The position numbers were made by a program, and so were the translations under genes. From positions 48,185,579-48,249,578 of the forward strand of contig CM055096.1 in assembly GCA_029204225.1 (NCBI GenBank): a DNA stretch of 64,000 nt. The letters are read 5' to 3'. This DNA comes from Diphasiastrum complanatum (taxonomy: Eukaryota; Streptophyta; Lycopodiopsida; Lycopodiales; Lycopodiaceae). The notes beneath the pieces are model-generated. The model made no database searches, was not told the origin of the DNA, and worked only from the letters and a program-made list of their open reading frames with translations. The stretch's first letter is position 1; each line of letters opens with the position of its first letter. Below are positions 1-64,000 of the stretch, in pieces.

Positions 1-1071
1 GAAGATTTAGGACCCTAAAACACTTCTATCTTGAACCTAGATGGTTTCCAAGCATAGAAAGGAAGATTGAAACACATGCAACACTTTGCACACACTAAGA
101 ATGGATTACAAAATCAAACCAACCTGAACACACTCTTGCTTAAGCTCTCAAACTTTCCAGCAAGTGACCAAATCAAGTTATGGTGTGAAGAGTTACTTGC
201 ATTCTTAGAAAATACCCAAAACTAGGATGCCAAGATTACCTAGTAATGAACAAACTTGATCAACATATGATCAACACACTAAGATATTGATTCAACCTGT
301 AAAACCACATGTAAACCACACTTCTAAAATTTTATAAACTCCAGCAAGTGATAAATACAAGATTTAGAGGTGAATGAATGAGCACACTTAGTGAATCACA
401 AGACTAGCTTCACTATCTTGTCAAATCTTGGTGTTTAGATGTAGATCTAAGATCACTTCACATGAGAATGTTCCTCAACCTGTTAAGAACCTGAAAACAC
501 ACTTGCATAATGGTTAACACCTTCCAGCAAATGCTCCAATCAAATTACATAAGGAGAGTTACTTACATGCTCAACAAAGTACACCAAAATTTATGCCAAA
601 ATTGATGACAATCTTTACAATATGCTCTTCACAATGGAGCTTACAATATGTTCACCCAAAAAAGGGGATCTTTCATCCAAATGGGAGCTTTGCTCAGCCT
701 TTAGGAGAATTACAACTCACTCAAAAGAGCATTTGACATCCACTTAAGGAGAAGTTTCATCCACTTAAGGAGAGTGTTCATCCAAGAATGGAGATTGTCA
801 ACAATAGGATTGAAAAGAACATTGTTAGTATTGAATATGCACAAGCCTCACAATCACAAATGATTAGGTGTTATGATCTGATCCAAAATAGTTTCTTTTC
901 AGCCTCTGATCTTCAATAGACCTGAAATATGCTTTTGATCCACAAGTTCAACTCACAAAACAAAGGTTAGTAAGATTTGATCAACAAAGCAATGCAAAAT
1001 CATGCTAGAACTTGATCAAACATCCAAATATCACCAAAAATGGAATACTTACTGTAAATAGAAGCCAACCA

Positions 1072-1083
1072 GCTCTGATACCA
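1072..1083 (-). promoter_or_regulatory. Copia primer-binding site
   Basis: Minus-strand TGGTATCAGAGC directly abuts the LTR end. This is the usual plant Copia site, complementary to the 3' end of initiator methionine tRNA, where minus-strand DNA synthesis is primed. Confidence 0.93.
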
Positions 1084-1738
1084 TGTGAAAAATACAGATC
1101 CTAAGTGGATCTAAACTCCAAGATCATTGGCTTGAATGCTTGCACTCCAAACTACATAAGCTAGGAATTGGCAACACATTCTATGCTACCTAGAATGCAA
1201 AGAACTTGATCAAAAAGCATTTATCACAAATGGAAACTTCCATAAACATCAAGTGCGGCCCAAAATAGCATTATACAGTCCATAATACATCAGCCTATCA
1301 CTTTTGGAAAGCACCTAAGATCATACACAATAGCTTGAAGACAATACACACAACAATGCTCTCAATGGAGGAAGAAACAATGACAATGATCTATTGATCT
1401 CAATGAAGCATACAAAAGGTTTCTCCAACCTGTTCTCCACGACTTCCCTACTATTTATGGATGAGGAAGATGACTCTCTCTCCTCTCTCTAGAAGGTACT
1501 TGACCCTAGATATTCCCTATATAGGAAAAATAGCTAAAAATGGCTTATATGACCAAAATACATCAAAATGGTCTCATTTTGAAGGGTATGAAGTTTGACA
1601 CTTCATCATACTGAAAAAATACAGTAAATAAAAACATTGTGGCCTGGTTCACACGTGTGAAACTCCAGAACCAAAACTATTTACAATTTTAGCCAATTTA
1701 GGCCTCAAACTAGCTAGGAAATGTTGACAATTTTCACA
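1084..1738 (-). repeat. 5' LTR of the minus-strand Copia-A copy
   Basis: 655 bp, beginning TGTGAAAATTG (read on the minus strand from 1738) and ending TTTTTCACA at 1084. Its length equals both LTRs of the complete element. At three positions where those two LTRs differ, this copy agrees with the 3' LTR. It carries CACACGTGTG near 1651, which the other copies have as GCACGTGTG. Confidence 0.95.
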
Positions 1739-2335
1739 ACTGCTTCAACACTTTTTAGGCGTATTCTGACCGACTCAATGCATTTCGCCATTTGTTCAAT
1801 CTCTTTTGATCTCCAGCCCTAGGCATTTTGTTGCTTTTCCAAGATCTGTGATTTTGTAGCTTTCAAAAATATGACTCTTCATGTCTTTGATCAGTATCAA
1901 GGAATCTCCTATCATCAGCGAATCATCCACGAAAATGGTCAGTATCACAAAATCCTTTCCTACTCTTTTGATGTAGACATTGTAGTCTGGTTGAAAAGGA
2001 TTGAAGTCTAGAGACTTCATAAGACCATCAAGCTTTTTGCACCAAGCTCGTGATGCCTGTTTTAGACTGTAGATGCATCTCTGCAATCGACAGACATATT
2101 GTCTGTTGTTAGGGTCATCATAGCCTTTAGGTTGCTTCATGAAATTTTCCTCCTCAAAATCTCCGTGGAGAAAGGCTATTTTCACGTCAATCTGGTGAAT
2201 TTCCAGATTGTATTGTGTGGCGTATGCAAGGAGTAGCCTTATGCTTGTCATCTTGACCATGGGCAAATATGTGTCAAAATAGTCAACACCATACCTCTGC
2301 GTGTAGCCCCAAGATGTGCAAGATTGGCCATCATC
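1739..2335 (-). pseudogene. Copia reverse transcriptase fragment
   Basis: The minus-strand reading encodes the middle of a Copia reverse transcriptase (RVT_2): RYGVDYFDTY, a QIDVKIAFLHGDFEEE stretch that matches the usual QMDVKTAFLNG region, YSLKQASRAWC, and VDDSLMIGD in place of the catalytic YVDD context. It stops at 1796-1798, but the same frame continues toward 1739 with recognisable residues, so that stop is plausibly CGA to TGA. The Copia-A element interrupts it at 1739. On the N-terminal side the similarity ends near 2335, where unrelated plus-strand sequence starts. Protease, integrase and RNase H are absent. Confidence 0.85.
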
Positions 2336-2415
2336 CAAATCATCGGCCGCCACCTAGATCGGCCTCCATTGCCCGTCAACGACAGGCACTCTTTACTAGT
2401 ATCTATATATATATG

Positions 2416-2418
<3 letters not shown>

Positions 2419-2464
<46 letters not shown>
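2419..2464. repeat. (AC)23 microsatellite
   Basis: Uninterrupted AC dinucleotides, flanked by (TA/TG)-rich tracts on both sides. It lies between the end of the RT fragment and the start of the unidentified ORF. Open frames through it give only His-Thr or Val-Cys repeats and are not genes. Confidence 0.97.
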
Positions 2465-2471
<7 letters not shown>

Positions 2472-3198
2472 TATACCGACCACCCTTGAGCGTGATGTGT
2501 ATCTTCAGACGCAAATACCAGAACATCCGGTCACACCGACGGAGATCACGTATTTGTTTAAGAAAGTGGAAACGTACAAAGTGGCCCTTCAGGGATTCCA
2601 AGGCCGCTTTGACAGGTTCAAAGGAGCAGCTTCAACTAAGTTGAGAAAGGCTAAAGAAACCATCAACGCCTATGAAAAAGTAGCCGCTCAAGTGTTGAAA
2701 GCCGGACCACAAATCCCCGTACCGGTCATGCCGCAATTCTTCCCTACATACCAAGAAGATGTACCAATGGATACAGGGCTGGATTCAAGCATGGACCAGG
2801 GGGGAGCTCCAGAAATACCTAAACAACTGCCAATTTTATCGGCAGCGCAAGCGGGTCCATCCTCATCAGAGACCACACCACTATTCAGAAGGCCCATGAA
2901 TGTCGAGGACCAGATCCAAAAAAAAATTTCGCAACATCCGCATGAGTCCTCGCGTGGTGGATGGATTTTTAAGTTCAAGACCTTCGAGATAGAGGCCGGC
3001 AAAGAGTTGGACAAAATACCTGCATTGGGAGAGCAGACGGCATGGAGAATTACCGTTTTTGAAAAAACTTCGGAATCAATCAGGAGTTATGTGGCCAGCC
3101 CTCGCCAATTGCGGGTCGATCCTTATTATGTGCCAATGCCGAGAAAGAATAAATGGAAAAATTTGGGATTGGCTATGGACAAGAACACAATCCATACA

Positions 3199-3358
3199 CC
3201 CTACATCTAGACAATATCAGTGGACTTCCACCAGGCTTTACAAACGTACCAAAGAGAGTATGGCCAATCATCCATCAGCCCTACATCTGAACAATATCAG
3301 TGGACTTCCACCGGGCTTTACAAGCATACCAAATAGAGTATGTCCACTCTCCAGATCC
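3199..3358 (+). repeat. 80-bp tandem duplication inside the unidentified ORF
   Basis: CCCTACATCT..ACAATATCAGTGGACTTCC occurs at 3199 and again at 3279, with continued similarity to the AGAGTATG/TGTCCA segment. The period is 80 bp, not a multiple of three, so the duplication itself throws the reading frame. The copies differ at several positions. Confidence 0.9.
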
Positions 3359-3648
3359 GACCATGCGACAATCGGCACTATTTGCAAAAGATCTAACTCT
3401 GTTGGCATCAGTGACAATCAGATGGGACGATTACCTTCCTACTCTGACATTCGATCCAAATAAGCCGATGGCCTCAGAGAATATCAAAGATCAGTTGTCG
3501 GTTGCTTGTTCATATTTTCGTGCAACAATGATGGGAGACTCTTGGGAATCAAGTTTCACATCATGGACGACCTCAAAGTGGATTGCACAACAACAAAATG
3601 CACGATTTTCGACACAAGCTTCCGATGGATTCAAAAAATTTCATAATA

Positions 3649-3906
3649 CGTCGGAATCCGACATAAAAATACGTCGGAATCCGACACAAAAAAAAAAATT
3701 GTCTGAAAAAAAAAATTGTCGGATTTTTTTTTTTACAGACGTTGGATTCCGACGGCCAATAAAAATGTTGGAATCCGACATCCCATTTCGGAGACTGCAA
3801 CTTTTTAAATGGATGACGTCACCTGTCCGTGCAAAAAAAAAAAAGCACAAAGCGAATGTCAGATTCCGACGGATAATATAGATGTTGGAATCCGATGTCC
3901 GTGAGC
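3649..3906. repeat. Left subterminal repeats of the CACTA-like element
   Basis: About seven full or partial copies of CGTCGGAATCCGAC (for example near 3649, 3671, 3740, 3768, 3868 and 3891), separated by A- and T-runs. In CACTA elements such arrays are transposase-binding sites. Confidence 0.8.
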
Positions 3907-5147
3907 GAATTCTCAAAGCCGCATCATTTTTCTAGGGTTTTCTTATTTTTTATTCTTGCAGGAGATTGTTGGAGATCGGCTTTTGGCGCTTCTTCTCAAC
4001 TCTATCAATTCCATTTGTCTCATTCCAAATACGATTCTTTTGTTTTGTTATGTGCAACTAAGATTTCTTTCTTTGTAACTTTTTCTTGTACAATATCTTC
4101 CTTGTACTGTATATTTTGTGTAGTTAAACACAAATACGTTTCTTAATGATTTATGATCATGAGCGAATGAGAGAGGAAGAGAAGGATGTGTGTGAGAGAC
4201 ATGAGAGAGAGCAAGAAAATATAGATAGAAGAGTTTGATTTAATATAATGTTCTTTGTAAAATTTAGGGTTTAGATTTAATGTTATGTTCTTTGTGAAAT
4301 AGTGAGACTGAGAGCTCTTGAGGTTTGAATGAAGATCATAACCAGCTCCACCATCAAAGATGTAGAGCTACCACTTTTTCTCACTGATTGATCCAATATG
4401 GCTATCTTGTTGCTACTTCCTATCGAGCCATAAAGGGTAATCCATCATTGTCCGATACATGTAAAATGAGTTGGAAGCTTGAGATATCTTGGCTATGGGG
4501 TGCTTAATTATCTCTGCTTTGTGAGTTAGAACCCAATTTTCCTTGCAAGATATTTGGAGAGCTGGCCTACCATCGTTGCTAGATGAGTGAGCCATCTAAC
4601 CATTCAATCACATTATAGCCATTGAGGAATTGAATGTTGACTTCCAAAACACTGAAGGATTATTGTTGATTTCCAAAAGAGAGTTGAGAGACGTGATTAT
4701 TAACATCGCTACCTCTATAATACATCTGACCATCACTGCTACTACTTTGCAAGCCTTCACTACGCCTATGTGTATTAGATATGAAGGAAAGCCATCATTA
4801 AGCTAGTTGTCAGATCAGAGACTCGGCTAATTGAGCCTTCACGACCATGAAAATGGAACTTGCAACTCTTGTCTAAAGCTTATCTATCAACGACCATTGA
4901 GAATTCACTGATTTATTGTCAATGGGAGCCCTCGTGGTTGTTCTAGTTGAGAGCAGTTCTGTCCTAGCAAAGTGACAAACATAGTAGAATCAATTGAAGC
5001 ATTCATGACTAGCACTTCTTCGTTTTCCGGCTACATGCATATGCACTCAGAAATAGGTATGGCTTTTATCTATTTTCAGTTCATTTTATCTATGTCATTT
5101 TTGTAATCATTTATTTTTTGTAATCGTTTTCTTTTTTGCCATGTGGA

Positions 5148-5427
5148 CGTCGGATTCCGACGGTCCGGACATGTGGACGTCGGAATCCAACGTCCACATG
5201 GCAAAAAAAAAAACCAGTGAAATTTTTTTTTCAAGTCTTTTTTTCACGTGGTCGTCGGATTACGACGGCCCGACCACGTGGACATCAGAATCCGACGTCC
5301 ACGTGGCCAGGCCGTCGGAATCCAACATCCACTTGGCATGTTCTCCGGTTCATTTTTATCGGCCGGTTGCCAGTTTTGGACTTGGCGTCGGATTTCGACG
5401 GATTTTAATGCGACGGATTCCGACGAC
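5148..5427. repeat. Right subterminal repeats of the CACTA-like element
   Basis: Seven variants of GACGTCGGAATCCGACG, near 5148, 5176, 5251, 5283, 5313, 5385 and 5410, several extended by GTGGAC/GTCCAC to form longer palindromes. They mirror the left cluster. Confidence 0.8.
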
Positions 5428-5658
5428 CTTATAGCAACGCATTTTTTGATGCCCGCGTCGATTCAAAAAAAAATCAAAATGCGATTTCACATCAAAAATC
5501 CTGCCGGAAATCGCATTAACTCTTGTAGTGTTGCAGGAGCCCATTGTTGTTTTCTGCCCCATAATTTGGATTTTAATACTGCTTGTCTCGACTTTATGGA
5601 GAAGGTGCAGTACCATTTGATAAAGATTCGTCGTGAAGCCAATAAAAGTCCACAATAA

Positions 5659-5916
5659 CTGCATCTCACGGGTGTCGTGGGACCGCCACCAGTTTTGGTG
5701 GGGGATACTATTTGAGGGTTGCTAATTCTTGAACAGAAAAGACAAGAACAATTTACAAAATGCAAAGATCTAGGTACGATGATCAAGGTGATAGAAGAGC
5801 CATGATATGAAAAAGCAAGCACACGAGATCATGAAAATAATTTACTGTGTTAAAGCTTTTTATATCAATAAAAATAAGTCCCAAACATTGGGCCTTTTTT
5901 TTTTACAAACTATGAT
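5659..5916. other. Gene-free stretch with a polypurine-like tract
   Basis: No coding frame is recognised. The notable feature is TTTTGGTGGGGGATA (5693-5707), preceded by an inverted match, CCGCCACC. Similar GGTGGGGGA tracts prime plus-strand synthesis in plant Gypsy elements. No TG-initiated LTR is evident immediately after it. Confidence 0.4.
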
Positions 5917-6210
5917 TCATTTTGAAGATTTGACTACTTTTTCTTGTGGCCGTGCTGACTTTCTCTCTTTCTTTGGTCTGTGCTCCATCGGCTTGATCTC
6001 TTCTTTAATAGTAGATATCTCGTTATAAAATGCAACACCTCTATGATCCATAATAGTGACATCAGGAGAAAAGGCTCCTAATTTTGACCTTGTTTCTAAA
6101 TCAGCCTTATCATTTTTAGGATCACATATTGCTACCTTTGTAAGAATGAGTTTGATTAAATCTTGTCTGAATTTATACACATCATTAAATGTGTACACAC
6201 CAAGTGAGAA
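5917..6210 (-). CDS. Possible terminal exon of an unrecognised minus-strand gene
   Basis: Read on the minus strand, a T-rich tract ending TTTGTAG (a plausible plant intron 3' end) is followed by about 97 codons in one frame, ending in TGA at 5917-5919. The product begins FSLGVYTFNDVYKFRQ, contains VAICDPKND and PDVTIMDHRGVAFYNE, and ends in a strongly basic tail (KPMEHRPKKERKSARPQEK). It does not resemble the retrotransposon proteins nearby. No 5' exons could be assigned; a donor-like AAGTGAGC near 6300 does not join in a clean frame. It may be a captured gene fragment or chance. Confidence 0.3.
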   Translation of the reverse strand, partial: FSLGVYTFNDVYKFRQDLIKLILTKVAICDPKNDKADLETRSKLGAFSPDVTIMDHRGVAFYNEISTIKEEIKPMEHRPKKERKSARPQEKVVKSSK

Positions 6211-6384
6211 CTACAAACATACACAAAATTGAGTTTAGAAATACAGCCGTATTCATAATGAAAAATACATAAAATAAAAAACAAGTAGGATAATGATGCT
6301 CACTTGCTAGATATCGACAATGTCTTGTTGAAATTATATCACTCAAAAAGCATTGGTTGTGGATGTAAGTAGATCTCATGCTTT

Positions 6385-6840
6385 CTTTCTTTATAATATG
6401 GAATGTAGATGTGGATTAGTTTTCTTGCTTCTTGTTTATGTAATTTTCAACATCCAGACAAACTAAATAGGCTAAGATTGTGGTTCAATTCTTGCTTATT
6501 TACTAACAATCATGTCCTTGATTGTTCTTGGGTATTCCAAGAATCAAGAGATGGGTATTTCTTGATTCTTGGGATGCTAGTATGTTGTTAGGTAGTTAGT
6601 TTTCTTGTTTCTTGATGCTTGATCTGTAGATTAATCTTGATGCCATACTGTTCCCTGATTTCTTAGAGTAATTTAGTAGGCATAATCGCAGATTGCTCTC
6701 TTGTTCAGAACGCTAATCTGTATTGAGCAAGGATTGGTTACATGGATTGTAAATGCATGTAGCTGGAGTGAACGAAACTGTTTCATCTCATTGACAAGCT
6801 AGGAATACAAGTGGTAAATTGACAAATGACTTGCCTGGAA
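6385..6840 (+). repeat. LTR-like fragment related to 22985-23500
   Basis: GTGGATTAG..TTTCTTG, AGGCTAGAAATGTGGTT-like and TCCAAGAATCAAGA..TTTCTT..ATTCTTGG motifs appear in the same order here and downstream of the TATA-like site of the Gypsy-type LTR at 22383-23649. This suggests a diverged R-U5 fragment of the same family, with no adjoining gag or pol. Confidence 0.55.
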
Positions 6841-6996
6841 ACAGTTCTAAGCAAGAGGACCTAATTAAATAGAACTGGCCTTTGAAAACGGGTAGAAACA
6901 CCCGGTTTCTAGAGAGGAAACCACCTAAGAATAAGAAGTAAACATCGAATAAACTAAAAGAACCGTGCTCACAAATTCTTGCTGGAATCTGTGAAC

Positions 6997-7281
6997 ATAC
7001 TACTATATGGTAGAGCTCTCTTATTGTCCAATCATGATGTAGAAAGGCAATAAATGGGGTCCGATCATGCTAAAACATTTACTTATGCTAGATCTTGTGA
7101 TACTACTATATGGTAGAGCTCTCAAATTGTGAGATGGAAATCATGAGGTCCAATCATGATGAGAGGTGCAAATTAGGGGTCCAATCATGATGTAGAAAGG
7201 CAATAAATGGGGTCCAATCATGCTAAAGCATTTACTTATGCTAGATCTTGTGCTACTACTATATGGTAGAGCTCTCTTATT
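6997..7281 (-). repeat. LTR-like fragment with 153-bp tandem repeat, inverted relative to 22379-22500
   Basis: TCCAATCATGATGTAGAAAGG to ACTACTATATGGTAGAGCTC occurs at 7027-7123 and again at 7180-7281. Its reverse complement, including the ATCATGATGAGAGGT spacer and CTAGATCTTGTGCT, lies at 22379-22500. The orientation is opposite to the adjacent 6385-6840 fragment, so two pieces of related LTRs meet head to head here. Confidence 0.6.
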
Positions 7282-7397
7282 GTGCATACAAAAGAGAGTA
7301 GAGAAACAAAGTTAAAAAATGTGAAGTTTGCAAATATTTTTGTGAGTTCTGTACAATCATAAAATTTGGGAAAATAAAGAGAAGTTTTTAGGTGTAC

Positions 7398-7750
7398 TGT
7401 CGGCTTTTTTGCCTTTCGGAAAAAAGATGACATGTGCCCTTAAAGATGTGACACTAGCCTTAGAACTGTTTTCTGCCCTACCGTCGGCTTTTTCACCTTT
7501 CGGAAAAAGGCGACACTATCACATTTTTTGCCTTTCGAGAAAAAGTGACACCTGTCCTTAGATATGTTTTCTGTCCTACGATTGCATTTTTTGCCTTTTG
7601 AAAAAAATGACACCTGCCCTTAGAACTGGTTTCTACCACATTGTCACGTTTTTCGCCTTTCGGGAAAAAGCGACACTGTCGCCAAAATGCCTTAAAAACC
7701 TTTTTAGGACTACTGTCGAGTTTTTTGCCTTTTAGAAAAAAGCGACACTT
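7398..7750. repeat. Six hairpin units, TGTCG..TTTTTTGCC / AAAAAAGCGACAC
   Basis: Six imperfect copies of an about 35-bp stem-loop, TGTCGNNTTTTTTGCCTTTCGGAAAAAAGCGACAC-like, begin near 7398, 7481, 7519, 7581, 7641 and 7713. Each pairs GTCGC-TTTTT with AAAAA-GCGAC. Linkers repeat CCTTAGAACTGTTTTCTGCCC. No coding frame is supported. Confidence 0.85.
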
Positions 7751-7770
7751 GCCCTTAGAAAAGCGAGACT

Positions 7771-8344
7771 GCTCTTAAAGTCACAAAAATGTCCTTTAGC
7801 AAAAACTGAAGGCCTACAACATGAAAGAGCATGAAGGCACTGCGCAACTGGCAGAAGGCGGATGATTCACAAAGGACAACGACAGAAAACTGGAATCAGT
7901 TTTGTTTAAGGCTAATGCATTTCTTTTGATTAGATCTTTTAATCTAATTAGATCCCTAGATTGATCACATAAAAAAGATCAATGAAGGATACAGACAGAA
8001 GTAGACAATCACAAATACAGAATAGACAGAACTGTAAAAGTCTGAGATAGCTCCAGAGTGAGTTTACAGATTAGCAGTAGCTAGTCATATTATTCGTGAG
8101 AGAGAACATCTCTCTCGCACCAGTGCGCTAATTTGAAAAACAAACAGTGCTTAGCATAGCAACTGTATTTCTCAAAATGAAATTACACTGTACATATAGT
8201 TCTTCACTTAGGCAGCCCATGCATGACCCAGGTTGCCATTGGCGGGACGCGTGCCCCGTCGACTCGTCTCGTGGTGAGGCCAACTGATCCTTATCGACTG
8301 ATAGGACCCACAGTACATTAGCACAGTGATTCTACTTTGATTCT
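7771..8344 (-). repeat. Probable 3' LTR of Copia B
   Basis: On the minus strand it follows the RNase H stop of Copia B and an A/G-rich tract (AAGGAAGAGAG, rc of 8345-8356) that could be the polypurine tract. It contains a short inverted repeat GAGAGAGAAC/CTCTCTCGC. Neither LTR boundary can be verified because no second copy is in the window. Confidence 0.45.
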
Positions 8345-8402
8345 AACTCTCTTCCTTAAAGTAGAGTCTACTTTTTATATAGTCATATACATAGCTTTAA
8401 AT

Positions 8403-10290
8403 TCAACAAATTTTAAGTACAAAAAGCTTTGATCTAAACTTATCAAACTTTTCTCCAACATGTGGCTTAGTGAAAATATCAGCTAGTTGTTCTTCCGTAC
8501 TACAATGAACAACATGAATTTCACGACTCAGCAGCCTCTCACGTATAAAGTGATACTGAATCTCAATGTGTTTCATTCTCGCATGGAACATTGGATTCTT
8601 TGCAAGCTGAATGTCACTCTGGTTGTTGCTATGTATAGTCGTGGGATTTTTCTGTTTCATGCCAACTTCTTCCAAGATCTGTCTCAACCATATAGCTTCA
8701 TGTGTTGCACTACACATTGCCTTATACTCTGCTTCTGTGGTGGATAGAGCAATCGTACTTTGCTTCTTACTAGACCAGGACAAGCAACTACCACAAAGCT
8801 GGAATACATACCTTGTGGTGGATCTACGATCATCATAGTCACCTTCCCAATCCGCATCCACATAGCCACATAACTCAGGTAAACCCCCATGCTTATGGTA
8901 AATCAAGCCATAATTTGAAGTGCCTTTGACATAACACAAAATGCGCTTAGCTACTTTCCAATGTGTTTCCGTAGGTGCTGTCATAAACTGACTTACAATA
9001 CCAACAACATAACATATATCTGGTCTAGTCGCGGTAAGGTAAATCAAGCTCCCTACTAAATGTCTATATAGCGTAGCATCAAATGGCTGTGACTCATCAA
9101 GCTTAGAAAGCTTTTGACCTGGTTCAATAAGAGTATTCACTGGTTTGCAATCCTGCAACCTGAACCTGTGCAACAACTCTTTGATATACTTCACCTGTAT
9201 TAAACCCACTTCATGTCATTTTTGCCACACCTATGCTCGAAGGCAATAATGCATTAGGTTGAGATCTGTCATCTTGAATTGTTCCATGAGGTCTTTCTTG
9301 ATCATGTCTATCATCTCTTAATTATTTTCTATAATAATCAAGTCATCAACATAAAGAACAATAAAAGCAACCATACCATCAAAGCATAAGACATACATAT
9401 TTGGATCAGAATGTGTTCTCACCATCCCCTTTGAACGAAAGTAGGCATCAATCCTGCTATACCACACACGTGGTGCCTGTTTAAGACCATAAAGCACTTT
9501 CTTCAAGTGACATACTTTATTCTCCTGTCCTTTCGCTACAAATCATTCAGGTTGATCCATGAACACCTCTTCTTCTAACTCACCATTTAGAAAAGTAGAT
9601 TTCACATCCATCTGATACAAAGGCCAACCAAAATGTGAAGCTAAAGCAATAAGTAGACATAGAGTATTCCACTTACATACTGGCGCAAAGGTCTCTTCAT
9701 AGTCGATCCCTTTACTTTGTGCATACCCTTTGATCACCAATCTTGCTTTGTGCTTTGCTATACTTCCATCTGCATGGTACTTAGCCCATTATACCCATTT
9801 GCAACCAATGGGTTTCTTGCCAATTGGTGGTTTCCACTAAGTCCCATGTGCTATGCTTAGTAATTGACTCCATCTCCTCTCCCATGGCCTTGACCCAAAT
9901 GTCATCATCCTTCGCTTCACTATAAGTCAAAGGTTGTTTGCTTTGAATAATGCTAGATAAGAGAGCATAATTTGCTTCATACATTTCAGGTTGTGTCTTC
10001 TCTCTTGTTGATCTTCGTAGCTCTCCTTGGCTAGATGATCCTGGAAAGTCATCCATGTCGCGGCTCTCCAATCATCTCTAAAACCATTTAGGGAGCTTCC
10101 TATCGGGTGATCGGCTGGTGAAAATGTATCCCACGGTACATCTTTCTCCTTGCGTTTATCACCTGCAACTTCAATCCTTCTTGTACTAAAAGGTTTATCT
10201 CTACCTCTCCAACCTGCCTCTTAAGATTGAGTAGTAGTATTTTGAGATGTATCCTCATCCATCACTTGGATAACAATGTGACTACGTTTT
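8403..10290 (-). pseudogene. Copia B pol remnant (linker, RT, RNase H)
   Basis: Read from right to left: a linker rich in acidic and serine residues with RRSTREK (10071-9781), RT N-terminal half with KGIDYEETFAPV and QMDVKSTFLNGELEEEV (9740-9543), RT C-terminal half with VLYGLKQAPRVWY and catalytic YVDD (codons at 9353-9342), then Copia RNase H (9209-8403) with ADWEGD, SSKKQSTIALSTTEAEY, HARMKHIEI and ADIFTKP. The RNase H reading frame is intact for 268 codons, ending in TGA. Stops and frameshifts near 9210-9320, 9507-9542 and 9741-9780 break the rest; gag, protease and integrase are missing. Confidence 0.88.
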
Positions 10291-10687
10291 GTGGGGGGAA
10301 AGGAGGGGTAGTTTATTTATGGTTTTTTTGCATAGTAAAATTCCATAAATTCTTATGAGACCTATGCCACGTGTCAAGACATAAGAACTCCATAAGAGAA
10401 TGAAAATTTTAGTAGAATGGAAATTCATGGCCCCAATTGTTGCAAAATCAACTAGTTGAACAATCTATATATAGCTTGGAAAGTGTTGATGTTGCACAAA
10501 ATGCTTATGGGATTATTTGGTGCTTCAACTCTGCTCTCCTTTGCATGAACTTGATAATACAAAAGTAAGAAAAAAATCTGGAAAAAAAAAAACAAATAAA
10601 AAACTATAAAGAACTTATAAAAATCAAAATAGTATAAAAAATCTATAAAAATCAAAATAGTGTAAAAAATTAACAAATCAAAACAAT
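10291..10687. other. Gene-free transition into A-rich sequence
   Basis: No gene seen. It holds a G-run (GTGGGGGGAAAGGAGGGG) near 10290 and then increasingly A-rich sequence with AAAAATCAAAATAGT repeated at about 10619 and 10649. Confidence 0.5.
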
Positions 10688-11490
10688 AATTTTATGTTAG
10701 AAATCCAAAAAAAAACAAAAATAAATAAAAATAAATGAAATTTATCTAAAATAAAAACAAAATAATGTAAAAAATTCCAAAAAATCAAAACAATATTTCT
10801 ACGTAAAAAATCCCCAAAAAAAAAACCAAAATTAAGCTTAAAAAAATGAAAAAAAACAAAAAAAATCAAAATAATGTAAAAAATCCAAAAAAACAAAACA
10901 ATAATTTTATGTACGAAATCTAAAAAAAAAAAAACACAAAAAAAAAACAAAAATAAATGAAATTTATCTTGAATAAAAACAAAATAATGTAAGAAATCTC
11001 AAAAAAATTAAAACAATAATTTTATGTAAAAAAAACTCCAAAAATATCCAAAAATAAGTTTTAAAAAATGAAAAAAAAAACTAAAAAAAATCAAAATACT
11101 ATAAAGAATCTGAAATTAAAAAATAATAATTTTATGTAAGAAATCCAAAAAAAAAAAATTAAGCAAAAAAAATCAAAAAAATCTTTAAAAAATAAAATAT
11201 TGTACGAAATCCAAAAAAAATACTCAAAACGATAATTTTATATAAAAAAGAACTCGAAAAAAACCAAAAATAAGTTTAAAAAATGAAAAAAATAAACTAA
11301 AAAAATCAAAATACTGTGAAGAACTCCAAAAAAACAAAAAAAATAATTTTGTGTAAGAAATCCAAAAAAAAAAACAAAAATAAGCAAAAAAAATTCAAAA
11401 AATCTACAAAAACAAAATACTATAGAAAATCCAAAAATCAAAGCAGTAATTTTATTAAAAAAAAGTCAAAAAACAAACTAACAAACATAA
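10688..11490. repeat. A-rich tandem array, period about 110 bp, eight diverged units
   Basis: AATAATTTTATGTAAGAAATCC-like anchors recur at 10688, about 10787, 10903, 11018, 11128, 11233, 11344 and 11448, spacings 99-116 bp. Between anchors each unit has CAAAAATAAG, AAAATCAAAA and AAAATACTGT-like motifs in the same order. The plus strand is nearly free of C and G. Poly-Lys and poly-Phe frames across it are not credible genes. Confidence 0.85.
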
Positions 11491-11724
11491 GATCTATCTA
11501 ATTTGCCACATCATCCATTGGTGGTTAGTGGTGACCTTCTAGATTTCTACAATCTAAGAGATAACTCTTGTAATTTAGGAGATTTGACATTTGACTCAAA
11601 TAAAATCTAAGTACAATGGATCTGAATATTACAAGTGTTATTTACACGACAAGTCCTCACATGTGGATCCACATAGATACCAAACAAATTGCTTAAACAA
11701 TGTGAAAATTGCTAAAATCTAACA
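11491..11724 (-). repeat. Copia LTR fragment (minus strand)
   Basis: Minus-strand TGTTAGATTTTAGC starts at 11724 immediately after the polypurine tract GAGGAGGAG (11725-11733) and an RNase H tail, as expected for the 5' end of a 3' LTR. The far end merges into the A-rich array and is undefined. Confidence 0.6.
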
Positions 11725-11911
11725 CTCCTCCTCAATTTTTACATTGATACATCTATGGTACATCTATCCACAATTCCTAAGACTGATCTTAACTTGTGAA
11801 GCCTTTGGCAAGGCTGTCATGAGTAGATCAACAAGACAATCTGAAGAAGATACATGTTGTGGCTTAATCTCCTTTGCTTTTCTCTCACAAAGTAATCTCC
11901 TAAATCCTATG
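11725..11911 (-). pseudogene. Copia RNase H C-terminal tail
   Basis: About 46 codons remain open on the minus strand: KPQHVSSSDCLVDLLMTALP, then KASQVKISLRNCG and a stop TAG. This is the end of a Copia RNase H domain (usual form ..ADLLTKALPK..), followed by the polypurine tract. The upstream part is lost at the junction with the plus-strand fragment at 11912. Confidence 0.75.
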
Positions 11912-12106
11912 TTAATCTACCTCCATTTATGCTGCTGCATATTTACTTTGTATTGTCCCACAGTCTGCATATTTGAATTGTTTGTGACAACAGTTTGTAT
12001 TTTAACTCACAATTTTTTACAAGCAAAAAATACAACAGTTATACAGTCTGTATAAATACAAATAAATTCAAATAGGCAAAAATTACGACAGACATTACCC
12101 ATTGGA
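11912..12106 (+). repeat. 5' LTR fragment of a small plus-strand Copia remnant
   Basis: CTACCTCCATTTATGCTGCT..TTGTCCCACAGTCTGCATATTTG at 11912-11966 recurs with a few changes at 12714-12771, so the two are LTR ends flanking the RNase H fragment between them. The LTR passes directly into RNase H coding sequence at about 12107, which marks a large internal deletion. Confidence 0.7.
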
Positions 12107-12697
12107 AGGCTCTCATAAGAGTCATGAGGTATATTCAAGCTACCATGGACAAGTGCAACTGCTATGGAGAAGTCAACAATGACAATCTTCATCAGCTCGG
12201 TGGATATTTTGATGCAAGCTGGGGAGGAGATGTAGACAATCGTAAGTCCACATCTGGATTTACATTCTTCTTAAAATGACGATCCTATCTCATGGAACAG
12301 TTGTAAGCAAACCTCTATCGCTCTTTCATCTACAGAAACAAAATACATTATTACTTCTCAATTTATTAAAGAATCTATTAAAAAAACATTTTGGTTGAGA
12401 ATTTTACGATGATCAGACATTAGTTTGAATCAGTACAACCCTACAATCATATTTTGTGATAATCAGAGTGCTATTGTCTTATCGGCCAATCCTAGATTTC
12501 ACTCTAAGAGTAAGCACATTGAGATTCACTATCACTACATTAGGAACAAGGTTCTCAACAAGGACGTAAGCTTAACATACTGTAGAACGCAGGACATGGT
12601 TGCAGATATATTTACAAAGGCATTAAGTGTTAATGCACACAACAAGTTTTGTGCATTGCTTAGTTTGAAGAACAAGGCATTCACGGATCCAAATTAA
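12107..12697 (+). pseudogene. Copia RNase H fragment
   Basis: Plus-strand sequence encodes ALIRVMRYIQ, ASWGGDVDNRKSTSGFTFF and, after frameshifts, a 90-codon open stretch (12425-12697) with IFCDNQSAIVLSANPRFHSK, SKHIEIHYHYIR and ADIFTKALS: the second half of Copia RNase H. Its catalytic surroundings are present but the central STEAEY segment is damaged (STETKY..). It ends just before AAGAGGGGG (12696-12704), a good polypurine tract. Confidence 0.82.
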
Positions 12698-12704
12698 GAG
12701 GGGG

Positions 12705-12771
12705 TGCTGGATTTATTGCCTCCATTCATGTTGCTGTTTATTTACTTGTGTTGTCCCACAGTCTGCATATT
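12705..12771 (+). repeat. Truncated 3' LTR start
   Basis: TGCTGGATTTATTGCCTCC follows the polypurine tract and matches 11912 onward. It is cut at 12771 and joined to Gypsy RT sequence, so all but about 67 bp of the LTR is missing. Confidence 0.7.
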
Positions 12772-14398
12772 TGATGACCTGGGAGTCCAGATACAGACCA
12801 CCTGGATCGATTGGAGAAAGTATTTGGAAGGTGTCGCAAATATCAAATTTTTCTAAATCCAGAAAAATGCCAGATATGGGATTCCCACGAAGTTATGCTT
12901 GGGCATGTGATATTGAGACATGGTATTGCTGCAGATTATTATCGATGATTGTGGAATTGCCACCAACAACAACAATTCGTGGAGTTTATGTGTTTATGGG
13001 TCATGCAAACTACTATTGAATTTTTATTATCTTCTTGCAGATTTAGCACAACCTACATACAAACTGACGATTGTTTCTATTTGGACAGTAAAGGCGTTAG
13101 AAGCCTTTGAAAAATTAAAAAAAAAACATTAATTTCAGCACCAATACTGTGTTCTCCAGATTGGACGATTGAATTTCATGCTCACATGGATGCCTCGAAA
13201 TATGCCATTGGATCAGTTTTGATACAGCCAGGTGATTATAAGAAGGATTATCCTATATGATTTGCAAGCAGACAACTTACAGATCCAGAGAAAAATTATT
13301 CAACAATAGAACGTGAAGCGTTAGCCATGATTTTTTTTGTTCGAAAATTTTGTCACTACCTCATGGAAACGCACTTTGCATTTTATACGAATCACCAGTC
13401 GTTACTTTACTTGGTAAACAAGACGTGCAATACTGGACGTATTGCAAGATGGTTACTATTATTGACTGAATTTGACTTTCGAAATGTGGTTCGAAAGGGG
13501 AAGTAACATTATCTAGCCGATCACGTTTCGCGAATTGAATCCACACCAATTAATACTGAAGTGGATGATGAATTACCAGATGCTGCATTGTTCTATGTAG
13601 AAGCAGTTTCTGAGTGGGCAGCGGATATTGTTGAGTACTTGATGCTAGGACAACCGAATGACTCTTTGACAAAAGTACAGAAGAGACAATTGATTCATAA
13701 GACTCAACCTTATCAATTGATTGCAGGACAATTATATCGTCATGGATCAGACAATATTCTACGTAGATGTGTGTTACCACATGAAATACTAGATTTAATC
13801 ATGTCTTCACATGATGGCATGGGCAGAGGACATTTTTCTATAGATATTACTGTTTGCAAACTTTTGCAATCAGGTTGTTGGTGGCCTACGCTTCATAAGG
13901 ACACAGAAAATTATATTCAGACATGTGATGTTTTCCAGCGAACACGATGGCCTACTAGACAGAACTATGAATCCTTGCATCCAGTTTTATCGCAAGCACC
14001 ATTTGAAAAATGGAAACTAGATTATGTTGGTCTTATTCATTCTGTCGCACAAGGATCTCAGGCCCGATACATTATCATAGCAACTGCTTATATGACCAAG
14101 TGGGTTGAAGCCAAAGTTGTCAAAGTTGCTGATGCGAAATCTACAGCCAAGTTTCTCTGTGAGAATAATATTATTAGATTTGGATGTCCAATCGAGATTG
14201 TCAGTGACCGGGGTACACACTTTGTTGATCAAACAATAAAGTGTTTACTGGAAGATTTATTTGTTATACACAGATTTAGTACTCCTTACTATCCCAAAGG
14301 GAATGGCCAAGCTGAATCTTCCAATAAGATTCTCTGCACTATTATGACAAAGACAATTGAAGTGAGTCGGTCTGATTGAAAACATAAACTATATGCAG
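12772..14398 (+). pseudogene. Gypsy G4 pol fragment (end of RT, RNase H, integrase)
   Basis: Closely related to G3 at 55250-56900. RT end and RNase H (12772-13560) are frame-broken; the RNase H has EREALAMIF but YTNHQ in place of the usual YTDHQ, losing a catalytic aspartate. Integrase is open for 272 codons (13561-14379): HDGMGRGHF followed by CDVFQ, where the second zinc-binding cysteine is phenylalanine, then catalytic D in KLDYVG, D in VSDRGTHF and E in GNGQAESSN. It ends in TGA and dissolves near 14398. No LTR adjoins it. Confidence 0.88.
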
Positions 14399-14560
14399 CA
14401 TTATGAGTTAAGAGTACACAGTTTAAACACCCGACCGAATCAATCACCACATCACAACGTCAAGTGCAACAAGACCACAGAATTGCTCTCCTCAAACTGT
14501 ATATTCAACTAACTCGTAAATACAAAGATAAGTTGCTTAAAAACACTACGACTTCTGTGG
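14399..14560. other. Junction DNA between Gypsy G4 and Copia C
   Basis: A short mixed stretch (CACCCGACCGAATCAATC and so on) with no recognisable coding, LTR or target duplication. Confidence 0.4.
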
Positions 14561-16347
14561 AAGAAAGAGAAATAGTATCTTGCTTCTTGCTAGACCATGA
14601 AAAACAATCGCTACCAAAATTGAAGTCATAACATGTTGTTGACTTTCTATCATCTATACTTCCTGCCCAATCAGCGTCAACATAACCTTGCAACTTAGGT
14701 AAAACACTTTGTCTTTTGTAGATTAGACCAAGGTTAGGTGTGCCTTTCACATACCTCAAAATCCTTTTTGTAGCTTTCCAATGGTCCATAGTGGGTGATG
14801 ACATGAATTTGCTAATCAAACTTACAGCATAGCGGATATCAGGACGTGTAGTCGTAAGATATGTCAAACCGTGTAGTCATAAGATATATCAAACTTCCAA
14901 CTAGCTGACGAAATAGTGTAGCATCAACATGTGCACTATCATCAGTACGAGATAATTTCTTACCAGCTTCGCAAGGGGTGATGGAAGGTCTGCACGCTGT
15001 CATGTGAAATCTCTCCAATGTCTCGCCCACATAGTTGTTTTGAAATAATCTGATATCACTGCTAGTTTGCCATACTTAGACACCCAAGCAATAATGCATA
15101 AGATCTAAATCTGTCATCTCAAATTGCTTGCATAAGTTGGCTTTGATAGAATGAGTGAGGTTCTCATCATTGCCAGTGATAATGATATCATCAACGTAAA
15201 GTACAATCAAGGCAATGCTGTCATCATTTATAAGAACATAAAGGTTTGGATCTGAATTTGTTCTTACAAATCCATGAGAAAGAAAGTAACTATCAATGCG
15301 TCCATACCATGCGCGTGGCGCTTGCTTAAGGCCATAAAGTGCTTTGTGTAGTTCACATATCTTCTGTTCTTGCCCTTTTGCCATGAAGCCCTGCGGTTGG
15401 ACCATGTAAACTTCTTCCTCTAAGTCACCATTCAAAAATGCAGACTTCACATCCATTTGATGGATCTTCCACCCAAAATGAGATGCTAAGGCAATAATAA
15501 GGCGTAGCGTAGTCCACTTAGCCACTGGAGCAAATGTCTCTTCATAATCAATTCCTTTGCTTTGCTCATAAACCTTCACTACTAGGTGTGCCTTATACTT
15601 TGCTATTGTGCCATCCGCATGAAACTTTGTTCTAAACACCCATTTGTTGTCAATAGGTTTCTTTCCAAGTGGTAGATCAACCAACTCCCATGTATCATGC
15701 CTGTGGATGGATTCTATCTCTTCTTCCATTGCCCTTTCCACTCTTTGTGATATTTTGCCTCATCACAGGTTGATGGCTCTCAACACTTCAAAATGTCAGT
15801 CATTAGGGCATAGTTCACATGATAACGATCGGGAGACTTCCTTTCCCGTGTTGATCTTCTCACTTCACTTTGTGTGCTAGATCCTGTTTGATTTAGCTTT
15901 GCGTCATTCATGATCTTTTCATAATAATTTTGGTATCTCAGATTTAGGTGATACACTATGTGGAGAGTATGTATCCCAAGGAGTGTCCAAGTAATGTCTC
16001 TTACTTCCAACCGGTTTCTCCTTTATTGCTCCTATTGGCAAGTACCTCCCCCTAGGCTCTTGAATAGGTGGTGTTTTTTCATACTTGCCCTCTTGACTCT
16101 CGTCTTCATGTGCATCATTTTGTGGAGCATCTTCTTCATCTTCTTCCTCTGAAATTGTGGGAAGTCTTTTGATGCTTTCACCACTTGCATGGTCTTCATC
16201 TTCATACCTATGCGTTTCATCAAAGATCACATGTTTGCTAATGTGAATCTTATTCAAACACCTGTAAGCTTTCATTCTTTCATCATAATCGATAAAGATA
16301 CACTTGATTGCTTTGGCATCAAGTTTCTTTCGCTCCTCCTTTAGCAC
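14561..16347 (-). pseudogene. Copia C pol remnant (integrase end, linker, RT, RNase H start)
   Basis: Minus strand, right to left: the end of integrase/linker (16347-15919) with KCIFIDYDERMKAYRCLN, a very acidic stretch (SEEEDEEDAP) and RRSTRERKSPDRY; RT in one 221-codon frame (15741-15076) with IDNKWVFRTKFHADG, GIDYEETFAPVAKW, QMDVKSAFLNGDLEEEVYM, ALYGLKQAPRAWY and YVDD (codons 15198-15187); then RNase H start (15030-14561) with [24 protein letters not shown] and [15 protein letters not shown], where it is cut. Frameshifts lie near 15030-15076 and 15741-15780, and a 25-bp tandem duplication at about 14848-14896 breaks the RNase H frame. It is related to Copia B. Confidence 0.88.
14848..14896. 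repeat. About 23-bp tandem duplication in Copia C
   Basis: GTGTAGTCGTAAGATATGTCAAAC is followed directly by GTGTAGTCATAAGATATATCAAAC. It duplicates the TRPD-preceding segment and shifts the frame. Confidence 0.8.
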
Positions 16348-16599
16348 ATGTACATAGTTTGAGTTGAAAGTAAGTTCCTAGAGAGTTTATCAGTACTTTG
16401 AAACTTGTGGGAGAGATAGACTTCTTGCTTGCATGTGCTTCTTCTTTTGTGACTGAAGCAAGATCCAAATTCAAGATAGATTGATTTTTTGTATTGAGAA
16501 TTTGTTCTCACATCTGCTGCTAGATTTCATAGGGTGGATCAACATCTGTGTTAGATCCTAGATTGAGATAGCAAGCAACATCCTTTCAGCTCCATTTTT
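16348..16599 (+). other. Leader of Copia D
   Basis: No coding frame. It precedes the gag start of Copia D and probably is its untranslated leader; no 5' LTR or primer site remains, because the sequence abuts Copia C at about 16348. Confidence 0.4.
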
Positions 16600-19500
16600 T
16601 TGTCATTACTAGAATTTCTCACCAAGAATATGTCCTCATCTGGTTCACATTTCTTAGAGCACAGTGAGAGATTAACATCTTCCAATTATGCAATGTGGAA
16701 GATCAGAATGGTACAGGATGTAATGGATATTGTGAGTGGAGCTGAAGAAGAACCTGCTGCACCTAATGAAGCTGCAACATTCCACAAAAGAACCAGAATT
16801 GCCCTTCATTTTATAAAAATGAATGTTACTAATAAAGTGTTAAGAGAGATCAATACATGCACCACTGCCAAGGGGGCTTGGGATACTCTAAAAACAATCT
16901 ATGAAATCAAAAATACTTCTAGATTGCTTACACTTAGAAACCAAATATTTTTAAGTTATCAAAGAGTAGATGAGAGTGCTTCATCATATGTCGTGAGAGT
17001 TAAGGATCTTCATCAAGAGTTAGCTAGTATTAGTGATGTTCTTAAGAACACTGAACTTGTTCAAGTAGTCCTAAATGGACTTAGAGATGAGTATGACAAT
17101 ATTGTGCAGACTTATGTTGTCAAGGAGGATCTTCCATCCTTGGAGACACTGCAAGGTGTTCTCATTGCTGAAGAAAGCAGGCAAGAGAACAAGATGCTGA
17201 GGATCAATAGACTTTCATTGAAAGATGGTGGAGATGACAAAGCACTCTTCATCAGAGACAAGTCAAGAGGCAAGGGCAAAGGACAACAACACTTCAAGAA
17301 GGACAAAATCAAAGAAGGTGGTGAGGATCAGTCCTCACAAGCTGCAACATCCAGTGGCAAGAAGAAGCTGTCAAAGATCAAGTGTTTTTTCTGTGGCAAA
17401 GGATCTAGATTTGGTAAATTGTACAAACTAGATTCTAGGGAGAGTGCTAACATTTTAGATATTGCTTATGAGACCAAGGTTCTACAGGAAGATCTATGAC
17501 ACAAGAGATTGGGTCATCCCAATTTCAAAGCCATGCAATCTAGGGTCAAAGAAGGAAAAGTTGTTGGTCTACCAAAGACACTGTCAAAGGAGCTTCTACC
17601 TTGTGAAGCTTGTGTGCTGGCAAAGTCACACAGAAGGCCTTTTCCTAGGTCAAGTATAAAGACAAAGCAACCATTTGAACTTGTACACTCTGATGTTTAT
17701 TTCTCATCAATTAAGAGCAAAGGAGGAGCCAACTGCTTTGTCTCTTTTGTAAATGATTATACAAGATATTCTTGGATCTACATGTTGTCTTCAAAAGCCA
17801 TGGTCTAAGATGTTTTTCTTACTTTTAAAGCTTATGTAGAGAAGCGGTTTCCTTTCAAGTTAAAAGCTTTAAGAAGTGATAGTGGAGGAGAATACACTTC
17901 CAATAAGTTTAAAGACTTTTGTGAGAGAGAGGATATTCAAAAAGAGTTTTCTTGTTCATATACTCCTCAGCAAAATGGAGTTGCTGAGAGAGAAAATAGA
18001 ACTTTTTGTGAATGTGGAAAAACCATTAGGCTAGAAGCTTCTCTGCCTAAAGAATTTTGAGGAGAGGCAGTTGCATGTGCAAACTATCTTTGTAATAGGC
18101 TTCCAAATCTTGCAATAGGAGGAAAGACACCATTTGAGATGTTGTATAAGAAAAAAGCCTAATGTAAATCATCTTAGGATTTTTGGCTGTGTATGCTTTG
18201 TGCATGTGCCGCCTCTAAAAACTAGGAAGAAGGAAGATTCTAGTGCAGTCAAAGGAATTTTTGTAGGATGTGCATCCACTTAAAAACATACAAGATTTAT
18301 TTGCCCTCTACTGACAAGAATGTTGTTAGTAGAGATGTGATCTTCCATGAAGATTAGAAGTTTAACTTGGATGATGCACAGATCAAGGAGACTCATGCAA
18401 GATCGATCATCAATCTTGATGCTGTTCAAGAAGAGGTGAGGCCGAGGCTTGAGGAGGAGCAAATTCAAGACACCACACCAAGAAGATCTACACGAGCAAG
18501 ATCTGAGCCAAGGAGGCTCACATATGATGAAGAAGGAAGGCAAGTGGATGGTGAAGCTTCCTATCATGCACTTTTTATATCAGATGAAGAGCCTAAGGAT
18601 GTCCAAGAAGCTTTTCAATCCAAGCAGTGAGTTGAAGCAATGACCCAAGAATTTGAAGCCTTGATGTCAAATAACACATGGGAGCTTGTGGAGCCACCAA
18701 ACAACATGCATGTGATCGGATGTAAGTGGGTATTCAGAATCAAGTATAGTCATGATGGATCAATCAATAAGTATAAAACAAGACTTTGTGCCAAAGGCTA
18801 CTCACAGATCAAAGGTCTTGACTATGAAGACACCTTTGCACCAGTTGCAAAGATGGTAGCAATTCAGATACTCATTTCTCTTGCATGTTTTCACAAATGG
18901 AGTATGTTCCAGCTTGATGTTTCTAATGCATTTCTCAATGGTTACCTTGAGGAGGAGATTTATATGGAGTAGCCTCCAGGTTTTGTAAAGGAAGGTGATG
19001 AATCAAAAGTTTGTTTTTTGTTCAAAAGTCTGTATGGACTGAAGCAGGCACCAAGGTCTTGGTATGCAAGGCTCAATTCTTATCTCATATCACTCGGATT
19101 TTGTCTAAGTGAATATGACCCTTCTCTTTATTATAAGTTTGTAGATAACTTTGTAATTATACTTCTCATCTATGTAGATGATATCATTCTTTGTGAAAAC
19201 AATAAGAAGTTAGTTGAAGAAACTAAGCATGCACTTGGTACTGAGTTTAAGATGCAGGACTTAGGAGTTCTTCACTATATTCTAGGCCTTGAAATAGATT
19301 TTTGGAAAGGTCATGCATTTATAAGCCAAAGTAGATATGCACTTTCCACGCTCAGGAAATTTCATATGGAGAACTGTAAAGGCATAGATACACCTATGAA
19401 GCACACTGTAAAAGTTCCTATTAAAGATGATGAAAAATCCTTTGAGGACATCACTCTTTATATGAGTCTTATTGGCTCACTTATTTGGTTAACAGTGACT

Positions 19501-20136
19501 AGGCCTGATCTAAGCTTTTGTGTTTATAAGCTAAGTCAACACATGCAGGATCCAAAGTTATATCATTGGAAGTTGGCTAAAATAGTCTTGAGGTATATAT
19601 CTTCTACCTTGGATTATGGACTATACTATGAAGGAGAAGATCTGACTTTGATTGCTTTTTCAGATTCAGATTTTGCAGGAGACAGGTTGGATAGGAAATT
19701 CACAAGTGCTTATACTATATTTCTTGGAGGAAATTTGGTTTATTGGCTATGAAAGAAGCAGGCAACTATTTCCTTATCATCTTGTGAAAGTGAATACAAA
19801 TCTCTTACAACCACAACAAAGGAGATTTTATGGATCAAAAGACTACTTTTGGAGCTAAAGTATTATGCAGATGAAGGTTTACCAATTATCAAGAATGATA
19901 ACATTTTTGCTCAGGCTCTTGCAAATAATCCAATCTTTCATGCAAGGAGCAAACATATTGAAGTGGCTCATCATTTTGTAAGAGAAAAAGTCATTGGGAG
20001 AGAAATCTCATTGGAGCATGTTTCATCTTCGGATTGTGTTGCAGATCTTCTCACCAAACCTCTACTCAAGAATGTCTTTATGAAAATGAGGTCTAACCTT
20101 GGCCTAATTTCGAAGTCTATGTTGATAGGAACTTAA
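16600..20136 (+). pseudogene. Copia D polyprotein, internally deleted and nonsense-riddled
   Basis: Gag (16600-17395) shows the usual Copia start ERLTSSNYAMWKIRM and a zinc-knuckle beginning CFFCGKGS. That knuckle runs straight into FGKLYKLDS, the segment before GAG-pre-integrase, so the rest of the knuckle and the whole protease are deleted. Integrase follows with HKRLGHPNF, catalytic D in LVHSDVYFS, D in RSDSGGEYTS and E in NGVAEREN; then linker, RT (DYEDTFAPVAKM, QLDVSNAFLNG, YVDD codons at 19171-19182) and RNase H (SDSDFAGDRLDRK, HARSKHIEVAHHF, VADLLTKPL). Stops include L*HKRLGHP, EF*GEA and YME*PPGF, where W or Q is expected, consistent with C-to-T change. Confidence 0.9.
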
Positions 20137-20150
20137 ATTTTAAGGAGGAG
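20137..20150 (+). promoter_or_regulatory. Polypurine tract of Copia D
   Basis: AAGGAGGAG directly precedes the LTR start TGTGAAAATT at 20151; it would prime plus-strand DNA synthesis. Confidence 0.75.
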
Positions 20151-20560
20151 TGTGAAAATTATTAGAATATTATCTTCCTATCTCGAGTTTGTGGTCATGT
20201 CCATGGTGATTTCCACTAAAATTCATGTTATACATAAAAGGAGTGTGAATTGAGCACATATTCTTTTAGTGTAGCTCGGATTTGAGTTAGATAGGTTCAA
20301 TTATGATGACATGCGGATGTTTAGATAACATGCAAAATCTTACTGTATGCATGCAAGCCACATGCAATCAGTGCATGCAACATGCAAAGTAGTTTCAGTG
20401 ATCTACAAATGTCTAGGCAATTTTATGAGTTGACATGCAGTACATGCAACATACATGCATGCAATTACACATGTGGATATATGGTAGGTGAATTAGTTTA
20501 GTTAAGTGGACTTTCCATGCAACTCCACTGTAGGAATTCAAGTCTCTCTCATGTAGGACA
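20151..20560 (+). repeat. 3' LTR (partial) of Copia D, rich in CATGCA motifs
   Basis: Begins TGTGAAAATTATTAG right after the polypurine tract. Between about 20310 and 20475 the words CATGCA/CATGCAA recur around ten times. The 3' boundary is not defined because the next Copia gag begins at about 20600 and no second LTR is present. Confidence 0.65.
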
Positions 20561-20639
20561 TGCTGGGCATGTTTTGCCACATTGTGAATATTGAGATTTT
20601 GGTGTTTTGGACTCATTATCTCTCTACCCGAGTTTTCTA

Positions 20640-21866
20640 TGAAGGCATCTGGTCGGTGACCGAACTCTCAGAGGTGCAGCCTCCAGAGGGAGACCTGAGG
20701 AGAGCTGAATGGATTAGAAAAGATGAGCGTGCAATGGCAATCATCATTTTGTCCATAAACGAAGACCTACTCATGCAAACTGAAGACTGCGAAAGCAGCC
20801 ATGCAGCGTGGGAAAGATTGAAACAAAAGTATAAAGTGAGGACTGTAGCTTCAGTCATGCACCTTCACAATTAGCTGCAATCCATATGATGGGATGAAAA
20901 CCAGTTTGATCAGCACGTTGAGAAGATCAAAATGATCTTCGCTCAACTCACTGCATCAAGATAGGAGTACCAGGTCCCAATACCACAACAGCTGATGTAC
21001 TTCATGAAATCTCTACCGACATCCTATCAGCCTTTGAGAATAATCATACTGAGTCTACCAAATATGACATTCGACAAAGTAGTCAGTCTTGTCGCTGATG
21101 AGAGACTGATGAGAGAAAAAGAGGAGAGAAGCAGTGATCAAGAGAAGGCCCTCTTCATGAAAGAAAAGAAAAAAAACAAGAACAAGCCAAGATTCAAGAA
21201 GACAACGTCCTCGAATCAACAATCTTCTTCTTGTGATCACTGTCACAAACCGAGCCATACGGCCAACAAATGTTGGTTCAATCCAGCAATACCTTGCATG
21301 CACTACAAGAAGAAGGGGCATTCTGCATACGATTGCAGATTCAACCCAAAAAGGAAAAACAAGACTGAAAAGACAAATGTTGTAGAGTCATCCAAGGATG
21401 CAAATAGAGTTGATGAAGCCTTCACGATACTCGATGAGGCTTCAATGAACTACACTGAACACGACTATAATGTAGTCATTGATTCAGGTGCAACATCACA
21501 CATCACAATAACAGAACAATGATTCTAGGTGATGGGAGCAGACACGATGTCAAAGGCATCGGCACTCTACAACTGCGAATACTGTCAGGGCAAGAAGAGC
21601 TGCCAGGAGCAATCTACATGCCTTTACTCAGAAAAGATCTGCTATCAGTGTCCAAGATGGCGGATCTTGGTATTCGAGTTTTAATCGATGGCAACACATG
21701 TCGCATGATCAAGAAAATGACAAACAAGTTGTTGACGATCAGATGCAGAGAAGGAAACCTCTACCAGGCCAAGATAATCAGTAACTCTGATAGAATATTC
21801 AATGCATCAGAAAATGAAGATCAGCTCTGGCATAGGAGAATGTATCATCTGAACATGCGGAGCTAG
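20640..21866 (+). pseudogene. Copia E gag-protease-pre-integrase fragment
   Basis: Gag core GIWSVTELSEV..DERAMAIIILSINEDLLMQ; then two zinc-knuckle-like motifs, CDHCHKPSHTANKC (CX2CX4HX4C) and CMHYKKKGHSAYDC (second Cys replaced by Tyr), then the protease active site DSGATSHI (about 21480). After a small deletion and frameshift at 21520 comes LGDGSRHDVKGIGTL, LLRKDLLSVSKM and the GAG-pre-integrase start LWHRRMYHL, where it stops at 21866. Gag is interrupted near 20874 and 20960. The same family as Copia F (25302-27359). Confidence 0.85.
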
Positions 21867-22382
21867 CCCTTCGTGACAAGTCTTGCTTTGTAGCAGCCAA
21901 CGGTGCTATGTAGTTTCATCTTCTTCTTGTACACCCACTTGCAGTCGACTATTTTTTCTGTTTTCTGGTAGTGGATCTAGTGTCCATGCCTCGTTTTGCT
22001 TCATTGACTCGATCTCCTCTGACATTGCATGCTTCCAAAATTCTCCCTCTAGACTCTGGATAGCTTCTTGATATGTTGTTGGCTCTTCAATGAAGCTGTA
22101 GTACTCAAACTACATGTCTTCGCTCCACTGAAGATTGTCAGAGTAGCGGTCTGGAGGTCTTCTTTGTCTTGTTGACTTTTTAAGTTCGTTTCGTTGCTGC
22201 TCGAACATTTCTTGTTCATGTGGTTGATCTTCTGCTTCCTGCTGCTCTGGAGTCTGTGGTTCTGCATTCTGATTTGATGTCTATCCTCGATCTCCCTCTT
22301 GAATAGGCAACTGTGTGAAGATCTCATGGTCTCTTTCGTCTTTTAGTCCAGGGAATGTGGACTCATTGAACTTCACATCGTA
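21867..22382 (-). pseudogene. Copia linker and RT-start fragment, inverted against Copia E
   Basis: The minus strand encodes the integrase-RT linker: VKFNESTFPGL, a Q/E-rich segment, STRQRRPPDRYSD, EEPTTYQEAIQS, HAMSEEIESMKQNEAWTL, and the RT start with KWVYKKKMKLH (shifted frame). It lies head-to-head with plus-strand Copia E at 21866/21867, so either an inversion within one element or an insertion of a related one. One stop is TAG in place of an expected Q. Confidence 0.75.
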
Positions 22383-23649
22383 GCACGAGATCTAGCATAA
22401 GTAAATGTTTTAGCATGATCATTTATTGTCTTTCTACATTATGATTGGACCCCTAGATTTGGACCTCTCATCATGATTGGACCTCGTGATTTCCACCTCA
22501 CAATTTGATTGCGCCTCATGATGTGCACCTCTAAACATGATTGGTTCACATGTAATGCACCTCTTAACGGGATTGGCCTTGTGATTTATGCCTCTAAATG
22601 TGATTGGGCCAAATAGATGCATCTCAATTTGTTGGCTGACTTTGACAATTCCCCAAGATACTAGACCAGAGCTATCCAAGAGCACATCTCACTTTAGACC
22701 AAAGAGGTCTCTGAAGAAGGGATAAACTAAGAATGAGAACCGAGGAATGCTAGTTAATTGATGGTGACCTCTGGTGGGGGAGATAATTCCTCTTGTAATT
22801 TGTCTACTGTGGAATTGCCACTAGGATGCCACCTAAGTATCTCTCTTGCTTATTTAAGAGACTCCCCTTTTGTAGAAGAGAGCTTTTTGTGTAATGCAAC
22901 TACTCCATGTCCTAATGAGAATAGCCTCCACCATTTGGTGCATTCATGAAGCTCCTTGATCATTCTTGTTTCCTTGAGTGATGCATTTATGATCTTGTCT
23001 TTCCATTATTTATGTGTGGTTGTGGATTTAGTGTAGTTGTGAAATAGAGCAGCGTGGATTAGATTTCTTGTTTTTTGTGGATTAAAGTAGGAATCAACAT
23101 TCAAGTAAACTATGTAGGCTAGAAATGTGGTTTATATCTTGCAAATCCATTTACATTCTAGTTTTTTATGTTCTTGGTATGTCCAAGAATCAAGAAATGT
23201 GTGTTTCTTAATTCTTGGACTTTCAAAATGCTTTCTAGTTAGTTTCTTGTTTCTTGCTTGTGGTTTGATGTGTGTTAGATTACTTGTCAGCTTTCAAGAA
23301 TCTGTTCATTTCGATTTGCAGTCACTTTGTTTGTAGTGATATGTTTTCAAAAACCATTTGGCATTCAGGCGAGTTGTAATCTGATCATTTGTTGAGCATC
23401 TTGGCTTGCATGTTTGGTTGTTAATGCATGTGAGTACAGTTCAAGACAGACCTTCCCGAGTGTCCTCTAACAGGCAGGACAATACTATAATGATTTCATA
23501 CATTTTGTCTGATCAGGGCATTGAAACGAGATAGATACAAACCAAGAAATGCCAAAAGAAGCCTGGTAACAGGCAGAACAGAACTGTAACCATAGAAGTA
23601 ATGAAGTAAACTCGTTGACAGAGCATAAGCAGAGAAGAATCTATCAACA
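22383..23649 (+). repeat. Gypsy-type 5' LTR
   Basis: It ends ..CTATCAACA directly before a Gypsy-like primer site. Inside are a U3 with ATCATGATTGGACC-like repeats (22430-22630), a TATA-like TTATTTAAGAG at about 22850, and an R-U5 region shared with 6385-6840. The left boundary is placed where similarity to Copia stops and is approximate. It contains a purine tract GGTGGGGGAGATAA at about 22784, whose role is unclear. Confidence 0.55.
22430..22630. repeat. Degenerate about 30-bp repeats in the LTR U3
   Basis: The phrase ATGATTGGACC/TGATTGG followed by CCTCATGATNTGCACCTCT recurs about six times with drift. The same phrase in reverse complement occurs at 7115-7200. Confidence 0.65.
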
Positions 23650-23650
23650 T

Positions 23651-23667
23651 TTGGCGCCCATTGTTGC
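23651..23667 (+). promoter_or_regulatory. Gypsy-like primer-binding site
   Basis: TTGGCGCCCATTGTTGC two bases after the LTR end CA. TGGCGCC starts are usual in plant Gypsy elements; the exact tRNA cannot be fixed by eye. Confidence 0.65.
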
Positions 23668-24680
23668 TTGAACTCAGACACATAATTAATCCAAAACTTG
23701 CTGCAACAGTGTTCTCAATCAGCTCTTTCAAAACATTCTATAAATCTGCGTTGACACAGAACTATTCTCATCTCTGCCCTCCATTGTCGTTGCTCTTGAC
23801 AGCCATTCATCCATCCATAGTTCCTTCATCCACACACCTGTCTACCTCTGTCACGACTTTCCACATCCTTCTGCTGTTACCCACACCCATTCTTGGTTTT
23901 TCTACCCACGACATCAGCCGCACCTCTCTGCCACGTCCTCGCACATGCCTTGCACACAAACATCACCAATGTCTCAGCCGACTCCCATTGCACTTCTACA
24001 GTCAACCGACTCCTCCTTCACTCCTTCATGCGCCAAACATGCGCCAAACAGACTGCTCACTTCAGTTCCCACTGAGCCGACTAGTTTACCTCTAGCGCCA
24101 ACCGAACCCTCATTCACTTCTCTTCCAGTCGACTAGCTCGAGTCCTTAACTCCTGCAGCCGCCGAGTCCTCAACTCCTACAACAGCTGAGTCTTCACCTC
24201 CTACAGCAGCCGAGTCATCTAGCTCCTACACGCGCCGAGTCATACACGCCCTCCTCATCCAACGAATTCGAGTCCTACACGCCCTCCTCATCCAACCGAG
24301 ACAAGTCCTACATGCCCTCCTCATCCAACCGAACCGAGTTTTCATTTCAGTTCCACACTTTAACTCTCTCATCAACCTGCAAACGATTTGCAAATGATCT
24401 ACAAAACCTACAAACGATCTACACCTACAAACCACAGACCCCTAAACACAGATTTTACCTCTCTTGGAAAAAGAGGCCCTACAAAAAATTCAATCCACAA
24501 TATCCAACCGATGCAAGTGATGACACTTCGTCATTCACCGAGTTCATTGGCTTTACCACTAGCCGATTTCAACAATGATGATTTTCCCATTTATATATGG
24601 GAGTTTTGGAGTGTCCAAGTAGGGAAATGTTTTCCCTACTTGCAATGGATCAGCAAGGTTTTTTAACTAGGAAATTGGTT
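23668..24680 (+). other. Pyrimidine-rich Gypsy leader with a minisatellite
   Basis: C/T-rich and without a recognisable gag. Open frames of 60-144 codons here have low-complexity Leu/Ser/Pro/Thr composition and no known motif, so I do not call them genes. It contains the repeats at 24130-24334. Confidence 0.5.
24130..24334 (+). repeat. Minisatellite, CCGAGTC..CTCCTACA units
   Basis: Three 33-bp units of GAGTCCTACACGCCCTCCTC + ATCCAACC start at 24237, 24269 and 24302; before them are about four looser units of GCCGAGTCNTCANCTCCTACA (24130-24236). Confidence 0.85.
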
Positions 24681-25301
24681 CAACCTATGTATGAAAACTT
24701 GTAATGTTATCTAGGTAAATCTAAATGATAAAGAAATGTATATGTAATTCACATTTTTCCTATTTTGTAAAAATTATGAATATGTAGGTAAAGTTAGATT
24801 GTGATGGAGGTATTCACACACAATTTATGAACACCTAAGAAAACTTGCATGGTGATGTAGGTAATCCCAAATTATGAAAGATATGCATTTGCAATTCACA
24901 TTTTTCTTTTGTATCATAGTTTGTAAATACTTTTTATTATCTAAAAATACATTAAAACATCAATAAAATGTAAAAACACAAATAATTAGAAGCACTAATA
25001 AAATGTAAAAAGGAAAATTAAATACATTTAACCCTTAAATAGAACCCCTAAATACAGAATTTAAGCAAACTAAAAGCCCACCAAATGTCAAAATTGAAAA
25101 CATTAAAAGTCCTAAGAAAATGCAAGTTCATCAAATTAAAAGCCCAAAAAATGAGACTAATTTAAGACATTGAGAGCCCTAAAAAATTCTAGGGATCAAA
25201 ATATTAAAAGCCCAAAAAATGAGATTGATTGAAGACATTGAAAGTCCTAAAAAATACTAGGGATTATAATATTAAAAGCCTAAAAAGTAAAAATTCATGC
25301 A
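24681..25301. repeat. A-rich tandem repeats
   Basis: Two repeat types. AACTTG..ATGTAGGTAA..TTCACATTTTTC at about 24695 recurs about 147 bp later at about 24842. ATTAAAAGCCCAAAAAATGAG at about 25135 recurs at 25203, period 68 bp, and similar GACATTGAAAGCCCTAAAAA words reappear at 28600-28760 beyond Copia F. No gene seen. Confidence 0.75.
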
Positions 25302-27359
25302 TCAAAAAGATAAAAAGCATAATGCGACTGTAGCTACTGCTTCAGCCCACAGTGCCCTTGGAGCCTTCGAGTACGCCATCATGTATCTGGCTGCTTCCAT
25401 CAAAGTCATGTTCTTTCGTTCAGCAACACCATTGTGCTGCGGTGTGTAGGCTGCAGTTCTTCTGTGAATGATGCCACAATCATTGTAGAAGTCAGTGAAG
25501 CAATTCGAGATATATTCGCCACCTCGATCTGTTCTGATTTGCTTCACCTTGCTGCCTGTGCATCTCTCAGCCCAATTCACATATTCTGTGAATTTATCGA
25601 ATGCTTTAGATTTATTCTGAATAAAATACACTCTGGCAAACTTGCTATAATCATCAATGAAGGTTATATAATATTTTGAACCTCCTACTGATATCACGTT
25701 GAATGGACCGCAGATGTCAGAGTGCACCAGCTCCATAATCTTTGTCATTCTGTAGGAGTCTTGGACTAATGGTGTGCGTGACATCTTGTCTTTCAAACAT
25801 GCATCACAGGTGGTCGAACTGGTTGCATTCAAAATGCTGACCCCTGTTATTGCTCCATGATGACTTGCTTGGTAGAGTGTCATTGAGCTCATGTGGCAGA
25901 GTCTTCTGTGCCACAGAGTGTCTGGCGAGTCGTCATGGGTCTGATGCATCTGATCTTCAGGTAGGCGCACCTTTAGATGATATAGGTTGTCCTTCCTTCT
26001 GCCTTGAGCAATGTGAGTGCTGGTGCTGGCATCAATCACGTTGCATGCTTCATTAGAAAACGTCACATGCATCCCTGCATCTGCTATTCTTGCTACAAAG
26101 AGCAAGTCTTGCTGCAGAGTTGGCATGAACAGAACATCTTCGAGTCATTTGTCTTTGTCGTTGTTGTTGAGCCAAAGTGAACCAATACCGTTCACCTGAT
26201 GTCTGGATCCATCTCCAAGAACTATGAATCTTGAGGGATCTACACTTCTAAAATCAGACATGATTCATCTTGATGTCACAAAGTGCGAGGTGGCTCCTGA
26301 ATCCAGGATCACCTCGTGTGTGTCAGACGTTGATGCTGCACACACATCTTCACAGATGTAGGCGGTCGAACAATTTTTGTTCGTTCTTTCTTCGCCCATC
26401 TTTGAGCTCTCAGGCTCCTCGACATAGGAAGAACTATTATTGTTCTCTTGTCTATTCTGTGCTTATCTGTTTCTTGGGTTCTGGCGGCAATCCATGGTTG
26501 CATGACCCTTCTTATGGAAATGGATACACTCAATCTTGGGATTGAGCCAACAGGTATCTATTGTATGCCCGTCTCTTCTGCATCTCACGCAGGTCTTCTT
26601 GTCTGCATCTTGTCATTTCGACCTCCCTTTGGTCTTCCAGTTGCTCTTGCTGGTCCCCTCTGCTTGTTGGTCACGATCCTACCTCTGATTTGTCTCCCAA
26701 TAAGGCTTGAATTGTTTCTTGGATTTTTCTCGGTTGTCGTAGAGGGCCTGGTCAGAACCATCCTTGTGATCAAGGTGTTCTTTGGCCTCGACTTCCTCTC
26801 GAATCTCGACAATCGCCTTTTCGAGGTTCATGGTTGGATCTTTCATGAGCAGAGTTCGTGTCGTCTGGAAAGATCTGGGTAAGGCTCTCAACAGATATGT
26901 GAGCTGCTTCTGAGCTGATACTGCACTCTCTGCTCCTAAGTTGTGTAGTGATAGAAACAAATCCTTCATCTTTCTCACAAAAGAGGTGAGGTCTTTTCCA
27001 TCCCACTGCAGATTCGTTAGCTGATCTTCCAGCATCATAATCTGACTTCTTGATTTTGTCTGAAATCTTGTGAGCAGTGCATCCCACATCTCCTTGGCTT
27101 TGGAGAGTGTAGCCAGGTCAAGTGTAAGGCTATCTTCAATGGAAGATGATAGCAAAGCTACTGCCTTGTCATTTTTCTCCCTCCATTCGCGTAGCTCCTT
27201 GCCTGTTGTCGTAGGCATTTCTTTAGTGCCATCCACCCAGGGGAAGAGTCCTTCACCCTTGAGTATCGAAGATGTCTTAATTTTCCAAGCTAGAAAGTTA
27301 AATCCTGAAGAATCAAGTATAGTGCAGATCTTGCTCTGCATGCTGCTGGTTGAAGCCAT
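25302..27359 (-). pseudogene. Copia F gag-protease-integrase, one frame with five nonsense codons
   Basis: From ATG at 27357-27359 the minus strand stays in one frame to 25302. Gag: FNFLAWKIKTSSILKGEG, a UBN2-type core, then two knuckles, CVRCRRDGHTIDTC and CIHFHKKGHATMDC (second Cys replaced by Phe). Protease site DSGATSHF (about 26310). Pre-integrase DTLWHRRLCHMSS and zinc residues CDAC; integrase D in ELVHSDICGPF, D in RTDRGGEYIS, E in HNGVAERKN. The five stops (after NQR, RSK, PRNR, TSR and KDK) are each explicable by one C-to-T change. The frame ends at a junction with A-rich DNA at 25302-25315; RT and RNase H are missing. Confidence 0.92.
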
Positions 27360-27457
27360 TGCTTCTTGAAGTCTGTTTTCTCGTTGATGGTTGATAGTCT
27401 AAATGCTTGGCCTCCTGGATCTGCTAGCTTCTTGGCTATGTCAGAATATGGAAGGGT

Positions 27458-27470
27458 GGCTCTAATACCA
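27458..27470 (-). promoter_or_regulatory. Primer-binding site of Copia F
   Basis: Minus-strand TGGTATTAGAGCC, one change from the usual TGGTATCAGAGCC, 98 bp upstream of the gag start. Confidence 0.8.
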
Positions 27471-27471
27471 C

Positions 27472-28215
27472 TGATGAGAATCATGAGATGCTCTGATATC
27501 ACTGATGAATCTAGGGGAGAAAATTCACGAAAGAGTCGCAATTGCAAAACAGTCACGACTCTCTTGCAAGATTCGGATGGAGTTCAGATGCGTTCGCTGG
27601 GCACTGCCAACTGAAACACTCCTACAATCCTCCAAAGAATAGTCAGTTACTATTGATCTACGTTCATAAAATCAATACAGCATTCGACTTAATTTCAGCC
27701 AAAGTATGGAATTCAAAGGGAACAAGAAAAACTCAGACATATGAAATAAACAGCATAAGCATTCGACATCCAAGATCAGAGACAACTAGAAAATAATCTA
27801 TATTGATTTTCTCTGATTTCTTCAGGGCACTAGATGTGAATCTATGCAGTGCGTTGGTTTGAGAGAAAAACACGGTTCTCTCACAAGTAGTAGTCTCACT
27901 TCACTATCGAACAATTGGATCTTCTGATCCTAGACAGAATTATCTTCTCGCACGCAGGCGGAGCTTCTGTCTGTGTTCGTTTTGATTGCTCACTAGCATT
28001 AGACTTCTTTAGTGTCTCTTCTCTTCGTTACACTCTATGTATCTTGTTCTGATATATGTCAAGTATTATTCAGTAAGTACGATCTCTCTATGTAAACCTA
28101 AGATTAGAGTGATTATACATCTACAACTAATCAGGGAATTACAAGAGTGGCAGATTAGCCACGACCTAGGAAGTATCTGCTGATGTCATGCCATCAGGTC
28201 AGATCTCTATACTTC
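27472..28215 (-). repeat. 5' LTR of Copia F (outer boundary approximate)
   Basis: On the minus strand it ends CTCATCA one base before the primer site. No direct copy is in the window, so the start near 28215 is a guess from the change in composition. Confidence 0.5.
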
Positions 28216-29190
28216 TGGGTACTTGCGTGATCTCTGGTGTACTCCTTGGAGCGTGAGGACAGAACGGGTTTCGTTTCCACCGTTGCTTTCGTTTACCTCG
28301 TCTGCCTTTCCTTGCTGGACCGCAAAGGAATTTCATTCGTGGATCCTTCGTGTTCATGAACCATTCGTGTTCGAGAACCGTTCGTCTTCGTCTCCATTGA
28401 CTTTCGTGTTTGTGAAACTCTTCGTGTTTTGTGTATTGAAATATTGGAAAAATCTATCTAATGTTGAAAGTAGAGGTCCTAAAAATGCCAAAGATGAATT
28501 GAGCTCTTTTGGCTTAGTAAAGACCCATCTTAGAATAAAATATTCAAGGTAGGTAGAAGTAGAAACTCGAGCTACCATAGGAATTGCCATTTGTACTTTA
28601 AAAATTCAAGACATTTGAAAGCCCTAAAATATCCAAGGTTCCTAAAGACTACTGAAACTGTAAAAATTCAAGACATAAAGAGCCCTAAAAATGTAAGGGT
28701 CCAATAGACTAAAATCTCAAAAATGTATAAATGCAGGCCACCGAAAGTTTTTAAGAATGTAAGTCCAACAAATAAATGTATGCCCCCCTTCTTTAGGCAC
28801 TTTTGGTTTCGGGAAGGACTCTTGCTCAAAGTAGCATTGTTTTGGAGTCATCCCACATTCTAAGGTGCCCACATTTAAGGAAAGTCCCTCATTTACAAGC
28901 ACCCTTTTAGGCAAGAGCAATGCAAATAGTCAATGAGGTATATTTACTCACTCTCCCCCACATGTTTTCGAGGCACTTTTGGTCTTGAGGTAGGTCGATC
29001 CGTCCAATATTCATATGAAGAAACAAAATGTTTCTATACCAAAGCTTTGCTAGCTTTCAGCCCTCAGTCTGACAAAAAGACACGAAGCAAAAATGTTTGC
29101 GAACATCACGAAAATACACGAAGCGAAAATATTCGCGAACACCCCGACAAAGAAACACGAACGCGAAAAATTCGCGAAAGTAACTTTTGT
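28216..29190. other. Possible small element with TTCGTG/CACGAA clusters at both ends
   Basis: 28270-28440 carries about eight TTCGTG or TTCGTT words (TTCGTGTTCATGAACC, TTCGTGTTCGAGAACC); 29080-29185 carries the opposite orientation (CACGAAGCGAAAATATTCGCG, AACACGAACGCGAAA). Opposed subterminal clusters suggest a non-autonomous DNA transposon, but no terminal inverted repeat or target duplication was found. Between them are A-rich repeats (28590-28760) and no clear gene. Confidence 0.3.
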
Positions 29191-31060
29191 AATAAAAACT
29201 TTCAGTTAATTTGGCCTTATAACACTGGATCATTGAATCTGTTGTATGCATGCAAGTGCCTAAATATCACTTTAAGTTCTATATTTCAACGTGAATATGA
29301 TCCTTGGAGCATGTCCCTTGCAATACCATGACTTAAGATTCCACCACCATAACACGGAATCACTAATAGTGATAGAGAACATCAAAAACCTCTGAATTTT
29401 GTATGATGCATACATACCCATGTCAATGCAGCTGAGCATTTTCATAATGGGGTGTACAAGGCCGAAATTCTTGCCCGCTGGAAATGCACGACTTAGACGT
29501 AGCTGCTACAGCAGCAGATCACGTATGATCATCAGTACTGATCACTCCTATGTTCCCCATCCAATTCCTGCATTGCAAATCTCGAATAGGGCATTGTGCA
29601 CACCTACTTGTTGCCAATTGGATAATGACCTCCAAGAAACTAGCAACTACTTCTTTTACCTTCGTGACATCAAACTATAAAAGCCACCAAGGCTAAGTGG
29701 AAGTGAAATTAGTATAGGGAGCCACACTATACTTTTAGCTTTGAAAAATAGTGAAAAGCATCAATTTTAGGTTGCTAAACTACCTGGCTTCATTTAGAGC
29801 AACGACAAGACAAAAATTGTATGGATGCAAACTACTTCGACAAATGCAAGTATGCATTAGAAATGTTGGATTTAAGTTGGAGCAAATTGATAAAGCATCA
29901 ACTTTATTAGCCAAAAAGAAGAGTCTTGACAATCAATCAAGCACTAAGTTGAGAGGAGTTAGTGGAAATTCCTTGGAAATTTGAGACAATATTAAAAATA
30001 TTTTAAATGTTTTCAAACTTTTGTGGATTCAACATAACTAACATTGATTGCATTTGATGAGCTACTTTTAAAATTGATTTAGACTCTTAAAAAATCATAA
30101 ATATTTTTGTATTTTATTCACCATTGGATAGTTCCGATAGTTTGGGGTTTCTTGAAAAGTTTAGTTTTTTGTTTTTGACATGGTGTACTAGATTTTTTTA
30201 AGTCAAAATGTCTGTTTCTATCTTTTTTTTTTAGGTGACGTTTGAGAATTTTTATAAGAAAAAGCATGTTTTTGGACAAAAAATATAAATTTGCTAAAAT
30301 AACTACTCTTTTAGGATTTTGACCCATTTCAAAAGAATTTGCATTTGTGTAGATTTCACGTTCAAACTATAAGTCATGGATAGGACTTGAGAGACATTGC
30401 CACAAGTAGCAATATCTACACTTTACATCCACATTGTAAGTCAAGCCATTATTAAGCCTGTGTCCATGAAAAGATATAAACTCTTCACGCAAGGACATAG
30501 ATTTGAGCCACAAGTTCTCCGGTGCCACATGTCACACTCTTATCCAACTCACCTAGGGTGGTACAATATATTCAATTTTGAAACTCAGATTTGACCCATG
30601 TAAAAAGACTTCCTAAATATGAAAATTATCCTACAATAATAAAACAACAACATTGTAGTATACCAGAAAGGCCTTTCCATGAAGATCACATTTATGTTGA
30701 AAAGAAAAATGTCATTCACTAATGGTTGGATGCAAGGTTAGATGACAATAGCATCATCACAATAAGGAACTAAAAGTGAGCTGGAAAAGTATGTGATGGA
30801 TTCATTTACAAACAATGCACTTGAAACATGTAATTACAATAGTGCTTATTTGATCTTTTGTTGTATTTTATCATATTATATGAGTCTAGCATATGGATAA
30901 GCAAGTTGATACACAAATCGTAGATAACCACTCTGCTTTTAAGAAGAAAACCACCAACGGCTTTACATATGCACTATGAGATTAACGTATGCTTAAGAAA
31001 ATTGGGAATCTATTGGTTGGAAGGTGATAGTAAAAAAAACATTAGAGTGGGCTAGCATAG
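29191..31060. other. Unassigned DNA
   Basis: No retrotransposon protein, LTR or known domain seen on either strand. Open frames are under 95 codons with no recognisable motif. It may be degraded host or transposon sequence. Confidence 0.4.
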
Positions 31061-31067
31061 ATGTTTA

Positions 31068-31409
31068 CCCCACCCAACATGTAACTTTCCAACCAAAATA
31101 ATAGCCCTATGTGAGAGGATGAACCTACTTATATGAGGTTTTCCAAATAGTAAGGATGCACGACTATTCCTATTTGTGCTATCATGGCAGCTAAAGAGCT
31201 CCCATTGAGTTTAGAGAAGTGAGCAAGGAGTGTGGCATCCCACCCAACATGTAACTTTCCAACCAAAATAATAGCCCTATGTGAGAGGATGAACCTACTT
31301 ATATGAGGTTTTCCAAATATGTAAGGATGCACGACTATTCCTATTTGTGCTATCATGGCAGCTAAAGAGCTCCCATTGAGTTTAGAGAAGTGAGCAAGGA
31401 GTGTGGCAT
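31068..31409. repeat. 170-bp direct tandem duplication
   Basis: CACCCAACATGTAACTTTCC begins at 31071 and 31241; the two copies are nearly identical over their length (one differs by an added T, AAATAGTAAGG versus AAATATGTAAGG). A minus-strand frame crosses both and repeats the peptide LLAHFSKLNGSSLAAMIAQI, so the unit may come from a coding segment. Confidence 0.92.
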
Positions 31410-31745
31410 GCCACATTATAACTAGGTTATTTGTTGGGCCATGGAATGATTGTAAGGCATTTTTTGGGGACATGCAACCTCTTCATCTCATGCTTGTGTC
31501 ATGTGTAAATGAAAGAACATATTAAGACATAATTAGAACATGCGAGTTCATTTGATGGTGTATATGCCTATGTTGTCATCAAGGAGTGCTCGGGTAAACC
31601 TGCAAACTATAGGAATGGCACTGGCAAGTTCTTCAAAAATCGGCATCATGAAATGTTTGACGATTTTTTATACATGCATGTATACCTTTTTATAAGTAAA
31701 AGTCTTCAAAATCTGAGAAGTTCTATAAAATGCAAGAGGTTTCCG

Positions 31746-31990
31746 AGCAGTCTTGCCATGCATAGTTGTGTTTGATTCTAAAGTTGAGACACATGCATAC
31801 TCTTGAATGTGTTATCAAACTTTCAAAGTAAAATGCACCTATCATCTAGTAAAGGGAATATATCTAAAGCAGTCTTGCCATGCATAGTTGTGCTTGATTC
31901 TAAAGTTGAGACACGTCCATACTCTTGAATGTGTAATCAAACTTTCAAAGTAAAATGCACCTATCATCTAGTAAAGGGAATATACCTAAA
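31746..31990. repeat. 122-bp direct tandem duplication
   Basis: AGCAGTCTTGCCATGCATAG starts at 31746 and again at 31868; both copies continue to GTAAAGGGAATATA with only a few substitutions. Confidence 0.92.
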
Positions 31991-32100
31991 CCCTTGAACA
32001 CTTCCTTCCATGTCATACAAAATCCCATCTGGTAAGTTTTGATCTTGTCTAAACACATCTACATGACGTCATTCTTATATTTTAAACATTCTTTGTTGTT

Positions 32101-32415
32101 TTGTTTTTTTTGCTATTTATCTTGCATAATTGTAGATACAAGCCAAATGTGCAAAATTTTGGTGGTGCTTGTCTCTGCAACGAGATTGAATATCTCAACA
32201 TCGGCCACTTTTCTACGGATGGAAAGAGATCAATGTTGCACTACAACACTACCAGAAATTTGGACTTCGTAAATCACTTCGACTTTACTATAGTGACAAA
32301 GAAGCTAAAAAATCCAATGATTGGCTATGTGGCTTCTCCATACCAAATGCTACAACAACTTGTAAATAGATTAATTGGAATGTTTTCTCATCCTGCCGAT
32401 TGGAGACGGTGCTAA
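32101..32415 (+). CDS. Short ORF with a faint resemblance to N4/N6 DNA methylase
   Basis: An open plus-strand frame of about 93 useful codons ends in TAA at 32413-32415. It contains NFGGACLCNEIEYLNIGHFS, HFDFTIVTKKLKNPMIG, SPYQMLQQLVNRLIGMFSHP and ADW. The last part is laid out like the segment before motif I of N4/N6 DNA methylases (..P.LLERLI..FSNPGD..), but the methylase motif itself is absent, so at most a fragment. A GTAAGT donor (32032) and TTGTAG acceptor (to 32135) nearby do not join in this frame. It is unlike the retrotransposon proteins around it. Confidence 0.3.
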   Translation: MFFLLFILHNCRYKPNVQNFGGACLCNEIEYLNIGHFSTDGKRSMLHYNTTRNLDFVNHFDFTIVTKKLKNPMIGYVASPYQMLQQLVNRLIGMFSHPADWRRC

Positions 32416-32469
32416 GCCACTAATTAGATGGGTTTTTAGTTTGCCTTTTGCTTGATTTTTCTTGCATTT

Positions 32470-33180
32470 TTGACAGGTTTATTACTCGCCTATAGGCCTT
32501 TTTTTTGTTCTCTTCTTTACTCGCCACTTCCCCAGAGAGCTAGGGAGGCTCCAGACTCTGTTTTGTGAGCTCGGCGCGTTATAAATTAGAACTCGCCATC
32601 AGAAACTTTACTCGCCCTACAGCCTATTACTTGCAAACCCATTTTTGACACTTTTTCTTTGCCAACTTTACTCGCCATCAGAGCAGCAGCCTCAAAGCCA
32701 TCATCCTGGTAATTGGTGAGTTATAAAATTATTACTTGTGCTCAGAGCTATTGCTCATCATTTTGAAATTTCTCGTCATTTTTCTGATTCCCATCCTTTT
32801 TACTACTCACCGATTATAACTCGCCGACAGAGATTTATAACTTGCCATCAGAGTTTTCTCTTTAATTGTTCACTATCTTTACTCACCATCAGAACTGAGG
32901 CCTATACACATATTGATCTATCTTATGAGAGCTCAGCGAGTTATTAATCATTACTCACCGTCAGAGCTATTACTCGCGCCCAGTATAACTCGCCAACTGC
33001 TCCACTTTACCTGCTATCTTCACAAAATGTTCTGATCATCACTTTTACCAAGTAGATGGCTCGGTGAGTTATAATCCTATTACTCGCGCTTGTCATTACT
33101 CACCCACTATAACTCGCCATCAGAGAGAAATCTAGAATTTTCTTGATCTTTTGACAATCAGAACCTATCTGTAATTTTTC
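32470..33180. repeat. Degenerate ACTCGCC(ATCAGAG) array
   Basis: More than a dozen variants of TTACTCGCCATCAGAG, for example near 32517, 32607, 32668, 32949, 32980 and 33110, mixed with the opposite orientation CGAGTTATAA/GGTGAGTTATAA. Spacing is irregular (20-80 bp). It ends just before G1 gag coding begins and may be its leader. Confidence 0.7.
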
Positions 33181-33242
33181 TATTATTTTCATTTTTCTCA
33201 TTTTCCTTTGGATTTGTATTTACACTGCTTCATATCCATTTT

Positions 33243-33657
33243 GACGTAGATCCTAGGCCATTCGTACCCTACGCGGTTCAAGATTTTCCCAAGATCGACC
33301 TTCCGAGGTTTGATGGCAAAGGAGATCCGCGACGATTTCTACAGATCTACACCCAAGCATGTAGAGCCTACAGGAACAACAGCCCGCAAGAGCTGTTAAG
33401 ATATTTCAATCTGTGCTTGATCGACACTGGAAAAGATTGGTACTTCAATCTTGAGCACAATGAACAAGACAATTGGAACATCTTACAAGCTGAATTCATC
33501 ACCAAATTCAAACCACCCGCTTCCTTTTTGATCCATTCCTACAACTTGGACAAATCTGTATGGATAAGAAAAACGAGTCCTTGCATGATTATATTGAACG
33601 AATCAAGAGATTGCATGGTGGATGCGACCTTGATAGCGTCCCAGATCATAGTGTCCT
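33243..33657 (+). pseudogene. Gypsy G1 gag, N-terminal part
   Basis: The frame from 33243 encodes PYAVQDFPKIDLPRFDGKGD, then FLQIYTQACRAYRNNSPQEL, DTGKDWYF and a FITKFKP motif, the capsid layout of plant Gypsy gag (retrotrans_gag). A frameshift lies near 33510; after it the other frame gives DYIERIKRLHGG. Homologous to G3 gag at 51880-52200. It is cut at 33657 by Copia A and continues at 40094; the frame is continuous across the insertion when one GTCCT is counted. The start codon is not clear. Confidence 0.85.
33653..33657. repeat. Target-site duplication of Copia A (left)
   Basis: GTCCT immediately before the LTR start TGTGAAAA; the identical GTCCT follows the other LTR at 40089-40093. Confidence 0.95.
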
Positions 33658-34312
33658 TGTGAAAATTGTCAACATTTCCTAGCTAGTTTGAGGCCTAAAT
33701 TGGCTAAAATTGTAAATAGTTTTGGTTCTGGAGTTTTGCACGTGTGAACCAGGCCACAATGTTTTTATTTACTGTATTTTTTCAGTATGATGAAGTGTCA
33801 AACTTCATACCCTTCAAAATGAGACCATTTTGATGTATTTTGGTCATATAAGCCATTTTTAGCTATTTTTCCTATATAGGGAATATCTAGGGTCAAGTAC
33901 CTTCTAGAGAGAGGAGAGAGAGTCATCTTCCTCATCCATAAATAGTAGGGAAGTCGTGGAGAACAGGTTGGAGAAACCTTTTGTATGCTTCATTGAGATC
34001 AATAGATCATTGTCATTGTTTCTTCCTCCATTGAGAGCATTGTTGTGTGTATTGTCTTCAAGCTATTGTGTATGATCTTAGGTGCTTTCCAAAAGTGGTA
34101 GGCTGATGTATTATGGACTGTATAATGCTATTTTGGGCCGCACTTGATGTTTATGGAAGCTTCCATGTGTGATAAATGCTTTTTGATCAAGTTCTTTGCA
34201 TTCTAGGTAGCATAGAATGTGTTGCCAATTCCTAGCTTATGTAGTTTGGAGTGCAAGCATTCAAGCCAATGATCTTGGAGTTTAGATCCACTTAGGATCT
34301 ATATTTTTCACA
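33658..34312 (+). repeat. 5' LTR of Copia A
   Basis: 655 bp, TGTGAAAATTG...TTTTTCACA. Holds a GCACGTGTG motif near 33739 and a TATA-like CATAAATAG near 33938, preceded by a GAGAGGAGAGAGAG purine tract, a likely Pol II promoter region. Confidence 0.96.
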
Positions 34313-34324
34313 TGGTATCAGAGC
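34313..34324 (+). promoter_or_regulatory. Primer-binding site of Copia A
   Basis: TGGTATCAGAGC directly after the LTR, the standard plant Copia site complementary to initiator methionine tRNA. Confidence 0.95.
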
Positions 34325-35484
34325 TGGTTGGCTTCTATTTACAGTAAGTATTCCATTTTTGGTGATATTTGGATGTTTGATCAAGTTCTAGCATGATTTT
34401 GCATTGCTTTGTTGATCAAATCTTACTAACCTTTGTTTTGTGAGTTGAACTTGTGGATCAAAAGCATATTTCAGGTCTATTGAAGATCAGAGGCTGAAAA
34501 GAAACTATTTTGGATCAGATCATAACACCTAATCATTTGTGATTGTGAGGCTTGTGCATATTCAATACTAACAATGTTCTTTTCAATCCTATTGTTGACA
34601 ATCTCCATTCTTGGATGAACACTCTCCTTAAGTGGATGAAACTTCTCCTTAAGTGGATGACAAATGCTCTTTTGAGTGAGTTGTAATTCTCCTAAAGGCT
34701 GAGCAAAGCTCCCATTTGGATGAAAGATCCCCTTTTTTGGGTGAACATATTGTAAGCTCCATTGTGAAGAGCATATTGTAAAGATTGTCATCAATTTTGG
34801 CATAAATTTTGGTGTACTTTGTTGAGCATGTAAGTAACTCTCCTTATGTAATTTGATTGGAGCATTTGCTGGAAGGTGTTAACCATTATGCAAGTGTGTT
34901 TTCAGGTTCTTAACAGGTTGAGGAACATTCTCGTGTGAAGTGATCTTAGATCTACATCTAAACACCAAGATTTGACAAGATAGTGAAGCTAGTCTTGTGA
35001 TTCACTAAGTGTGCTCATTCATTCACCTCTAAATCTTGTATTTATCACTTGCTGGAGTTTATAAACTTTTAGAAGTGTGGTTTACATGTGGTTTTACAGG
35101 TTGAATCAATATCTTAGTGTGTTGATCATATGTTGATCAAGTTTGTTCATTACTAGGTAATCTTGGCATCCTAGTTTTGGGTATTTTCTAAGAATGCAAG
35201 TAACTCTTCACACCATAACTTGATTTGGTCACTTGCTGGAAAGTTTGAGAGCTTAAGCAAGAGTGTGTTCAGGTTGGTTTGATTTTGTAATCCATTCTTA
35301 GTGTGTGCAAAGTGTTGCATGTGTTTCAATCTTCCTTTCTATGCTTGGAAACCATCTAGGTTCAAGATAGAAGTGTTTTAGGGTCCTAAATCTTCATAGA
35401 TCTCTTTATCTATCATTTGTTGAGAGAAAAGTGAGTGCTAAGTGCTTTAGGACAGAACCTAAAAGTTGAAGAAACATTAGAATC
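34325..35484 (+). other. Untranslated leader of Copia A with three about 183-bp repeats
   Basis: About 1.16 kb between primer site and start codon, no conserved ORF on the sense strand. TTGCTGGA..AAGTGTG..CAGGTTG blocks recur at 34866, 35049 and 35233 (spacings 183 and 184 bp) with GTAACTCTNC..TTGATTTGG preceding two of them. The same arrangement is in the inverted copy. Confidence 0.8.
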
Positions 35485-38400
35485 ATGGCTTCCAATGGTG
35501 GGATCATGCTAGAGTCTAGTGAAAGGTTGAGTTCATCAAACTACTCTACTTGGAAAGTGAGGATGGAGTCCTTACTTGAGTTGAATGAACTCATGGACAT
35601 AGTTGCAGAAATTGAAGAGAGACCTCTCACACTTCAAGAGCAACAAAGGTTTGATAAGAAGGCCAAAAGGGCTCTTCATATCATTAAAATGAATGTTACA
35701 AATGAACTTCTCAAGGAAGTTGGAAAGTGTCAAAGTGCAAGTGAGGCATGGAATGCCTTAAAGAAGCTCTTTGAATCAAAGTCCACATCTAGGGTATTGA
35801 CCCTAAGGAGACAAATATTTTCTAGTAGGCAAAGAGAGGGTGAAAGTGCTCATGCATTTATCTTGAGAGTTAAGTCCCTAAGTGATGATTTAGCATGCAT
35901 TGATGAGAACATAAAAGATGGTGAAATAGTCCAAGTTATGTTGAATGGTTTGCTAAATGAACATGCTAACCTTGTGCAAAGTTTTGCCATTCAAAGAGTC
36001 TTGCCAAGTGTGGTTGACTTGCAAGAAATCTTATTGGCTGAAGAACATAGGTTGCAATCAAAGCTTGATGGTGCATCCTTGCAAGGTGGAGGTGAAGAGG
36101 CTTTCTTCACAAAAGGCAAATTCAAGGGCAAAGGTAAAGGCAAAGGGAAATGGTCCAAAGGTGGTAACTTTGATCATGATGATCACTCTTCCTCTTCCTC
36201 TTCTACTAAGAACAATAAGTCAAAGTTCAAGTGCTTTTATTGTGGGATAAAAGTTCATTTTGCAAATGAATGTTATAAGAAGAAAAGAGAGCAAGGAGAG
36301 AGGCAAGGAAATCTTACAATAGATGAGGAAGAACATAACACATGTGAATCACTTGTTATGACTTCAAGTTTGTTAGCCAACATAGATGATAATGATCCTT
36401 GGTGGATTGATAGTGGAGCCTCATCTCACATGACAAGACATAAGGAATACATTACATCCTTATTGTCTTATGAGGGAGAAGGTAACATCATCTACACTGC
36501 AAATGATGGTCAATGTGACATCAAAGGCATAGGCACTATTCCTATTTCCCTTTCAACAAATAGGAAAGCAAATCTTGAAAATGTTTTGTACATTCCTTCA
36601 ATCACTAAGAATTTGCTTAGTGTAAGTCAAATGATTGACAAAGGACTTGATGTGGAGTTCATTGGAGATGCATGTTTGATAAGTAAATGTGGATCCTTGA
36701 TTGCTCAAGGTAGGAGGCATGGTAAACTTTTCAAGCTTGATGCATGTGTGATCTCTAATCATGAAGGATGTATGGCTAGGGAGCAACTGACAAACCAAGA
36801 AGTTTGGCACAAGAGGTTGGGCCATCCCAACTTCAAATCTTTGGAGGTAATGGCAAAGAAAGAGCTTGTTCTTGGTCTCCCTAAAAGTCTTGTTGCAAAC
36901 AATAGTGTTTGTGAACATTGTGCCTTGTCCAAATCTCATAGACTTGCTTATTCTAGATCTACTTCTAGATCTAAAGAAGCTTTTCAACTTGTGCATTCTG
37001 ATATTCATTCTTCTAGTACAACTAGCAATGGTGGGGCAAAGATGTATGCAACTTTCATTGATGACTTTAGTAGGTATACTTGGATCTATCTTCTTAAAAG
37101 TAAGGATGAAGTGTTTGCTGCATTTGTCAAGTTCAAGAATGAAATGGAAAACCAATTCAATACAAAGATCAAATGCTTAAGATCTGATAATGGAGGGGAA
37201 TACACCTCAAATAGGTTCAAAGACTTTTGTATAGCACATGGGATTAAGAGGGAGATGTCTAGTCCTAGGACTCCACAACAGAATGGAGTGGCCGAGAGGA
37301 AGAATAGAACCCTTTGTGAATGTGCCAAGGCAATGAGACTACATGCTAATCTTGCTAAGTCTTTTTGGGGGGAAGCTTTAGCATGTGCTAACTATCTATG
37401 TAATAGATGGACAAGTGCTTCCTTGGATGGTAAAACTCCTCATGAGGTTCTTTATGGTAGAAGGCCGAGTGTCAAGCATTGTAGGATCTTTGGATGTACA
37501 TGTTTTGTCAATATCACACTTGATGATAGAACTAAAGAAGATCCTTCATCAAAGAAGGGTGTGTTTGTTGGCTATAGTGAAGTAAGCAAGGCTTACAAAG
37601 TGTACATTCCTTCTACAAAGAAAGTTGTCATAAGTAGGGATGTCATCTTTCATGAAGAGAATGTTTCCAATGTTGTTGATGTTGATGTTGATGTGCCTAC
37701 TAATCATCATGATGTGCAAGATGTCTTGGATGAAGATGGAGATGCCACTCCAAAGCAAACTTCAAGGAAGACTCAAAGGCAAAGGGCTAAGCCATCAAGG
37801 CTAACCTATGATGAAAAAGGAAAGCAAGTGGTGGACAACTCTAACTTTGCTTTTCTTACCTCTTTTGATGAACCAACTTGTGTAGGTGAAGCAATTCAAA
37901 AGAAGGAATGGATCCAAGCCATGGATCATGAGCATCAAGCACTCATCAAAAGCAACACATGGAGGTTGGTAAAGCTTCCAAAGGACAAGAAGGCAATTGG
38001 TTGTAAGTGGATCTTCAAGATCAAGACAAATCAAGATGGATCAATCAACAAGTACAAGGCAAGGTTGGTGGCAAAGGGGTATGCTCAAGAATATGGTATT
38101 GACTATGATGAGACCTTTGCACCCGTGGCAAAGATGGTAACTATTCGAATCCTAATCTCTCTTGCAACTCTTTATGATTGGGATATGTGGCAAATGGATG
38201 TTACTAATGCCTTCTTGAATGGTGATCTTGAAGAAGATATTTACATGGAGCAACCCGAGGGCTATGTTTCACATGATGAGCCTAATCATGTGTGCTATCT
38301 CCAAAAGAGTTTGTATGGGCTAAAGCAAGCACCAAGGAGTTGGTATGCTAAGCTCAATTCCTTCTTACTTTCTCAAAACTTTGTTATGAGTGAGTATGAT

Positions 38401-39438
38401 CATTCTCTCTACTTTAGATTGAATGAAAATGATATCACTTTACTTTTGATCTATGTTGATGACATTATCTTAAGTGGTGGTAACAATCTAGATATAGATG
38501 AAATCAAGATGGCACTCAAAAGAGAGTTTGAAATTCAAGATCTTGGTAAACTTCATTATATCTTAGGAATAGAGATTATTAGAACTTCTAAATCTACATT
38601 CATATGTCAAGAAAAGTATGTTAACTCTATTCTAAAAAGGTTTCATATGGAAGATTGTAAAGTTGTTTCTACTCCTATGGAATCAAATGTAAAGCTAACT
38701 ACAAGAAGTAATGAAAGATCCTTCAAGGACATTACTCTCTATAGAAAGCTAATAGGATCTCTTATATGGTTAACCATCACAAGACCTGATCTAAGCTTTG
38801 TGGTTGGTAAACTAAGTCAATTTATGCAAGATCCTAGTGAGGCTCATTGGAAGCTAGGAAAGAGAGTACTTAGATACATCTCGGGATCTAGAGATTTTGG
38901 CATCTTGTATGGAGGTACTACACCTAACCTTTGTGGATTTTCAGATTCAGATTTTGCAGGTGATCAAATGGATAGGAAGTCAACAAGTTCCTTTGCAATC
39001 TATCTTGGAGATGGAGTGGTCTCATGGCTATCAAAGAAGCAACCAACTATCTCTCTATCTTCCACCGAAGCCGAGTACAAGGCATTAACAACATGCACCA
39101 AGGAGATTCTTTGGATCAAGAGGATGTTATTGGATCTTCACTTGCTGGAACCAGAGAAGACTCCAATCATACTTTGTGATAACCTTTCAGCCCAAAGCTT
39201 GGCAAGCAATCCTGTTTTTCATGCAAGGAGCAAGCACATTGAGATTGCTCACCATTTTGTGAGAGATCAAGTCATTGCCAAAGAGGTGGAGCTTCAACAT
39301 GTCTCTTCAAAGGAGTGTGTGGCTGATATCTTCACCAAACCATTGGGAAAGGACCTATATTTAATGCATAGATCTAATCTTGGAATGTGCTCAAAGACTA
39401 TGTTGAAACTAGCATCCAATGTTGAAGAGGGAGTGTGA
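35485..39438 (+). CDS. Copia gag-pol polyprotein, intact
   Basis: 1317 codons with no stop or shift. Gag: SSERLSSSNYSTWKVRM (about residues 9-25), UBN2 core to 200, Lys/Gly-rich stretch, zinc knuckle C250-X2-C253-X4-H258-X4-C263. Protease active site D309-S310-G311. GAG-pre-integrase VWHKRLGHPNF (about 438-448) and HX..CX2C zinc residues. Integrase catalytic D506, D568, E604 (DX35E). RT with YDETFAPVAKM, MDVTNAFLNGDLEED and Y990-V-D-D993. RNase H with SDSDFAGD (D1154, D1156), STEAEY and HARSKHIEIAHHF. All catalytic residues are present, so it is probably functional. The TGA stop uses the first bases of the 3' LTR. The ATG at 35485 is the first in frame with the gag motif. Confidence 0.97.
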   Translation: MASNGGIMLESSERLSSSNYSTWKVRMESLLELNELMDIVAEIEERPLTLQEQQRFDKKAKRALHIIKMNVTNELLKEVGKCQSASEAWNALKKLFESKSTSRVLTLRRQIFSSRQREGESAHAFILRVKSLSDDLACIDENIKDGEIVQVMLNGLLNEHANLVQSFAIQRVLPSVVDLQEILLAEEHRLQSKLDGASLQGGGEEAFFTKGKFKGKGKGKGKWSKGGNFDHDDHSSSSSSTKNNKSKFKCFYCGIKVHFANECYKKKREQGERQGNLTIDEEEHNTCESLVMTSSLLANIDDNDPWWIDSGASSHMTRHKEYITSLLSYEGEGNIIYTANDGQCDIKGIGTIPISLSTNRKANLENVLYIPSITKNLLSVSQMIDKGLDVEFIGDACLISKCGSLIAQGRRHGKLFKLDACVISNHEGCMAREQLTNQEVWHKRLGHPNFKSLEVMAKKELVLGLPKSLVANNSVCEHCALSKSHRLAYSRSTSRSKEAFQLVHSDIHSSSTTSNGGAKMYATFIDDFSRYTWIYLLKSKDEVFAAFVKFKNEMENQFNTKIKCLRSDNGGEYTSNRFKDFCIAHGIKREMSSPRTPQQNGVAERKNRTLCECAKAMRLHANLAKSFWGEALACANYLCNRWTSASLDGKTPHEVLYGRRPSVKHCRIFGCTCFVNITLDDRTKEDPSSKKGVFVGYSEVSKAYKVYIPSTKKVVISRDVIFHEENVSNVVDVDVDVPTNHHDVQDVLDEDGDATPKQTSRKTQRQRAKPSRLTYDEKGKQVVDNSNFAFLTSFDEPTCVGEAIQKKEWIQAMDHEHQALIKSNTWRLVKLPKDKKAIGCKWIFKIKTNQDGSINKYKARLVAKGYAQEYGIDYDETFAPVAKMVTIRILISLATLYDWDMWQMDVTNAFLNGDLEEDIYMEQPEGYVSHDEPNHVCYLQKSLYGLKQAPRSWYAKLNSFLLSQNFVMSEYDHSLYFRLNENDITLLLIYVDDIILSGGNNLDIDEIKMALKREFEIQDLGKLHYILGIEIIRTSKSTFICQEKYVNSILKRFHMEDCKVVSTPMESNVKLTTRSNERSFKDITLYRKLIGSLIWLTITRPDLSFVVGKLSQFMQDPSEAHWKLGKRVLRYISGSRDFGILYGGTTPNLCGFSDSDFAGDQMDRKSTSSFAIYLGDGVVSWLSKKQPTISLSSTEAEYKALTTCTKEILWIKRMLLDLHLLEPEKTPIILCDNLSAQSLASNPVFHARSKHIEIAHHFVRDQVIAKEVELQHVSSKECVADIFTKPLGKDLYLMHRSNLGMCSKTMLKLASNVEEGV
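39424..39433 (+). promoter_or_regulatory. Polypurine tract of Copia A
   Basis: GAAGAGGGAG ends exactly at the 3' LTR start and is part of the last polyprotein codons. Confidence 0.88.
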
Positions 39439-40088
39439 AAATTGTCAACATTTCCTAGCTAGTTTGAGGCCTAAATTGGCTAAAATTGTAAATAGTTTTG
39501 GTTCTGGAGTTTTGCACGTGTGAACCAGGCCACAATGTTTTTATTTACTGTATTTTTTCAGTATGATGAAGTGTCAAACTTCATACCCTTCAAAATGAGA
39601 CCATTTTGATGTATTTTGGTCATATAAGCCATTTTTAGCTATTTTTCCTATATAGGGAATATCTAGGGTCAAGTACCTTCTAGAGAGAGGAGAGAGAGTC
39701 ATCTTCCTCATCCATAAATAGTAGGGAAGTCGTGGAGAACAGGTTGGAGAAACCTTTTGTATGCTTCATTGAGATCAATAGATCATTGTCATTGTTTCTT
39801 CCTCCATTGAGAGCATTGTTGTGTGTATTGTCTTCAAGCTATTGTGTATGATCTTAGGTGCTTTCCAAAAGTGGTAGGCTGATGTATTATGGACTGTATA
39901 ATGCTATTTTGGGCCGCACTTGATGTTTATGGAAGTTTCCATTTGTGATAAATGCTTTTTGATCAAGTTCTTTGCATTCTAGGTAGCATAGAATGTGTTG
40001 CCAATTCCTAGCTTATGTAGTTTGGAGTGCAAGCATTCAAGCCAATGATCTTGGAGTTTAGATCCACTTAGGATCTGTATTTTTCACA
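39434..40088 (+). repeat. 3' LTR of Copia A
   Basis: 655 bp, same ends as the 5' LTR. Differences seen: GGAAGTTTCCATTTG (5' copy GGAAGCTTCCATGTG) and GGATCTGTAT (5' copy GGATCTATAT). Followed by GTCCT. Confidence 0.97.
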
Positions 40089-40093
40089 GTCCT
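40089..40093. repeat. Target-site duplication of Copia A (right)
   Basis: GTCCT, identical to 33653-33657. Confidence 0.95.
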
Positions 40094-42229
40094 GACATGG
40101 TTCATGGCAAGATTACCCAAGGGAATCGGAAAGCAAATGAAGCGAAGAGACAAATACGTGTCTTTTCAAGCAACTTGCACCAATGCCATCATGAGAGTCG
40201 AAGATCATGAGAGCACTAGTTCGGACTCTGATAACTCTGACCAGGAACGAAGATGTAGAAAAGAACGAAGAGCCAAACGTAAGGACAAGCTACATGATGA
40301 TGCTTCCGCATTTACATCCAATAGCGCCGATACTATCATATCTGCTATAGAGAAATTGCACACACAAAGCAACGAGCAAATTAGAAATATCACTACCGAC
40401 CATACCACGACTATCTCAAAAGCTAAAAGGCATGCAACCAAGACCTACCCACGCCTATCCAAGGAGAGAATCCACCAGGTGTCCACACTGTCAAGGCAAC
40501 CACACCGAAACGAGTGCCCGTAGTTGAGACAGAGGTTAGAGAAACCTACCTGGTATTGTCATATTTGCAATATGAGCAATCATGATACAAACAAATGTTG
40601 ATATAACCTCAGGAATCAAGTAGCCCCTCGACCAGAACCAAATCTCATCCCATTGGCACAATGTCAAGGTGCTTATCCCAACCATCGCCTAGATTGGCAT
40701 TACCTCCCATTTCTCCCAAAACCCAAGGTTTAGTAGTACGAAATCCACAACCAACTGATCAGCAGTTGAACATGGTCGAAGTGACCGAAGAACCCTATTA
40801 CCCTGCACATGAATGATCTATTCCAGTGCGTTTCATAGATGGAGAGAATGGTGACTTAGTGCCAATCTACACCAATCAACTTAGAGGTATTGGATTTAGA
40901 GCTCCCATCAAGTGCTACAGATGCGGAGAGAACCATAGAATCGTCGAGTGCCCTAACAAGCCACAAGACAACTTTGTGCCACTATGCCGAGAATGCGGGT
41001 ATGAACACCCATATCTCACATGTCCAATGCGAGCAGTTCATCCGTGAAACCGGACAGAATATGAATGAACATTCTAGTTTTGAAGTCCCTTTCCATAGCA
41101 AGGAAGAGAAAAAAGACCACACCATTGTCCTAGTAGATCTATTGAGAAGTGATGTCAGGATGTCCCTAGGCACCTTACTTAAAAAGCATCCGACCCTCTA
41201 GGAAGGATTGAAGACTTACATAGACGGACCAGGTAGTGAGAAACTAGAAGTGCACCCTACCAATTTGGTACTAGGTGAAGAAGTAGAGAGATCGCAACTA
41301 GTCCACCAAGTAGGGGTAGGATGGGAGAAAGATGCCAAACATGTGACCATTCCTATCACGCATCGAGGGTTTTCGAAAGAATCAGCCATAGTCGATAGAG
41401 AATCCTGAGTGAATATCATTTCCTCCAAACTTTATCACGAATGGGGTCTTACTCGCATGGTAAGTGCTCCTTTTATGATCCGACTAGCTGACAAGTCTAG
41501 CGTGAAACCATTAGGTATAGCCAATGAAGTGCATACCAAAGTAGCCAAAATTTGTTTCGTGTTCGATTTTGTAGTCTTGGACTTGTCTGATTCTCCCCAA
41601 TCCTATAGTGTCCTGCTAGGTAGACCGTGGACCAGAACGTCCCAAGTCACGACTGGGGATAGAATCAAATTTCTTGCAAAATCATGATTCCATAGTCAAG
41701 ATCGACCCTGATACCTGGATTACGAAATCAACAGACCAAAGAGCCATGGCTTGAAGCTCTGCTACTACCATCCATTCTGATGAGGAGTCAGACGACGACG
41801 GACGTCGTTGGAGAAGAATTGTCATACATGATAATTCACAAACCAATGTGGTAAATTGGACCGAAGCCCTAGCTACGGTAGATTATCGATGTTAACTGAG
41901 CAATTATCAAAGAGAAGGTTGATCGTAGACCCATTTTTCGATGAGGACAACATCCCAATCAGAAGATTAGCGCAACTAGCGAAAAAATCTAGCCAAGGCC
42001 ATCAAGACTCCCTTTCACTTTTTCTGATGAGCCTAGAGGCTATACCCACGAACCATTGCAAGGATTCTGTAGTGAGAAAGAGAAGTTCTTCATGTGTTTA
42101 CCATGAAAGAAGGTCGAGAGTATAAGGACGAGGATACATCTTGACTATTTCAAGCCCGCGCCAAAATCTCGAAGTACTAGAACCACAAAAGCCTCAAGCA
42201 AATGAAGATCTCATCGAAACAGCAGAGCC
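40094..42229 (+). pseudogene. Gypsy G1 gag C-terminal part, zinc knuckles and protease
   Basis: Continues the gag cut at 33657: WFMARLPKGIGKQMKRRD, a charged Ser/Asp/Arg stretch, then four knuckles starting at 40480 (CPHCQGNH.., frame-broken), 40557 (CHICNMSNHDTNKC), 40913 (CYRCGENHRIVEC) and 40985 (CRECGYEHPYLTC). Downstream is a retropepsin-like region with VNIISSKLYHEWGL, FMIRLADKS and SYSVLLGRPW (41409-41640); the active site reads VDRES-stop where DGGSG is expected, so it is dead. Several stops and shifts (40523, 40818, 41200, 41406). It is cut at 42229 by G2 and resumes at 48466. RT is not found. Confidence 0.82.
42225..42229. repeat. Target-site duplication of Gypsy G2 (left)
   Basis: GAGCC immediately before TGTCGTACTATACC; identical GAGCC at 48461-48465 after ..TGGCATCACA. 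Confidence 0.93.
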
Positions 42230-43015
42230 TGTCGTACTATACCAACAAGGTTAATATAGATTTTGTAGTAAATAGTATCGTTCTTACAGAGGACAACGTT
42301 AGAAAGTTATGTATTTGGTACAATTTATGACAAGTGGTTTCAAGTGTTATTCTGGTTGTCAACAAGCATTAGAATTGGGATGTGTTGTGTTAATAATTTC
42401 AGAACAACAATCTAGCCTCTATCAAATCGAATGAAACGCATTCTACGATGAGTTGTTATCAGAGTAGTACAACAGTGCTACACTATGGCTGATTAAGGTG
42501 TCAACAGAGAGTCGAGAAATGTTCGATGTATTCACGATTGTACAGACAATTAATTAATCGTGTTCACGAACAGTTTGTTTCTAGACAGAAGTCCTCAACA
42601 ACTTAAGTCCAATTTAATGGTTAAAAAACACGAATAGTTTTAGAGCACATTAGAAACTTATGTCAGTTACAATCGGAAAAACACATCAAAGTCTCAATTC
42701 TTCAGACAGGGACTGTCATCTCATATGTATACATACAGCTTTATTTAATGATCGTGCTAGACTGTACCAAAGATGGTTGTTATTTGAGTGCCGAAAAGAA
42801 AGTATTCATGATAGACGAATAAGATGGTTTTAAGACAGTTCTTTAGAGCATGCTTTACAGATATACAGCAAATGACTGTAATGCACTAGAGTTTCTGTCT
42901 GATCAGAGAGTAATTCATGTAATGCATTAGAGATTGCTAGTAGACTCAAGATCACTCACATTCAATAGTGCGGGGAACATAGATAAGGGAGAATAACTCA
43001 CAAAACTCTATTCAC
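42230..43015 (-). repeat. Truncated 3' LTR of G2
   Basis: Matches 47199-48007 with scattered substitutions and a small deletion, from the outer end TGTCGTACTATACC to CAAAACTCTATTCACTT. The matching part of the other LTR continues 453 bp further (48008-48460); here integrase sequence starts instead. Confidence 0.9.
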
Positions 43016-45470
43016 TTTTCCTCCTTTGTTCCTGGATTTCCTCTATTAATTTTTGTGATTTCTCACGAGTTTCAACTAGTTCTTCAATATTAGTCAACCT
43101 TTTCTTTATACATTCTGCATCCATTCGTTGAGCTTGAATACGAAAAGTTTTCACCTCAAATTCGATAGGCAAAATAGGATGCATACCATACGTAAGGAAA
43201 TATGGTGTCTGCTTCGTCTTGATTTTTTCTGTGTTGCGATAAGTCCAGAGAACTGATGGTAGTTTTTGATCCCAATCCGTCGCATGTGCAATAGTAATTT
43301 TGTTCAGGATCTTACATAATATTCCATTAGCTCTTTCTGTCAATCCGTTTGCTTTTGGATTATACGGTGTAGTTTTTCTGTGTTTGATCAGAAAATAGGT
43401 TGTTAGTAACCATATAGTGTCATTTAGAAAATGTGTGCCTCAGTCACTTACTAGTTCGAGTGGACAACCATATCTGGTGATAATAAATTTGAATAAGAAC
43501 GTCGCGACAGTTTTCGCATCGTTTCGTTTCGTCGCCTCTGCTTCAACGTTCTTTGTAGCATAATCCATTGCAACTAGAATATAATGACATTTTGTATGTT
43601 GAGTCACAAGTTTGATTGGATCGACAAAGTCAATCCCCCACTTCTCAAATTGTGCAAGAGGCAGGATTGGTGTCAATGGCCAATTCATTGCTTTTGTAGG
43701 CTTACTAGATCTCTGGCATGGATCACATGAACGAATAAAGTTTGACACATCCTTGAACATTGTTGGCCACCAATACTTGGCAGTCAATATTTTATTAACT
43801 GTGTTCTTTAGGGCAAAGTGTCCGCCAGCATCTTTTGAATGTAAGGCTTTAACGAGTTTTTAATGTCTTCAGTTTCGAGGCATCTTTGTAGTTGATGGTC
43901 AGCACCAAGCTTGTACAAAACATTGTTAATAATTGTATAAGGTGCTACCTTATATTGAAAAACTGTCTTTTTCTCCAAATCATAACCATCCGAATATATC
44001 TGATCTTTGAGATAAATAATAATATCAGAATATAGCAAAATTGTAGATGAAATCTTGAATAAATGTTCGTCTGAAAAATCATCATTGATAGGTTCTTCAA
44101 TTTTTCCCATGCTGAGTCGTGATAGATAATCAGCATTTGTATGATATTTTTCTTGATGAAGCTCTACTTGATAAGTGAATTCCTACAGAAGTAGAACCCA
44201 TCGAGCAATTCGTCCTGATAGATCTGGTTTATTCACAAGATACTTAAGAGCATAGTGATCAACATGAAAAATAAATACATATCCCAGCAAATAATGCCAA
44301 AATTTCTTTACAGTGAAAATCATGCCAAGTGCTTCTCTTTCTGTAGCCGAATAATTCTTTTTTGAGGCACTGAGATGCCGACTCGCATAGTAGATGGGAT
44401 GAACTTTCTTCTGGTCGTCCTTCTGGCTCAGACAGATGCCAATAGCAAATGTAGAAACATCAACATAACTATGAAATAAAATAGCCCAATTGGGTGGTCT
44501 CAAAATAAGAGCATTGATCAATATTTGCTTAAGTTCTTCAAATGCTTTTTGCTATTCATTCGTCCACAAGTAATCCACTTGTTTCTTCAGTAGATGTGTA
44601 AGAGAGGCAGCAATAGAAGCATGATTTTGAATAAATCTCCGGTAATAGCCGACATGTTCTAAGAAAGCTCTTACCTCACGTAGATTGGTTGGTAATTGGA
44701 GATTCTCTTTGTCAACTTCTATTCCTCTATTTGATATCCTGTGTCCAAATAATATTCCTTCCTTCATACTGAAAAAATATTTCTCTAGATGAAGGGATAA
44801 ACAAGTATCTCTACACCGTTGCAATGTTAGTTTCAGCTGTTGTAGATGTGTCTTTATATCACTATATACACAGAAATCATCAATAAATATTTCGAGAAAA
44901 GTTCTTAAGAAGACAGCAAAAATTAACATCATGATTCACTGAAAAGTCATTGGAGCGTTGCAAAGACCAAAGGGCATTTTGTTGTAGGCATAAGTGCCCC
45001 AATCCATAGTGAATGTAGTCTTTGAACGATCCTCCTTCCGCACTCCAACTTGATTATAACCAGAAAAACCATCACTGAAACTGTAACGCTCCTGACTAGC
45101 AACCTGATCTAAGATGGAATCAGTGAAGGGCAGAGGATGATGATCCTTCCTTGTGGCAGCATTGAGTTTGCGGAAATCCTGAAATATTTGTATTTTGCCA
45201 GTATTCTTCTTTGGGACGACAACAATGGGTGAAACCCAATCACTGCTTAAGACGAGATAGATGATACCTACCTTAAGGTGCTTGTTGAGTTCATCCTTAA
45301 CCATGAGCGAGTACCTTGGATTGAGACGATACTGTCTATGTCGAACATGTACAACATCTTCCTTAAGATCAATACGGTGCTCTCCAAATTTTGCAGGTAT
45401 ACCTTTCAAATCGTCGAGAGACCAGACAAAAACATAGTCGGGGTCATCTTGAGATCTTGTTTAGTCGTAG
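43008..45470 (-). pseudogene. G2 pol (RT, RNase H, integrase)
   Basis: Minus strand. RT (45470-44550): DDLKGIPAKFGEHRIDLKED, WVSPIVVVPKKN, FQDFRKLNAATRKDHHPLPF, YAYNKMPFGLCNAPMTF and active-site FIDD in FLEIFIDDFCVYS. RNase H (44540-44110): SYVDVSTFAIGICLSQ, YYASRHLSASKKNYSATERE, VDHYALKYLVNK. Integrase (43860-43008): zinc residues in HSKDAGGHF and CDPC, catalytic D in GIDFVDPI, D in LVSD, E in ANGLTERANG. Stops after TFQ, LLL and LVSD each stand where Arg or Gln is expected (CGA or CAG to TGA or TAG). The integrase C-terminus is lost in the LTR fusion. Confidence 0.9.
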
Positions 45471-46978
45471 ATTTATTCGTCATCTTGCTAGAAGATTTCT
45501 TCTTCGAGGATTTTCTGCGCTTTGTCAAAGATTTCTGTTTAGATTTTGAGGAGCTTTTGCTTCTCGTTGTGACTTCGAATATCTTTTCCATGTCACTTGG
45601 CCAGGACTGATCTTCTATCTTTGCCAATTTTTCTTCAATAACGTCAATTCTCTGCACAACAGCATCAGTCAAAGCTTTTGCTTTCGAATCTGCAGCAGCT
45701 GGTGTTGCGACATACTGATATTTGGGTCGCGGCTTCTGCGACTGAGGGCAGTCATGATACTTGTGGCCAGACTCTCTGCAGTTCGAGCATAACGGTACAT
45801 AACCAATCGGTTTTCGCGGTTGAGGACAGTCAGGTGAAAAATGTCCCGGCTCTCCACAGTTGTAGTAGTTGCCCGAAACTGGTTTATTCGTGGTTTGAGA
45901 CTTTGCTGGTCCAACGAATTCAGGAGGATTGTGTCTTCTTGGTGCGAACTTGGGTTTGTCCTGCTGGGCTGATGCTGCAGTACCTTGAACATAGTTAGTA
46001 GTCGCATCATTCTGAAAAATAAAAAGTACCTCCTGTGTAGGATCTTCAATATATTTGACATTCACAGTGGTGCAGTCTTTCTTAGTGTGTTCTGAAGTGC
46101 CACATTTCGTACACCACATTCCTGAGTTGGAAGAAGACGCTTTCGGTCTTTTCTACAACTTCAGAAATCTGCACTTTCAAATCATTAAACTTTTTATTAA
46201 GGTCAGCCATATTACTCTTCCAAAGCTTTTCAACTTTAGAAGTTGACGACTTATCCTCGACAACTTTTGTGTCGTCCTTTCGTTTGGATCGTCGTTCATT
46301 CTTTCTCTCTCCTTTATCAGCATCTGATTCTGATGAATCGCTGCTTTCAGACTCTGAGCTTGAAGAACTGGTACTTGAGTCAGAATCTGAATCATCATCG
46401 CTATCACTAAAATCAGATTTGGACTTTCGAGATCTTTTCATTGAGCATCTCTTTCGTGCTAATTTTGAGGTCTCAAAATTTTTAGCACTAGCTATTACTG
46501 CTGCTAAGGAGGTCATGTCCCCTTGTCTGCAATATCGATCAATCTTTGGTGGTAAACCAGCCAAAAACCATTCGATTTGCATATCAACGAGATATACACT
46601 GGTTAGTTTTCCTATAAGATTTTTAACCTTTCGTGTATATTTGTGAGAGGATTCTTTACTCTTCTTCTGAACATTGTTCAGACGTCCGAGAATTCTAGAT
46701 TTGTAATCAATTTCTCTGAACTGGTTCAGAAACGCATCTTTCAGTAGGTACCAGGTTCCTATACGGCCTGGTTCAACTTGACAGTACCATATGCGCGTCT
46801 GCTTTCTTAGCAGACCAGGGAAGATTCGTAGTTTGTCAATGTCAGTACCTTTGTTATTCGCATTAGCGATTGACTCGAATTGTGAGACATAGCTATCTAC
46901 ATCATCAGAAGAAGTCCCTTTAAAATAATCGTACTTAATTTTTGAGATAGAAGTGAAACGTGCAGCAGGACCCTCCAT
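45406..46978 (-). pseudogene. G2 gag with zinc knuckles
   Basis: Start ATG 46976-46978 (MEGPAARFTSISKIKYDYFK), capsid region with QTRIWYCQVEPGRIG and FLNQFREIDYKS, a long Ser/Asp tract (SDSDDDSDSDSSTSSSSS) and Lys/Arg-rich stretch. The frame shifts near 46085-46110 into a second open part with CTKCGTSEHTKKDC, YYNCGEPGHFSPDC (first Cys replaced by Tyr) and CSNCRESGHKYHDC, then a basic Ser/Lys tail. This runs almost directly into the RT; the usual aspartic protease (DTGA-type) is not seen, so it is deleted or never present. Confidence 0.87.
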
Positions 46979-47168
46979 ACCGAAGCTAATTAGGAGTTCA
47001 AGTAATTGGTCAGTGATTTCGTCTAGATTTCTTCGACTAGTATTCTCACTTTGTCTTCATAAAAATTCCTCTCTAAGCTTACGGTATCGTTCTAATCTGG
47101 ATTCTCTATCTGACATACACTAGAGATAGAGATGGAGTTGTCAGATTTCTTATAACTTTCCTAAACTA
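46979..47168 (-). other. Leader of G2
   Basis: About 190 bp between primer site and gag start on the minus strand; no gene seen. Confidence 0.6.
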
Positions 47169-47186
47169 TCCCCGAAAACGGCGCCA
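47169..47186 (-). promoter_or_regulatory. Primer-binding site of G2
   Basis: Minus-strand TGGCGCCGTTTTCGGGGA, 12 bp from the LTR. It resembles the TGGCGCCGTTGCCGGGGA site of many plant Gypsy elements (aspartate tRNA). Confidence 0.88.
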
Positions 47187-47198
47187 AAAATTGGTATA

Positions 47199-48460
47199 TG
47201 TCGTACTATACCAACAAGGTTAATATAGATTTTGTAGTAAACAGTATCGTTCCCACAAAGGACAACGTTAGAAAGTTATGTATTTGGTACAATTTATGAC
47301 AATTGGTTTTGAGTGTCATTCTGGTTGTCAACAGACATTAGAAAGTAACCAGTATTACTTATATTTGGGTTGTGTTGTGTTAATAATTTCAGAACAACAA
47401 TCTAGCCTCTATCAGATCGAATGAAACACGTTCTACAGATGAGTTGTTATCAGAGTTGTACATCAGTGCTACACTCTGGCTAAATAAGGTGTCAACAGAG
47501 AGTCGGGAAATGTTCGATGTATTTGCGGTTGTACAGACAATTAATTAGTCGCGTTCGCGAACAGTTCATTTCTAGACAGAAGTCCTCAACAACTTAAGTC
47601 AAATTTAATGGTTAAAGAACACGAATAGTTTTAGAGCACGTTAGAAACTTATGTCAGTTACAATCAGGAAAACAGATCAAAGTCTCAATTCTTCAGACAG
47701 GGACTGTCATCTCATATGTATACATACAGCTTTCTTCAATGATCATGCTAGACTGTACCAAAGATAGTCGTTATTCGAGTGCCGAAAAAAAAGTATTCGC
47801 GATAGGCGAATAAGATGGTTTTAAGACAGTTCTTTACAGCATGTTTTACAGATACATAGCAAACGACTATAATGCACTAGAGTGTCTAACTGATCAGAGA
47901 GTAATTTATGTAATGCATTAGAGATTGCTAGTAGATTCAAGATCACTCACACTCAACAATGCAGAGAACAGAGATAAGGGAGAATAACTCACAAAACTCT
48001 ATTCACTTCTTCAACCTCTTACATATGCATAAACTCTTCTCTCTCGATGCTCGATACTGAAGCGTGAGATCAATATATGTTCTACGGGACGAACAAACAC
48101 ACCTCTAAAACAACAGGTGTGTCGCTCCCGCAAAAGGGTCTAGTTAACAATTAGACTGAAAATACGCTCAATTATACCATAAGAGGTATACTTAATTACG
48201 AGTTAAAGTTACTCTAGTTTCAATGTCTTTTCGTATCTAGTCGTTTCGTGTGGATGACCTAGTAAAGGTTATCCAAGGCAATGTCTTTCCTATTAAAGGT
48301 CTGGCCCTTAATTACAAGGCAAGTACTTAGGAGATATATTCCCAAAAAATGACTTAGGCCTCTTCATGATTTATACTTAACCAGATCATATCTTCATTTT
48401 CGAGTATATCATGCCATATTTATGTTGATATTCAATTTTTAACAATAAGGTGGCATCACA
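47199..48460 (-). repeat. Full-length 5' LTR of G2
   Basis: 1262 bp, TG..CA when read from the outer end on either strand (TGTCGTACTATACC at 47199; GGCATCACA at 48460). Confidence 0.92.
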
Positions 48461-48465
48461 GAGCC
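48461..48465. repeat. Target-site duplication of Gypsy G2 (right)
   Basis: GAGCC, identical to 42225-42229. Confidence 0.93.
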
Positions 48466-48762
48466 CCACAAGGCAATGTTGTAGTAGGCCGAATGCATAC
48501 GCTAATAACCATAACTAGTGTCCCAATAACCGTTAACGATCTCTTGCGAGAATGCAGAGATTGGGACCTAGATGAGGACGAAGCTCTTTATAAGCTAGAA
48601 ATCTCATTGTGGGACAATAGCATAAAGACGGTAAAAGATTCGCGACTCCTAATCCACGATCAGAGTCACCAACGGATGCCAAGGAAAAAGAGTCAATTAC
48701 TTCGGATCCCCCATCTAGGGGCTCTCCGAAAGAAAAAGCTCCCATCACCTTCTATTTGCTAA
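48466..48762 (+). pseudogene. Continuation of Gypsy G1 after the G2 insertion
   Basis: A plus-strand frame reads QGNVVVGRMHTLITITSVPI, RECRDWDLDEDEALYKLEIS and a basic tail, ending at 48762. It is taken as the protease-RT linker of G1 because it directly follows the target duplication; it has no RT motif. Confidence 0.5.
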
Positions 48763-49784
48763 AGCATCTCCTAGCTCTACTTCTCTGTTAGCGTTTATTC
48801 TTTCTCTATCAACAGCTACTTGACAGTGATTCTACTTGGCAGAGAGTCAGCTTATCAAGGGTCTGTATGGCTTCTAGCGGTTGTCTTTGTGTAGTGATTT
48901 CTTCTACAGTATAGAGGTGATATAACAGTTAGTTGAGACTCAGATATTCTATGGGTGTTCAAACAACTATTGTTCGATACAGAATCAGATTTACAATGGA
49001 CTCAGCCATAGATGGCTTCTTATCCGATATGTCTACAATACAATGGAAGTATGATGGTGTTGTACCCACCTGTCAAAGGCACAACTACCACCTGATTTCA
49101 ATCCTCAATTGACAATGGATTCTCAACTTGGATTTAGGACCTGTCAGGAACTCGATTTCCTACTGCGCTACAAATTGCTTCAGTTCTTTTTTTAGTTTTA
49201 TAGATTGCAGAATATTTCTAAACTACTCTACTCAAAGATCGGGGAACTAAATTAATTCTACTCCTACTGAAATCATAGATTCATCAACACAACTTTAACT
49301 AAACAACTGGGAATCCTACAAAGTGCTTGCTACAATTGTCACTCAACATTTGTAACAAAAAACTCCTTAGGAAGTCGAAACTAGAAAATATCATAAATCA
49401 GTGGAATAGTAGATCAATTTCCAAGTCTTGCACATCTACCTAATGCTAATCCCAAACCAATCCTTAAGAGAAGAAAGCATCAACAAGCACATTCATACAT
49501 CGGTACCCAAACAAAAATGCATGAAGATGGAGCATGGAAGGAAATGCAAGTAGAATAATTTTCAATTCAAAGAGCAACAACATTTTAGTGCATATTACAT
49601 ACTTTGGAACTCATGGTGGAGGCCTCTATCTATAGCCACGAGCCGTTGAATCCAATTACATATTATTTTGGAGTCCACCTCTTGCAACTCAGTGAATCCC
49701 AATCTATAATGATTTGAGTTCCACCTCTTACTTGATAATAGGAGGCCTCTTTATTTAGAAAAACATAATTCAAGTTGAGATAAT
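48763..49784. other. Gene-free; right part probably 3' LTR of Copia H
   Basis: No coding motif. Since minus-strand Copia H coding ends at about 49785, its 3' LTR should lie in 49250-49784; a repeated GGAGTCCACCTCTTGCAACT / GAGTTCCACCTCTTACTTGA pair occurs at 49670 and 49710. Boundaries cannot be set without a second copy. Confidence 0.35.
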
Positions 49785-50367
49785 CTAATTTGCTAGCTCC
49801 CACATGGCTATCCATCTTTCGAGATGTACGATAGGGCTCACAACTCTATATTTTAGCCTAGCACTAACAATTTTCATGCTCTCAGACTTGACTCTCAACT
49901 TCATCTCTGCTAGAAGCCCTTTTGAGTGGAGAGCTTCTGCATCGACACCACGGGGCATGGCATCAGCTAACATTATCCTCCCCCTAATTGTTTCCATGGC
50001 TTTGAAGTTGGGGTGGCCCAACCTTTTGTGCCATAGCTCCACCTTTGATATCTCCACATTTGCCAAATTCACACTCTCCACTACAATATTAGCATCAAGC
50101 TTAAACATCTACCTTGCTTGAAGCCTTTAGCTATACATTCATCATTTCTAAGGATGGAACAAACTCCATGCATAAATTGTACATCAAGGCCATTATCCAT
50201 TAATTGACCAACACTAAACAGATTCTTGGTTAACACAAGAACATAAAGGACATTTTCAAGATTCATCCTTTTGGATGATCCAACATACAATGGAATGGTT
50301 CCGATACCACTTATCTTACATTCTTGACTACTAGCTGTATAGATAGATCTATGTACATCATTATAAG
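49785..50367 (-). pseudogene. Copia H remnant (protease end, pre-integrase, RNase H end)
   Basis: Minus strand: YVGSSKRMNLENVLYVLVLT, SVGQLMDNGLDVQF and, after a shift at about 50100, FKLDANIVVES, VELWHKRLGHPNFKAMETIR, the GAG-pre-integrase motif. It then passes without transition to LADAMPRGVDAEALHSKGLL and a C-terminal tail, which fits the end of a Copia RNase H. So integrase, RT and most of RNase H were deleted in one step. The 5' side is cut at 50367 by the LTR of Gypsy G3. Confidence 0.72.
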
Positions 50368-51168
50368 TGTTGGAGGATTTGCAGATCTCGAGGCAACTCT
50401 AACCCTAGCTAATAAGTGAGAGGGATTTGGCACCCTGCGTGTGTAAGTCCAACCCAATGATCACATGGAGATTTGATAATTAGAAAGTCAATAAAAGGAC
50501 TTTAGGACTTTTTGCAGGACTTTTAATGTCGTAGGCCTAAGTGTCAAGTTAGTGAGTAAAGTTGGGACTCCCACCAAAATTGGTTCAAATTCAAATTCAA
50601 ATTGGTTCTCTCCAATTTTGAATGGGTTCTCACTCTTTTTTAAATTTGAATAGTTAGAGAGACAGAAATGGGCCAATAGGATTTTGAGGCCAAGGTCCTC
50701 CTCTCCAATATAAATAGTGCCAAACTCGAGTTTGGAAAACATGTTCATATCCTCATATCAATACAAGTAGATTGGTTCTCTTATGGAATGGATTTGTGAA
50801 TGTCCTTGATCTCTAACTTTTCTCCTCTATCTCTCATACTTTTGTTGTGTTTGTTGATTGTCGGATCTGAATGTTATTGGGATATATCTTTATTATGCTT
50901 TTTGTGAGAGAGAAAGGGAGAGAGAGGAAGAGTAAGCTATCTTTGTTCTGGATTTTAGTGTTAATGGAGTAGTGTTAATTGTGTAGTATTAATACTTAGG
51001 GTTAATGGATGTTAAAATTTAGATGTGGATCTTCCAGTCATGCTGAAATCTAAGATATGCTATTGCTCTCATGGGAACAAACCTACGTGTGACAACTAAC
51101 TTCATCTCCTTGATGCTAGATTGCTTAGATCTTGAGTTGAGGATAGGCTAGAAAAGAAACCCACTACA
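50368..51168 (+). repeat. 5' LTR of Gypsy G3
   Basis: 801 bp, TGTTGGAGGATTTG to CCACTACA, placed between the abrupt end of Copia H and a Gypsy primer site. The five bases before it are ATAAG. No 3' copy is found downstream, so the boundary rests on the TG/CA ends and the primer site. Confidence 0.75.
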
Positions 51169-51169
51169 A

Positions 51170-51190
51170 TTTTGGAGCCATTGTCGGGGA
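51170..51190 (+). promoter_or_regulatory. Primer-binding site of G3
   Basis: TTTTGGAGCCATTGTCGGGG, one base after the LTR; a variant of the TTGGCGCCGTTGCCGGGGA site. Confidence 0.78.
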
Positions 51191-51794
51191 GCTACACCAA
51201 TTTTTCAGTTTGCAGCATGTTTGTTGGATGCTTAGCTTGCATTAGGCATCTTGTCGTGGCATGAATAGTGTTAAAACTACATTTAGGGTTAGTTTGGAAG
51301 TGAATTTGCCTGATTTCAGTGGACTTGCTTGTTTAAAATATAATCTAATTATTGAACAGGAGAAGCTACTCAGATCACCATTCTTAAGATCCATCTAGAT
51401 CTGAGAATTAAAAAAAACAACAAAAATTGATTAAATCTTCTAGATCTTAGTCAAAAGGAGACAAAATCATCATCAAAGTTGATAACTTTTTAGCTTCTTT
51501 CAAAAAATGTTCACCGAGTTGCGGGCACCTTTGGTTTTGATCACAGAACCTTCAGTTTGAAGGGCGAACATTCCTTCCTGGCATATTTTCAAAAATATCA
51601 GAAAAACCATCAAAAAATACCAAAAAACATTCTGAGAATTCATCATTCTTAGAAGTGTCGATCGCTTGTGCATAGATCTTTTTCAAAAAAATCAGAAATC
51701 TGATTATTGTCAAGTGAAAGAAAACTTATAGATCTGAACTGAGATAGTTTCTGATTGAAAATCTAGATCCAATCTCATTGTCTGATTGATTTAA
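51191..51794 (+). other. Leader of G3
   Basis: No gene seen; A/T-rich, with repeated AAAAATATCAGAAAAACCAT and AAAAATACCAAAAAACATT words around 51590-51630. Confidence 0.5.
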
Positions 51795-54660
51795 ATGGCT
51801 GCTCCTAGAGGTGCTATCCAGGACGTCAATCTAATCATTGTTAGGAGATCACTCCATTTGGATCTACCCAAATACAATGGATTTCTCCAAATCTATGCTG
51901 AATCTTGTGAAGTCTATGACAAAGTTTTTCCTCAAGATAAACTTAAGCTTTTTCCAATGGCCTTAACGGGTGCAGCACAAGATTGGTATTATAATCAAGA
52001 TGAGACTGAGCGTACAGATTGGAAACTGTCAAATGAGCCCTTATCACATAGTTTAAACCTCGGAAGTTTATGGAAGACCCTTTCCTACTTTTAAGTAAAA
52101 TTAAAATGGGAAAGCGAAAAATGGTACGAGATTACATTGAACGGGCTAAACGCCTCAGATCTGAGTTCGTACCCGAGCTAATTATTGAAGATGCCATGAT
52201 TATGTGGTTTCTGGCAGGTCTATCTAAAAGGATCATATGCGAGTTGAAGCGCCAAAATGAGTATGCGACTTTGCAAAATGCTATGAATGATGTAATACGG
52301 GAGGAGGATGAAGATTCAAATGATGAGCCGAATATTGGTATGTTGCCTTATACAGTAAGGCAGACCACTGCGACATCCACCATTATCACATCAACGAATA
52401 CCAATGTTACTGCAGAGATGATGCTCAATGAGTTCAAGAAACTTGGGAAGAACCAGCAGATACAGATGGAAAAGTTGCAGTTGCAGATTGATGAAAAGAT
52501 AAAAGCCTTGGAACCGGAAAAGTTTGCTAAGACTTTTTCTACTAGAAAAAATGTCTGGTGTTCCATTTGTATGAGGAATCACACAGTGAATGAATGTCCA
52601 CAATTGAAAAAATGAATAGAAACCAGTATTTGCCATCTGTGCAATTCACCTGATCATGAGACTGCTTATTGCCATTTTAATCCTCGGATTATCCAGCAAC
52701 ATTATGCCCAGATGGGATATCGAAAACCCCTTTACGGAGAAAATCCGATGGACAGACCTCGTCAATCTGCTCCTGGATATCCGGAGAGACTAGCTTTACC
52801 AGCCCCACCAACACAATCGGCTCTTCCTGCTAATTTGATGGAACCAGAATCTTACAGAGGTAATGAGCAATGAGATTATAGTAATGATAGCATCCTTCAG
52901 AACAGTATGTTGTTTATGTTGTCGCACAACAACAAGCATCTAGAAATTGGACCAGAGCATCGCTTGGATGCTTTGCATGTGGAGAAAATCATAGAGTTGC
53001 AGAATGTCCAAACAAAGACAAATTTGTACCATTCTGTCGTGACTGTGGTTATGGGCATTGCTACAAGGAGTGTCTAGCGAGACCGAAGCCACCGTCGGCT
53101 ACAGCTCTTGTAAATTTGATAACAATCAAGCAAAGACCAGCAGTTCAACCTAAACCAAGTATACCTTTGATGGTGGCTACCAGAGCTCAAAAGCAGAAAG
53201 AACCGATAGCAGATCCAATACCTGCTGATTCTATACCATCAACTGATATACCAACAGCATCTAGAGTCTATCCAAATCTTCATGCAGAAAAATGGAGATA
53301 CCAAGATATGAGACAGTCGATTAAACATTTGCAAGAGTTACAGCCAAAATCCATTCTTCACCTGTGCAACCAGCAAATAATCCACGAATGGATATGAATA
53401 CTCAATTTTCTCATCATGAAGAACCCTTCAAGATGACTAAACTGGAAGCGCCGCAAATAGAGTTACTCATGAATATATCACATTGGGAGAATTTCTGAAA
53501 TTGGGGCCAAAAGCAAAAGAAGTATTAGCGTAGAAGTTAACTCAGACTGAATAAGAAGCCAATCAAGAACCACTTTTTTGTGCCGGATTTGAAGAATCTA
53601 ATGAGGTACTCCATGTCGGAGCAGCTTGGAAAAGACAAAAAATATCACTCTGCTGATACAACATAGGCAATTTTCTAAAGAAGTAGCCGTGATAGATGGA
53701 GGTTCAGGAGTTAACCTGATTTCAACAAAGCTATATGCAAAATGGGCCTTACAAAAGTTAAGCCTATGACTTTTGCCATTAAGCTAGCTGATCAAACGAC
53801 ATTTCGGGTCATCCATGAGGAATGGTTGAAGACATACCTGTCAAGATTGTTGGAGTACAGTTTGTCATTACTTTTGTAGTAATGGACTTACCTGATGCAC
53901 CAAATGTCTATCGAGTCCTATTGTGATGCCCATGGTTAATAGTTGAGCAAGTAATTCATAACTGGGGTACCAAAAAAATCACAAGGTAGCTTGGATACCA
54001 ACGGAACCCATACCAAATCTGATTGAGGATAAATTCATTTATGTGAGTCATGCCTTGACTTATGATGACAATGCAGAACTTACTGATGAACAGGTTCTAA
54101 ATCACATGGATCCTACCAGATTTGGAGTACGTGATATTCCTAATGAACCAACAATAAAACTGTCAAAAGTAGTTATATTGAAGGAAGACAAGATCACAAG
54201 ATCAATGACGAAGAAACAAGCTAAGCAACATTATAATATGGTCTTGAAATGGAAAAGTCCACCTCAAAAGGTTGATTCGAAGAACGTGCCACCCTTATTG
54301 GATAAAGGCAAAGAGAAAGTCAAGGATGATTCCTCAAGTTAGAGTTCTCACAAGATATCACCGTCCAGGAAGTTATCGCCTCCACGATCGATTCCTGCTA
54401 AGAAAACTAAACGAAGATCCAAGACTAATCCTTTTGACAGAGAACAATCAGATGAAGTCCATCATGATATGCCAGAGCATTTCAAATGCTATACTCTGGA
54501 TGATGTGGTTATCATGTTACCCAAAGCACATCTCGTGAACCAGAAGAACAAGTGCCAAAATCGAAGGATATTTTTTATGGCCCAACTAGAACATAGCTAT
54601 GAGTCTTGTGGAACCAGGAGACCCATAAAAGATTATACAAATTTGAGTACAACTTGCTCT
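51795..54660 (+). pseudogene. Gypsy G3 gag, four zinc knuckles and protease
   Basis: Gag from ATG 51795: LHLDLPKYNG, FLQIYAESCEVYDKVFPQDK, TGAAQDWYYNQDE; frameshift at about 52050, then VRDYIERAKRL and MIMWFLAGLSKRI. Knuckles: CSICMRNHTVNEC (52559), CHLCNSPDHETAYC (52631), CFACGENHRVAEC (52969), CRDCGYGHCYKEC (53035). The protease active site survives as DGGSGVNLIS (about 53695-53725) but the following part is frame-broken. A linker (53990-54660) with VSHALTYDDNAELTDEQV and a Lys/Ser-rich stretch leads to RT. Stops at 52613, 52872 and others. Same family as G1. Confidence 0.85.
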
Positions 54661-54779
54661 TGAACAATTTCAAGCGCTACAGACATTGCTTATTAAGTAT
54701 TTTGGACTTACAAAGATCTCAAAGGGATTCGACATCAGCTATTGAGCATACCATACCCTTAATACCTGATGTGGTTTAC

Positions 54780-57336
54780 AAAGTTCTATTGCTGTAATCC
54801 TAATATTACAGAATTGATAAAGAAAGAGTTATAGAGATTTCTTGAAGCCGACTTCATTTATGAGATCGAGCACACGGAATGGGTTTGACCAATTGTCATT
54901 GTTCCCAAGAAGAATGGAAAATTGAGAATTTGTGTGAATCTCAAAGCTTTAAACAAAGTGACATGGAAGGATCACTTCCCGTTACCTTTTACTGAAAGCA
55001 TTTTGGACCGCATTGCTGGAGCAGAAGCTTATAGTTTTTTTAATGGATTCAATGGATACAACCAGGTCAAGATTGCATCTACAGATTGCCATAAAACAAC
55101 CTTTGTGAACAGCCTTTGCGAAAGAATGGGACACTTATGCTTATAAAGTAATGCCTTTTGGACTCTATAATGCACCTAGTTCATTCCAAAGAGTTGTAGT
55201 TTGCTTTTAAAGATTATCTACAGAAATTCCTTGAAATATACTTGGATGACCTTGGAGTCCATAGCACCGATACAGACCACCTGGATTGATTGGAAAAAGT
55301 TTTTGAATGTTGTCGTAAGTACCAAATTTTCTTAAATCCAGAAAAGTGTCAAATTTGGGTCTCTCATGGAGTTGTTCTGGGGCATGTGGTATCGAGGCAT
55401 GGCATTGCAATGGATTATTCAAAAATAAAAGTCATTGTGAATTACCACCACCAACAACAATTTGTGGGGTTTATGTGTTCATGGGTCATGCGAATTATTA
55501 TCAAATTTTTATTATTTTCTTTGCGGATCTTACAAGACCTATATACAAACTAAGTATTGTTCCTATTTGGACAGTTGAGGTGTTAGAAGCCTTTGAAAAA
55601 TTAAAAAAAACATTAGTTTCAGCATCGATACTGCGTTCTCCAGATTGGACAATTGAATTTCATGTTCACACTGATGCCTTGAAATATGCTGTTGGATCAG
55701 TGTTGACGCAACCAGGTGAATACAAGAAGGACTATCCAATACAATTTGCAAGCCGACAGCTTATGGATTCAGAGAAAAACTATTCGACAACAAAACGTGA
55801 AGCGTTAGCCATGATTTTTTCTGTACAAAAATTTCGACATTACCTCATGGAAACGCACTTTGCATTTTATACGGATCACCAGCCGCTACTTTACTTGGTA
55901 AACAAGACATGCAACACAGGATGTATTGCAAGATGGTTACTGTTATTGACCGAATTTGACTTTCGAGTTGTGGTTCGGAAGGGAAAACAACATTACCTTG
56001 CTGACCATGTTTCAAGAATCGAATCCGCACCAGTTAATACTGAAGTGGATGATGAATTACCAGATGCTGCTTATTCTATGTTGAAGCAGTTACTGAGTGA
56101 GCAGTGGATATTCTTGAGTACCTGATGTTAGGGCAACCTAATGGCTCCTTGACAAAAGTACAAAAGAGGCAATTAATTCAAAAGACACAACCTTATCAAT
56201 TGATTGTGGGATGATTCTATCGTCGCGGAATGGATAATATTCTTTGTAGATGTGTTTTACCGCATGAAATATCTGATTTGATAATGTTTTCACATGATGG
56301 CATGGGCAGAGGACATTTCTCTACAAATTTTATTGTTTGCAAACTTTTGCAATCAGGGTTTTGTTAGCCTACACTTCATAAAGACACCGAAAATTATATT
56401 TAGTCATGTGATGTTTGCCAACGAACACGACATCCTACATGACAAAATTATGAGCCCTTACATCCAGTTTTATCGCAAGCACCATTTGAGAAATGGGGAC
56501 TGGATTATATTGGTCCTATTCATCTTGCAGCAAGAGGATCTCAGGCCAGATATATCATCGTCGCAACTGATTATATGACCAAGTGGGTTGAAGCCAAAGC
56601 TGTTAAAGTTGCTGATGTGAAATCTATGGCTAAATTTCTCTATAAAAATATCATTATCAGATTTGGATGTCCGATTGAAATTGTCAGTGATCATGGTACA
56701 CACTTTGTTAATCGAACGATAAAGTGTTTGTTGGAAGACTTTTTCGATATACACCGATTTAGTACTCCATATTATCCCAAAGGTAATGGCCAAGCTGAAT
56801 CTTCCAATAAGATTCTTTGAACTATTATGACAAAAACAGTTGTAGCGAATCGGTCTGATTGGGAACATAAATTGCATGCAACATTATGGGCATTCAGAAC
56901 CGCTTATAAAAGAAGCACAAATCAAACACCGTTTCAACTGGTTTATGATCAAGATGTTGTCATGTCGATTGAATTTTTAATACCATCTCTATGCATAGCA
57001 GCAATAGAGCAATTAGATGATAACAAATCTTTACAACTGCGTCATGAAGCTTTGCACAAATTATGTGAAATCAGATTGATGGCAGTTCATGTGTTAGCAA
57101 CGAAGAAAGCCCGCTGTAAGACATGGCACAATCGCCGATTACACAAAAAGGACCTGAAAGAAGGAGATCTAGCATTGATGTATAAAACCAAGTTAATCAA
57201 GGGAAAATTGAAGTTCACAGGTGAAGGTCCGTGTAGAGTCAAAGAAAGACTAAACTATGGAGCAGTTACTCTTGACCACCTGGATGGGAAATGTTTTGAT
57301 ACTCCCGTGAATGGCAGCCGACTACGCAAGTTTTGA
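54780..57336 (+). pseudogene. Gypsy G3 pol (RT, RNase H, integrase)
   Basis: RT: ELIKKELQRFLEADFIYEIE, PIVIVPKKNGKLRICVNLKA, HFPLPFTESILDRI, YAYKVMPFGLYNAPSSF, active site LDD in EIYLDDLGVHS (about 55240). RNase H (about 55640-55900): HTDALKYAVGSVLTQ, FASRQLMDSEKNYS, REALAMIF, YTDHQPLLYLVNK. Integrase: HDGMGRGHF and CDVCQ zinc residues, catalytic D in GLDYIGPI, D in VSDHGTHF, E in GNGQAESSN, then an open C-terminal stretch (56827-57336) with WHNRRLHKKDLKEGDLALMY and a GEGPCRV chromo-like tail region. About ten stops or shifts; several stops stand for W, R or Q. Confidence 0.9.
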
Positions 57337-57500
57337 CAGCCTACTCTGCCAATTCAGTTAGCATGATTGTGAATGATGATTTCATTTTATTTGTTTTTTA
57401 TTTCTTGTTTTCACTACTTAATTGATATTTTTTTTTTGAAAAAGATAGTATGAAAAAAAAAACAAACAAAAAGAGAATTGTATGAAAGATTGATGACAAA
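57337..57500 (+). other. 3' untranslated part of G3, truncated
   Basis: T- and A-rich, no polypurine tract or LTR. Copia I sequence begins at about 57500, so the 3' LTR of G3 is missing. Confidence 0.5.
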
Positions 57501-58818
57501 ACGAGTTTCTTGCATATGTAGATAGAATCTTTTGTAGATCTAAACTCAAAATAGGTTTATATTCTTGATCAATTCCGATTTCACACATCACATGTTGGAT
57601 TTGGCCGATTTTTATACCATTAGAAAAGCCTAACTGGTGGCTACAACATTGCATATCAAGTTTTATGCAATTGCATATAGAAATTGAAATAATTAATTTT
57701 TTTGTGATTTTGTCAAAACCCTAATTTTGATTGGATCTCTAGACTGTGAGGTTACTGAACATGATTTGAGTGTGTTTCAATATTAGGAAGTGGCAAGAGT
57801 CATTAGATTGAGGATAGATCATAGGTTGATCAAGATTTCACTACTCTATGTGTTGATTTGTTTGGTATGCATGCTAGAAGAGAATTGAAAGGCTCCATAT
57901 CTTTGTGATTTCTTTTTGAAAGCATTTGTTGTTGTTCATGGGGATTCATGTTGGAAGGCAATGATAGGCTTACCTCAAGTAACTATTCATTGTGGAAAGT
58001 GAGGATGGAATCACTTCTCGAGATGAATGATGTTTTGGATATTGTTGTGGGTTTGGAAGAGAGGCCAACAACACAACAAGATTAAGTGAGGTATGACAAG
58101 AGGGCCAAAAGAGCTCTACATATGATAAAGATGAATGTCACCAATGAACTTCTCAAGGAAGTTGGTAAGTTGACTTCATCAAGTGAGGCTTGGGAAGCTT
58201 TGAAAAATATTTATGAAGCCAAGTCTACTTCTAGAGTGTTGACTCTAAGAAGACAAACCTTTCAAAGTTTGCAAAAGAGTGAAGAGAGTCCAAATACTTT
58301 TGTTTTGAGAGTAAAAGCCTTGAATGATGTTGTAGTTTGCATTGATGAGAGCATTAAGGAGAGCTTGTTCAAGTTATTCTTAATGGATTGTTGGATGCTC
58401 ATGCTAACATTGTACAAAGTCTTGCTATTCAAAGAACTTTTCCAAGTTTGATGGATCTTCAAGAGATCTTGATCAATGAAGAATATAGACTTCAATCTAA
58501 AAGTGGATCTACATCAACATCTCAAGTTGGAGAGGAGGCTATGTTCATCAAGGGCTAATTCAAGGGCAAAAGCAAAAGTAAGTGGTCTAAAGGGCAAGAT
58601 CAAGGGGAGGCTTCTTCAGATTAAAAAATTAAAGATAGGTCAAAGCTCAAGTGCTTCTATTGTGGCATCAAAGAACACTTTGCAAGTGAGTGCTACAAGA
58701 AGAAAAGAGATCAAGGAGACAAGCAAGCTATTCTTACTCTTGATTGTTGTTGCTGGCAATGTGGTTGTTCCTATGAATGCTTGCAAATCCACTCTCTCCC
58801 CCCCCCCAAAAAAAAAAA
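57500..58818 (+). pseudogene. Copia I copy 1: leader and truncated gag
   Basis: 57500-57947 matches the leader of copy 2 (about 59800-60220) in the same order. Gag starts ATG 57948: NDRLTSSNYSLWKVRMESLL, MNDVLDIVVGLEERPTTQQD, then a stop TAA at 58084-58086 where copy 2 has CAA; onward KRALHMIKMNVTNELLKEVG, VLTLRRQTFQSLQKSEESPN. A frameshift lies near 58370. Knuckle CFYCGIKEHFASEC (about 58650). Coding ends near 58750, followed by a C9A11-like run (58796-58818) and LTR-like sequence. No protease or pol. Confidence 0.85.
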
Positions 58819-59715
58819 TGTTGGTGGGGATGTTGTTGTTGATATACTGCATGTTCGAGATGGGACTGTAGTTCTGAACATGAAGCTGAAGCACATTAAA
58901 CATTTTTTCGACTAAATTTTTTCAAATTTTGCTGCAGTTGACTCAAAGTCCAACATCTCAATGATATACGTGAATCAACTTTGAAGTGACATGGATTTCT
59001 CAAATTTTCAATATGCACAAAAATCCTAAATGCTCTATAAGGTGATTTGGAGATGGATATATGAATAAAACATTCATTGTTGAGATACTTGACAGTTATG
59101 AATCTCATTCAATAGTTTGGCATATTGAGGTCAAAACTTGTTTTAGACTTAGAGATTGACTTTTCGAAGTTCATTAGTCTAAATTTCATTTGAATAAACA
59201 CTTTTTGAAAGTGTGGGAAAGTTTGGAGGCGAGTTTTAGGAGATTCAAATTTGAATAGTCGGGTACATTGAATCTAGATCCAAACATAGTAGGGTTAGCA
59301 TTTTGAAGGGAAATCCAAGTGGCCAAATAGGGTTTGAACCTATTATAAATGGATGTAACTCATGGATAGAGTGATCTTCTCTCTTCTCTATCTCATTTCA
59401 TGCTTATACATAGTTCTCTTGGGTTCTACTATCCATTGGTGTACTATATTGGTGATTGCATGCAATTTTATGTGTAGAATGATTCATAACTATTTTCGGT
59501 TTTACGCTTGTGAATGATAGTAGATTGCTGGTTTTGTATAGACAACAACAGTACATAATCATTTCATTTAATTTTGATCAGGTTCTATTGGTGTTTGCAT
59601 CTCATTTTGTGTGTAGATGTTGATTTTCTACATTGGTGAGATTGGTAGTGTGTTTCTCTTTCTAACCAAAGATCTTTCAAGTGGATTGGATCATAATGAT
59701 CTGAAATCCTTCACA
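58819..59715 (+). repeat. 5' LTR of Copia I copy 2
   Basis: Ends ..CCTTCACA directly before a Copia primer site. A TATA-like TATAAATGG sits at about 59345. The start at TGTTGGTGGGG is my best guess; no second copy confirms it. Confidence 0.55.
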
Positions 59716-59727
59716 TGGTATCAGAGC
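59716..59727 (+). promoter_or_regulatory. Primer-binding site of Copia I copy 2
   Basis: TGGTATCAGAGC next to the LTR end. Confidence 0.92.
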
Positions 59728-60332
59728 TTGTGTTTCAGATTATGAAGGAGAAAATTAGATCTATCAATGATTTGGTGAAGATATCAAGTCTAGAGCATGC
59801 TAGAGAGGATTCTACACCAAAATCAAGTTTTTTGCTTTTGTAGATTGGATCTTTTGTAGATCCCTATATAGGTCTATAAACTTGATCAATTTCAATTTTT
59901 TATTTCACATACTGGATTTGGCCAATTTTTCGATCATTGGATCAGCTTTAGTGGTGGCTAATAGATTGCATATCAAATTTTCAGCATTTGCATGTAGATT
60001 TGGAATAGTCAATTTTTTGTGATTTTGTAAAAACTCTAATTTTGATTGGATCTCTAGATAGTGAGGTTGCTGGACTTAATTTGAGTGTGTTTCAATCTTA
60101 GGAAGTGGAAAAAGTCATTATATTGAGGATAGATCATAGGTTGATCAAGATTTCATGACTCTATGTGTTGATTTGCTTGGTATAAGTGCTAGAAGAGAAT
60201 TGGTGAGATAGTTTCAAATCTTGGTGTTTTCTTTTGTAAGCATTTGTTGTTGTTCAAAGGAGTGCTTTGTGCATTGAAATAGGTTGAAAGAGAATATCAG
60301 GTCATTGCTACATGGCAATCTCAATTGGAGTC
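59728..60332 (+). other. Leader of Copia I copy 2
   Basis: About 600 bp, no ORF. Shares GGATCTTTTGTAGATC, GGATTTGGCCAATTTTT, GGATAGATCATAGGTTGATC with copy 1. Confidence 0.75.
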
Positions 60333-62084
60333 ATGTTGGAAGCCAATGATAGGCTTACCTCAAGTAATTATTCATCGTGGAAAGTGAGGATGGAGTTTCT
60401 TTTTTGAGATGAATGATGTTTTGGATATTGTTGTAGGCTTGGAGGAGAGACCAGAAACACAACAAGATCAAATGAGGTATGACAAGAGGGCCAAGAAGGC
60501 TCTACACATGATAAAGATGAATGTTACCAATGAGCTTCTCAAGGAAGTTGGTAAGTGCATGTCATCTTTGGAAGCCTGGAATTCATTGAAGAAGCTTTAT
60601 GAATCCAAATCTACTTCTACAATGTTGACTCTAAGAAGGCAAATCTTTTCTTGTTTGCAAAAGAATGAAGAAAGTCCAAGTACTTTTGTTCTGAGGATGA
60701 AAGCATTGAATGATGAGTTGGCTTGCATTGATGAAAGCATTAAGGAAGGAGAGCTTATCCTCAAAACCAAAAGTAAGTGGTCTAAAGGGCAAGATCAAGT
60801 GGATGCTTCTTCAAGTGGCAAAAAGAAGGATAGATCAAAGCTCAAGTGCTTCTATTGTGGCATCAAAGGACACTTTGCAAGTGATTGCTACAAGAAGAAG
60901 AGGGATCAAGGAGACAAGCAAGGTAATCTTACTCTTGATGAGGATGGTTTGGATGTTCAAGATGCAAATGATGATGCTTTTGTGATGTCTTCATGTATGT
61001 TTGCTAATAATGGAGATCTAGATCCTTGGTGGATTGGTAGTGGAGCAAGTTCACACATCACTTTTCACAAAGAGTACTTACTTTTTTGTTGGCATATGGA
61101 GATGACAAGAGGGTGATCTACACGGCCAATGATGGTGAGTGTGCAATCAAAGGGATTGCCACAATTCATATTTCTCTCTCTACAAATAGGAATGTTCATT
61201 TGGAGGATGTCTTGTTTACTCCATCTATTACCAAGAATTTGCTTAGTGTGAGTCAAATGCTAAGTAAAGGCCTCAAGGTGGAGTTTGATGGAGATGCTTG
61301 TTTGATCAAAAGGAAGGATGTCTTGGTTGGAAAAGGTAAAAGGCAAGGCAAGCTATTCAAACTAGATGCTTGTGTTATTGCTAACCAAGTTGGATGTGTT
61401 GCAAGGGAGCAAATACTTATTCAAGAGGTTTGGCATAAAAGGATGGAACACCTCAACTTCAAGTCACTGGAGGTAATGGCTAGGAAGAAGATTGTGATAG
61501 GTCTTCCAAGTTTCTTAAGTGGCATCAAACGTGTTTGTGAGTCTTGTGCTTTGTTTAAGTCACATAGAATACCCTATACTAGATCTATATCTAAAATTAC
61601 AAAGCCTTTTCAACTTGTACATTTGGATATTCATGGATTTACTACAATTAGCAATAGTGGAGCTAAGATGTATGTAACATTCATTGATGATTTTAGTAGA
61701 TTTTGCTGGATCTATCTACTAAAGAGTAATGATGAAGTGTATGATGTCTTTATAAAGTTCAAGAATGCAAGGGAGAACCAATTTTCCACAAAGATCAGGT
61801 GTTTAAGGAGTGACAATGGTGGCGAGTACATATCTACCAAGTTTAAGGCCTTTTGTGATGAGCATGGGATCAAGAGGGAGTATACAACATCAAGGACCCC
61901 ACAACAAAATGGAGTGAAAGGAAGATAAGACTTTATGTGAAAGTGCTAAAGCTATGAGGTTAAGTGCTAATCTTGACAAACCATTTTGGGATCAAGCTTT
62001 GTTGTGTGCCAATTTCTTGTGCAATAGGCGGCCGAGTGTTATTTTGGACGGAAGGACACCTTTTGAGATGCTATTCAAGAGGAG
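60333..62084 (+). pseudogene. Copia I copy 2: gag, protease, integrase with lost catalytic residues
   Basis: Gag from ATG 60333; an extra T near 60402 shifts the frame, which is open again from 60409. After IKEGEL the segment present in copy 1 is deleted, joining to SKWSKGQDQ. Knuckle CFYCGIKGHFASDC (about 60848). The protease site reads GSGASSH: the catalytic Asp codon GAT is GGT. Another shift at about 61085; then LEDVLFTPSITKNLLSVSQM, EVWHKRMEHLNF, D in LVHLDIHG and D in RSDNGGEYIS. At TPQQNGV the AERK segment is deleted, removing the catalytic Glu and shifting frame. Coding stops at 62084, at an inverted LTR arm. RT and RNase H missing. Confidence 0.88.
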
Positions 62085-62464
62085 GCAGATCAAACTTTCT
62101 ATTTTGGGAATTTTTGGTCCAATTTCCTACTATATAGAGATCTTCATAGAAATCTTCTAGAAGCCGCCTACTTCAGCTATTTCCACACGTGTGAGCTGTC
62201 CTCTACACATGGGATGTGACACCTATCAAAAGTATTTGGCTCATGCAATCAATAGATTGATGCCATGTGTCATATAATCTAGAAAACTAGTTTTTGGCCA
62301 TTTTAGCCACTAGAACTTGAATAAAGTCATATGTATAACATATATGATTATGGTACATGTCATGTACACTAATTTCACACGTGGGAACAGACTCCACACA
62401 TGTGTGTTTATCCTATATACAAGATTTTTGGCCTCTACCAAGCTTTATTTTTGCATTTTTCACA
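62085..62464 (-). repeat. Truncated minus-strand Copia LTR (left inverted arm)
   Basis: Minus strand starts TGTGAAAAATGCAAAAAT at 62464, preceded by AAAGAGGGTTAG (62465-62476), a polypurine-like tract, so it is the first about 380 bp of a 3' LTR. It is the inverted counterpart of 62794-63178, with about 85-90 percent identity by eye. Confidence 0.78.
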
Positions 62465-62476
62465 CTAACCCTCTTT

Positions 62477-62791
62477 GACAGGTGGAAGGGCTGCTCACCA
62501 ACTAAAATCTACACCCTACACTGAAGCAATTTTTGCACTTACTGTCTTGCATTGCTTCACGCTCTTGTACTCATCATTTTTCTCTTCAATCAGAGTGCAA
62601 GTTTCTGTCTCACTACTACTTTGTCCTATTGTGCATTGCTACTGTTTTATTCATCTTGGTTTTGCTGGTAATTGTTGCACTTCCAATCCTACACCATCCA
62701 TTTTTTTCCACTTCCGCTACTTACTACCATTCTCGATCCAATATCATAGCATTTTTTTCTACCAAAGCTCTTCTGATTATATCAGTCGATT
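62477..62791. other. Spacer between the inverted LTR arms
   Basis: Pyrimidine-rich, no recognised protein or LTR. Open frames of about 100 codons on the plus strand have no motif. Confidence 0.45.
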
Positions 62792-63655
62792 CTAAAAAAT
62801 GCAAAAATTATGCTTGGTCAAGGCCAAATCCATGTATATAGGATGATTACACATGTGTGGAGCCTGTTTTCACGTGTGAAATTAGTGTACTTGTCATGTA
62901 CCATAATCATATAGGTTGTACATATGATTTAATTCAAGTTCTAGTGACTAAAAAGGCCAAAAACTAGTTTTTAAGTCATATGACACATGGCATCAATCTA
63001 TTGATTGCATGAGCCACATCCTTAGGTTAGGTGTCATATCCCATGTGTAGAGGACTTCTCACACGTGTGGAATAAGCTGAAGTAGGCGAATTTTGACTTC
63101 TAGAAGGTTTCCAAGTAGATCTCCATATAGTAGGAAAATGGAACCAAAGTGCTCAAAATAGAAAGTTTAATCCAAGTGTCAATTTTGCATGATGATTCAA
63201 CATATGACAAAGCATCCTCACACGTGTGAGATCTGATGCATGATCAGTACCTCGAGCTCCCAGAAGTGTATATATAGAGGCATATTTGGCCATAATCAAC
63301 ATGAAACATCAATCTTGATTTTGGAAGCAATTTTGTGTCAATCTCTCCATTTGTCTTCATTTTTTTTGAATGATTTGAGGTTCTATCATAGTGTACTTTG
63401 TTTTCAGGTTGGAGTCCGTACTTTGACAGGTTTTCACACGTGTGAAACTAGCAAGTACATTTAGCTTCATTAATGATTGTTCTTGTTAGATTTTCATGCC
63501 TAGAATTGATCTAGATTGATCTAAATCTTGTGTAGATTAATAGATCAATTGTATCTAACATCCAATCCCTCTTGTGGATCATTTAAGAATCCATTATTGG
63601 TCCTATTTTGCATATTTCCACATCGATCAGTTCTTTGATTCTCCCATTTTCGACA
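62792..63655 (+). repeat. 5' LTR of Copia J
   Basis: About 864 bp ending ..TTTTCGACA before a Copia primer site. TATATATAGAGG at 63269 is a strong TATA box. Palindromic CACACGTGTG or close variants near 62848, 62869, 63059, 63219 and 63434. The 5' end is eroded and placed by matching the left arm. Confidence 0.7.
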
Positions 63656-63667
63656 TGGTATCAGAGC
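63656..63667 (+). promoter_or_regulatory. Primer-binding site of Copia J, with a second similar site
   Basis: TGGTATCAGAGC adjoins the LTR; TAGTATCAGAGC recurs about 45 bp later at 63700-63711. Confidence 0.9.
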
Positions 63668-63844
63668 TCGTTCTTTGACAATCTCTACTTTTTCTACATA
63701 GTATCAGAGCGGGTGGTTCAATAATCTACATTTCCATTGTAGGTTATCAGTCTTGTTTCTACCAAGATATCATCTCAACAAGTGCGCAGCTAACAGTATT
63801 CCGATATCGTTGTTTCTACCAATGATCTCGCTCTCTATACCAGA
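63668..63844 (+). other. Leader of Copia J
   Basis: Short leader, no ORF; includes the second primer-like site and repeated TTTCTACCAA words. Confidence 0.6.
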
Positions 63845-64000
63845 ATGGATCCATCTTCTAGTTTATCTTTAATCGACAAACTCGATGGAGAGAACTACCA
63901 TCTCTAGAATTTCATGATGAAAGCAGTTCTACTTGCCAAAGAACTATGGGACATCGGTGATGGCACGGAGGTCAAACCAGAGGCTGATTCAACCAGCATC
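63845..64000 (+). pseudogene. Start of Copia J gag, runs off the window
   Basis: ATG at 63845 opens SLIDKLDGENYHL then TAG at 63905-63907 where Trp is expected, then NFMMKAVLLAKELWDIGDGT: the N-terminal DUF4219/UBN2 region of a Copia gag. The stop is consistent with a TGG to TAG change. The remainder is outside the window. Confidence 0.8.

Follow-up and report, generated by a model that had tools for sequence, protein, structure and literature searches.

CACTA (En/Spm) transposons of plants have terminal inverted repeats of 10-28 bp, a TAGTG end, a 3-bp duplication of the target, and subterminal repeats of 10-20 bp in direct and inverted orientation, distributed unequally between the ends, most copies being non-autonomous (PMC7139988, PMC2613891). 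In a radish element, the En/Spm terminus has been reported as CACTACAAGAAAA (PMC7210773). Here, we examine an insertion that shares most of this architecture, located in a 64-kb stretch of DNA at C5:48185579-48249578, whose full length we call the window. A first-pass annotation had described it as a CACTA-like, non-autonomous element lying within an unknown reading frame. Our analysis indicates, with a probability of about 0.9, that positions 3586-5530 are a non-autonomous CACTA-type (En/Spm) DNA transposon that moved in trans into the ORF of a retrotransposon.

Boundaries and internal structure of the insertion

On reading window positions 2400-6600, we found the insert to occupy exactly 3586-5530, a length of 1945 bp with TTG directly on either side, so the extent proposed at first pass was correct to the base. 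The features of the insert and its target site are as follows.

3583-3585, forward strand: left-hand TTG of the target site duplication; aligned empty host copies all have a single TTG here, while the window has one on both sides
5531-5533, forward strand: target site duplication, right copy TTG; from the window and from the ends of family copies
3586-5530, forward strand: very probably a non-autonomous DNA transposon of CACTA type, 1945 bp long; its family has many copies with fixed ends, and 3-bp duplications flank 10 of the 12 independent copies that are complete
3586-3611, forward strand: left terminal repeat, CACAACAACAAAATGCACGATTTTCG; start identical in all family loci; the pattern CACAACAACAAAATGNNNNATTT has 228 matches in the genome and its reversed control 0
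5505-5530, reverse strand: right terminal repeat, reading inward CACTACAAGAGTTAATGCGATTTCCG (usual family form CACTACAAGAATTGCCGCGATTTTCG); end identical in all complete copies; the pattern CACTACAAGAATTGNNGCGATTT has 126 matches and its control 0
3650-3896, no strand assigned: left subterminal repeat cluster, six sites of motif GTCGGAWTCCGAC at no more than 2 mismatches
5133-5424, no strand assigned: right subterminal repeat cluster, about 7 motif sites; inverted repeats of 37-70 nt are nested here
3900-5130, forward strand: interior with no recognisable coding region; one ORF tested, at 3895-4146, had no Pfam match

Read inward, the right end is CACTACAAGAGTTAATGCGATTT and the left end is CACAACAACAAAATGCACGATTT, an imperfect inverted match to it. 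This pairing, already noticed at first pass, is borne out by its alignment score, which 6 of 20,000 segment pairs drawn at random from the window reached. The resulting terminal inverted repeats, imperfect and about 26 bp long, fall within the 10-28 bp of CACTA elements. Repeats of the 10-20 bp class, in direct and inverted orientation, make up the subterminal regions: the 13-bp motif GTCGGATTCCGAC, allowing up to 2 mismatches and counting both strands, gives 24 strand-matches in the 64-kb window versus 0.24 expected, and all of them fall in 3650-3896 and 5149-5424, that is, inside the element only. The first-pass description of opposed clusters holds for the two regions and needs correcting on orientation, since the motif, being an imperfect palindrome, can be read in either direction at every site. 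Furthermore, the window copy lacks a stretch of about 74-106 bp, at approximately 4470-4485, that is present in eight inspected relatives. Neither the element nor its sampled relatives revealed a transposase, which supports the earlier view of a non-autonomous element.

The interrupted reading frame belongs to a retrotransposon

Both flanks of the insert are high-copy, with thousands of first-look candidates on each side. When joined without the insert and one TTG, they align unbroken to 17 other places at 85-92% identity, some of these being near-identical duplicates of one another. Across the junction, the empty copies read ...CTCAAAGTGGATTGCAGGAGCCC... with small substitutions and a single TTG; empty sites in paralogous copies are thus directly visible, and these relatives of the ORF run straight through the site instead of containing the insert as an ordinary part. 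One of them (L058, on C12) carries a 159-aa ORF reading TTSKWIAGAHRCFLPHNLDFN, so the frame that the first-pass annotation had rejoined on paper, from SKWI to AGAHCC, occurs naturally. In the window, this rejoined frame is only the tail of the host ORF, the upstream part being in another frame with stops.

The nature of the host follows from its paralogs, in which the ORF ends just before a polypurine stretch, GGTGGGGGATAC, followed by TGTTGGAGGG. From TGTTGGAGGG to ...CCCACTACA, the paralogs are alike over about 733 bp, beyond which most of ten copies have unrelated flanks. A polypurine tract followed by a segment that starts with TG and ends with CA, with flanks differing between copies, is what is expected of an LTR, and the ~733-bp segment is therefore the 3' LTR of a high-copy LTR retrotransposon. 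The interrupted frame is accordingly the 3' ORF of this retrotransposon and not a cellular gene, which explains what had been listed as an unknown reading frame. Two segments of the window belong to the host.

2481-3585 (left limit approximate), forward strand: ORF region of the host LTR retrotransposon left of the insertion, degraded, with shifted frames; 2990 candidates, and paralog ORFs
5531-5720, forward strand: the host ORF closes here with a stop at 5656-5658; a polypurine tract at about 5698-5708 and the beginning of a truncated 3' LTR come next, as judged from paralogs

Degradation of the host copy in the window shows in its LTR, which breaks off at about 5720, and in the left portion of its ORF, where frames are shifted and stops occur. 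None of the host ORF pieces had a significant match when scanned against Pfam. The position of the ORF just before the LTR suggests that the host element is gag-only or otherwise non-autonomous.

The window as a whole is rich in retrotransposons. Two reverse-strand segments, 1796-2353 and 8403-9209, contain a reverse transcriptase of copia type (RVT_2, E 3.8e-46) and a copia RNase H region, the latter recognised by eye. Moreover, the window has repeats at 99.5% identity: positions 1-1739 are an inverted copy of 33657-35395, and 655 bp of the same segment recur at 39434-40088. Another element probably accounts for these repeats, either as its LTRs or as recently duplicated copies.

A dispersed family with common ends

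The element is one of many. A search of the 1.74-Gb genome with the whole element gave 1065 candidates, the 40 best of which contained 147 matching stretches, and the left 900 bp alone matched 40 scored places, out of 576 candidates, at 90-100% identity. Within this one genome, the family thus runs to dozens of copies that were scored, with candidates in the hundreds. The window copy groups with its two nearest copies, the three being 97-99% similar to one another and about 90-93% similar to the remaining copies across the left half.

Ends were read at about 30 loci, and duplicates with shared flanks were counted once, leaving 12 independent complete insertions. The left boundary falls at the identical base in all of the roughly 30 loci, and the complete copies, which measure 1681-2179 bp, share one end base, so that copies with the same termini do exist and none of the complete ones read ends elsewhere. 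Ten of the 12 have a perfect 3-bp target duplication of varied sequence (TTG, TTG, AAA, CGG, TTA, TTT, AGC, TAG, TTA, AAG), a result with a computed chance probability of about 1e-15; in the other two, one copy matches at two of three bases and one at none. Exact left and right ends on C1-C8 pair only over spans of 0.9-2.6 kb, and these pairs yielded no autonomous copy. Every complete copy has TAGTG at its right end. At the left, the terminus is CACAACAAC rather than CACTA in nearly every family copy; nearly all copies begin with CACAA, minor variants including CCCAA, CAAAA and TACAA.

Family termini also occur in other arrangements. A stretch of about 42 kb (C6:42135011-42176657) holds 26 exact left termini on both strands, many of them about 300 bp apart, and is a satellite-like tandem array built from the left terminal region of the family, bases 1 to ~310; the part of the array that was read (C6:42138900-42143900) contains no exact right end. 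On C8, two left ends lie 8.3 kb apart with near-identical flanks (19737900-19746300, locus L073), and the arrangement recurs 60.6 kb away (19798514/19806758), forming a duplicated block.

Classification and mode of insertion

Could the 1945 bp be intronic or simply belong to the host ORF? The clean continuation of the host frame once the insert is removed is what such a reading would predict. Against it stand insert ends that do not show GT-AG, the occurrence of the element sequence in many unrelated contexts with 3-bp duplications, and the 17 host paralogs that lack the insert, so that we give this explanation next to no weight; the empty paralogs and dispersed copies rule it out for practical purposes. 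An assembly artefact was likewise dismissed, on the basis of the empty sites and of dispersed copies with independent flanks. A different question is whether the element belongs to another superfamily of terminal-inverted-repeat transposons with 3-bp duplications. PIF/Harbinger elements prefer TWA-type 3-bp targets. The targets found here are varied (for example, TTG, AAA, CGG, AGC and AAG) and not of the TWA type, and the right end, CACTACAAGAA/TAGTG, matches the reported En/Spm terminus CACTACAAGAAAA (PMC7210773). PIF/Harbinger does make 3-bp target duplications (PMC2213677), and no transposase ties the present family to CACTA; on balance, an origin in that superfamily appears improbable.

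The label CACTA-like given at first pass fits the right end as well as the subterminal repeats and the 3-bp duplication, and is qualified by the family-wide CACAA left end and by the lack of a transposase that would link the family to the superfamily. The genome contains thousands of candidates for Transposase_21 (tnp2, PF02992), which makes a source of transposase plausible. The 150 best were scored, and the ten best loci among these have neither family ends nor the subterminal motif within 3.6 kb; no transposase ORF was evident on reading L073, L074 and L075. Membership of CACTA is therefore a matter of cis features only, no autonomous partner having been found among the loci sampled.

For the non-autonomous CACTA-type transposon favoured here, a transposase from an autonomous relative would recognise the element ends in trans, and a TNPA-like protein may bind the subterminal repeats and aid this recognition. 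The element would then have been cut out elsewhere, in a cut-and-paste step, and pasted at a TTG of the retrotransposon's 3' ORF, where a staggered cut of 3 bp would have left TTG duplicated. A more speculative proposal, which we consider possible though doubtful, is that the ends of the family are fixed as unlike (CACAAC left, CACTAC right), that its transposase tolerates this asymmetry, and that the left end alone was amplified into the satellite-like array of ~300-bp units on another chromosome.

Local duplication of host and insert

Among the host copies examined, the insert is carried at this site only by the window copy, L003, L002, L049, L050 and L054. L003 is an inverted copy 42 kb from the window copy and shares flanks with it beyond the truncated LTR. 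L002, on an unplaced contig, probably represents the other haplotype or a duplicate created in assembly; L049, L050 and L054 are three more carriers within about 70 kb on C5. Along C5:48123688-48191338, which includes window positions 2481-5720, at least five host copies have the insert at the same TTG site, and in the cluster formed by the window, L003, L049, L050 and L054, some copies have rearranged interiors.

The shared insertion site, together with the flanks common to the window and L003, leads us to infer that host and insert were copied locally on C5 by segmental duplication. For the C5 copies, an alternative would be retrotransposition of a host that already carried the CACTA element: in L049, L050 and L054, the right end abuts host sequence at this same TTG, and in L054 a full 3' LTR is present, with a flank of its own behind it. 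Such a history is unlikely given that all carriers are confined to about 70 kb of one chromosome plus one unplaced contig, and that the common flanks of the window and L003 extend beyond the truncated LTR. The shared site also suggests that the insertion most likely preceded the local duplications.

Significance and comparison with known systems

The family, here unnamed, is very probably a non-autonomous member of a well-known superfamily; the copy in the window is nested in an older retrotransposon, and the kind is an ordinary one. The case shows that a transposon insertion can be placed to the base by reading raw sequence. Repeat annotation gains one abundant non-autonomous CACTA-type family and an explanation for an interrupted retrotransposon ORF, while views of transposon biology are unchanged.

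The closest described systems are the En/Spm (CACTA, CMC) elements of plants, such as the non-autonomous dSpm-type elements of maize, soybean Tgm1/Tgmt* (PMC2613891), sunflower Tetu1 (PMC7139988) and radish RsMYB1-CACTA (PMC7210773). Like these, the present family has a right terminus of CACTACAAGAA..., a TAGTG 3' end, imperfect inverted termini and a 3-bp target duplication; a short subterminal motif repeated in either orientation, to an unequal extent at each end, and deletion derivatives without transposase are further points in common. The difference is the left end, which is CACAACAAC throughout the window family. PIF/Harbinger resembles the family in its 3-bp target duplication and terminal inverted repeats and departs from it in target choice and terminal sequence. 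The tandem array on C6 recalls the CACTA-like Jozin of Chenopodium and its satellite CficCl-61-40, where a CACTA-type family likewise yielded tandem arrays (PMC7320549, PMC8978399). However, the CficCl-61-40 monomer derives from a piece of about 40 bp of the tnp2 gene, whereas about 300 bp of left terminal sequence supplied the C6 array.
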